Shown: one piece after another, positions 1-39,076 of the stretch
How positions within the stretch are numbered: position 1 is the stretch's first letter
Layout of the letters: the number at the start of each line of letters is the position of its first letter
Translations under genes and position numbers: made by a program
Assembly (NCBI GenBank): GCA_020629835.1
Contig: JAHDCO010000021.1
Coordinates: 21,926 to 61,001, forward strand
Direction of reading: 5' to 3'
Length of the DNA: 39,076 nt
Source of the DNA: Granulosicoccaceae bacterium
GTDB lineage: Bacteria > Pseudomonadota > Gammaproteobacteria > Granulosicoccales > Granulosicoccaceae
The notes under the pieces: model-generated
What the model saw: only the letters and a program-made list of their open reading frames with translations
Database searches by the model: none
What the model was told of the DNA's origin: nothing

Positions 1-780
1 TCATGGGGTATTCGGGCGGTTAAAAAAGCCGAGTCGTAGACCGGCGTGGATCGCAACCGGAACGTCTTCGTCACTACCCAATGTGCCTTCAATAAACAAA
101 GACAACAATCGATAACGGTATAGTAGACCTGCGGAGACGCTGGCTGAAAAAGGAACCGTGCGGCTATTGGAGATTTCTCGCCCACCGGTGGTCGCAATGA
201 TCTCACCATCGCTACTGCGTTTTACATTTGCTGCAAAGTAGGGTTTTACATTGGTGGTGGACCAAGCTTTGTATTCAGTTAGTAAACTAAGCTCAACGGC
301 GCGCTGATTACGTTCAAGGTTGACTCGACTTGCGCCTGACACAATAAGCGAATCCTCTTGTTTTTCAGCAGTCAACGATCGAAGCCCGATAGTCCAATGG
401 TATCGATCCGTTTCCGCTAATTGGTAATACAGACCCCAGGTGATTCCGTCACCCGACAGTTCTACATCGCCATTGACTGCGATGGAATCCGATGTTGATT
501 TGTGATTCTGTAAGCCGATAGTAAACAACAGCCGTTGACTCGTTTTCCCTTCAATAAAACCGTACGTTTGGCTAGTGTCCGACGCGGCTGATCCGGCTAA
601 ACCAACAGCTAGTCCGGGTAGGCTGCTCAAGTTAGCGGGACGTCCGTGCGGAGTTACGTCTGCTCTAACGTCTGCGCCGATATAAGCAGACAGACCGACA
701 GCGACTACACTTTTCAGCAAGAGCGGGAATAGGACCGAATCAGCTGCAACGCCAGGCGCGGTGTCTTTTAATAGTGGCAT
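1..780 (-). CDS. Putative outer-membrane beta-barrel protein, function unknown
   Basis: I do not recognise a named family. After a hydrophobic N-terminal stretch that could be a signal segment, the protein is rich in alternating polar and hydrophobic residues with many aromatic and glycine positions. It shows repeated strand-like segments (for example GITWGLYYQLAE, PYFAANVKRSS, ASVSAGLLYRYR, AIHAGLRLGFF), as in small outer-membrane barrels. I chose the ATG at 780 (259 codons before the stop) because AGGA lies 11 bases upstream; a GTG at 849 would add 23 residues and has no clear ribosome site. The gene is divergent from the membrane-protein gene at 917. Barrel topology is inferred from the pattern only. 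Confidence 0.5.
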   Translation of the reverse strand: MPLLKDTAPGVAADSVLFPLLLKSVVAVGLSAYIGADVRADVTPHGRPANLSSLPGLAVGLAGSAASDTSQTYGFIEGKTSQRLLFTIGLQNHKSTSDSIAVNGDVELSGDGITWGLYYQLAETDRYHWTIGLRSLTAEKQEDSLIVSGASRVNLERNQRAVELSLLTEYKAWSTTNVKPYFAANVKRSSDGEIIATTGGREISNSRTVPFSASVSAGLLYRYRLLSLFIEGTLGSDEDVPVAIHAGLRLGFFNRPNTP

Positions 781-916
781 GCTGGTATCGATCCTGAATA
801 GTGGGTGTAAAAACGCTTTACGCTTACGGTTTGTATTTACGTACAACACGCAAAAGGTTTGTGTGAATAAGAAAGGTAACGGTCTGCCATCTTAATAATA
901 GGAGAGCTTTGTCGCT

Positions 917-1891
917 GTGTATAAATACCGATTACATCAAGCGAGTTATCAGACTTACGCAGTGCACTTGCTTGCCATTTGTTTATTACTGGGTGCACTT
1001 TACTACCTCGGATTTCGTCCACTATCGGCACAGCCCTGGCCGTTAGCTCAGCTGGGTTTTGAACTGCATTGGAATGATTCCGTGACCCACGGTAGCTTTC
1101 CTTCATTGGCGCATGCACTTGCAACGTTTATCGCGATATTGGCGTGGCTGCGCGTGACAGGTGCATCGAATGCAGCAACGCTTCTGTGGGTAGCGGCTAC
1201 CTTATTCATGCTTCTCGCAGGCGAATGGTTCCTGGGTACGTTTTCAATTGTTGATGCGTTGATGGTTCTTCTCGCCTTGCCGATGGCACGTTTCTTAACC
1301 AACCGTGGGTTACCTCTTGTAAAAACAAACCATGTAGTGGTTTACAAAAAAGGAGTTATCTCTTGCATCCTGTCGTTTTTTTCTCTGTTAAGCGTGGCTT
1401 GCTATTACGATGGTTACGGACTGGGTGAGTGTGCGCGATACGATAATGAGGGTAACTGTGTAGAACGGGTGATCTATGCTGACCCCGTGTACATGAGCTA
1501 CAACGAGTTACGTTCATCGGTTCGGCAAGAGGCGGTGAGGCCCCTGGATGATGTGGGGCGCATTTATGCGTACGAAAACTACTTATTTATCAATGAAAGA
1601 AATAAGGGCATTCATGTATTTGATAATGCGGATGCTTTTAATCCAAAACCACTTAGCTTTATTGCGATCCCCGGAAATTTAGACATTGAGATCCGTGGGG
1701 ACCGTTTGTACGCCGACAGCTTCATCGATTTAATCACCCTGGATGTATCGAACACCGCTGAGGTGAGTGTGATTGATCGGCAGCAAGATGTATTTATCTG
1801 GGATGCAGAACAAAATATTCCTTACAACGTTCGATTGAATTTTTCGCAAATTGATCGAACGCAGGGTGTTGTTATTGGCTACCAGGAGTGA
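917..1891 (+). CDS. Membrane protein fused to a lipoprotein-like, propeller-repeat C-terminal region
   Basis: The 324-residue frame has two unlike halves. Residues 1-130 hold about four hydrophobic helices (near 14-33, 64-80, 86-104, 109-127) with a GSFPSLAHALAT segment seen in some small uncharacterised membrane proteins. Residues 141-162 (VVYKKGVISC to SVAC) look exactly like a lipoprotein signal peptide ending at Cys162. The rest contains LVIVD-like propeller segments (ENYLFINERNKGIHVFDN, GDRLYADSFIDLITLDV). The start is a GTG at 917 with AGGAG about 12 bases upstream. A second product could start at the in-frame GTG at 1337, making a separate lipoprotein. The stop overlaps the ribosome site of the next gene, so the two are likely cotranscribed. 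Function unknown. Confidence 0.6.
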   Translation: MYKYRLHQASYQTYAVHLLAICLLLGALYYLGFRPLSAQPWPLAQLGFELHWNDSVTHGSFPSLAHALATFIAILAWLRVTGASNAATLLWVAATLFMLLAGEWFLGTFSIVDALMVLLALPMARFLTNRGLPLVKTNHVVVYKKGVISCILSFFSLLSVACYYDGYGLGECARYDNEGNCVERVIYADPVYMSYNELRSSVRQEAVRPLDDVGRIYAYENYLFINERNKGIHVFDNADAFNPKPLSFIAIPGNLDIEIRGDRLYADSFIDLITLDVSNTAEVSVIDRQQDVFIWDAEQNIPYNVRLNFSQIDRTQGVVIGYQE

Positions 1892-1896
1892 GGCAG

Positions 1897-2706
1897 ATGA
1901 AAAACTCAGCTTTTTATCATAAGAAGACAGCTCACCTTATCGCGGTACTGTCGCTCGTTGGTCTGCTCGTAGCTTGCGAAGAATCTGGTGGTTCCGCGGG
2001 TGGCAGTGGTACGTCGGCACCTCAAGGCCAACGCGGATCAACTGCGCGAATGGCATTAGTGGATGATTATTTGTACGCCATTAGTGGAGACACCATTCAG
2101 TTGTTCGACGTTGGTGATGGCGACAGCCCGCAAGCGTGGACGACAGTGCGAGTGGACTTCGGCATCGAGACCTTGTTTCCCTACGGCGATTACTTATTGG
2201 TGGGCGGAGAGCGTGGTGTGTACATACTGGACAACACCGACCGCGCATCGCCCACGCAGGTGGGCGAGTTCACGCACGCCGAAGCTCAGGATCCGGTGGT
2301 GGCTAACAACGACTTGGCTTATGTAACGTTAAGCCGAGACCCAGCGACCTTTCCTGGCCAGGAAAACATTGATCGGTTGGATGTGGTGGATATTTCCGAC
2401 GTAACCAACCCGACGTTAATCCATACCGTAAACCTAAGCGGCCCTCGCGGACTGACGGTGGATGGAGATCGATTGCATGTGTGTGATGGGGTCAGTGGGC
2501 TCAAAACCTTTTCGTTGGAAAACCCGCGAGAACCAACCTTGTTATTTTCTTTACCCAATGATGAATGCAATGATGTGCTTATGGTTAACGGCAATCTGGT
2601 AGCGGTAGGGGATACCGGCGTTTCGCAGTACGATGTAACATTGGGCCGCCCTGCCAAGATCAGTGAGATTATTCGGCAGTCCGTAATTTATGTGGTCGAT
2701 CCATAA
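1897..2706 (+). CDS. Lipoprotein with LVIVD/beta-propeller-like repeats
   Basis: The 269-residue product starts with a lipoprotein signal peptide: KK in the n-region, a hydrophobic core, and lipobox LVAC with the modified cysteine at residue 27, followed by a Gly/Ser-rich linker. The remainder repeats a pattern of the type DDYLYAISGDTIQLFDVGD, GDYLLVGGERGVYILDN, GDRLHVCDGVSGLKTFSLEN and NGNLVAVGDTGVSQYDV, typical of LVIVD-repeat propeller proteins (COG5276-like). Glu at position +2 after Cys does not give the inner-membrane Asp signal, so the outer membrane is likely. I chose the ATG at 1897 because AGGAG at 1884-1888 is correctly spaced; a GTG at 1888 also exists. It follows the upstream gene directly and shares its repeat type. 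Ligand unknown. Confidence 0.7.
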   Translation: MKNSAFYHKKTAHLIAVLSLVGLLVACEESGGSAGGSGTSAPQGQRGSTARMALVDDYLYAISGDTIQLFDVGDGDSPQAWTTVRVDFGIETLFPYGDYLLVGGERGVYILDNTDRASPTQVGEFTHAEAQDPVVANNDLAYVTLSRDPATFPGQENIDRLDVVDISDVTNPTLIHTVNLSGPRGLTVDGDRLHVCDGVSGLKTFSLENPREPTLLFSLPNDECNDVLMVNGNLVAVGDTGVSQYDVTLGRPAKISEIIRQSVIYVVDP

Positions 2707-2735
2707 CGTAAACCACTCATCGGCATGGGGTGTTA

Positions 2736-3230
2736 ATGACAAGTATTGAAAACTACCGGGCCGAACACATCAATGCCGATTGGGTCGCGACTGACGAAGC
2801 GACACTACTGTTTGTTGTAGATTCGGGTCGAGTGCTTTTGATTCGCAAAAAACGCGGTCTGGGTGCGGGCAAAATAAACGGACCCGGTGGTAAGCGTGAT
2901 GGCCAGGAAACACTGCAAGCCTGCGCTCATCGGGAAATTTACGAGGAGTTGTGTATTACGGTAACCGAATCGCACTACCGGGGCCGGTTACGTTTTCAGT
3001 TTATTGATGGATACGCTCTTGATGTGTCGGTGTTTGTTGCCACTGACTATCAGGGCCAGCCAACAGAAACCGAAGAGGCTGTGCCTCTATGGTTTGCGCT
3101 GGACGACATACCGTTTGACGAGATGTGGGAGGACGATCGGCTCTGGCTCCCCGGTGTGATAAAAGGGGCCAGCGTGGATGGACGATTCGTCTTTGACGGA
3201 GATAAACTGCTTAATTACGTTCTAACGTGA
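2736..3230 (+). CDS. Nudix hydrolase, MTH1/MutT-like oxidised purine nucleoside triphosphatase
   Basis: The 164-residue protein carries a Nudix box at residues 52-74: G52-x5-E58-x7-REIYEE-x-C-I, with the usual glycine replaced by Cys73. Around it are features of the MTH1 (NUDT1) group: RKKRGLGAGKINGPGGK before the box and a C-terminal IPFDEMWEDDRLWLP segment, close to the substrate-discriminating region of MTH1. The expected reaction is hydrolysis of 8-oxo-dGTP or 2-hydroxy-dATP type nucleotides to monophosphates, sanitising the nucleotide pool; this is family inference. ATG 2736 is preceded by GGGG; a GTG at 2730 is a slightly longer alternative. It is convergent with the bicupin gene at 3269. 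Confidence 0.85.
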   Translation: MTSIENYRAEHINADWVATDEATLLFVVDSGRVLLIRKKRGLGAGKINGPGGKRDGQETLQACAHREIYEELCITVTESHYRGRLRFQFIDGYALDVSVFVATDYQGQPTETEEAVPLWFALDDIPFDEMWEDDRLWLPGVIKGASVDGRFVFDGDKLLNYVLT

Positions 3231-3268
3231 TGTGATGACTTCACAACGGCTTACCTAACATGATGACG

Positions 3269-4243
3269 TCAGCGTTGATCGGCTGACCACGTTGGCCCGG
3301 CCGGGTCGTCATTACCGATCACACGGTACAAACTGGCTTCTCCAGTCATACTGGGTTCCAGCGAATACCGGGAACCCGGTGGTAGCGCACAGGTATCGCC
3401 GGGGTTCAGTACAGTGGTCACGCCGTCCCAGTGAAGTTTCCAATGCCCGCGCATTGGCATCAGAATTTCGTGATACTCCGTGGTTTGTTCTGTGGTGTCT
3501 AACGAACCTCGTGTTAGAAACTGCATATCAAAGCCTGGCTTATCTTTGAGTAGTGCGTGTTCGCCAATGACGTTAGCTGGCTTGCCTCGAGCCATCGCCA
3601 TTAGGTCCCAATAGCGTGCAACGTGATTGGGCAGCACCTCATCAACTGACGGTTCCGGGATGGTGCTGAGTTCTTTTTCGCTCAGCAACGGCATGGGATT
3701 CACACCATCGGGCAGTTTTTCACCTTTTTTAGAATCGTATAAACGACCGGTTTCAGCCAATACCAGTCCGTGCTCTGCAGCGTCGGTGATGACCTGCGGT
3801 GCCCATGTGACACCCCCACCGGCGTCGTCGCCGCCCAACACCGCCATGATCATGCCGTAGTCGGTACCGATGTTTTCAAACCCACGAAAAATGCCGGTTG
3901 GAATATTGAAAATATCACCTTCGTCTAGTACCACTTCGCCGGCATCCCCATAGCGGCCCCAGAAGAAACGCCACCGACCTTTTAAGACAAAGAAGACTTC
4001 TGCCGTCGTGTGGCTGTGTAATGAGTTACGGCATCGAGGCGGTTGACCGGCAGCGCCAATGTTAAAACCCGGGGTATCTTGAATGTGAACGTGTTGATCC
4101 GCGCTTTCAGAAACACCACCTCCCAATATCGTAAAGTTTTCTTTCTGATCAGAGCCTGGCGTATGAGCATCGATAAAAGCGGTGCGACAGGGTTGCAAGT
4201 CACCGTAGCGGACGATTCTAGATTCTATGTTCAAGGTGTTCAT
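3269..4243 (-). CDS. Bicupin protein of the LacI-controlled catabolic operon
   Basis: The 324-residue protein has two cupin folds. In the first (residues about 70-130) motif 1 is present as H76-S-H78-xxx-E82 followed by a glycine, so three metal ligands are in place; in motif 2 (GDIFNIPTGIFRGFEN) the usual His is Arg120. The second cupin (about 245-315) has YHEILMPMRGHW and GDTCALPPGSRY and looks metal-free. Such bicupins include dioxygenases, isomerases and non-enzymatic sugar-binding proteins, and I cannot choose among them. It is the last gene of the operon, 14 bases after the repressor gene and without an evident ribosome site, so translation may be coupled. Its position suggests a role in converting the imported substrate. 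Confidence 0.75.
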   Translation of the reverse strand: MNTLNIESRIVRYGDLQPCRTAFIDAHTPGSDQKENFTILGGGVSESADQHVHIQDTPGFNIGAAGQPPRCRNSLHSHTTAEVFFVLKGRWRFFWGRYGDAGEVVLDEGDIFNIPTGIFRGFENIGTDYGMIMAVLGGDDAGGGVTWAPQVITDAAEHGLVLAETGRLYDSKKGEKLPDGVNPMPLLSEKELSTIPEPSVDEVLPNHVARYWDLMAMARGKPANVIGEHALLKDKPGFDMQFLTRGSLDTTEQTTEYHEILMPMRGHWKLHWDGVTTVLNPGDTCALPPGSRYSLEPSMTGEASLYRVIGNDDPAGPTWSADQR

Positions 4244-4257
4244 CGGTGAGGTTGCGC

Positions 4258-5280
4258 TTAGGCGGATGTTGTTTGGTTATTGGGGGCTGTGGAGTTGCGC
4301 ACGATTAAGGGGGCGTCGATCTTGATTTGCAAGGGCTCCAGGGCCTCTCCTTCAATTTGTGCAACGATAATCTCTACGGTTTTGGATACCATCTGATTAG
4401 CACGCTGGCGAACGGTGGTCAGGCTATACGCGGGCCAGCTTGCGATGGGTACATCATCGTATCCCACAATCGATACATCGCCGGGTATGGATAAGCTCAT
4501 TTCATGTCTTAAGGTATCCATAACACTGAATGCCATATGATCATTGGCGACAAAGATTGCGTCTGGCAAACCCTGTTCAACCAGTTGTCGGGTAGCCACA
4601 GCCGCACCTTCGTGTGTGAAATTACCTACCGCACGACCGAAGCATTGCATGTTGTGTTTCGTTAGCGCGGCGTTAAAACCTGCTTCACGATCAAACTGCG
4701 TGGATGCATACTCCCAGCCGGCTATGTAGCTTATGCGTTTATGACCCAACGATAAAAGATACTCGGCAACGGTATAACCGCCCGCGTAATTATCAGAAGT
4801 CACAGAAAATCGGGTTTTGTCGTTTTGTTCTCGATTGAAAAACACGATGGGGACACCCAATCGCTGACAGCGCTCAGCTAACTTTGCTGACATCGATACT
4901 GAGGCGGCGATAATGCCTTCCACTCGATAGTCCAGCATCTCATCCACGATATTGTCGACATTGCTGGCGTCTTTGCCTGCCATAAAAACCAGTAAGTGAT
5001 ACCCCTGGTCCTGCAGCACACTCGACAAGCGCTCAAGTGCATCGGGGTAGAACTGATTGTCCAGGTACGCAACCAGTAAACCAATGATGCGGCTTTTCCC
5101 GGATACCATGGCCCGGGCCAGAACGTTCGGCCGATAACCGAGCTCACTGGCTGCTTTGCGTACCTTTTCTGCCGTTTGTTTTGAAGCTGACGCACCTGGC
5201 GTGAATACGCGGCTTACCGCCGACTGGCTAACACCAGCTAAGCGCGCCACTTCCACTGAGGTGATCTTTGACTCGGGCAT
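4258..5280 (-). CDS. LacI-family transcriptional repressor
   Basis: The 340-residue protein has the classic LacI layout. The DNA-binding helix-turn-helix lies at residues 6-27 (TSVEVARLAGVSQSAVSRVF) and is followed by a hinge (LGYRPNVLARAMVSGKS) with the Leu-Ala-Arg that inserts in a central CpG in this family. A periplasmic-binding-protein-like sugar domain starts at about residue 60. Landmarks include FFNREQ, VFVANDHMAF and VSIVGYDDVP. The start codon overlaps the stop of the SDR gene (TGATG), so it lies inside the operon. The likely operator is the palindrome at 11792-11807, giving autoregulation. The effector is probably the imported compound or a breakdown product. Confidence 0.93.
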   Translation of the reverse strand: MPESKITSVEVARLAGVSQSAVSRVFTPGASASKQTAEKVRKAASELGYRPNVLARAMVSGKSRIIGLLVAYLDNQFYPDALERLSSVLQDQGYHLLVFMAGKDASNVDNIVDEMLDYRVEGIIAASVSMSAKLAERCQRLGVPIVFFNREQNDKTRFSVTSDNYAGGYTVAEYLLSLGHKRISYIAGWEYASTQFDREAGFNAALTKHNMQCFGRAVGNFTHEGAAVATRQLVEQGLPDAIFVANDHMAFSVMDTLRHEMSLSIPGDVSIVGYDDVPIASWPAYSLTTVRQRANQMVSKTVEIIVAQIEGEALEPLQIKIDAPLIVRNSTAPNNQTTSA

Positions 5281-6044
5281 CAGTGCGCTGTCCAGCCGCC
5301 ATCAACCAACAAGGAAGTGCCCGTTATCATGGCAGACGCATCGGATGCCAGGAAGACGACAGGGCCCATCAAGTCTTCAACTTCCGCCGCTCGATTCAGC
5401 TGAATGTAATCGAGAATCCATTGGCGCTTTGTTGGGTTATCAAACGTAACTTTGGAAAGTTCTGTAAGCACGAAGGTAGGGCAGATGGTGTTGACGCGGA
5501 TATTGGCCGCACCCCACTCGATAGCCATGGCTTTGGTGAATCCTTCAACCGCATGCTTTGTGGCGCAATACACAGCTCGTTCCGGTCCGCCTACATGGGC
5601 CATTTGCGATGAGATATTGATCAGCGAACCGGGTTTACCGGCGGCCAGTAATCCTTTTGCCACCGCTTGAGTTAGAAAATACGCAGCCTTCACGTTGACG
5701 TTGGTAACCGAATCGTAGTCGGCAATTGTGGTGTCTGTGGTTGCGCTGTGTTTTGCTAACCCGGCTGAATTCACGAGGATGTCAAAGGGCCCATGCTTCT
5801 CAACGGCATCCGCCGTGTTTTCCAGATCACTGATGTCCAGCGTTAACGCTTCAGCCGCATAACCTGCTTGTGTCAGCGCGTCTACCAGACTGGTTAAGCT
5901 TTCAGTTCTGCGTGCAGCCACCACCACATGCGCGCCAGCCTCAGCCAGTGCGACGGCGGCTCCGAGTCCAATGCCAGACGATGCGCCGACGACAAGAGCC
6001 GTCTTTCCAGTCAAATTGAATGATGGCGTTACGGGCAGTTGCAT
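5280..6044 (-). CDS. SDR-family NAD(P)-dependent alcohol dehydrogenase
   Basis: A complete classical short-chain dehydrogenase of 254 residues. It has a nucleotide-binding GASSGIG at 20-26, NSAG near 92-95, catalytic Ser145/Ser146 (NISS), and YxxxK as Tyr159-Lys163 (YCATK). The C-terminal segment GTSLLVDGGW is typical of gluconate- and polyol-type SDRs. It probably oxidises a secondary hydroxyl of the imported substrate. The gene sits five bases after the HisD-like gene and overlaps the repressor gene by one base, so all are one transcript. In characterised sulfopropanediol pathways, other dehydrogenases work alongside HpsN, but the sequence alone does not prove that role here. Confidence 0.9.
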   Translation of the reverse strand: MQLPVTPSFNLTGKTALVVGASSGIGLGAAVALAEAGAHVVVAARRTESLTSLVDALTQAGYAAEALTLDISDLENTADAVEKHGPFDILVNSAGLAKHSATTDTTIADYDSVTNVNVKAAYFLTQAVAKGLLAAGKPGSLINISSQMAHVGGPERAVYCATKHAVEGFTKAMAIEWGAANIRVNTICPTFVLTELSKVTFDNPTKRQWILDYIQLNRAAEVEDLMGPVVFLASDASAMITGTSLLVDGGWTAH

Positions 6045-6049
6045 AGTAG

Positions 6050-7360
6050 TTAGCGTGCCGCTTCCCCGTAAGGCACATTCTTTTTACCGAAGCGCCTCAC
6101 TCGAACATTGCACTGTTCTGCGTGACCGACAAAACCTTCCAGCATGCACAGCCTGGAACCGTATTCACCAATCGTGGTTGCGGCTTCATCGGTGGTCACT
6201 TTCTGGTAGGAGTGAGTCTTTAAAAATTTACCCACCCACAGGCCGCCGGTGTAGCGGCCGGCTTTTTTGGTTGGCAGCGTATGGTTCGTACCTATAACTT
6301 TGTCGCCATTGGCGACGTTGGTTCTGGCACCCAGGAACAGTGCGCCGTAACAGGTCATATTTTCCAGGAACCAATCATCGCGGTCCGTCATAACCTGCAC
6401 GTGCTCCGAGGCGATATCGTCAGCCACAGCCAGCATTTCATCATAAGTGTCACAGACGATCACTTCACCGTAATCGCGCCAGCTGACGGAGGCAGTGTCT
6501 GCCGTGGGCAGTACCGTCAGTAGTCGATCGATTTCAGCCAGCGTTTCTTCTGCTAACGTTTTTGAATTGGTCAGCAGCACAGCCGGGCTGTTGTAGCCGT
6601 GTTCCGCCTGACCCAGTAAATCGGTCGCGCAGATTTCGGCATCAACGGTTTCATCGGCGATCACCATGGTTTCTGTGGGGCCTGCAAACAAATCGATACC
6701 CACCCGACCAAACAACTGGCGTTTGGCTTCTGCAACAAACGCATTGCCAGGGCCCACCAGTAAATGCACCGGATCGATGGTTTCGGTGCCAATGGCCATG
6801 GCACCGACAGCCTGGATACCACCGAGCACATAGATTTCATGAGCGCCGCCCAAGTGCATTGCGGCGATAACGGCAGGATTAGGTTCACCATTAAACGGTG
6901 GAGTGCAGGCCACAATGCGTGGCACGCCCGCGACTGCCGCGGTAGCCACGGACATGTGTGCAGAAGCTACCATCGGAAACTTACCCCCGGGTACGTAACA
7001 ACCCACCGATTGAACTGGGATGTTCTTATGACCCAGGATGACCCCAGGCAGTGTTTCTACCTCGATGTCGAGCATGCTATCGCGCTGAGCCTGGGCAAAG
7101 TTCTTTACTTGCTCCTGCGCAAACACCAAATCCGCCATATCGCGTTCGCTAACTTTCGCGATGATGTTTTGAATTTCATCATCGGTTAAGCGATAAGACT
7201 CTCGATCGTAGTTGTCAAACTTTACGGCCAATTCGTGAACGGCTTTGTCACCGTTTTGTTCGATATTCTTCAGCGTGTCAGCAACCACTGATGCGGTCTG
7301 CGCATCATCTTCTGCTCTGTCGGCTTCGGGCTTGCCACGCTTTAGATATTCAATAGCCAT
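6050..7360 (-). CDS. Histidinol-dehydrogenase-family enzyme, HpsN-like (sulfopropanediol 3-dehydrogenase type)
   Basis: The 436-residue protein has all catalytic features of the HisD fold. Predicted zinc ligands are Gln251, His254 (QAEHGYNSP), Asp353 ([13 protein letters not shown]) and His413 (EGFVGHAEQ); the catalytic pair is Glu319-His320 (ASEH). Enzymes of this fold oxidise a primary alcohol to a carboxylate in two NAD-dependent steps. The start MAIEYLKR, the [10 protein letters not shown] segment and the context argue for the HpsN-like branch rather than histidine synthesis: no other his gene is present, and it lies within an ABC-importer operon. HpsN acts on 2,3-dihydroxypropane-1-sulfonate, but other polyols are possible. 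The ATG at 7360 has GAGG about 12 bases upstream. Substrate identity is inference. Confidence 0.82.
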
Positions 7361-7378
7361 AAAAATATGAACCTCGGA

Positions 7379-8260
7379 TTAACCTTTGACCGCGCCTTGA
7401 GTCAGGCCGGAAACAATTTGACGTTGAAAGAACATGACCAATACGAACAATGGGGCGGTTGCAGAAACTACCGCCGCGACTGCAAACATCACGTTACCTT
7501 CGGTTTGTGTGGTGCCTAAAAAGCTTGCGATTTTTGGAACCATGGTTTGGTTCTCTTTCGACAGCAACATCGACGTGACAGCAAAGTCGTTATAAGCCAG
7601 TAAGAAACTGAATAGGCCTGTTGTTATAACCCCCGGCCACATGACAGGAATGATGACGTGTCTGAACGCCTGGAATTGGGAACAGCCATCCACCTTCGCG
7701 CTTTCATCCAATTCTTTGGGGATCTTTTGGAAGAAGCTATGCAGCATCCACAAAGTAAACGGTTGATTGATGGCAACTAACACGATAATGGTGGTGGGCA
7801 AAATACCCCACAGGTTCCACTCAAAGAAAGGCAGCAGATAGCCAGACACTAGAGTGATCGGTGGCATCGCCCGAAAGATAAGCGCTGCAATCAGCAGCCA
7901 GAATGTGTACCGAAAACCTGAGCGTGATAGCGCGTACCCGCCTAAGGTGCCAAACGTTAAAGAGATGGTCACCACAAAGAAACATACGATGAATGTATTC
8001 AATACGGCACGCCAAAATTCTTCCTGAACCCAGGCGCCTTCATAACCGTTAGTGGTGAATGCCGAACCATGTTCGGCCACCGTGCGAGCACCGGTCAGCG
8101 CGTTGCGCCAATCGGCTTTGGAAAAGAAATCCAACTCAACTTTGAAAGAACCCCACAGTGTCCAAAAAAATGGAAACGCTGCCAGTATCAACCAAACAAT
8201 AATGAAGATTGAAGACGCAAGGCGCAGCATCGGTGGCTGCTTGAAGGCTTTGGCTGACAT
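7379..8260 (-). CDS. ABC transporter permease, CUT1 (MalG-like)
   Basis: The 293-residue inner-membrane protein has about six hydrophobic helices, the first at roughly residues 14-32. The cytoplasmic EAA loop is clear as ELDESAKVDGCSQFQAFRHVIIPVMWPG, the contact for the ATPase. Length and the periplasmic segment after helix 1 fit the MalG/UgpE half of a carbohydrate importer of the CUT1 class. Its start codon overlaps the stop of the partner permease by one base (TAATG), so the two are translationally coupled. It works with the partner permease, the ATPase at 10713-11765 and the binding protein at 9382-10605. Confidence 0.92.
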   Translation of the reverse strand: MSAKAFKQPPMLRLASSIFIIVWLILAAFPFFWTLWGSFKVELDFFSKADWRNALTGARTVAEHGSAFTTNGYEGAWVQEEFWRAVLNTFIVCFFVVTISLTFGTLGGYALSRSGFRYTFWLLIAALIFRAMPPITLVSGYLLPFFEWNLWGILPTTIIVLVAINQPFTLWMLHSFFQKIPKELDESAKVDGCSQFQAFRHVIIPVMWPGVITTGLFSFLLAYNDFAVTSMLLSKENQTMVPKIASFLGTTQTEGNVMFAVAAVVSATAPLFVLVMFFQRQIVSGLTQGAVKG

Positions 8261-9285
8261 TATGTTTTCACCTTAAAGTCTTGCCATGTTTTTACCAGCA
8301 CCGGCGAGAGCAGTATCGCCACGCCAATGATGGTAAGCACCGAAGTGGTGGCCGCGGAAGACAACAGTCGCGTCTCACCGCCTAAATCGTTAAAGATAAT
8401 CCAGGACAGCGATTGCGCGTGCGCCTCCGCATTGAAGCCCACGATCGGTTCGAACACCCGAAAGTTGTCCATAAGCTGGATCAGCGCGACGAAGGTAACC
8501 AGTGGCATCAGGTGCGGGATGATGACGTAACGTATTTGTTGCCAGCGGGTAGCCCCGTCGATCATCGAACTCTCCAGTGCATCCTGCGGTAACGTTTGTA
8601 AACCGGCATAAAACACCACAAACGCAAAAGGCGCGGAGTGCCAGACGCCATACACCATCAGCATGATCCACGTAAGTTCGGTGGATGCTTTAAGCGATAG
8701 ATCGGGGTTATTCACTAACCATTGCAGCGCACTGCCCAATATGCCGCGGCTATCCACCATCCAAAATAAAATGAGTGATCCAATGAGCGGGGTAACAATC
8801 ATTGGCAATAACGAAAAGAATATGACCAAGCCTTTTAAATGCCGATGCAGAGAATTAACGGCAATAGCGATGATGAAACCAAGAATTATTAATAGGGGTG
8901 TAACAACAAACGTATAGGTGAGCGTAAAACTCAAAGCGCGATAAAAAGGCAGGTTGCCAACGGCGCTAAAAAAATCACCGAGGCTAGATCGTGTACTCCA
9001 CGCCTCAGCTATTTCTTTGGTCGCCAGGTGCCCTCGGTCAAGATAAATTTTTAACCCCGAAAATTGCCCCAGCGGTTGTTCTTTTCTGAGTTGTTCAGTA
9101 GCCGTTTGGTCTACGGTGGTGGCTTCTTTACAGCCGAACGGACCGCAGTTCTCAACCACTTTTATAACTTGTTTATGCGGGGTGTAAAGCGATTGCATGA
9201 CGACTGAGACAATAGGTAAAGCGATAAACAACAACATCGCCAGCCCTGTCGGCAGGAAGAACCAAAAAAACGTTTTATGTTTCAT
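8260..9285 (-). CDS. ABC transporter permease, CUT1 (MalF-like) with periplasmic insert
   Basis: The 341-residue permease begins with a hydrophobic helix (residues about 7-30). A periplasmic insert of about 80 residues follows before the next helix and contains two close cysteines, Cys47 and Cys52 (CGPFGC), which could form a disulfide. The EAA loop is DALESSMIDGATRWQQIRYVIIPHLMP. The insert resembles, in a shorter form, the extra loop of MalF. The gene is separated from the binding-protein gene by about 96 bases holding a strong hairpin, which may lower permease expression relative to the binding protein. Confidence 0.92.
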   Translation of the reverse strand: MKHKTFFWFFLPTGLAMLLFIALPIVSVVMQSLYTPHKQVIKVVENCGPFGCKEATTVDQTATEQLRKEQPLGQFSGLKIYLDRGHLATKEIAEAWSTRSSLGDFFSAVGNLPFYRALSFTLTYTFVVTPLLIILGFIIAIAVNSLHRHLKGLVIFFSLLPMIVTPLIGSLILFWMVDSRGILGSALQWLVNNPDLSLKASTELTWIMLMVYGVWHSAPFAFVVFYAGLQTLPQDALESSMIDGATRWQQIRYVIIPHLMPLVTFVALIQLMDNFRVFEPIVGFNAEAHAQSLSWIIFNDLGGETRLLSSAATTSVLTIIGVAILLSPVLVKTWQDFKVKT

Positions 9286-9334
9286 GGAAGCGTCGCCAAA
9301 ATTCGTGGAGTAAAAACCGTGTACATCGAAAGCC

Positions 9335-9358
9335 GGGGCGGGCTTGGATGCCCGCCCC
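9335..9358 (-). terminator. Hairpin between binding-protein and permease genes
   Basis: GGGGCGGGC (9335-9343), a six-base loop, and GCCCGCCCC (9350-9358) form a perfect nine-pair GC-only stem. On the minus strand it lies just after the binding-protein stop codon. No run of T follows, so it is more likely an mRNA-stabilising or attenuating hairpin that favours the binding-protein transcript than a full terminator. Confidence 0.6.
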
Positions 9359-9381
9359 TGACCGTGTGAGAGACCGGGGCC

Positions 9382-10605
9382 TTACAGGTGGCCTTTCTCT
9401 TTCGCTGCTGTGATGTATGCCGCTTCAACATCGGCTAGTGCCGTGGCTGCATCTTCTTTACCCTGCATGAAGTCCGCTAGCTCAGCACCCAGAGCAGAGT
9501 GCAGTAAGCCGTGGTAAGGCAACATGGGGAAGGGAATCGTGCCACGCTGCGCGGCATCCAATACACCAATGGCCGCATCGGTTGGCTCGTAACCTTCGAT
9601 TAACCATACCGCCATGGGTGAGGTTTCATCGTTCAAAATCTCAGGCCGGATAGCGTGCTTCATAGCTAAGAATGTGGCTTCAGCTTCTGCATCAGAGATG
9701 TTCTTGGCTACAGTCCAACCATCCCACCACAGGGTAGTTGCGGGAGTATCGCCACCACCAACGGTCATGGGGCCAGCGATTGCTGTGTTATCAGCTACTT
9801 CTTGTGATGAACCTTCGGTCTCACGCAATGGACCTACGCGCGAGCCCCACATGTTCATCAGCGCCACGTTTCCAGCCTTCCATTCAGCGCTGGTTGCGTT
9901 GGAGTCATGAGTTAAGAAATCCGGGTTCATGTACTCGCTAAGTGCTTTCATCATTTCCAACGCAGCCACACCTTCAGCTGTATTCACGGTTGGTTCAGCT
10001 GAACCTTCCTTGAAGAAGCTACCGCCCATGCCCAGGAACATGTTGTTGAACTCTTGAGCTAAGTTCCAGCCCGCTTTGTAGGCACCACCAACAGGGTATT
10101 CCATGATGCCTTTTTCGCGAATCATTTCAGCAGCGGCAAGTAAATCTTCGTAAGACGCTGGTGGCTCGACCCCGATTTCTTCCAGTACGTCTTTGCGGTA
10201 TACCAAGTGCTGTGCGTTCGCCATGAAGGCTACCGCCATGACTTTGCCATCAACGGTGATCAGTTGGTTTTTCTGAATGCCTTCACCGTGCTCCGCAATT
10301 AAATCATCCAATGGGCGAATAACATCTTCGTTCATCAACGCAACGATTGATGTGTTAGCCACGATTGCTGTGGTGTACTCAGCAGGATTTCCGGACATAC
10401 CTGCCACGTTAATTTTCTGGTGGTCAGCGGTAAGGTTTGAAGAGACTTCAGCACCAGTACACTCTTGTGCACCAGAACCGATGGTCTGAATAGCAGGAAA
10501 TTCATTTCCTACAATGCTTACTCGTGCGTCAATCACGCACTCGGCCATGACATTTCCTGCCATTAGGCCCATCGCTGTTGCCAGCGCTACCTTCTTTAAC
10601 AACAT
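9382..10605 (-). CDS. ABC transporter substrate-binding protein, CUT1 (extracellular solute-binding family 1)
   Basis: The 407-residue product has a Sec signal peptide: MLLKK, a hydrophobic core and a cleavage site after VMA at about residue 21. The mature protein resembles family-1 extracellular solute-binding proteins, with the hinge-near features YRKDVLEEIGVEPPASYEDLLAAAE and a Trp-rich ligand-side segment ATTLWWDGWTVAKN. It would bind the substrate in the periplasm and deliver it to the two permeases. It is second in the operon. Its 3-prime hairpin is consistent with the high binding-protein levels usual for such systems. The ligand cannot be told from sequence; the family covers sugars, polyols and related compounds, including sulfosugars. 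Confidence 0.92.
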   Translation of the reverse strand: MLLKKVALATAMGLMAGNVMAECVIDARVSIVGNEFPAIQTIGSGAQECTGAEVSSNLTADHQKINVAGMSGNPAEYTTAIVANTSIVALMNEDVIRPLDDLIAEHGEGIQKNQLITVDGKVMAVAFMANAQHLVYRKDVLEEIGVEPPASYEDLLAAAEMIREKGIMEYPVGGAYKAGWNLAQEFNNMFLGMGGSFFKEGSAEPTVNTAEGVAALEMMKALSEYMNPDFLTHDSNATSAEWKAGNVALMNMWGSRVGPLRETEGSSQEVADNTAIAGPMTVGGGDTPATTLWWDGWTVAKNISDAEAEATFLAMKHAIRPEILNDETSPMAVWLIEGYEPTDAAIGVLDAAQRGTIPFPMLPYHGLLHSALGAELADFMQGKEDAATALADVEAAYITAAKEKGHL

Positions 10606-10712
10606 ACTAGTTTCCTCGTAGTGGAAGTAATGAGCGCTGCTGCGCTTGTGTTATATCAATCGCGCTCTTTCCCGACGGTATCGGGGCAGAGCAAACAAGC
10701 AAAGCAACGACG

Positions 10713-11765
10713 CTATCCGTCGACCCTTGCTCCGGTATCGGCCGTAAACCAATGACAGATATGTGAAGGAACGGACATCGAGACCGTGTCACCGATCTCC
10801 GCTCGATAGGTTTTGTCGGTCTTTACGCTGACCAACGCGCCACCCACTCGCACCGACACCATGGTGGCGTCACCGAGCAGTTCGATGGCATAAATAGGGG
10901 CGTTTATTTCGCCCTGGTTTCCTTCGGCTAACGCAGCATCTTCAGCTCTAAAACCCAGCGTCATCGGGCCATCGGGCTTGCCGACGTCAGGGATTTTTAC
11001 ATGCTCCGCTTCAAACACACCACCAGATACCCGGCCTTCTATAAGGTTCATCGCGGGGTTCCCGATGAAAGACGCCACAAATGTATTTGCGGGCGTGTCG
11101 TAAATTTCAGTTGGGCTGCCCACTTGCTGCACGACGCCGGCCTTCATGACGACCACGCGGTCAGCCAGTGTCATCGCTTCAATTTGGTCGTGGGTGACGT
11201 AAATCGTTGTCACGGCCAAGTCGTGGGTAAGGTTTTTTATTTGTGCGCGAGTGGAGACGCGCAGTTTTGCATCTAGGTTGGACAATGGTTCGTCCATTAG
11301 AAACACTTTGGGTTTACGCACGATGGCTCGCGCGAGCGCCACACGCTGACGTTGACCGCCTGATAGTTCTGCAGGCTTTCGCTGTAAAAAGTCGTCCAAC
11401 TCAACCATGGCGCTGGCTTTCATGACGCGATCATGGTGCGTATCGGGGTCGATGTTCCGAACTTTCAGCGGGAAGCGAATGTTTTCATACACATTCATAT
11501 TGGGATAGAGCGCGTAGCTTTGAAAAACCATGGCCACGTCCCGATCCTTGGGTTCCAGATCATTAACGACCTGATTATCGATTTTTATCTCCCCATCGGT
11601 GGCATCTTCGAGGCCAGCGATCATCCGCATGGTGGTTGTCTTGCCACACCCTGATGGACCCAGCAAAACCAGAAATTCTTTATCCGCGATGGTGAGGTCG
11701 AACTTGTTAACGCCGACGAAACTTCCCCAGCGTTTTGAGAGACCGTTCAGTTGTATTTCAGCCAA
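10713..11765 (-). CDS. ABC transporter ATP-binding protein, CUT1 (MalK/UgpC-like)
   Basis: The 350-residue ATPase has Walker A GPSGCGKT at 36-43, Q-loop FQSYALYP near 81-88, signature LSGGQ at 134-138, Walker B FLMDEP at 155-160 and the switch histidine in YVTHDQ. A C-terminal region of about 110 residues contains TOBE/MOP-like segments (LGFRAEDA, IELLGDATMVSVRVG), as in MalK and UgpC. It drives import through the MalF/MalG-like pair. It is the first gene of the operon, directly downstream of the promoter region with the LacI-type palindrome. A 107-base gap with no convincing terminator separates it from the binding-protein gene. Confidence 0.94.
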   Translation of the reverse strand: MAEIQLNGLSKRWGSFVGVNKFDLTIADKEFLVLLGPSGCGKTTTMRMIAGLEDATDGEIKIDNQVVNDLEPKDRDVAMVFQSYALYPNMNVYENIRFPLKVRNIDPDTHHDRVMKASAMVELDDFLQRKPAELSGGQRQRVALARAIVRKPKVFLMDEPLSNLDAKLRVSTRAQIKNLTHDLAVTTIYVTHDQIEAMTLADRVVVMKAGVVQQVGSPTEIYDTPANTFVASFIGNPAMNLIEGRVSGGVFEAEHVKIPDVGKPDGPMTLGFRAEDAALAEGNQGEINAPIYAIELLGDATMVSVRVGGALVSVKTDKTYRAEIGDTVSMSVPSHICHWFTADTGARVDG

Positions 11766-11791
11766 CAGAATTCTCCGTCACCGTTTCGGTG

Positions 11792-11807
11792 TTGCATACG
11801 AATGCAA
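11792..11807. promoter_or_regulatory. Candidate LacI-family operator (palindrome with central CG)
   Basis: TTGCATACGAATGCAA reads as an inverted repeat around a central CG: the half sites TTGCATAC and, on the other strand, TTGCATTC match at seven of eight positions. A central CpG is typical of LacI/PurR-family operators, into which the hinge leucine inserts. It lies 27 bases upstream of the ATPase start and 82 bases upstream of the divergent SnoaL-like gene. It could therefore control both, with the repressor encoded at 4258-5280 as the natural candidate. Confidence 0.6.
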
Positions 11808-11810
11808 ACA

Positions 11811-11839
11811 GGATAAACTCAGGCTTCAGGTGTTGGCAA
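11811..11839 (-). promoter_or_regulatory. Possible promoter of the ABC-importer operon
   Basis: On the minus strand TTGCCA (11834-11839) is followed after 17 bases by TTATCC (11811-11816), a weak -10. This lies immediately upstream of the palindrome at 11792-11807, so a bound repressor would cover the start of transcription. The assignment rests on spacing and a partial consensus match only. Confidence 0.3.
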
Positions 11840-11888
11840 GTGTTTTTATTCGATTTGCATCACCCTTAACCAACTGAGACCCCTACAC

Positions 11889-12917
11889 GTGTTGAATTAT
11901 CAAGCTGAGAAAGAGCTCGTCCGAGCATTTTATGAGGAGTTTGACGCAGCCGACCCTGACCAATTAAGTGACGTGCTGTCCGGATACACCAGTGAGGACT
12001 ATCGATGGCGTGGGTACTATCCGTTCGACAAGCTGACTAATGCAGAAGAGGTGGCAAAGGAGTTCTGGCAACCCCTTCGAGAGGCGTTGCAACCTGTCCA
12101 ACGGCGTATGGACATTTTCATGGCTGGATCAAACTCTTTAAAAAGTGATGCGCCGGACAACGACGACATATGGGTTGTCTCTATGGGGCATTTACTGGGT
12201 TTGTTTGATAAGGCCTGGCTCGGTATAGCGCCAACCAGAAAGATGGTCATGCTGCGCTATTGCGAGTTTCATCGGGTGTCACAGGGCAAGATCACCGAAA
12301 CAGCCATGTACTTTGATATTCCGCACTTGATGGCGCAAGCCGGTCTTAACCCTTTTCCAGATCAAACGGCAGCTCAGTTGGTTCAGCCGGGCCCCATGAC
12401 GCACACCGGGCTGATGTTCGATGAACAGGATCCAGAAGAGGGTAGAAAAACCCTCGCGGCCATTGACTACATGGTTGGCGAACTCAAATCATGGCGCGGT
12501 AGTGATCAGAGTGAGCCGTTGGTTGAAGAGTTGAGACGCAGTTGGAATGAAGACATGCTGTGGTGGGGGCCAACGGGTATTGGCGCGACTTACACCATAG
12601 AACGTTATGCAGAACAACACGCAGGTCCCTTTCGCACAGGGGTTAAAGATCGGACGTTTAACGGGCACGTGTGCCGAATGGCGGAAGGTGAATTCGGAGC
12701 GTTCTTTGGATGGCCGAATATGTACATCAAACCCGATGGGCTAATGGGTTATCCCAAAAGTGATAAATCTGGTGAGTTATGTGTGATCGATGTATACCGT
12801 CGTTCTGGCGATAAGCTAAGTGAAAACTGGATTTTTATCGATCTCTTAAAATTCTGGAAACAGCAAGGTATCGATGTACTGGCGGAAAAGCTCAACAGCT
12901 CACAAGCCTCAGGATAA
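11889..12917 (+). CDS. Double SnoaL/NTF2-like (polyketide-cyclase-like) protein
   Basis: The 342-residue protein appears to hold two NTF2-fold units. The first (residues about 5-150) starts with LVRAFYEEFDAADPDQLSDVLSGY and contains FHRVSQGKITETAMYFDIPHLMAQAG, a typical SnoaL-type end. The second (about 190-335) repeats the pattern with LRRSWNEDMLWWGPTGIG and ENWIFIDLLKFWKQQGIDVL. SnoaL-like proteins include ester cyclases, epoxide hydrolases and dehydratases, but the exact chemistry is not predictable. The start is a GTG at 11889 or a TTG at 11892, without a strong ribosome site. It is divergent from the importer operon across the palindromic operator, which suggests a shared role. Its end overlaps the convergent XdhC-like gene by nine bases. 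Confidence 0.75.
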   Translation: MLNYQAEKELVRAFYEEFDAADPDQLSDVLSGYTSEDYRWRGYYPFDKLTNAEEVAKEFWQPLREALQPVQRRMDIFMAGSNSLKSDAPDNDDIWVVSMGHLLGLFDKAWLGIAPTRKMVMLRYCEFHRVSQGKITETAMYFDIPHLMAQAGLNPFPDQTAAQLVQPGPMTHTGLMFDEQDPEEGRKTLAAIDYMVGELKSWRGSDQSEPLVEELRRSWNEDMLWWGPTGIGATYTIERYAEQHAGPFRTGVKDRTFNGHVCRMAEGEFGAFFGWPNMYIKPDGLMGYPKSDKSGELCVIDVYRRSGDKLSENWIFIDLLKFWKQQGIDVLAEKLNSSQASG

Positions 12918-13817
12918 AGCCCGATAGTGGATCAGTTCGGCCACGATGGAAATCGCAATCTCCGCAGAGGTACGGCTTCCGATCGGCATACCGACGGGCG
13001 CATTGATGCGTTCGAGCGACGCAGGGTTAGCGCCTAAGGCGGTTAATCGCTTAAGGCGTTTTTCGTGGCTTTTGTTTGAACCTAGTGCACCGATAAAACA
13101 GTGTGGGTTCTCCATGGCTTCCATCAGGGCTAGATCATCTAACGAAGGATCGTGTGTCAGAGTAACCAAGGAGAAGGGACCATCCAATGCATACGCTTTA
13201 ACCCCATCATCGGGCATTAGATCGAGGGGTAAAGGGGAGGCGAGTGGCCAACTGTCTCGGAATGAGGCCCGGGGTTCTATAACCACGACGTTGAAATCGG
13301 CTGCCGCCGAGAATTCGGTGCAGTAACGTGCTAACTCGTTAGCACCAATCAAAATCAATGTGTGGGTTGAGCCCAGTGGATTGATCAAGGTATGTTCGTC
13401 AAACGTAAAACTGTCTTCAGTGACGGCTTTTCGAATCGTTACAGCACCCGAACCCAATTCCACCTGGCGAACCGTACGTTGGTTGTTTTGCAGCTGCTCT
13501 AGAAGTTCAGGCAAACGGGACTGTTTAGTAACCGGTTCAACCAAAAGCGTCATGCGGCCACCACACAATAAGCCATGTTGTTTGGCTTCTTCATCGGTGA
13601 TGGTAATAGATAGCGTAGCCGTGCTGTTTTCTGCACGCTGTTCAGAAACCAGATACTTCTCAACGCATCCACCGGATAAGGACCCGACCATTAAACCATC
13701 GTCCCGGATGGCAGCCATACTGCCCACGGGACGGGGTGAGGATCCAAAGGTGGATGCAACGGTAGCCAGGTCCACGCGGTAGCCTGCTTCCATCCATAAG
13801 ATGGCTTGGCGTACCAC
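12909..13817 (-). CDS. XdhC/CoxI-family protein (molybdoenzyme maturation-like)
   Basis: The 302-residue protein has the XdhC N-terminal domain (residues about 5-80) with ATVASTFGSSPRPVGSMAAI and the conserved LSGGCVEKYL. A Rossmann-like C-terminal domain (about 145-295) contains LILIGANELARY, FSLVTLTHDPSLDDLALMEA and the end motif GMPIGSRTSAEIAISIVAELI. XdhC proteins bind molybdenum cofactor and help sulfurate and insert it in xanthine dehydrogenase-type enzymes. No such enzyme gene is visible within this window, so its client is elsewhere or it has a different role. The start is a GTG at 13817; an in-frame stop lies 24 codons upstream, so little room exists for a longer form. Confidence 0.85.
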   Translation of the reverse strand: MVRQAILWMEAGYRVDLATVASTFGSSPRPVGSMAAIRDDGLMVGSLSGGCVEKYLVSEQRAENSTATLSITITDEEAKQHGLLCGGRMTLLVEPVTKQSRLPELLEQLQNNQRTVRQVELGSGAVTIRKAVTEDSFTFDEHTLINPLGSTHTLILIGANELARYCTEFSAAADFNVVVIEPRASFRDSWPLASPLPLDLMPDDGVKAYALDGPFSLVTLTHDPSLDDLALMEAMENPHCFIGALGSNKSHEKRLKRLTALGANPASLERINAPVGMPIGSRTSAEIAISIVAELIHYRALS

Positions 13818-13837
13818 TTCCAGTGCACTGTTAGCGA

Positions 13838-13955
13838 TGTTGCTTCTCCACGGCTTTGGATACTAGCGGACGCGGCTGGGTGCACAGCCGGGCATCCTCC
13901 ATGATGCCCTTTTTATCAATGCCGAGTAAGTCCGCTACGTGTTGATAACCGGCAG
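13838..13955 (-). other. Intergenic stretch with an open frame lacking a start
   Basis: Between the lipoprotein and XdhC-like genes a minus-strand frame stays open (stop at 13838-13840) and would read PCSLCHSLTAGYQHVADLLG, then MEDARLCTQPRP, including a CxxCH motif. There is no ATG, GTG or TTG before the late ATG of MEDARL, so it is not a credible complete gene. The length is not unusual for a chance open frame. Confidence 0.2.
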
Positions 13956-15233
13956 TTAACGAGTGACAAAGACTACACGGTTCGGGTTTAATTCAGTGCG
14001 AACGCGTTCACCGACGACAGTATCGTCCGTTACGTTCACTCGATCAAATCCTGGCGAGGTGGCGTCTTTGATGCCGACCCATACTAATCCAGTAGGACCT
14101 ACAGCCATCGTGGTGATGTCCATACCTGTGAAATTTGCCAGCGGCGCGTCGGCAATTAAACCAGTGGTGGGGTTAAACGTGCGAATGTTTGATGAACCAA
14201 ACGACGCTGAAGATAGCAAGTAGCCTTTCTCTGCAGAAACGACTAACGCATCAGCAAAAAACTCTGGCATTGCATCATCGGCGGATACATCACCGTTGAT
14301 TTCATTGTCATCCAACAGTAGCTCGCTGGTGTAGTCCGTTGCATCAACGGATACCAAACCACCAGATAATTTTTCTGCGTTAGTTTTGTCGCTGTTGTAT
14401 CGGTCGCCAGCAGCTGTTATCAGAAGATCATTGGTATCAGCGTTGTAAGCCATGCCCTGTGCGTTTTGCACCGGTAATTCGATACCGTTCAAACCGTCGT
14501 TGCCCATGCCGGTATTGATTTCAACGGCTGTGTCACCACTGGTATCGAAAACTGCCACATAGCTCGGCAGCGTTGCACTGAAACTTTGCAATCGTTGCAT
14601 CAACACAAACAGTTTGTCATCAACCAAGGTAAGTGCGGTCATTTCAGTTGCGCCATCAGCATCATAAGCCGATAAGTCGATTTCAGCGGTCAGGAATTCG
14701 GCCTCAGTTGTGGCCGATGGATTTACTACCCAAATCGATGCGGTCCCATAACGCGCGATGTATGCGGTAGTTTCGTTTTTAAACACGACATCATGTGGGT
14801 TGGCCGAGCCACCGTTCACGCCGTTAAGTGAGTATTGATAATTGGCAGCGAGGCTCTCCTTATCGAACTGCGTAAATGAATCTAAGTTAAAGCGGCCTAG
14901 CTCGTACGCATTATTGCCGTCGGTACGCACAACAATATCTGACAAGGTCGCAGGAGTGCAGCCACTCAGATTAGGTGTGTCGCCAATGCTTATACGCTCC
15001 ACACGACCCGAACTGAAGTCCGTAGCTACTGTGGAAGTGAAAGCGAAGTTGGGAGCGGTGGCTGCTGTTGCAGCATCAGCTGCATTCGCACTTTCGCAGG
15101 TGGTGTAAATCGTCGTATCGGCGGCATCAACCATAGTGCCAGAATCATCGGAATCAGAGCTACAGGCGGCTAGGGTGCTGACCACTGCGCTTATTAATGC
15201 AAGTCGTGGTAAAGAGGCAGATCGAATTTTCAT
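13956..15233 (-). CDS. Outer-membrane lipoprotein with propeller-like repeats, next to BtuB
   Basis: The 425-residue protein starts with a lipoprotein signal peptide ending in LAAC, modified Cys24, then Ser-Ser, consistent with outer-membrane sorting. The mature part is acidic, low in cysteine, and repeats segments of the kind NPHDVVFKNETTAYIARYG, SIWVVNPS, TALTLVDDKLFVLMQ, VAVFDTSGD and NAQGMAYNADTNDLLITA, as in seven- or eight-bladed propellers. It lies 83 bases after the BtuB-like gene with no clear terminator between, so it should fall under the same cobalamin riboswitch. By analogy with BtuG of Bacteroidetes, a surface corrinoid-binding lipoprotein with a propeller fold, it may capture B12 for the receptor. 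That is inference; no sequence homology to BtuG is claimed. Confidence 0.7.
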   Translation of the reverse strand: MKIRSASLPRLALISAVVSTLAACSSDSDDSGTMVDAADTTIYTTCESANAADAATAATAPNFAFTSTVATDFSSGRVERISIGDTPNLSGCTPATLSDIVVRTDGNNAYELGRFNLDSFTQFDKESLAANYQYSLNGVNGGSANPHDVVFKNETTAYIARYGTASIWVVNPSATTEAEFLTAEIDLSAYDADGATEMTALTLVDDKLFVLMQRLQSFSATLPSYVAVFDTSGDTAVEINTGMGNDGLNGIELPVQNAQGMAYNADTNDLLITAAGDRYNSDKTNAEKLSGGLVSVDATDYTSELLLDDNEINGDVSADDAMPEFFADALVVSAEKGYLLSSASFGSSNIRTFNPTTGLIADAPLANFTGMDITTMAVGPTGLVWVGIKDATSPGFDRVNVTDDTVVGERVRTELNPNRVVFVTR

Positions 15234-15316
15234 AGGGTATCGGTTCTATTAAAGTAATCGCTTGAGCGAGGGGTTGTTCAGGGTTAGTTTTTAACCATGG
15301 TTACTCACTGAATCAT

Positions 15317-17389
15317 TTACATTCGATAAGTCAGTGAGAGATGGAAAGAGCGCCCGGGTTTAGGAAACCCGTTAAAGTCTTCAACGTTTTGATTCGTGAC
15401 GTTGTTTACGGTTAGAGCGCTTTGCCATCGTTTGCGTTGCCACTGCAAACCAGAATTCACCGTAGTGGAATCTGCAGCGGGTAAAAAATTGCCTAAATCG
15501 TAGTACCGTGATTGGCTAACTGTGAGTTCACTCCAAACGCGCCAATGATCAGAGAGTGCGAAGTTAGCTCGCGTGTAAGCGGCAAGTGCGGCCTGGTTCG
15601 GAAGTTGTTTATCAAAAAAGGCAGTGATGTCGGATTGGTTGCGAGCATCCTGAACGGTTAGGTTGGCTTGCAAGTTCAGTTTTTCGGTGGCACGCCATGT
15701 CACATTCCACTCAGCGCCAGTAATGGTTGCTTTACCGGTATTGGTGTTCCGGCCGGTTCCACGAGCGTCGTACACGGTCACAATGGCATCATCACGCGCA
15801 CTATAGAAAACAGAAAAAGCGCCTTTAAGTCTTGGTGATGCTGTCCATGCCACCCCAATATCGGCATTGATTCCCACTTCGGGTTTCAAATCCGCATTTC
15901 CAATCACCAAGCCTTGCGTGCCAAACAATTCATAAAAGGTGGGTACGCGATAATACTGGCCGACCGAACTGGTAAGACTGAAGGTTTCGTTTAAATCCCA
16001 TCGAAGCCCGATCTCCGGGTTGACGACAGACGTGGTCTGCGGGCTGTTATCAAACCCATTTAACGGATCGTCAAAGCGGCTGCGATGTTGTTCCAGTCGT
16101 AATTGCGGTGTTACCAACAACGCATCCTGCAAGAAGAAATGCGTGTAAGCGGCTCCGCCGGTTAGGCTGTCTCGAGAGGCATCAACCATAGAGCGTCTGC
16201 CAATGAGGTTTTCACTTTGAAATGCATCGTGACGCAGTTCAGCGGTGAATGCCCATTTGCCGGAGTGGGTGAATCGGTCCCAATAACTGGTCAGTCCGAA
16301 TACTCGTTGCTTACTTTGAAAGTCTTGAGCGCCTAAGCCGACCTGGGCTTGTGTATCGAGGTAATGATCATCCGCCCATTGCACAAACCCGGACTGACGA
16401 TGGCTCCACGCACCTAAAGATTGGCGTTCATAACTTGCGTGTATTTGACCTCGACCGTCATCGTACTGAGCTTGATTGTTGGCCCGATTACGCCATTCAG
16501 GAACCCCGGTGGTGCGTTGGGTATGTTGTAGCAACACGTCCGCTCGCTTCAACTCACTAAATTGGTAAGTGGTTTTACCGAGTATGGCCAGTTTTGTTGT
16601 ATCGGCGTTGTTACGTTTTTCCTTGCGATCATCGTCGGTATTCAGTGGCGTTCCGTTCGTATTGGTAAAACTGAAATCGTTTTGACTGTGGCCGACGTCC
16701 ACCGCACCCAGCATGCGCCAATGTTTGTGGGAACGCGTGTGAGATACATTCGCTTGAACGGTATTAAAACTTCCAACAGAAACTTTAATTTTTGTTCCGG
16801 GTACTCGTGTGCTTTTTGTGGTCAGATTTACGGCACCGCCTAAGTTACTGGCACCTAACTGCACTGGCGCGGAAGATCGATAGATATCCACACTTTCCAA
16901 TGATCGGGTGTCGAAGGTGGATAAATCGACAACTGCATTAGAGGCTCCGTTTAATCGAATACCATCTAAAAACACGGCAGTTTGTGAGGGGGTGGAAGCT
17001 CGAATGGTAATGTGGCTGAAACTGCCGTAGCCGCCGAGTTGTTTTTGTTGTACTCCAGCTTCGAACGCGAGGCTTTCCGACAGTTCGATATCCGTTCGCG
17101 CTAGTGCGTCACCTTGCACTCGCGTGAACTGCCCGGCAAAGTCCTCGTGCTGAATAGTACCCAGTGATGGCGTTTGATCTTTGCTGCCTTCGATCGTGAG
17201 TGTCTGCAACTGTTCAGCAGAGGTTGATTCGTCGGTATCACTTTGTGCAGCGACTTGAGTGGGCTTGGTAATGATAGGAACAATCAGGATGCTGACACAG
17301 CAGGCACGGTAAACATTGCCTGGACGGATTATCCGTCGATGCGCTTCGCGCGCGCAGCATGCTGCTGTATGTGGTGCCCAAAAAACCAT
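15317..17389 (-). CDS. btuB: TonB-dependent vitamin B12 receptor, BtuB-like
   Basis: The 690-residue protein is a TonB-dependent outer-membrane receptor. A hydrophobic signal segment (VSILIVPIITKPTQVAA, residues about 33-49) precedes a TonB-box-like LQTLTIEG. The plug domain (about 70-190) has DIELSESLAFEAGVQQKQLGGYGSFSHITIRA, TAVFLDGIRLN, SLESVDIYRSSAPVQLGASNLGGAVNLTTK. A 22-strand barrel follows with YRVPTFYELFG and NADLKPE, typical of BtuB/FepA. The start at 17389 gives a rather long n-region; GGGG precedes it. Corrinoid specificity is supported by the cobalamin riboswitch immediately upstream. It would import cobalamin or cobinamide across the outer membrane using TonB energy. Confidence 0.85.
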   Translation of the reverse strand: MVFWAPHTAACCAREAHRRIIRPGNVYRACCVSILIVPIITKPTQVAAQSDTDESTSAEQLQTLTIEGSKDQTPSLGTIQHEDFAGQFTRVQGDALARTDIELSESLAFEAGVQQKQLGGYGSFSHITIRASTPSQTAVFLDGIRLNGASNAVVDLSTFDTRSLESVDIYRSSAPVQLGASNLGGAVNLTTKSTRVPGTKIKVSVGSFNTVQANVSHTRSHKHWRMLGAVDVGHSQNDFSFTNTNGTPLNTDDDRKEKRNNADTTKLAILGKTTYQFSELKRADVLLQHTQRTTGVPEWRNRANNQAQYDDGRGQIHASYERQSLGAWSHRQSGFVQWADDHYLDTQAQVGLGAQDFQSKQRVFGLTSYWDRFTHSGKWAFTAELRHDAFQSENLIGRRSMVDASRDSLTGGAAYTHFFLQDALLVTPQLRLEQHRSRFDDPLNGFDNSPQTTSVVNPEIGLRWDLNETFSLTSSVGQYYRVPTFYELFGTQGLVIGNADLKPEVGINADIGVAWTASPRLKGAFSVFYSARDDAIVTVYDARGTGRNTNTGKATITGAEWNVTWRATEKLNLQANLTVQDARNQSDITAFFDKQLPNQAALAAYTRANFALSDHWRVWSELTVSQSRYYDLGNFLPAADSTTVNSGLQWQRKRWQSALTVNNVTNQNVEDFNGFPKPGRSFHLSLTYRM

Positions 17390-17433
17390 GATCCCCGACC
17401 TTCAAATCCCACCCGGATTGGGTCAAACAAACA

Positions 17434-17597
17434 TGATGGGCAGGTCTCCTGGCTTGTCACCAGCCCGATTCACCTTCCCGAGCATGTTTGCTCAGTGGCT
17501 TTTTCAATCGTGCTGTATTCATGACTTACAGTTGCGGGGGCAGCCGACGTATTTCACGTCGTTCCCTTTTCATCCCGGTACGTCGGGAACCTCATCA
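17434..17597 (-). promoter_or_regulatory. Cobalamin riboswitch (B12 box element)
   Basis: On the minus strand the sequence contains the hallmark elements in order. A GGGATGAAAAGGGAA segment comes first, then a GACGTGAAATACGTC hairpin, then CTGCCCCCGCAACTGTAA (complement of 17526-17543), and finally the B12 box AAGCCAGGAGACCTGCC (complement of 17439-17455). TGATG (complement of 17593-17597) can pair with CATCA (complement of 17434-17438) as helix P1. It lies 45 bases upstream of the BtuB-like start and presumably lowers expression when adenosylcobalamin is bound. Its 5-prime end overlaps the last 28 bases of the upstream oxidase gene. Confidence 0.93.
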
Positions 17598-19012
17598 GTG
17601 GTCGCAACTATAACACCGGGATTCATAGTGCCGCGCGGGTCAATGGAATTTTTTAGGGTTTTCATGAGTAATCTTTCGCACCGGTCGCGCGATCTGTCTG
17701 CAAGCGTCACTTTGCTACGTCCCAGGCCGTGCTCAGCTGCGATCGATCCATTGAACTCGACGACAGCGTCATACACAATGGCATTCAACTGATCTGCAGC
17801 CGCTAAGAATTCCGTCTCATCCTGAGTAGACGCTGGACTCAGATTGAAGTGCACATTGCCATCTGCCAGGTGGCCAAAAGGATTGATCAATTGGGCAGGG
17901 AATGCTTCCTGTAAGCGTTCAGTTGTTACTGAGATGAACTCTGACAGGGCTTGAAGCGGAACCGACACATCGTGTTTTAACTGGACGCCATGTCGCCTTT
18001 GACTTTCTGTGATGGATTCTCTGAGCTCCCATAAGTCGTTGCGCTGTTGCTCACTGCTTGCTTGAACGCCATCGGTTGCCCAGTCATTTTCGAGTGCTGA
18101 TGTCACTATGTTCTGCACCGCATCATCTAATGGAATTTGCGAACTGGGTGATTCGAACTCCAGTAGCAGTGTGATTTTGGCAACCTTTTCCAAAGGGTTC
18201 GCCACATGGGAACAGTGCGACGCTACTAAGTACAAGCCGGTTTCATCCATAAATTCAGCAGCGGATAAGAGCGCTCCGGCGATTCTGCGACCGTGACTCA
18301 CGATGTGCTGTGCCGATTCCAGTGTTGGACAGGCCAGCAGCAGGGTCTCGGTTTGATGAGGGCGAGGCTTGAGCTTTAACGTGGCGGCGGTAATGACCCC
18401 CAGCGTGCCCTCAGCACCGCAGAACAATCGACGCAGCGGATAACCCGCGTTGTCTTTGAGCATGGCCCGATTACCACGCCACACATCGCCTGACGGCAGA
18501 ACGACTTCCAGCCCGAATACGAGATCTGCCATCATGCCGTCTCTGAACGCATGGGTACCACCGGCATTGGTAGAGATGAGCCCACCGATTTGAGCAGATC
18601 CTCCCGAACCCAAGTGCATCGGCAGGGTGAGCTGATGCTGAGCACAAGCCTCCTGCAAACTGTTCAGAACAACGCCCGCTTCAACGCTGACGGTTTGGCC
18701 AACGACATCAATTGACCGGATGTCGTTTAACCTTTCCAAAGACAAGACCACGGCCCTCGCGTCAGTTTGGCGAGGCGTGCTAGCCAACACCAGGCCAGTA
18801 TTTCCTCCTTGCGGAGTCAGTGAAAGGTTGTGTTCTGCGCATAATCTGACAACGCCAGCTACTGCTTCGGTTGTGCCGGGTCTTGCAACACCGAGGGGTT
18901 TTGATGGCTCTTTTTTCAGCCAATCCTCTCCGTATTGCGCCGCATCATCCGATGTTAACCAACCGTTGGCTCCCAATAGCGACAGGAATGCTTGATCAAT
19001 TGGATGCGTCAT
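17570..19012 (-). CDS. FAD-linked oxidase, D-2-hydroxyglutarate/D-lactate dehydrogenase-like
   Basis: The 480-residue protein has the two domains of the GlcD/D2HGDH family. The FAD-binding domain (residues about 35-215) has LTPQGGNTGLV, GSGGSAQIGGLISTNAGG and GAEGTLGVITAATLKL. The C-terminal FAD-oxidase domain has NPFGHLADGNVHFNL, with metal-binding histidines, and AAEHGLGRSK near the end. These enzymes oxidise D-2-hydroxyacids to 2-oxoacids and pass electrons to a quinone or flavoprotein. The closing region EHGLGRSK and overall length fit D-2-hydroxyglutarate or D-lactate dehydrogenases, and I cannot separate these. It stands alone, divergent from the desaturase gene. Its 3-prime end forms part of the cobalamin riboswitch. 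Confidence 0.87.
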   Translation of the reverse strand: MTHPIDQAFLSLLGANGWLTSDDAAQYGEDWLKKEPSKPLGVARPGTTEAVAGVVRLCAEHNLSLTPQGGNTGLVLASTPRQTDARAVVLSLERLNDIRSIDVVGQTVSVEAGVVLNSLQEACAQHQLTLPMHLGSGGSAQIGGLISTNAGGTHAFRDGMMADLVFGLEVVLPSGDVWRGNRAMLKDNAGYPLRRLFCGAEGTLGVITAATLKLKPRPHQTETLLLACPTLESAQHIVSHGRRIAGALLSAAEFMDETGLYLVASHCSHVANPLEKVAKITLLLEFESPSSQIPLDDAVQNIVTSALENDWATDGVQASSEQQRNDLWELRESITESQRRHGVQLKHDVSVPLQALSEFISVTTERLQEAFPAQLINPFGHLADGNVHFNLSPASTQDETEFLAAADQLNAIVYDAVVEFNGSIAAEHGLGRSKVTLADRSRDRCERLLMKTLKNSIDPRGTMNPGVIVATTDEVPDVPG

Positions 19013-19065
19013 AGTCTTAGAGTGCCATATCCGAACTCAGATTTGACCGTTACTAATTTGAGTAT

Positions 19066-19095
19066 TTAAAAGCTTGCACACTCGAAAGCTTTTAA
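19066..19095. promoter_or_regulatory. Perfect 10-bp inverted repeat upstream of the desaturase gene
   Basis: TTAAAAGCTT (19066-19075) and AAGCTTTTAA (19086-19095) are exact inverted copies with a ten-base spacer, so the two half sites are 20 bases apart, about two helical turns. It lies between two divergent genes, 71 bases before the desaturase start and 54 bases before the oxidase start. This is the size and place of an operator for a dimeric regulator, possibly one of lipid metabolism. A hairpin in RNA is the alternative. Confidence 0.55.
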
Positions 19096-19165
19096 GGCTA
19101 TCCTTTTGAGGCTATACGCAATTGCTGCATCCTTTCGCCTAGCTCACCATGGTCTGTAAACGTTA

Positions 19166-20182
19166 ATGACACATTCCGACGCTCAACTTGAAAAAGCCTG
19201 GTCATCCCGATTGGCTCCCTACCGCCGGGCGTCAAACGCAAGGGCGTTTGTAGAGCTGGCATTGACCATGGGTTTGTTCCTGGCCAGCTGGGGGCTTTCG
19301 TGGGCTGCTTACACGTACGTGGGTTTGCTGGCCAGCTTGCTCGCGGCTGTGCCGGCCGGTGCGCTAATGGTGCGGTTGTTTATCCTGCAGCACGACTGCG
19401 GTCATGGCTCGTTGTTTAAATCGCGAAAGATGAATCATTGGGTAGGGCGAGTACTGGGTGTGTTTACCATGACACCCTATGATTCGTGGCGGGATTCACA
19501 CGCTCGTCATCATGCAGGTTCTGGGAACCTGCATACCCGTGGCTTCGGTGATATCGATACCATGACAGTGAGTGAGTATATTCAGAGCAATCGCTGGGAG
19601 AAGTTTAAATACCGCCTGTACCGCCACCCCGTCGTACTGTTCGGTTTAGGCCCCGCTTACATGTTTTTTCTGCGTCACCGGGTGCCTTTGGCTTTGGTCA
19701 AGGACCGAACCATTTGGGTATCCACCATGCTCACCAATCTGGCAATCGCGGTGGCATTTCTGATCATGATGTACTGGGTCGGAATCGCGGCTTTTTTATG
19801 GATACATCTGCCGATGGTGTTGGTCGGTGGCTCAATTGGCATGTGGTTGTTTTATGTGCAACATCAATTTGATGACACCTTGTGGGACGCCCCGCCGGAT
19901 TGGGACCGGGACGTTGCCGCGCTGCATGGCAGCTCGTATTACGACCTTCCGAAGCCACTGATGTGGCTTAGCGGCAACATCGGTATCCACCACGTTCACC
20001 ATTTGAGTAGCCGAATCCCATTTCATCAGCTGCCTAAGGTGCTCCGAGATTTTCCAGAGCTCAAAAAGCTCGGCCGCATCACCTTTTGGCAAAGCCTGCG
20101 CACCATTCGCCTGGCACTGTGGTGCGAGCAGGAGCGTCGATTGGTGTCGTTCCGTGAAGCGCGTCTGCTTCGCTCTGCCTAA
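19166..20182 (+). CDS. Membrane fatty acid desaturase (acyl-lipid, Delta12/omega-6-like)
   Basis: The 338-residue protein has the three histidine boxes of di-iron membrane desaturases: HDCGH at 76-80, HARHH at 112-116 and HHVHH at 275-279, plus the preceding FYVQHQFDD. Hydrophobic segments at about 29-50, 53-72, 155-170 and 183-228 anchor it in the inner membrane. It would insert a double bond in acyl chains of membrane lipids using oxygen and an electron carrier. The box spacing and HDCGHGSLF fit the bacterial DesA/omega-6-like group; regioselectivity is not predictable. It is a single-gene unit with its own upstream region holding the inverted repeat at 19066-19095. Confidence 0.9.
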   Translation: MTHSDAQLEKAWSSRLAPYRRASNARAFVELALTMGLFLASWGLSWAAYTYVGLLASLLAAVPAGALMVRLFILQHDCGHGSLFKSRKMNHWVGRVLGVFTMTPYDSWRDSHARHHAGSGNLHTRGFGDIDTMTVSEYIQSNRWEKFKYRLYRHPVVLFGLGPAYMFFLRHRVPLALVKDRTIWVSTMLTNLAIAVAFLIMMYWVGIAAFLWIHLPMVLVGGSIGMWLFYVQHQFDDTLWDAPPDWDRDVAALHGSSYYDLPKPLMWLSGNIGIHHVHHLSSRIPFHQLPKVLRDFPELKKLGRITFWQSLRTIRLALWCEQERRLVSFREARLLRSA

Positions 20183-20289
20183 AATCTGGGGTTAGTACCA
20201 CAGAATCCCTCAGTTCGACCGTTAACAGTCTCATTGCGTCGGGGAACTAAAACTCCGCCGGCAGGTTATAGCGGACTGGACATAGAACC

Positions 20290-21285
20290 TTGTCACTTTC
20301 GGAACTCGATCGAAAGACAGACCCCAGTGGAACGGATTTTAGGCCGCAAGCCACAATCTATGTCGTGTGCGTATTTATATTGATGCTCACACCGTTAGCG
20401 TTTCATCACTGGATTCAAGGTAACCGCTACGTCGCGTTAGGCCTGGTTGGGGTGATGGGTATTCTGGCGTTCAACGTCCACCAGCATTGCAATCAAAAGA
20501 AGCTTGATGCCTGCAATATGTATCTGTTCAGCCCGTTTATTTGCGCGGTGTTGGCGGGAGGGATCATCGTTCAGGGTCAGGAAGCCGCGATGTGGGCTTT
20601 TCCTGTATTGATGGCTTTTTATTGCACGCTATCGGTACGACAAGCGGTTGTGGCAAACCTCATGTTGATTCTCTCCATCTCCGGCGCGTCAATTTATGCC
20701 TTACCGATGGAGATCTACCTGCGAATCATCGCAGCGCTTATAACCAGTACGGTTTTCGCCGGAATCATGGTCAGGGCGATGGATCAACAGCACCGCTTGT
20801 TACGCAACCAGATGGTGACAGATCATCTAACCGGTGTATTCAATCGTGTACTCCTGGAATCTTCACTCGAATCTGCGCAGGCCACGTTTCGAACCTCAAA
20901 GAAACCCATGACACTGTTGTCAATGGACGTTGATTACTTCAAAACCATTAACGATTCTTTTGGGCATCTGAAGGGTGATTGTGTGCTTCAAGAGCTTGGT
21001 GCGCTGCTGAATGAAAAGACCCGCAAGGCCGATTTCGTTTTTCGACTCGGTGGAGAGGAATTTTTAATACTGTTGCACGGTTCAACCGTGGGCAACGGGC
21101 GGCAAGTGGCCGAATCGTTACGAAAAAGCATCGCTGAGATGGACATATTGCCCGATGAGCCGATCACGGTAAGTGTTGGCGTTGCTGAGTTAGCGATTAA
21201 CGAAAGCACCCAACAATGGCTGTCCAGAGCGGATAAAAATCTCTATCGCGCCAAAGAGCTGGGTCGCAACCGCGTAGTCAATTAA
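20290..21285 (+). CDS. Membrane-bound diguanylate cyclase (GGDEF domain)
   Basis: The 331-residue protein has about five or six hydrophobic helices in residues 22-165 and a GGDEF domain in 175-331. The active-site motif is GGEEF at 254-258, and the inhibitory I-site RxxD is present as Arg245-Lys-Ala-Asp248, so the enzyme should be active and product-inhibited. DHLTGVFNR (178-186) opens the domain. It makes cyclic di-GMP from two GTP in response to an unknown signal sensed by the membrane part. The start is a TTG at 20290, as an in-frame stop lies at 20269-20271 and no earlier ATG or GTG exists. It appears monocistronic. Confidence 0.9.
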   Translation: MSLSELDRKTDPSGTDFRPQATIYVVCVFILMLTPLAFHHWIQGNRYVALGLVGVMGILAFNVHQHCNQKKLDACNMYLFSPFICAVLAGGIIVQGQEAAMWAFPVLMAFYCTLSVRQAVVANLMLILSISGASIYALPMEIYLRIIAALITSTVFAGIMVRAMDQQHRLLRNQMVTDHLTGVFNRVLLESSLESAQATFRTSKKPMTLLSMDVDYFKTINDSFGHLKGDCVLQELGALLNEKTRKADFVFRLGGEEFLILLHGSTVGNGRQVAESLRKSIAEMDILPDEPITVSVGVAELAINESTQQWLSRADKNLYRAKELGRNRVVN

Positions 21286-21302
21286 CCTCTCGATTGGTCA
21301 GA

Positions 21303-21324
21303 TAGCCATGTCCGAAAATGGCTA
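21303..21324. promoter_or_regulatory. Inverted repeat before the Ada-AlkA gene
   Basis: TAGCCAT (21303-21309) and ATGGCTA (21318-21324) are perfect inverted copies with an eight-base spacer. The element lies 18 bases after the cyclase stop and 34 bases before the Ada-AlkA start. It may be an operator for the Ada-like regulator encoded next to it or an RNA hairpin ending the cyclase transcript; no T run follows, which disfavours a terminator. Confidence 0.4.
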
Positions 21325-21357
21325 GTGGTACGGCGCTAAACTCGCCATACTGGGGCC

Positions 21358-22827
21358 ATGACATTAGCGCTCAACCACGAAGCTTGTTATGAGGCGTTGC
21401 GTTCGCGAGACGCCCGCTTTGACGGCCAATTTTTTGTAGCGGTGAGCAGCACTGGAATCTATTGCCGCCCAATTTGCCGCGTACGGGTACCGGCAAGCAA
21501 AAATTGCCGTTTCTACGAAAAAGCAGCTCAGGCGGAAGCCAATGGGTTTCGTCCGTGCCTGCGCTGCCGACCCGAAATGACCACGCGATGGTCTACTGAG
21601 CACATCACCGAGTCGTTGGCTCAGCAAGCCTTAAAGCTCTTTGACGAAAGCTTTACCGAAGTTGATGTCATCGGCATGGTGAGTCAGCGATTGGGTGTAT
21701 CTGAGCGACACCTGCGCAGGCTGTTTAGCCAGCACGTTGGGGTTAACCCGCTGCAATATGTGCAGACCCGGCGTTTGCTGTTCGCTAAACAACTGTTGGT
21801 GGATTCGTCGCTTCCCGTTGGTGAAATCGCTTTGATTGCAGGCTTTGGCAGCGTGCGCCGCTTTAACACCTTGTTGCGTAACCACTATGGGTTAACACCC
21901 ACACAGTTGAGACGTTCGAACGCTCGAACCAGTGCGCGGTTGCAGCGCAGCAGTGAACCTGCAAGAGAAGACGCATTGTCCTGCTTTATAAACGTGATTG
22001 GCCCGTATGATTTTTCGGCAATGCTGGCGTTTCAAGAAGTACGCGCTGTGAAAAATTTAGAACAGGTGCAGGCGGGTGTTTATAGCCGGGCGGTTGCGAT
22101 TGAAAACACCGATACAAGGCAGGTAAGCGTCGGTTGGTATTCTGTTGAAGCTGTGGATGATCAAACCATCAAATTGACCGTATCCAATACGCTGAGCTTC
22201 GAACTGGCTAAAGTCATGGCAATCGCAAAGGCGCAGTTCGATCTAGATAGCAATCCGCATCATTGGAGCGCCTCGTTGGCGTCGCTACCCGAACATAATC
22301 CTGGCTTACGGGTGCCAGGCGGTGTCAGCGGTTTGGAGCTCGCGATAAGGGCGATCCTCGGACAGCAGATCAGCGTGTCTGCAGCTACCACGTTAGTTGG
22401 GCGTTTGGTTGAGCGTTTTGGGGGCGAGGGCGTTGAGGGTGGCCCATTGCGAACGTTTCCCACAGCGCAGGTGTTGGCCAACAGCTCGGCCGATGCACTG
22501 GGTGAATTGGGCATAATTCGAACGCGCGCGGCCTCTATTAAAGCAATTGCTGCTGCCATCGATTCAGGGGATTTAGAATTAAACCCTGGTGCTGATGTGC
22601 AAGCGACGCAAAAAAAGTTGATGGCTATTCCAGGTATAGGAAAATGGACAACGAACTACTTGTTGATGCGGGCGGTGCGTTGGCCGGATGCGTTCATCGA
22701 TACGGACTTGGGCATTATCAAAGCGGCTGAAAAACATGGCTTTGATGATTTATTGAGTACCGCAGAACAGTGGCGCCCGTGGCGAGCCTATGCCGCGATG
22801 CAGCTTTGGCACTCCTTGTCATCCTAG
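21358..22827 (+). CDS. alkA: Ada-type regulator fused to DNA-3-methyladenine glycosylase II (AdaA-AlkA)
   Basis: The 489-residue protein joins three parts. First is the Ada zinc domain with Cys36, Cys40, Cys67 and Cys70 (YCRPIC, PCLRC), where Cys36 would accept methyl groups from DNA phosphotriesters. Next is an AraC-type helix-turn-helix domain (about 85-185, ending GFGSVRRFNTLLRNHYGLTPTQLRR). Last is an AlkA glycosylase (about 205-489) with a helix-hairpin-helix IPGIGKWTTNYLLMRA and catalytic Asp450 in DTDLG. It should sense methylation damage, activate its own operon, and excise alkylated purines. Similar AdaA-AlkA fusions are known in several bacterial groups. It is followed by ogt on the same strand. 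Confidence 0.93.
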   Translation: MTLALNHEACYEALRSRDARFDGQFFVAVSSTGIYCRPICRVRVPASKNCRFYEKAAQAEANGFRPCLRCRPEMTTRWSTEHITESLAQQALKLFDESFTEVDVIGMVSQRLGVSERHLRRLFSQHVGVNPLQYVQTRRLLFAKQLLVDSSLPVGEIALIAGFGSVRRFNTLLRNHYGLTPTQLRRSNARTSARLQRSSEPAREDALSCFINVIGPYDFSAMLAFQEVRAVKNLEQVQAGVYSRAVAIENTDTRQVSVGWYSVEAVDDQTIKLTVSNTLSFELAKVMAIAKAQFDLDSNPHHWSASLASLPEHNPGLRVPGGVSGLELAIRAILGQQISVSAATTLVGRLVERFGGEGVEGGPLRTFPTAQVLANSSADALGELGIIRTRAASIKAIAAAIDSGDLELNPGADVQATQKKLMAIPGIGKWTTNYLLMRAVRWPDAFIDTDLGIIKAAEKHGFDDLLSTAEQWRPWRAYAAMQLWHSLSS

Positions 22828-22882
22828 CTAAAAAATTTACAGTGATTGATAAGTAAACGCGAAACGCAGGAAGAGGGAATTT

Positions 22883-23419
22883 ATGACGACGGCAACGGCA
22901 ACGGCAACGATAATGGCAACAGCAACAGTGGTTCAACAACGCTGGCAATCACCGCTGGGGGAGATACTGCTACGCGCCAATGACACGGCATTACTGGGTG
23001 TTTGGTTTCATAATCAAAAGTATGTACCTGATGATTTTGAAACTACCGACGACTCGTCCGCATCATCGGTGATACAGCAAACGATTGCCTGGCTTGAAGG
23101 ATACTTCAAAGCTGAAGCGCCATCCCATGATCTCGTACCCTTGTCCCCAGTGGGCACAGATTTTCAACAGTCGGTTTGGCAGGCGTTATTAAAAGTTCCC
23201 ACCGGCGTCACGATGACCTATGGCGAGCTTGCCCATTCACTAAACAGCCCTAAAGCGGTTAGGGCGGTAGCAGCAGCCGTTGGAAAGAATCCCATCTCTG
23301 TTTTGATACCGTGTCATCGTATTGTGGGTTCCAATGGTTCACTGACTGGCTATGCCGGTGGTTTAGATCGAAAGCAACACCTGCTCGCCCTGGAATCGGG
23401 ACAACGTACTTGGCTATGA
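22883..23419 (+). CDS. ogt: Methylated-DNA--protein-cysteine methyltransferase (Ogt)
   Basis: The 178-residue protein has the conserved active site IPCHRIVG with acceptor Cys144, the helix-turn-helix region FQQSVWQALLKVPTGVTMTYGELAHSLN and the closing YAGGLDRKQHLLALE. It transfers a methyl group from O6-methylguanine to itself and is consumed. The start at 22883 follows a strong AGGAAGAGGGA. The first 16 residues are a low-complexity Thr-Ala stretch encoded by a GGCAAC repeat, and an internal ATG at 22913 would give a more usual N-terminus. It lies 55 bases after the Ada-AlkA gene, and its stop overlaps the next start (ATGA), so the three are probably one operon. Confidence 0.94.
   Translation: MTTATATATIMATATVVQQRWQSPLGEILLRANDTALLGVWFHNQKYVPDDFETTDDSSASSVIQQTIAWLEGYFKAEAPSHDLVPLSPVGTDFQQSVWQALLKVPTGVTMTYGELAHSLNSPKAVRAVAAAVGKNPISVLIPCHRIVGSNGSLTGYAGGLDRKQHLLALESGQRTWL
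22891..22926 (+). repeat. GGCAAC hexamer repeat at the start of ogt
   Basis: Three exact GGCAAC copies (22891-22908) are followed by GATAAT, GGCAAC and AGCAAC, all in frame and encoding Thr-Ala repeats just after the start codon. The unit length keeps the frame, so copy-number change would alter only the N-terminal tail. Confidence 0.8.
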
Positions 23420-24333
23420 CGCCGGACCATACTGCAAACGATCCGTCAGTCACGTTGCGTGATGTGGTGGACTATGTGCTGCTATCCATTCTGTGGGGCG
23501 CGTCTTTTTTGTTTATGCGAGTCGCAGCGCCTGAGTTTGGGCCATTTGCGTTGATGGGGCTGCGCTGCTTCATTGGTGCCGTAACCTTGGTAGCGTTACT
23601 CTGTTGGTTCGGTCAACTTAAGCGTTTGAATGAAAAACAAACAACGGGCATGGTCGTCGGTATTCTCAACTCAGCCATTCCGTTTGTGTTGCTAGGCTAC
23701 GCGGCTTTATTTATGGCCAGCGGCACCTTGTCGATTATTAATGCCACGGCGCCGTTTTGGAGTGCCCTGATCGGCTGGATCTGGTTAAAGGATGTATTAA
23801 CACGCTGGCAGTTGGTTGGACTCTTGGTGGGATTTCTTGGGGTTGTTGTGTTGATGATTGCCCAATCAAAATCGGCGGCCATCGGCGGTATTCATGGAGT
23901 AATCGTGGTGGGTGCAGGGTTATTAGCTACCGCTTTTTACGGTTTATCAGCCAATGTAGCCAAACGTCACCTACAAAACACCCTACCGCTGGTGAATGCG
24001 GCAAACAGTCAGTTGGGTGCATCGCTTGTATTGATTTTACCAACCATTCTTTTATGGCCCAGCCAGCCAATTGACGGCTCTGTTTGGCTATCTGTGGTGT
24101 GTTTAGGGGTTTTCTCTACCGGTGTTGCGTATTTGCTGTATTTCCGCCTTATTGGTCGAATTGGTGCGGCAAAAGCGGTAACGGTGGTGTTCGTTATTCC
24201 GTTGGTCGCAGTGCTCCTGGGTTGGCTGGTGTTATCTGAAACGGTGTACTTTTCAACGATTGTTGCGGGTGTCATCATTATTGCGGGCAGTACGTTGTCG
24301 CTGCAGTTGTTACCACGCAAAGCGTCGTCATAA
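23416..24333 (+). CDS. EamA/DMT-family transporter (RhaT/YdcZ-like permease)
   Basis: The 305-residue product has ten hydrophobic segments and the internal duplication of EamA transporters. The first half opens with YVLLSILWGASFLFMRVAAPEFGPFALMGLR and the second with GVIVVGAGLLATAFYGLSANVAKRHL, closing with LLGWLVLSETVYFSTIVAGVIIIAGSTL. Members export or import small metabolites such as amino acids; the substrate here is unknown. I chose the ATG at 23416, which overlaps the ogt stop; the longer open frame from 23311 runs inside ogt and lacks the family start. Translational coupling to a repair gene is notable but may only be a convenient placement. Confidence 0.88.
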   Translation: MTPDHTANDPSVTLRDVVDYVLLSILWGASFLFMRVAAPEFGPFALMGLRCFIGAVTLVALLCWFGQLKRLNEKQTTGMVVGILNSAIPFVLLGYAALFMASGTLSIINATAPFWSALIGWIWLKDVLTRWQLVGLLVGFLGVVVLMIAQSKSAAIGGIHGVIVVGAGLLATAFYGLSANVAKRHLQNTLPLVNAANSQLGASLVLILPTILLWPSQPIDGSVWLSVVCLGVFSTGVAYLLYFRLIGRIGAAKAVTVVFVIPLVAVLLGWLVLSETVYFSTIVAGVIIIAGSTLSLQLLPRKASS

Positions 24334-24343
24334 TGAGAAAGTT

Positions 24344-25324
24344 TTGAATGCTCGGTTAGCTCTTATCACATCCGGGCACAACGAAATTGCCCGGGCGTTT
24401 CATCGTTTTCCAGAACAACCGGTGGCGTTAATTGAAGTACCGGTGGTTAGCAAACCACATCACGCGTCGCAGTCCCGCTGCGCCGTATACGCTATGAAGC
24501 ATGGTTTTGAGTATGCGTGTGTTGATCGGTGTGAGCTACACCGACTGTCGGACCTTTTGCCTTCGTGGCAGATTGACCTGGCAATTACGTATTCAGTGCC
24601 TTATTTGAAACTGCAATGGTTGAAATCACTTCGGTTTGGCGCAGTGAATTTGCATCATGCGTTACTTCCTGCTTACCGCGGTGGCAACCCTTTGTTGTGG
24701 CAAGTCATTGATGGGTTGACAGAGTTGGGGGTAAGTGTACATTGCGTAGCTGAACGGCTCGATGCAGGAAACATCCTTGCGCAAACAACTGTGCCTAAGC
24801 CGAGTGTTCTGTCCAAAGCCGAATTGGCGCGTCACATCAATACGCAGGCTGGTTTAGATCTGCTGCTATCGGTAATTCCGGATTGGGTTGCCGGTTCTTT
24901 GAATGCTGTCAGGCAGCCTGAACATTCTCCAACCCCACCTGCGAACCATATCCCACCCGATCAACTATTGCCGGTGCTAAGGAGTAAGCGGGCGACGTTA
25001 GAACGCGTTTGGGAAGTGGCCACGCTATTTGGGTCCTGGCCAGATGACACACTGAATCAACAAAGCTGGTGTCGTGATTTACGGTGGGTTCCTGTTCGTA
25101 AAGTGACTGTGGAAGTACAGCGGCATTCGCAAGAAAACCCGATTGAGCCATCACAACGTAATTCGTATTACTACTCAATAAGCGGATACGAGTCTTCGCT
25201 GGTTACACCGTTAGGCTGTGTGGTTTTTCGTCCGCAGCGTTTCGTTTATGCAAGACTGATGTATTGCACGCGCACGATGCTGGGAACCATCAGGTCTTTG
25301 CTACATCGTCTGGGTCTAGGTTGA
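24344..25324 (+). CDS. Formyltransferase-family protein (methionyl-tRNA formyltransferase-like)
   Basis: The 326-residue product has the formyltransferase catalytic triad: Asn102 and His104 in AVNLHHALLPAYRGGNPLLW and Asp140 in ERLDAGNIL. The N-terminal Rossmann part and a C-terminal region of about 110 residues resemble the Fmt/ArnA layout, but the tail is not a convincing Fmt tRNA-binding domain. It probably moves a formyl group from 10-formyltetrahydrofolate to an amino substrate, or hydrolyses a related compound. The start is TTG 24344, in frame and preceded by GAGAAAG; earlier codons lie inside the transporter gene. It ends 35 bases inside the convergent uronate dehydrogenase-like gene. 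Confidence 0.75.
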   Translation: MNARLALITSGHNEIARAFHRFPEQPVALIEVPVVSKPHHASQSRCAVYAMKHGFEYACVDRCELHRLSDLLPSWQIDLAITYSVPYLKLQWLKSLRFGAVNLHHALLPAYRGGNPLLWQVIDGLTELGVSVHCVAERLDAGNILAQTTVPKPSVLSKAELARHINTQAGLDLLLSVIPDWVAGSLNAVRQPEHSPTPPANHIPPDQLLPVLRSKRATLERVWEVATLFGSWPDDTLNQQSWCRDLRWVPVRKVTVEVQRHSQENPIEPSQRNSYYYSISGYESSLVTPLGCVVFRPQRFVYARLMYCTRTMLGTIRSLLHRLGLG

Positions 25325-26129
25325 GCTCCGCCAACCCACTGTTACCAAGTTCTATGGAAGCAAATGGCCCGCCGTGATGTGCGTGAGCGGGGTCCTTTGG
25401 ATCCAAACGACCAGCCTCTGCGTAGATCGCTTTTGCAAATTGCTCTGCGTTGTCTTTAGGCTTGTAACCCAAATGACTGGCCAGGCGATTATCCACAGGA
25501 GCTCGATCGTTGTTCGAGACGCCGTAAATCACGCTAAAGCCGGTTACCGGTGTATCGATTGCCCGTTCTACAAGGTGGACCAGGTCATCGTAGGAAAGCC
25601 ATGTACCCACCGCTCTGGCATTGGTCACTTGTGCACACGACAAGATTCGTAAACACACAGACTCAAGGCCCCGTTTATCCCAATATAAGCTGCCAAGGTC
25701 TTCGGCAAAACACTTCGCCAGGCCATAAAAGGTATCGGGTTTGTGTGGTGCATCGGTACCAATAAAATCGGTTTTTTTGTGCATGCCAACGGCATGAATA
25801 GACGAAGCGTATACCACTCGTTTCAGTTGGTTCCGGTATGCCGCCTCCCATATGTTGTAGGCACCGATAATGTTCGAACCTAATATATCTTCAAACGGTG
25901 CTTCGTCCCCAATCGCACCGAAATGCACAACCATGTCAGCGCCTTTCAGCAAAGCTTCCATAGCAGGCAGGCTGGTTAAATCTGCCTGAACATAGGTTTC
26001 ATTGGCGAGCAACGTATCAGGGGCAGCAAGAATATCGGTCGATACAAATTCGTCGCACAACGTCGATATGGGCTCACGTAAGTAGGAACCCAGTCGACCC
26101 ATGGCACCGGTTAATACGATCTTTTTCAT
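25290..26129 (-). CDS. udh: NAD-dependent uronate dehydrogenase-like epimerase-fold enzyme
   Basis: The 279-residue extended SDR has TGAMGRLG at the NAD site, ASSIHAVG, the catalytic Tyr135-Lys139 (YGLAKCFAED) and the C-terminal GYKPKDNAEQFA. The order and wording follow Agrobacterium uronate dehydrogenase (EC 1.1.1.203; YGVSKCFGEN and GWKPKDNAE there), which oxidises glucuronate and galacturonate to aldarolactones. The assignment is from recalled family similarity, so a related sugar is possible. It is the last gene of the minus-strand set with the DAO-family oxidoreductase (36-base gap). No other uronate genes are nearby, so its physiological substrate may differ. Confidence 0.72.
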   Translation of the reverse strand: MKKIVLTGAMGRLGSYLREPISTLCDEFVSTDILAAPDTLLANETYVQADLTSLPAMEALLKGADMVVHFGAIGDEAPFEDILGSNIIGAYNIWEAAYRNQLKRVVYASSIHAVGMHKKTDFIGTDAPHKPDTFYGLAKCFAEDLGSLYWDKRGLESVCLRILSCAQVTNARAVGTWLSYDDLVHLVERAIDTPVTGFSVIYGVSNNDRAPVDNRLASHLGYKPKDNAEQFAKAIYAEAGRLDPKDPAHAHHGGPFASIELGNSGLAELNLDPDDVAKT

Positions 26130-26164
26130 AGTGGTCTGTGTAATTAGTGTTCGTTGTAAACCGA

Positions 26165-27388
26165 TTAAATAATGGCTTTTTCAACAATGGGTTGATTGTT
26201 TACCAGGCGTTCAAAGTTGAATGGGCTCATATCCAGACTTCGGTACTCACCATAGGTCAGGTATTCGGCGGTACCTCTGCCCATGGCCGGTGATTGTTGT
26301 AAGCCATGCCCCGAAAATCCATTTAAAAATACGAAGTTTTCGACCGTGGTGTGAGGCCCCATAATGGCGTTATGGTCAAAGGTGTTCATGGCGTAGTGAC
26401 CACCCCATTCATTGGTTAACTTTATCGATTCAAACTGCGGTACCCGCGTTGCGATGACTGGCCACACATGATTTTCCCAAAGCGCCTGATCCATAACAAA
26501 GTCATCAAAATCTACGGCCGGGTCGACTTCTGAATGTCCGCCGCATTGGTAGGTACCGCCGCCGTTTTCCCGAAAATGTACGCCTGATGGATCAATCGTC
26601 AGAGGGAGGTCTTGATCAAGCGGGTGCTCCGCTTTAAAGATCCATGAATACCGCTTTCGTGGTTCAACCGGTAGCTCAATACCTGCCATGGCAGCCGTTA
26701 CCGCTGCGCGTGGCCCTGAGGCGTTAAGTAACTGGCCGCAGGCAATGATCTCACCGCTTTTGAGCGTGATGCTCTCGACGCGTGTGCCGCTTGCGTTGCA
26801 GTTAATGTCCACCACTTCGTTCGACACATATTCCACACCGCGCTCCTGCGCCTGGCGGCGCCACCATTCAAATACCGCTGCGCCGTCCCAGTAGCCTTCA
26901 TCTACCGTGTTTATCGAACCCAGGACAATGTCATCCACGTTATAAAAAGGATAACGAGCTTTAATCTCATCTGCGGACAGCAGTTCGGTAGCCGCGCCTG
27001 CGGCTAATTGCACTTTCTGACTCTCCTTCAAAACATCGGCAAAATCCGGGTTATCGGCAAAGTACATGTAACCAAAGGAGCGAATCGATAACTCGGGAAC
27101 GCGATCATCACCGCCCATGTACTGGCGAATGTTTTTGACAAAGTCCGCCGCGAATTGGGAGATACGAACATTTAACTCGGTGCTGAACTGTTGCCGCATG
27201 CAGGAATTGGTGTGTGATGTAGAACAGAATTCGTAGCTCGGATCTTTTTCCACAACCAATACGCGCCCGTTGAAGTCATCGTTGTCACTTAAGAACCAAG
27301 CGGTGGATGAGCCCATGATCGCGCCGCCTACGATGACAACATCGTAGGCGCTGCGAGACGGTGTCGCTTGTAAGCGGTTAATGGCCAT
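26165..27388 (-). CDS. FAD-dependent oxidoreductase, DAO/sarcosine-oxidase-like
   Basis: The 407-residue protein begins with a dinucleotide-binding motif VVIVGGAIMGSSTAW, followed by VVEKDPSYEFCSTSHTNSCMRQQFS. It has LLNASGPRAAVTAAMAGIELPVEPRKR in the middle and ends with FVFLNGFSGHGLQQSPAMGRGTAEYL, the closing FAD-contact of the DAO family. It would oxidise an amine or imino substrate and reduce oxygen or an acceptor. Its ATG overlaps the stop of the oxoprolinase-like gene by one base (TAATG), so both are cotranscribed. It may act on a product of that enzyme, such as an N-substituted amino acid, but the substrate is not determined. Confidence 0.85.
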   Translation of the reverse strand: MAINRLQATPSRSAYDVVIVGGAIMGSSTAWFLSDNDDFNGRVLVVEKDPSYEFCSTSHTNSCMRQQFSTELNVRISQFAADFVKNIRQYMGGDDRVPELSIRSFGYMYFADNPDFADVLKESQKVQLAAGAATELLSADEIKARYPFYNVDDIVLGSINTVDEGYWDGAAVFEWWRRQAQERGVEYVSNEVVDINCNASGTRVESITLKSGEIIACGQLLNASGPRAAVTAAMAGIELPVEPRKRYSWIFKAEHPLDQDLPLTIDPSGVHFRENGGGTYQCGGHSEVDPAVDFDDFVMDQALWENHVWPVIATRVPQFESIKLTNEWGGHYAMNTFDHNAIMGPHTTVENFVFLNGFSGHGLQQSPAMGRGTAEYLTYGEYRSLDMSPFNFERLVNNQPIVEKAII

Positions 27389-30300
27389 TAGTTCTCTCCA
27401 AGCTTTGATTGTTGTAATAGCTGCTGAACATCAGCTTCGGATATGTTGTAGTGTTCGGTTGCATGAGCGGCACTGATGTAGCCTTGCACAATATCGTAGT
27501 GCACCGCGCTTAGTGCACGTTCTGAAGGTTGGCCGTAGCCGCCTCCGCCTGGAAAGGCCATCTCCACGGTGACGCCGTGCGGCACAAATTGTTTACCCTT
27601 ACCTTGCATGGGTTGGCCATCGCTGCGTTTTATCACTGTGGCGCCACCGGACAACCCGCCGTGACGACCCAAAGCTGGATGGTCCACGCGATCAAACATG
27701 GCAGAAATATCAAATTCATGCCCGTCTCGTGCCGACACGTCCATGTATTGACCCAGTCCACCGCGGTACTTACCAGCACCCCCTGAGTCTGGTCTTAACT
27801 CTTTACGCCATACAATGACCGGCCCGACTTGTTCGGTAGCTTCCACCGGCATAGTCATCACACCGGATGGAAACGCCGTCGCGTTCATTCCGTCCAGAGA
27901 AGGCCGTGCACCGGATCCGCCGGAATTGAACGTGAGGACTTCACGGCGTACCGCATGTTCGGGGGCAGGCGCGTCCGTTCTCGGTCGAAGCGAGACCTGA
28001 AAATTACACAAACAGCCAGCGCCTTCGGCTGGTGCAACACCTGGTAACAGTTTGTCCAAAGCGTTGTATACCGTATCCGGCACCATGTGCCCAATCACAT
28101 GCCTTAACGCGACCGGTGCTGGAGGAAGTGCATTAACAATACAGTTCTCCGGCGCTTTAATTTTAAACGGTTCTAACGAGCCGGCGTTGTTAGGAATATC
28201 TGGAGCAATCGCGCATTTCAATGCGTAACAGGCGTACGCCTTGGTGTACACCAACGGTACGTTGATGCCTTTTTTATCCAAACCACTGGTGCCGTCCCAG
28301 TCACTGGTAATCGCGTCTTTTTCAATGGTTAGTTTAACGCGTAAATCCACTGGCTCTGAATAACCATCAATACGCAATGACCCTTCAGCGCTGCCGGGTT
28401 CCAGTGCGTTGATTCGGTCTAGCGTGGCTTGCTTGGATCGACTTAATATAAAGTCAGAAATGCTGTGCAAATCGTCTAACTGAAATTCTGCCAACATATC
28501 CAGCAACCGGCGGTACCCGATATCATTACACGCAGCCAGTGCGTAGATGTCACCAACTAACTGATCGGGCTCTCTCACATTACCCCGAATAAGGCGGATA
28601 AGCGTTGAGTCAACGGTACCTTCGCTGATAAGTTTCATGATCGGAATGTACAAACCTTCTTCGTGTACATCGTTCGCATCAGCCCCAAAGCCGCGGCCGC
28701 CAATGTCAGTAACGTGCGCTGTGCAGGCGAAAAAACCGATCAGCTGCTGATTCTTGAAAGCAGGCGTCACCACGGTAATGTCGTGTTTATGTCCCGTGCC
28801 TTCCCATGGGTCGTTGGTAATGTACACATCACCTTCTAACAGGTTATCCGCACCAATCCGACGAATAAAGTGAGCAACGGCATCGGCCATTGCGTTTACA
28901 TGGCCGGGCGTGCCAGTAACCGCCTGCGCTAGCATATGGCCTTGTTGGTTATACACCCCCGCCGATAGATCACCAGCCTCTCTAACTGAAGTGGAAAACG
29001 CGGTGCGCACCAAGGCCTGGGCTTGTTCTTCTACAACCGAGATCAGTCGGTTCCACATCACTTGATGTGCGACCTGTCCCGCGTCAGCGGGGCTTGTGCT
29101 GTTAAGGCGGTTATCTTGCTCGATAAGCGTTAGGGTATCGTCCGTATTTTTTTGAACTATCCGATTGGCGTGGACCACCACCGTGGTTTCATCTTCTGTG
29201 ATAACACAAGGTCCTTCCACATAGTCCCCGGCGTTAAGCGACGATCGGGATACCACACCAGCCGGGGTTTCTTTGCCTTGATTCGGGTCAAACAATGATC
29301 GGGTTGTGCGGGCTTCGATTCGTTGATTCGAATCGGTTACCGGTAATACGTCGGCTTTTAGAACACGTGTGTAAGCATTAACCGACCATACCGTGATCTC
29401 TATTTCCAGGCCCTTAACCGTACGGCCAAACAAGTTTTCGTATTCGCGTTCGAATAGGGCTAAGTAGTCTTGCGCTGATGGGGTAGACACGTTTTTGGGG
29501 CTTAACGGTACGGGTATCTCCCAGCCTTGCCCGGCATAGCGCATGTAGACTTTGCTTTCGGTAAGTATTTCAGCGGTGTCGCTGCATTGGCGAACAAATT
29601 TTGTTGCAACGTCTGCCATTTCTTGAAATAACGTGGTAACCGCTTTTTCATCAAACGCTGACAGGCGCATATACACCGAGCGGTTTTCTTCAAAACTAAA
29701 CGGTGCGCGTAAAAATCCAATGGCCGAACCCACACCTGCACCTTCAGGAATGATGCATCGTTTAATGCCCAACTTGTCGCATAAGCGCGCAGCGTGCAAA
29801 GGTGCAGCACCACCGAAGGCGATCATGGTGTATTCGCTTAAATCCTCGCCGTTTTCAACAGCATGTACCCGCGCGGCATTCGCCATATTCTCATCAACGA
29901 CTTCAGCCAAACCCCATGCGGCCTCGGTTGCGGTCATCGATAATGGCTTACCCAGTTCGTCCATCAATGCAGTTTGTGCATGCTTTTTGTGCAGTTTAAA
30001 CGCCCCGCCTGCAAACTGTTCGGGGTCGAGTTTCCCCAATAACAAATCAGCGTCAGTGACTGCTGGGCGCATACCATCACGGCCGTAGCAGGCCGGGCCC
30101 GGTTCAGAGCCTGCGCTTTCAGGCCCCACGCGAATTTGATTCATCGCATCAACATGAGCCAGCGATCCGCCACCGGCACCAATCTCTACCATATCGATAA
30201 CCGGTATTGAGATAGGCATACCTGAACCTCGCTTGAAACGGTAGGTACGTGCCACCTCAAACACCCGTGCGGTTTTAGGCGTTTGATTTTTGATTAAACA

Positions 30301-31188
30301 AATCTTTGCTGTGGTGCCGCCCATGTCAAAACTCAGCACTTTATCGAGGTTCTGTTTTGCCGCGATGTCTGCTGCAAAGATAGCCCCGCCAGCCGGCCCA
30401 GATTCCACTAATCGAACCGGGAATTCCGCTGCATTTTCTAAGGACATGATGCCACCGCCCGAATGCATCATAAAGACAGGGCAATCCGCACCCGCACGGG
30501 CCAGGCGTTGCTTCAAACGCCCCAGATAAGACTTCATCAATGGTTTGATGTACGCATTCGCAATGGTGGTGTTGAAGCGCTCGTACTCTCGCATCTGCGG
30601 CGACACTTCCGAAGACAACGACACCATGGCATTCGGCAAGCGTTTTGACAGAACATCGGCAATCATGCGTTCATGCTTATCGTTTACGTAAGCGTGCAAC
30701 AAACCAACCGCGATACTTTCGTAGTTTGCTGTTGCCAATTCATCTGCCAGAGCTTCTATGTCGGCTAGTGCTAATGCACGCAGGACCGCTCCAGTAGCGT
30801 CCATACGTTCAGGCAGCGTGTAGCGACGATTACGGGTAAGCAGTGGTGCCGGCAATTCTAGGTTTAAGTCGTATTGCTCAAAACGGCTTTCGGTACGCAT
30901 CTCAATCACATCCCGAAAACCTTTGGTGGTAATGAATGCGGTTTTAGCGCCACGTCGCTCGATCAACGCATTCGTCGCAAGCGTCGTACCGTGAATGATC
31001 TGGTCAATCTGTTCAGGCCGCACATTGGCTTTGGTGCACACCTGCTGAAGCCCATCGATGATGGCGTCCTCCGGTGCGGCATAGGTTGTCAGCACCTTGG
31101 TGGAGAAAATCCCATTCGGCCCCTCCAGAACCACATCAGTAAACGTGCCTCCGATGTCAACACCAAGCCTAGTCTGAGCGGTCGCCAT
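27388..31188 (-). CDS. Fused HyuA-HyuB hydantoinase / 5-oxoprolinase (ATP-hydrolysing)
   Basis: The 1266-residue protein joins both subunits of the oxoprolinase family. The HyuA-like half (residues 1 to about 690) opens with RLGVDIGGTFTDVVLE and holds GTTLATNALIERRGAKTAFITTKGFRD and LSFDMGGTTAKICLI, ATPase-type motifs. The HyuB-like half (about 700-1266) has REAGDLSAGVYNQQGHMLAQA, GDVYITNDPWEGTGHKHDITV and PGGGGYG. The length matches single-chain 5-oxoprolinases such as OPLAH, which open 5-oxoproline to glutamate with ATP; hydantoinases and acetone carboxylase relatives share the fold. I chose ATG 31188 because AGGA lies nine bases upstream; a TTG at 31197 would add three residues. It is divergent from a LysR-type gene, its likely regulator. 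Confidence 0.9.
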   Translation of the reverse strand: MATAQTRLGVDIGGTFTDVVLEGPNGIFSTKVLTTYAAPEDAIIDGLQQVCTKANVRPEQIDQIIHGTTLATNALIERRGAKTAFITTKGFRDVIEMRTESRFEQYDLNLELPAPLLTRNRRYTLPERMDATGAVLRALALADIEALADELATANYESIAVGLLHAYVNDKHERMIADVLSKRLPNAMVSLSSEVSPQMREYERFNTTIANAYIKPLMKSYLGRLKQRLARAGADCPVFMMHSGGGIMSLENAAEFPVRLVESGPAGGAIFAADIAAKQNLDKVLSFDMGGTTAKICLIKNQTPKTARVFEVARTYRFKRGSGMPISIPVIDMVEIGAGGGSLAHVDAMNQIRVGPESAGSEPGPACYGRDGMRPAVTDADLLLGKLDPEQFAGGAFKLHKKHAQTALMDELGKPLSMTATEAAWGLAEVVDENMANAARVHAVENGEDLSEYTMIAFGGAAPLHAARLCDKLGIKRCIIPEGAGVGSAIGFLRAPFSFEENRSVYMRLSAFDEKAVTTLFQEMADVATKFVRQCSDTAEILTESKVYMRYAGQGWEIPVPLSPKNVSTPSAQDYLALFEREYENLFGRTVKGLEIEITVWSVNAYTRVLKADVLPVTDSNQRIEARTTRSLFDPNQGKETPAGVVSRSSLNAGDYVEGPCVITEDETTVVVHANRIVQKNTDDTLTLIEQDNRLNSTSPADAGQVAHQVMWNRLISVVEEQAQALVRTAFSTSVREAGDLSAGVYNQQGHMLAQAVTGTPGHVNAMADAVAHFIRRIGADNLLEGDVYITNDPWEGTGHKHDITVVTPAFKNQQLIGFFACTAHVTDIGGRGFGADANDVHEEGLYIPIMKLISEGTVDSTLIRLIRGNVREPDQLVGDIYALAACNDIGYRRLLDMLAEFQLDDLHSISDFILSRSKQATLDRINALEPGSAEGSLRIDGYSEPVDLRVKLTIEKDAITSDWDGTSGLDKKGINVPLVYTKAYACYALKCAIAPDIPNNAGSLEPFKIKAPENCIVNALPPAPVALRHVIGHMVPDTVYNALDKLLPGVAPAEGAGCLCNFQVSLRPRTDAPAPEHAVRREVLTFNSGGSGARPSLDGMNATAFPSGVMTMPVEATEQVGPVIVWRKELRPDSGGAGKYRGGLGQYMDVSARDGHEFDISAMFDRVDHPALGRHGGLSGGATVIKRSDGQPMQGKGKQFVPHGVTVEMAFPGGGGYGQPSERALSAVHYDIVQGYISAAHATEHYNISEADVQQLLQQSKLGEN

Positions 31189-31212
31189 AGCTCGCAATCC
31201 TGCTTCTTATAG

Positions 31213-31285
31213 AGTCTGTTTTAGATGAGTCTACTCAAAGACTAGGATCATTACGAATTATTTTATTGTATTCAAAAGATCATTA
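31213..31285. promoter_or_regulatory. Divergent promoter region with LysR-type repeat candidates
   Basis: Between the oxoprolinase-like and LysR-type genes AGTCT (31228-31232) and AGACT (31239-31243) form an inverted repeat, with another AGTCT at 31213-31217. An exact direct repeat GATCATTA occurs at 31246-31253 and 31278-31285, 32 bases apart. The region is AT-rich. This is the expected place for the LysR binding sites, but no single site is convincing. Confidence 0.35.
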
Positions 31286-31324
31286 TTTGTTATCGTGTCG
31301 TGGCATTTAATTGGAGGTTTGGCT

Positions 31325-32224
31325 GTGGCAAGTATCAACATCAAGCAACTAGAAGCTCTGGTGCAAGTGGCCGCCATGGGCAGCTTTCGTGGCGCGGCCA
31401 GTGTTTTAAAGACCACACAACCGAATATCTCTGCGCGTATTGCTCGGCTTGAACAGCAGGTGGGGCAGACGCTCATGCAGCGCGATGCAGGCTCTGTTCG
31501 TCTATCCCCAGTGGGTGTTGCGCTGGAAAAAAAAGCCAGGCTGGTGTTGGATGCCCTGGATGACTTTGTTGCTTCGGCCGAAGCACCGGGTTTGTTTGAA
31601 GGCACCTTGCGACTCGGTGTTACCGAAATTGTTGTGCACGCGTGGTTAAGCGCGTACTTAAGCCAGATACGGCAGCAATTCCCAAATGTTCAAATCGATC
31701 TTACCGTTGACCTATCGTCAAACTTATCGGAGAACTTGCTCAACCGCTCGATCGATTTAGCATTACAGAACGGACCTTATCCATTCACATTGACCGGTGA
31801 CATTCCTTTAGGCAGTTATTCGCTCATCTGGGTGGCCAGTCCACAGCTGGATATCCCGACGAAAATCTCTGGCATGCAAGTGTTTACCAAACACCCCGTG
31901 CTGACTTACGCGCGGCAAACTCAGCCTTACCAACAATTAGCTCAGCATTTTTCCTCTAATGACGGGGTGCAGCTCGTGCCGTCCACGAGTTTAGGTGCGT
32001 GCCTTCGCATGACCCTGGATGGATTGGGGGTGGCGTGCCTGCCTGAAGTCATGGTGGCAGAAGCAATTGAGCAGCAGCGGTTAAGCAGGTTGCCGTATCA
32101 CTGGGTACCGGATGATTTGAACTTCAATGCAAGATTTCACGCGGATACCGCGTCTTACCACTTACGCCGGGCAGCAGAAATAGCTTGCGAGGTGGCCTCC
32201 GATTTCCGAAGCGGTACGGCATAA
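31325..32224 (+). CDS. LysR-family transcriptional regulator
   Basis: The 299-residue protein has an N-terminal winged helix-turn-helix (INIKQLEALVQVAAMGSFRGAASVLKTTQPNISARIARLEQQVGQTLMQRD, residues about 4-54) and a LysR substrate-binding domain from about 85 on (GTLRLGVTEIV, LALQNGPYP, LGVACLPEVMV). I chose GTG 31325 because GGAGG at 31313-31317 is ideally spaced; the longer frame from 31295 has no site. It is divergent from the oxoprolinase-like operon, which it most likely controls, and is followed after 38 bases by the SDR gene on its own strand. Confidence 0.9.
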   Translation: MASINIKQLEALVQVAAMGSFRGAASVLKTTQPNISARIARLEQQVGQTLMQRDAGSVRLSPVGVALEKKARLVLDALDDFVASAEAPGLFEGTLRLGVTEIVVHAWLSAYLSQIRQQFPNVQIDLTVDLSSNLSENLLNRSIDLALQNGPYPFTLTGDIPLGSYSLIWVASPQLDIPTKISGMQVFTKHPVLTYARQTQPYQQLAQHFSSNDGVQLVPSTSLGACLRMTLDGLGVACLPEVMVAEAIEQQRLSRLPYHWVPDDLNFNARFHADTASYHLRRAAEIACEVASDFRSGTA

Positions 32225-32262
32225 TAAAGTACACGTTGATAAAACAAAATCGAGTAACTTAA

Positions 32263-32970
32263 ATGAAATTAGAAGGCCGTAAAGCATTGGTGTTTGGTGG
32301 TACCTCTGGCATTGGGTTGGCCACTGTGGCGCAGCTAGCCGATGCAGGTGTCAGCGTGGTCGCCGTTAGCCGAAACCCGAGTCGTGCGGAATCCCTGTTG
32401 CCTGAAGGTGTTAAAGCCGTGGCCTGTGATGTCACTGACGAGGCGGCGGTGGCAGCCTTATGCGCTGAGGAAGCGCCATACGATATTCTGATATCAGCAG
32501 CCACCGGTGGTGACCGCGCCATCGGTCCGTTTCTGTCCATGGACATGGATGGTTTCAAAGGTTCGTTTGATAAGTTGTGGGGCTATGCCAATGTGGTAAG
32601 ACACGGCACCGGTCACTTACGCGACGACGGCTCGGTTGTGTTAGTCAGTGGTTCTCCGGCACGTCGATGTAAGCCAGGCCAGGTAGCGCTGAGTTCAGTC
32701 GGTGGATCCGTTGAAGCGTTAGCCCGTGCGGTAGCGCCCGAGATCGCCCCGAAGCGTATAAACGTCGTGTCACCGGGTACCATCGATACGCCCATGGTGC
32801 CTTTACAAGGTGATGAGCGAGATGCCTTATACAAAAACATGACATCGAATAACATCATTCCTCGTGCCGGGGCACCCGAAGAAGTGGCGTCGGCTTTGAT
32901 GTTTCTGATTCAAAATGATTTTGTTACGGGTACCACGGTTGATGTGGATGGTGGGTGGCTGTTAAGTTAG
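32263..32970 (+). CDS. Atypical SDR-family protein lacking the YxxxK motif
   Basis: The 235-residue protein has a normal cofactor site (FGGTSGIG near residues 11-18) and the C-terminal GTTVDVDGGW. The catalytic region, however, reads VSGSPARRCKPGQVALSSVGGSVEAL, where the positions of Tyr and Lys in classical SDRs are occupied by Leu and Gly. It resembles a small subgroup of YxxxK-less SDRs (of the type named PRK07041). It may act by another mechanism, serve as a binding protein, or be inactive. It follows the LysR-type gene and is convergent with the Lrp-like gene, overlapping by four bases. Confidence 0.75.
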   Translation: MKLEGRKALVFGGTSGIGLATVAQLADAGVSVVAVSRNPSRAESLLPEGVKAVACDVTDEAAVAALCAEEAPYDILISAATGGDRAIGPFLSMDMDGFKGSFDKLWGYANVVRHGTGHLRDDGSVVLVSGSPARRCKPGQVALSSVGGSVEALARAVAPEIAPKRINVVSPGTIDTPMVPLQGDERDALYKNMTSNNIIPRAGAPEEVASALMFLIQNDFVTGTTVDVDGGWLLS

Positions 32971-33425
32971 ACCGGTAACGCGGTTTCGTACTTAAGTACC
33001 TCCATAGATAAACTTGAAGTAACGCTGTACAGATCAATATCTGCCACCAATGTTTTGTACAGCAGATCAAACTCTTTGGTGGATCGCACCTGCACTTTAA
33101 GCAGGTAGTCCACATCTCCGGCGAGCCGATGCACTTCAACGATGTGCGGTTGCCGTTGAATAGCCTTGTTGAAACGCTCCAACCAACGCTCTTCGTGTTG
33201 GTTGGTTTTTACCGCAATGAAAAACGTTTCCGGCAGGCCGACCAGGTCCGGATCAACGATCGCTACCTGACGTGTAATGACGCCTTCCTTTTGTAGCCGC
33301 TTAACCCGATTCCACACCGCGGTTTTTGATGAACCCACAACGCCTGCCAGGTAATCCATCGACACGGTAGCGTCCTGTTGCAGGGCTCGCAGCAGCGCAA
33401 GATCTGTCTTATCGAGGTTCAGCAT
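32967..33425 (-). CDS. Lrp/AsnC-family transcriptional regulator
   Basis: The 152-residue protein has an N-terminal helix-turn-helix (LDKTDLALLRALQQDATVSMDYLAGVVGSSKTAVWNRVKRLQKEGVI, about 3-50) and a ligand-binding RAM domain (about 68-148: TFFIAVKTNQHEERW, EVHRLAGDVDYLLKVQV, VTSSLSMEVLKYETALP). Lrp proteins form octamers or hexadecamers and sense amino acids. It is divergent from the sulfite-reduction operon starting at 33585, and related Lrp-type regulators respond to cysteine in some bacteria. That suggests, but does not prove, control of the operon by cysteine or a sulfur-related amino acid. Confidence 0.9.
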   Translation of the reverse strand: MLNLDKTDLALLRALQQDATVSMDYLAGVVGSSKTAVWNRVKRLQKEGVITRQVAIVDPDLVGLPETFFIAVKTNQHEERWLERFNKAIQRQPHIVEVHRLAGDVDYLLKVQVRSTKEFDLLYKTLVADIDLYSVTSSLSMEVLKYETALPV

Positions 33426-33468
33426 GTTCAGACACCTGTGTAGGTTCGAGGATAATATTCATAGAATA

Positions 33469-33497
33469 GTCTTATTTTAAGAACACTGGTCTTATTT
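33469..33497. promoter_or_regulatory. Candidate Lrp-type operator with repeats
   Basis: GTCTTATTT occurs twice (33469-33477 and 33489-33497), exactly 20 bases apart, about two helical turns. The first copy also forms the palindrome TCTTATTTTAAGA (33470-33482). The AT-rich, phased pattern is typical of Lrp-family binding regions and lies between the divergent lrp-like gene and the reductase operon. Confidence 0.5.
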
Positions 33498-33584
33498 GAT
33501 TCGATTTTATTGCTCAAAACAAAACTTTATTCCAATCTGGCCTCTGACAAGTCCATAAATCGTTGCCAGAGACCCAATATCGCC

Positions 33585-34664
33585 ATGACCAAGCCTTCCA
33601 TTGAAACTGACGTCGTCATCGTAGGGGCGGGCCCTTGCGGGCTGTTTCAGATATTTGAACTGGGCTTACTAGGGATAAAAGCGCACGTGGTTGAAGCGCT
33701 GGATAAGCCTGGTGGTCAATGTGCGGAGCTGTATCCGGACAAGCCCATCTACGATATTCCCGCACTGCCAGTCATTGGCGCTCAGGCATTGGTCGACAAC
33801 CTGATGCTGCAAGCTGAACCGTTTGATCCTACGTTTCACTTTGGCCAGCAGGTGCAGACGGTAACCCGTACTGAAGATGACCGCTGGTACCTGGAAACCA
33901 ATCAAGGGCTGTCGTTTATTACGCATGCGGTCATTGTGGCAGGCGGTGTTGGTGCATTCGAGCCGGTCCGATTAAAAATTCCAGGCGTAACTCAGCGGAT
34001 TGGGCATAGCGTTTTTTATTCGGTTAAAGACCTGGAACAACACCGAGACAAAGACATCGTCGTTCTCGGCGGTGGTGATTCAGCACTTGACTGGGCGCTG
34101 GACTTGAAGTCCATCGCGAATAGCGTCGTGGTCATTCACCGTTCTGAACACTTTAAGGCAGCGCCAGCATCGGTAGAGAAACTGCGCCGGTACTGCGATG
34201 AACTAGAAATGCAACTGTTGACGGGTAACGTCACGGCCTTAGATCAAGGGCCTGACGACACCACGAAACAAGATTTGCAGTCGATTGATGTGACTTCGTT
34301 AGACGGAATTACGCGACGTGTTGAGCTTGATCAACTGCTGGTGTTTTTTGGCCTGTCGCCAAAGCTTGGCCCCATGGCTGAGTGGCCAGCATCCCGGCAG
34401 AAAAACCAATTCATCGTTGATACGGAAAAATTTCAGACCGATCAACCGGGTTTTTATGCAATCGGCGACATCAACTGGTACCCGGGTAAAAAGAAACTGA
34501 TCCTAAGTGGTTTTCACGAGGCCGCTTTGGCTGCCTTTGCAATCAAGGAACAGCTGAACCCGGGTAAGAAAGCGTCTTTGCAATACACCACCACCAGCAC
34601 CTTGATGCACGAACGGCTGGGTGTGGACAACCCGTTCACACCAGACGAAATAGCGGCGGCATAA
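33585..34664 (+). CDS. Ferredoxin-NADP reductase, thioredoxin-reductase-like type
   Basis: The 359-residue protein has two nucleotide-binding sites: FAD-site VVIVGAGPCGLFQ (about 10-22) and the NADP-site VVLGGGDSALDWAL (about 160-173). It also has FYAIGDINWYPGKKKLILSGFHEAALAAF at the end and lacks the CxxC redox pair of thioredoxin reductase. This fits the TrxR-like ferredoxin-NADP reductases (EC 1.18.1.2). Here it would reduce ferredoxin for the siroheme sulfite reductase two genes downstream, replacing the CysJ flavoprotein. I chose the ATG at 33585 because it begins the conserved fold; upstream codons to 33510 are AT-rich regulatory DNA. The DUF2849 gene follows after two bases. Confidence 0.88.
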   Translation: MTKPSIETDVVIVGAGPCGLFQIFELGLLGIKAHVVEALDKPGGQCAELYPDKPIYDIPALPVIGAQALVDNLMLQAEPFDPTFHFGQQVQTVTRTEDDRWYLETNQGLSFITHAVIVAGGVGAFEPVRLKIPGVTQRIGHSVFYSVKDLEQHRDKDIVVLGGGDSALDWALDLKSIANSVVVIHRSEHFKAAPASVEKLRRYCDELEMQLLTGNVTALDQGPDDTTKQDLQSIDVTSLDGITRRVELDQLLVFFGLSPKLGPMAEWPASRQKNQFIVDTEKFQTDQPGFYAIGDINWYPGKKKLILSGFHEAALAAFAIKEQLNPGKKASLQYTTTSTLMHERLGVDNPFTPDEIAAA

Positions 34665-34666
34665 AC

Positions 34667-35038
34667 ATGGCAAATCACGATGTGAAATCGGTAGACGTTA
34701 GCGCCTTAGTGATTGCTAACGATCTGTTGTCTGGTCGTTCGGTGTATCTGACCGAAACCGGTGATTGGACAGAGCGAGTGGAAAACGCCTGGCAGCTACC
34801 TGATGATCAAAGCGCTGAAAGAGCAATGAAGTACGCCAAAACTGCAGAAGATGAAAATCAAATCATCGGTGCGTATCTCGTCGCGACTGATACCACAGGA
34901 AGGGCGGTACATATTCGAGAACAACTTCGTGTTAACGGCCCGAGTGTGCAGTTCGCACCACACCACGAATTGATCAACAGCACGACAACACAACCATTAT
35001 CTGACGCACATAAGTCGTTAGTTGACGAGTTGGTTTGA
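34667..35038 (+). CDS. DUF2849-domain protein of the sulfite-reduction operon
   Basis: The 123-residue protein matches the small DUF2849 proteins that accompany sulfite reductase genes, with VIANDLLSGRSVYLTETGDWTERVENAW near the start and AVHIREQLRVNGPSVQF near the end. No catalytic motif or cofactor site is visible, and no cysteine is present, so it is unlikely to carry an iron-sulfur cluster. It starts two bases after the reductase stop and ends 20 bases before the CysI start, so it is part of a tight operon. A helper role in assembly or regulation of sulfite reductase is a guess from context only. Confidence 0.85.
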   Translation: MANHDVKSVDVSALVIANDLLSGRSVYLTETGDWTERVENAWQLPDDQSAERAMKYAKTAEDENQIIGAYLVATDTTGRAVHIREQLRVNGPSVQFAPHHELINSTTTQPLSDAHKSLVDELV

Positions 35039-35057
35039 GAAACCTCAAGGATTAATC

Positions 35058-36770
35058 ATGTATCAATACGATGAATTTGATCAAGCGTTAGTCGATCAAC
35101 GGTGCCTTGAGTTTCGAGATCAGGTGCAACGGCGATTAACCGGTGAACTGAGCGAGGATGAATTTAAGCCGCTACGTTTAATGAATGGGTTGTACCTACA
35201 ATTGCACGCTTATATGCTGCGTGTTGCTATTCCGTATGGGGTGTTGTCTGCTGAGCAGATGAACAAACTGGCATTCATTGCCGATAAGTATGACAAGGGC
35301 TACGGGCATTTCACCACGCGGCAAAACATTCAGTTTAACTGGCCTCAGTTAGCTGAAACACCTGACATTCTGGAGGCGTTAGCCTCAGTGCAAATGCACG
35401 CCATTCAAACCAGTGGAAACTGCATCCGCAATATAACGACGGATCCGTTCGCAGGGGTAGCCGCTGACGAAGAGGTTGACCCTCGTCCTATTGCTGAATG
35501 GTTGCGTCAATGGAGCACATTGCATCCGGAATTCCGTTATCTTCCGCGCAAGTTTAAGTTTGCGATCACCGGCAGTGCGAACGATAGAGCAGCCATAAAG
35601 CTGCACGACATCGGTCTGCGTTTAAAGCGCAATGATGCCGGTGAAACGGTGGTGGATGTTTGGGTCGGTGGTGGTCAGGGCCGAACACCAAAGATTGCCC
35701 AGTTGTTTAAACCCGCAGTGGCGCTAAGTGAGCTGTTACCGTACTTAGAAGCCATTTTGCGCGTGTACAACTTGTATGGAAGACGAGATAACAAATACAA
35801 AGCGCGTATCAAGATACTGCTGGCCGAAACAGGTTTAGAAAAACTGCAGGCGCAGGTGGAAGAGGCGTACGCAGCCATCAATCGGCAAGAATTTGCTGAC
35901 AGCTTGGCTGACTTAGAACGTATCAATGGACGGTTTATCCAGCCTGACCTAACCGAGTCGGGAGCGATCGCGGATGCTGAGCGTCCGGTTTGGGCAATGC
36001 GTTTGAATGCGCTGGCTAATCACTCTGACATTGCTCCGCAAGAGCGAAAACATTACACCGAATGGTTAACGCAGTGTGTGCGAGAGCATTCGCATAGCGC
36101 TCACGCCAGTGTTGTTATCTCGTTAAAAAAGCATGGCGACATTCCTGGAGACATGACATCAGCGCAGATGCGTGGCGTTGCTGATATCGCGCAGTCATAT
36201 GGGTATAACGAGATTCGGGTAACCCACCGGCAGAATTTGGTCTTACCGCAGGTAGCAATCCATGACCTCGTTAGCGTGTGGCGTGCCTTGCAACAGTTAA
36301 AGCTTGCAGTCAGTAATGTTGATCTGCCCAGTGACATCATTGCCTGCCCGGGCTTGGACTACTGTGCCTTGGCGACTGCACGCTCCATTCCGATTGCTCA
36401 GGACATTGCCCAAACGATTGAAAAGGTTGAGTCAGGCGCACAGGGCATGACGGTAAATATCTCGGGCTGCATCAACGCGTGTGCACATCACCATGTGGCC
36501 AGTATTGGCATCTTGGGCTTGGATAGAGGTGGCGTGGAAAACTATCAGATCACATTAGGCGGGCAAAGCGATCAGGCGGCGCGTTTAGGTGATCGAATGG
36601 GGCCGGGTATTGCGGCTGATGAAGTTGCACCAACCGTTGAGCGTATTGTGCATTTTTATAAACAAGAACGATTGACGGGTGAGCGTTTCAACGAGACGTA
36701 CCAACGTCTGGGTAAGGCGCCCTTCAAGTCAGTTATTTATGGAGAAGAGCATGTCGCTAAAACTGCTTAG
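35058..36770 (+). CDS. cysI: Sulfite (nitrite/sulfite) reductase hemoprotein, ferredoxin-type CysI
   Basis: The 570-residue protein has two ferredoxin-like half domains and two siroheme domains. GYGHFTTRQNIQFNW lies in the first half and GYNEIRVTHRQNLVLP in the second. The cysteines for the 4Fe-4S cluster and siroheme are Cys430 and Cys436 (CPGLDYC) and Cys471 and Cys475 (CINAC), the same spacing as in E. coli CysI. It catalyses six-electron reduction of sulfite to sulfide; nitrite reduction is possible. Start ATG 35058 has AAGGA at 35047-35051. The operon has a ferredoxin reductase instead of CysJ, so ferredoxin is the likely donor. It overlaps the DUF934 gene by 20 bases. Confidence 0.93.
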   Translation: MYQYDEFDQALVDQRCLEFRDQVQRRLTGELSEDEFKPLRLMNGLYLQLHAYMLRVAIPYGVLSAEQMNKLAFIADKYDKGYGHFTTRQNIQFNWPQLAETPDILEALASVQMHAIQTSGNCIRNITTDPFAGVAADEEVDPRPIAEWLRQWSTLHPEFRYLPRKFKFAITGSANDRAAIKLHDIGLRLKRNDAGETVVDVWVGGGQGRTPKIAQLFKPAVALSELLPYLEAILRVYNLYGRRDNKYKARIKILLAETGLEKLQAQVEEAYAAINRQEFADSLADLERINGRFIQPDLTESGAIADAERPVWAMRLNALANHSDIAPQERKHYTEWLTQCVREHSHSAHASVVISLKKHGDIPGDMTSAQMRGVADIAQSYGYNEIRVTHRQNLVLPQVAIHDLVSVWRALQQLKLAVSNVDLPSDIIACPGLDYCALATARSIPIAQDIAQTIEKVESGAQGMTVNISGCINACAHHHVASIGILGLDRGGVENYQITLGGQSDQAARLGDRMGPGIAADEVAPTVERIVHFYKQERLTGERFNETYQRLGKAPFKSVIYGEEHVAKTA

Positions 36771-37182
36771 CATTGATGGCTCGGTGCGGGAACTGAGCCT
36801 CGAAGACATGGCGCATAGTCAGCGGTTAGACGCAACCGATCCTGAGACGGCGTTAGTGGCTATGCGTAAATTAAATCTGCATCAGCCGGTGACGGTGACC
36901 CTGGGCAACAGTGCCGACGGTCGATCGTTTTCAGTGCTGTCGCAAGTGCGGCAACACTGCGCACAGCAAAAGGATGTGTGGGTAACCGGTAATTTGCTAC
37001 CGGATCAAATCACGCTGGCATTTCAATGCGGTGCGACAGCGGCCGTTATCGATGCAGAAAATTGGGAACGCCGCGGCGAGTTCGGTTGGCGCAATGCCTT
37101 GTCGCCGGCGACCCAGCTGGGGTATCGTGCTCAGGTGTGGTCTGAGGTGGGCAGTATTCCAGCGCTTCGAAAGACCGGTTAA
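36751..37182 (+). CDS. DUF934-domain protein, sulfite-reduction partner
   Basis: The 143-residue protein matches DUF934, often annotated as an oxidoreductase probably involved in sulfite reduction. Visible are the central RSFSVLSQVRQHCAQQKDVWVTGNLLPDQITLAFQCGATAAVI and the ending YRAQVWSEVGSIPALR. Its start lies inside the 3-prime end of cysI (20-base overlap), with GGAGAAGAG as the ribosome site, so expression is tightly linked. No cofactor motif is visible, and the biochemical role of the family is not settled as far as I know. The usual companions cysH (APS/PAPS reductase) and the siroheme synthase gene are absent from this operon. Confidence 0.88.
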   Translation: MSLKLLSIDGSVRELSLEDMAHSQRLDATDPETALVAMRKLNLHQPVTVTLGNSADGRSFSVLSQVRQHCAQQKDVWVTGNLLPDQITLAFQCGATAAVIDAENWERRGEFGWRNALSPATQLGYRAQVWSEVGSIPALRKTG

Positions 37183-37196
37183 TTAGGTAGGGTTTG

Positions 37197-37826
37197 ATGT
37201 TCACGCTGTTCGGTCACGAAGATTCTGGTCACGCATACAAAGTTCGACTGTGTTTACTCAGTGCGGAGGTTGCGCACCAGTATCGCTGGATTGATATCTG
37301 GTCCGATCGTTCAAGTCGCCCAGCGGACTTTCAACAGGCGTCGCGTCATCAGGAAGTGCCGTTATTGTTGGATGGCAGTGAGGCCTATGTTCAATCTGGC
37401 GCTATTTTGCTGCACATCGCGCAACTGACCGGCTTGTTCGGTGGTGACAGCCCCGAGCGGATGGCGCGCTGTCGAGAATGGATTGTTTGGGAAGCCAACA
37501 AGCTCGGCATGTGTGTGCCACAACTGCGTGCCAAGGCCCGCTTTGGCGATGAATCTATCAATGCCGGGGCAGAGCAGTGGCTACTGGCCCGCTTCAACTC
37601 GGACATCGAAACACTTCGCACAGCGCTGAACCAGGGGCAGGGCTGGGTCATACCTGGCGACTCGCCGACCGTGGCGGACTTTGCACTGTGCGGTTATCTG
37701 TTACTGATAGATGAGGCGAATCTGAGCCTTCCGGATGAGGTGAATGCCTGGCTGGACCGCATCAGGGCCTTGTCACATTGGGGCACACACCTTGAGCTAC
37801 TGGGCCAACAGGCAGAAACGGTTTAG
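37197..37826 (+). CDS. Glutathione S-transferase-family protein
   Basis: The 209-residue protein has the GST layout. The thioredoxin-like N-terminal domain (residues 1 to about 78) opens with FTLFGHEDSGHAYKVRLCLLSAEV and contains the cis-proline segment QEVPLLLDG and the glutathione-contact AYVQSGAILLHIAQ. The helical C-terminal domain (about 88-209) contains GDSPTVADFALCGYLLLIDEA. Its substrate is unknown. ATG 37197 is favoured over TTG 37194, with AGGTAGGG just upstream. It follows the DUF934 gene by 14 bases and may be a distal member of the sulfite operon. Confidence 0.88.
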   Translation: MFTLFGHEDSGHAYKVRLCLLSAEVAHQYRWIDIWSDRSSRPADFQQASRHQEVPLLLDGSEAYVQSGAILLHIAQLTGLFGGDSPERMARCREWIVWEANKLGMCVPQLRAKARFGDESINAGAEQWLLARFNSDIETLRTALNQGQGWVIPGDSPTVADFALCGYLLLIDEANLSLPDEVNAWLDRIRALSHWGTHLELLGQQAETV

Positions 37827-37903
37827 TGTTTTTCCTAAGCGGCTGGGCGATAACGGAAACTTTTCGATCAAAATAGGCTCCTAGATTGTGTCCGCCGAAA
37901 TGA

Positions 37904-38425
37904 TTGAAACGCTTGAAAACCCTGATTGATGCCAATTTTGAAGCTCTTGACCAAGCATTAGCACTGGTTCACTCGCTCAGTGATGCCGATTACCGAGATC
38001 GTGTGGATGGAAAGAGTCAACCGGGTGCCCACGTACGCCACGTACTTGATCACTACCATGCGCTCAGAGAAGGTTGCCAGGTTGGCACGGTGGATTACGA
38101 TCATCGCCGGCGCGAAGCGTCAGTAGAGACCGAGCGTGCGCAGGCATTAGCAGAGCTTCAGGCAGTGAAAGCGTGGCTGGCTTCACTTGAGTCTGGTAAG
38201 GATGCTATGGCAGACGTGCTGTACGTTAAATCCGAAGTGTCTTTATGCAGCTGTACCAGCGTTACCATCGCCACCGATTTTTCGCGTGAGTTGTTGTATG
38301 TGCTGAATCACACCGTTCATCACGTCGCCTACATTGCGTTACTGCTGCAGCACAAGGGGCTAGTGATTGACAACACCGTTGGGTTGGCCCCTGCAACGGC
38401 GACGCATTGCCGCGTCGCATCCTAG
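37904..38425 (+). CDS. DinB-like metalloprotein
   Basis: The 173-residue protein looks like a DinB/YfiT four-helix protein. Histidine-rich helices occur at HVRHVLDHYHAL (His43, His46, His50, His52) and at NHTVHHVAYIALL (His136, His139, His140), the usual metal-ligand positions. Members bind zinc or nickel and include thiol-dependent transferases; the function here is unknown. The start is a TTG at 37904, since an in-frame stop lies just upstream and the nearby ATG at 37900 opens a frame that ends after nine codons. It lies between a GST gene and the NRDE gene on the same strand; the preceding 77 bases show no clear terminator. Confidence 0.75.
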   Translation: MKRLKTLIDANFEALDQALALVHSLSDADYRDRVDGKSQPGAHVRHVLDHYHALREGCQVGTVDYDHRRREASVETERAQALAELQAVKAWLASLESGKDAMADVLYVKSEVSLCSCTSVTIATDFSRELLYVLNHTVHHVAYIALLLQHKGLVIDNTVGLAPATATHCRVAS

Positions 38426-38459
38426 CGTCAGCTCCCACCGTTAAAAAAATGCATTAATC

Positions 38460-39076
38460 ATGTGTACCGTCAGCGCTTACTACGCGAACCACCAGCTGAC
38501 GGTGACGATGAATCGTGATGAGCGTCGTCAACGCCTCGAAGGCGATCTGACCTCAACCCAAAACCATTGCTTTCCTACTGACCTCAGCTCTAGTGGAACC
38601 TGGTGTGGCATCAATCGATTCGGTCTTATTTTCTGTTTATTAAATCGCTATGATACAGCGCCGCTGCGCAGTGAACACAAACGAAGCCGCGGAGGCATCA
38701 TCCCGGCAGCGTTGAAAGTGAATACTCTTGACGCGGCCAATCAGCTAGTGGCGTCGTTGGAATTTGGCCATTACGACGGTTTCAGATTGTTAATCCTGAC
38801 CCGTCAGAGTGGGTTTCAACACGATTGGGATGGCGCTTCGTATACCTGTACGCCAATTCACCATCCATCGGATATTTTCTATTCGAGTTCATCCGTAGAT
38901 TCGCTGCGCATCCCCGAACAGCGGGCGCGTCGTTACAGACAATGGCAACGTACCCAAGCAAAAGACGCAATGGAAAAAAGAATCGGGGTTGAATCGACCT
39001 TAACAATCCCTGCAGTGCACTTGCATGAACCGGGTATCGCCCCGCGTGAATCGGTGTTCATGGTGCGTGAGCACAC
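38460..39076 (+). CDS. NRDE-family (TANGO2-like) protein, partial at the window end
   Basis: An open frame from ATG 38460 runs to the window edge (205 codons so far). It starts MCTVSAYYANHQLTVTMNRDE: the family-defining Asn-Arg-Asp-Glu is at residues 18-21 and the conserved Cys at position 2. WCGINRFGLIFCLLNRY and SRGGIIPAALK follow, also typical. NRDE (transport and Golgi organisation 2 homologue) proteins have an Ntn-hydrolase-like N-terminus; their bacterial function is not established. The C-terminus lies outside the window. It follows the DinB-like gene by 34 bases. Confidence 0.85.
   Translation, partial: MCTVSAYYANHQLTVTMNRDERRQRLEGDLTSTQNHCFPTDLSSSGTWCGINRFGLIFCLLNRYDTAPLRSEHKRSRGGIIPAALKVNTLDAANQLVASLEFGHYDGFRLLILTRQSGFQHDWDGASYTCTPIHHPSDIFYSSSSVDSLRIPEQRARRYRQWQRTQAKDAMEKRIGVESTLTIPAVHLHEPGIAPRESVFMVREH

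Follow-up and report, generated by a model that had tools for sequence, protein, structure and literature searches.

The window, the full 39,076-nucleotide stretch of Granulosicoccaceae DNA analysed here, carries on its minus strand a cobalamin riboswitch aptamer (RF00174; 17422-17610) in the leader of a btuB-like gene, which encodes a TonB-dependent receptor of 690 residues (15317-17389). After an intergenic gap of 83 bases (15234-15316), a second minus-strand gene, whose open reading frame spans exactly 13956-15233, encodes P0001, a BtuG-like beta-propeller lipoprotein of 425 residues; the plus strand of this interval, in the same frame, is full of stops. The riboswitch match is full-length (model positions 1-189), and its 112.3 bits (E = 1.5e-27) exceed the gathering score of 31.5. 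A scan of 13700-17700 detected no minus-strand terminator-like site in the gap and a weak one on the plus strand at 15261-15282. The original prediction had placed the lipoprotein gene directly behind btuB under the same riboswitch, with no terminator seen between them; its coordinates and layout are right, and the strand, which it left unstated, is the minus strand for both genes. This gene layout suggests that the receptor and lipoprotein genes would be co-transcribed in this organism.

Over its first 41 bases (17570-17610), the riboswitch match overlaps the 3′ end of an upstream GlcD-like gene, and the corresponding overlap in a related locus (L031) measures 36 bases. On the other side, the lipoprotein gene is followed after 138 bases by an XdhC-family gene in the same orientation (12909-13817), and one is found downstream in L031 too. 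Between the lipoprotein gene and xdhC, an open stretch of 42 residues (13834-13959, minus strand) overlaps the lipoprotein stop in another frame; none of the loci compared offers a convincing counterpart (best E = 0.31 outside its own copy).

The receptor exceeds the Pfam cut-offs for both the plug (PF07715) and the barrel (PF00593) domains. Against the NCBIfam models it falls below the cut-off of the TonB-B12 model TIGR01779 (95.1 versus 599.7 bits), and siderophore-receptor models outscore TIGR01779 on it (127.7 and 108.4 bits). A Foldseek search with its structural model (pLDDT 90.5) placed BtuB1 and BtuB3 from BtuBG complexes in the first three ranks, the best match being BtuB1 of BtuB1G1, with XusA at rank 5. 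By Z score, BtuB1 and BtuB2 lead, tied with FecA, PqqU and Escherichia coli BtuB.

P0001 begins with a signal peptide that, on reading of the sequence, ends in the lipobox LAAC (15162-15233), with the codon of Cys24 at 15162-15164. The Cys24 column is 98% conserved among 45 aligned members of the family. The residues that follow, SSDSDDSG, open a low-complexity acidic linker (residues 24-61; 15051-15164), in which model confidence is low in the first part (pLDDT 49-55 over the first 20 mature residues). The beta-propeller domain occupies residues 62-425 (13959-15050), with strands running from mature residue 39 to 402. An AlphaFold2 model built from 71 sequences reached a mean pLDDT of 90.7 and a pTM of 0.89, and by our own reading of the strand list the propeller has seven blades.

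Among 350,542 PDB chains searched with Foldseek, ranks 1-13 were all occupied by BtuG proteins of Bacteroides, the best being 8ptf, a structure with cyanocobalamin (E = 6.0e-14; TM 0.67/0.77). The propeller fold anticipated for this lipoprotein is thus borne out by a confident model whose nearest neighbours are BtuG. Rank 14 went to XusB, a siderophore-binding lipoprotein (E = 1.3e-10). Realignment of 977 chains again gave BtuG at ranks 1-11 (Z 30.2-31.4), followed by 6-phosphogluconolactonase-like structures (Z 28.1), with XusB at Z 25.9. BtuG leads the lactonase-like structures by a modest Z margin, and function does not follow from a common fold by itself. The propeller being nearest to BtuG and the receptor nearest to the BtuB of BtuBG complexes, the two proteins agree in pointing to a complex of this type.

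With loops assigned by hand, the face carrying the B-C and D-A loops is singled out neither by conservation (0.536 versus 0.541) nor by charge; the bottom loops are, if anything, the more negative, the top loops lying below them in charge in 15 of 71 members. P0001 is acidic overall (charge -37), which is no pointer to a binding face. The protein contains two tryptophans only, both in strands by our own assignment, so that the tryptophan pair of the BtuG2 cavity has no evident counterpart.

Sequence comparison with BtuG gave a fainter signal. P0001 had no Pfam match at E = 1, a single-protein search against NCBIfam returned nothing useful, and a search of PDB sequences produced two matches only (E = 0.78 and 4.8), neither of them useful. 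A profile of 71 family members does match BtuG chains (E = 7.8e-4 to 6.6e-3), best within one stretch of 31-52 residues that corresponds to the conserved segment N145-P..KAY..RYG..WIVNPSA (14712-14801, minus strand). The same profile gives better scores to unrelated sensor-kinase propellers (4a2l, 1.5e-8; 3ott), which makes this link to BtuG weak by itself. An hhalign comparison with a piece of BtuG2 yielded a probability of 72% over 34 columns. For DUF5074 (PF16819), which we take to represent BtuG in Pfam, 6 of the 71 members give matches at E values up to 0.01; the best match checked (L070), at 26.6 bits, falls 0.6 bits short of the cut-off of 27.2, and P0001 itself does not reach it. A DUF5074 search of its own genome likewise left the lipoprotein gene unmatched. 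That genome holds a DUF5074 match elsewhere (L157; G000:C9:39346-39672), scoring 21 bits, below the cut-off, inside an open frame of 1805 codons. The similarity of the family to BtuG, as judged from sequence, is thus marginal, and since the DUF5074 cut-off is not reached either, formal membership in the BtuG sequence family is not established; what we propose instead is a protein that works like BtuG.

We surveyed the distribution and neighbours of the lipoprotein family. A single-protein search found matches in 46 of 143 genomes, its own included, and 46 places outside its own genome were examined, two of them in one genome. At 44 of these 46 places the gene is immediately preceded by a receptor gene in the same orientation, indicating that the pairing is more than chance; of the two exceptions, L037 sits at the start of a contig and L076 is a second, weak match. 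A cobalamin riboswitch accompanies 39 of the 46 places. Among the seven places lacking one, five have a receptor match that is cut by a contig end or starts within 319 bases of one, and the other two are again L037 and L076. The order riboswitch, btuB, propeller is conserved, and the association with btuB seen in the window extends to related genomes.

A first family alignment held no stretch conserved enough for searching; a closer alignment did, and with it a scan of genome contigs recovered 125 relatives, of which the best 80 were analysed as named loci. A single-protein scan of the same contig collection found no relative, and a search of plasmids gave no match to the protein. In 75 of these best 80 the receptor gene again lies upstream on the same strand, while of the remaining five, three start at the end of a contig and two have the genes in convergent orientation. 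By their titles, 25 of the 80 belong to Granulosicoccus or Granulosicoccaceae, 41 to Gammaproteobacteria or unspecified Proteobacteria (among them Marinobacter, Alcanivorax, Spongiibacter, Solimonas, Nevskia, Hahella, Pseudoalteromonas and Colwellia), 13 to Deltaproteobacteria or Desulfo- and Syntrophobacter-groups, and one to a Planctomycetota MAG; the complete genome of Desulfonema magnum (L131) is included. Within a sample of the class, a single-protein search placed the gene in 21 of 369 genomes, its own counted, a distribution that is patchy and not universal. A phylum-wide profile search matched its own genome only (1 of 398), a figure that may be an undercount given that at most four candidates were scored per genome among the genomes listed, and the samples of 398 and 369 genomes differ. 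Pairwise distances of propeller and receptor correlate across 52 loci (Spearman 0.50; permuted maximum 0.25), a correlation that shared species history explains and that we consequently do not use as evidence.

Twelve of the 80 named loci were tested with Rfam, revealing a cobalamin riboswitch in 11 and none in L146. Two of these loci (L117 and L148), from MAGs titled Deltaproteobacteria, are the convergent ones, and in both a cobalamin riboswitch precedes each of the two genes: at 6501-6704 (plus) and 10746-10969 (minus) in L117, and at 901-1088 (plus) and 4917-5124 (minus) in L148. The possession of its own riboswitch indicates that the propeller gene in these loci is under corrinoid control by itself. 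The convergent layout of L117 and L148 may trace to one event. In two further loci, the riboswitch preceding btuB has another cobalamin riboswitch shortly upstream of it in the opposite orientation (L140:139-259 and L150:201-389, minus), which suggests that corrinoids control a divergent gene there as well.

The membrane anchors of the family proved variable. Among the best 80 of 125 relatives, a simple pattern detected a lipobox in 64, with Gly (27), Ser (22), Asp (8) or other residues (7) at position +2; Asp at this position favours the inner membrane in E. coli. Fifteen members have no lipobox, two of them being cut at a contig start (L102 and L104), and one (L110) was left out of the count owing to a miscalled start. 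The absence is concentrated in Deltaproteobacteria, where 12 of 13 members have no lipobox and eight of those 12 carry a C-terminal CFI motif. Altogether, nine of the 15 members without a lipobox have the CFI motif near the C-terminus (L102, L108, L116, L122, L130, L131, L140, L150 and L152), a count that may include chance occurrences. L108 exceeds the cut-off of the NCBIfam model CFI-box-CTERM (1.4e-31), whose name we take to denote a surface-sorting signal; L130 exceeds that of choice-of-anchor U, and L140 and L116 match the short CFI motif with scores under its cut-off. These motifs suggest a possible swap of anchor inside one family. Single members carry Ig-like, PKD or Calx-beta domains next to the propeller, and DUF4465 was not matched in the 10 members that were searched with Pfam for additional domains.

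The genome that carries the window (assembly 97% complete) contains no cobalamin riboswitch match other than that of the window. Searches of it gave no match to CbiB and no full MetE, only a weak match over 78 positions. One cobalamin riboswitch, no CbiB and no full MetE together fit a B12 importer. MetH-like pieces are present separately, none over the cut-off; MetH appears split between two contigs (C18 and C15, L159), of which one matches its first part and the other two of its later parts. Granulosicoccus is mixed with respect to B12, as a kelp study reports btuB in seven of eight MAGs of the genus and the complete set of 22 synthesis genes in one (PMC9238374).

Collectively, these observations make it probable that the lipoprotein is a distant, BtuG-like corrinoid-capture partner of the BtuB-like receptor and that it functions like BtuG. 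The original prediction of such a partner gains support from a propeller whose nearest structures are BtuG, from the conserved order of riboswitch, btuB and propeller gene, and from the separate riboswitch of the propeller gene in two loci, with corrinoid binding itself expected by analogy. When corrinoid is scarce, the riboswitch would permit expression of both genes, as is typical of its class. The lipoprotein, tethered through Cys24 and a flexible acidic linker, would be held in the outer membrane and exposed at the cell surface. One face of the propeller could then bind corrinoids and hand them over to the receptor, which the propeller would probably cap as a lid. Counting against this reading are the marginal sequence similarity, a receptor that scores under the B12 cut-off, a face that is not singled out and the missing tryptophan pair, as well as the Asp at +2 in 8 of 64 members, the riboswitch-less locus L146 and the presence of the gene in only 21 of 369 genomes of the class. 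A broader proposal, for which we see about even chances, is that "pedal-bin" B12 transporters exist outside Bacteroidetes and are widespread in Pseudomonadota and Deltaproteobacteria, with the same propeller lid attached through an N-terminal lipid or a C-terminal CFI-type signal. If the lid can indeed be tethered either way, its mechanism would be independent of the lipoprotein-export route of Bacteroidetes.

The lipoprotein might alternatively bind corrinoids on the inner side of the outer membrane, facing the periplasm, where it would take them from BtuB after transport and pass them toward an inner-membrane importer. Gammaproteobacterial lipoproteins face the periplasm by default, our analysis identified no surface-export route (no control gave a signal in the Slam search), and the eight members with Asp at +2 among the 64 with a lipobox fit such a location. 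We nevertheless regard a periplasm-facing protein as unlikely, given that both partners are nearest to BtuBG complexes, whose lipoprotein lies outside, and that nine members lacking a lipobox carry, as sorted surface proteins do, the CFI motif, which in one of them exceeds the CFI-box-CTERM cut-off.

A different cargo would be implied if the pair worked like XusB and its receptor, importing another metal chelate, such as a siderophore, bound by the propeller. XusB directly follows BtuG in the Foldseek ranking, XusA stands at rank 5 for the receptor, and the siderophore-receptor models give the receptor higher scores than the B12 model. Against this stand the lower Z score of XusB relative to BtuG and the cobalamin riboswitches, which accompany the pair at 39 of 46 places and, in the convergent loci, precede both genes, leaving a siderophore-type cargo very improbable. 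Similarly improbable is a propeller with no corrinoid binding, acting either as a lactonase-like enzyme, as the position of 6-phosphogluconolactonase-like structures next after BtuG might suggest, or as a shield of the receptor against toxins or phages, BtuB doubling as a bactericidal-toxin receptor according to one report (PMC3050690), since BtuG stands above the lactonases in both structural rankings and a corrinoid riboswitch of its own in L117 and L148 would be unexpected for a shield.

The preferred reading, a corrinoid-capture partner resembling BtuG, touches on published statements about this protein class. BtuG homologues were described as exclusive to Bacteroidetes in 2018, on the basis of BlastP at 1e-10 across 313 gut strains (eLife; PMC6143338), and lipoprotein-capped transporters were described likewise in 2023 (Nat Commun; PMC10404256). 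Our findings are evidence against both statements. A literature search that covered few subscription papers or bioRxiv preprints found no paper on a proteobacterial BtuG counterpart. A partner of BtuG type that is conserved and linked to a riboswitch in Marinobacter, Alcanivorax, Pseudoalteromonas, Hahella and Deltaproteobacteria would extend the rule beyond Bacteroidetes, offer culturable organisms for tests and show one route of marine competition for scarce B12. It would also pose the question of what takes such a protein to the cell surface when the Bacteroidetes export signal is missing.

Two other known systems offer partial parallels. XusB of Bacteroides (PDB 9hqe, 9hqk), with its partner XusA, likewise combines a propeller surface lipoprotein with a TonB-dependent receptor; it ranks below BtuG in the structural comparisons with P0001, and we know of no cobalamin riboswitch for it. 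BtuH and BtuJ, which contain DUF4465, are extra B12-binding proteins of riboswitch-regulated loci; according to one study, DUF4465 is present in Pseudomonadota and other clades and adopts a jelly roll (PMC13398666), as opposed to the propeller found here.

The nearest solved structures are BtuG1-3 of Bacteroides thetaiotaomicron (PDB 8ptd, 8ptf, 8bmx, 8bmy, 8okv and 8blw) and 3dsm from B. uniformis. P0001 departs from them in its phylum and in its sequence, with 10-16% identity in structural alignment, and the tryptophan pair that lines the BtuG2 cavity is not evidently matched. The lipobox cysteine is followed here by an acidic stretch that may not act as the Bacteroidetes export signal, compared with MKWD in BtuG2 as given in the 2018 report (PMC6143338), and in eight Deltaproteobacteria members a C-terminal CFI motif stands in place of the lipobox. 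Common to BtuG and the protein of the window are the propeller fold, the lipoprotein signal, the btuB neighbour and the cobalamin riboswitch.
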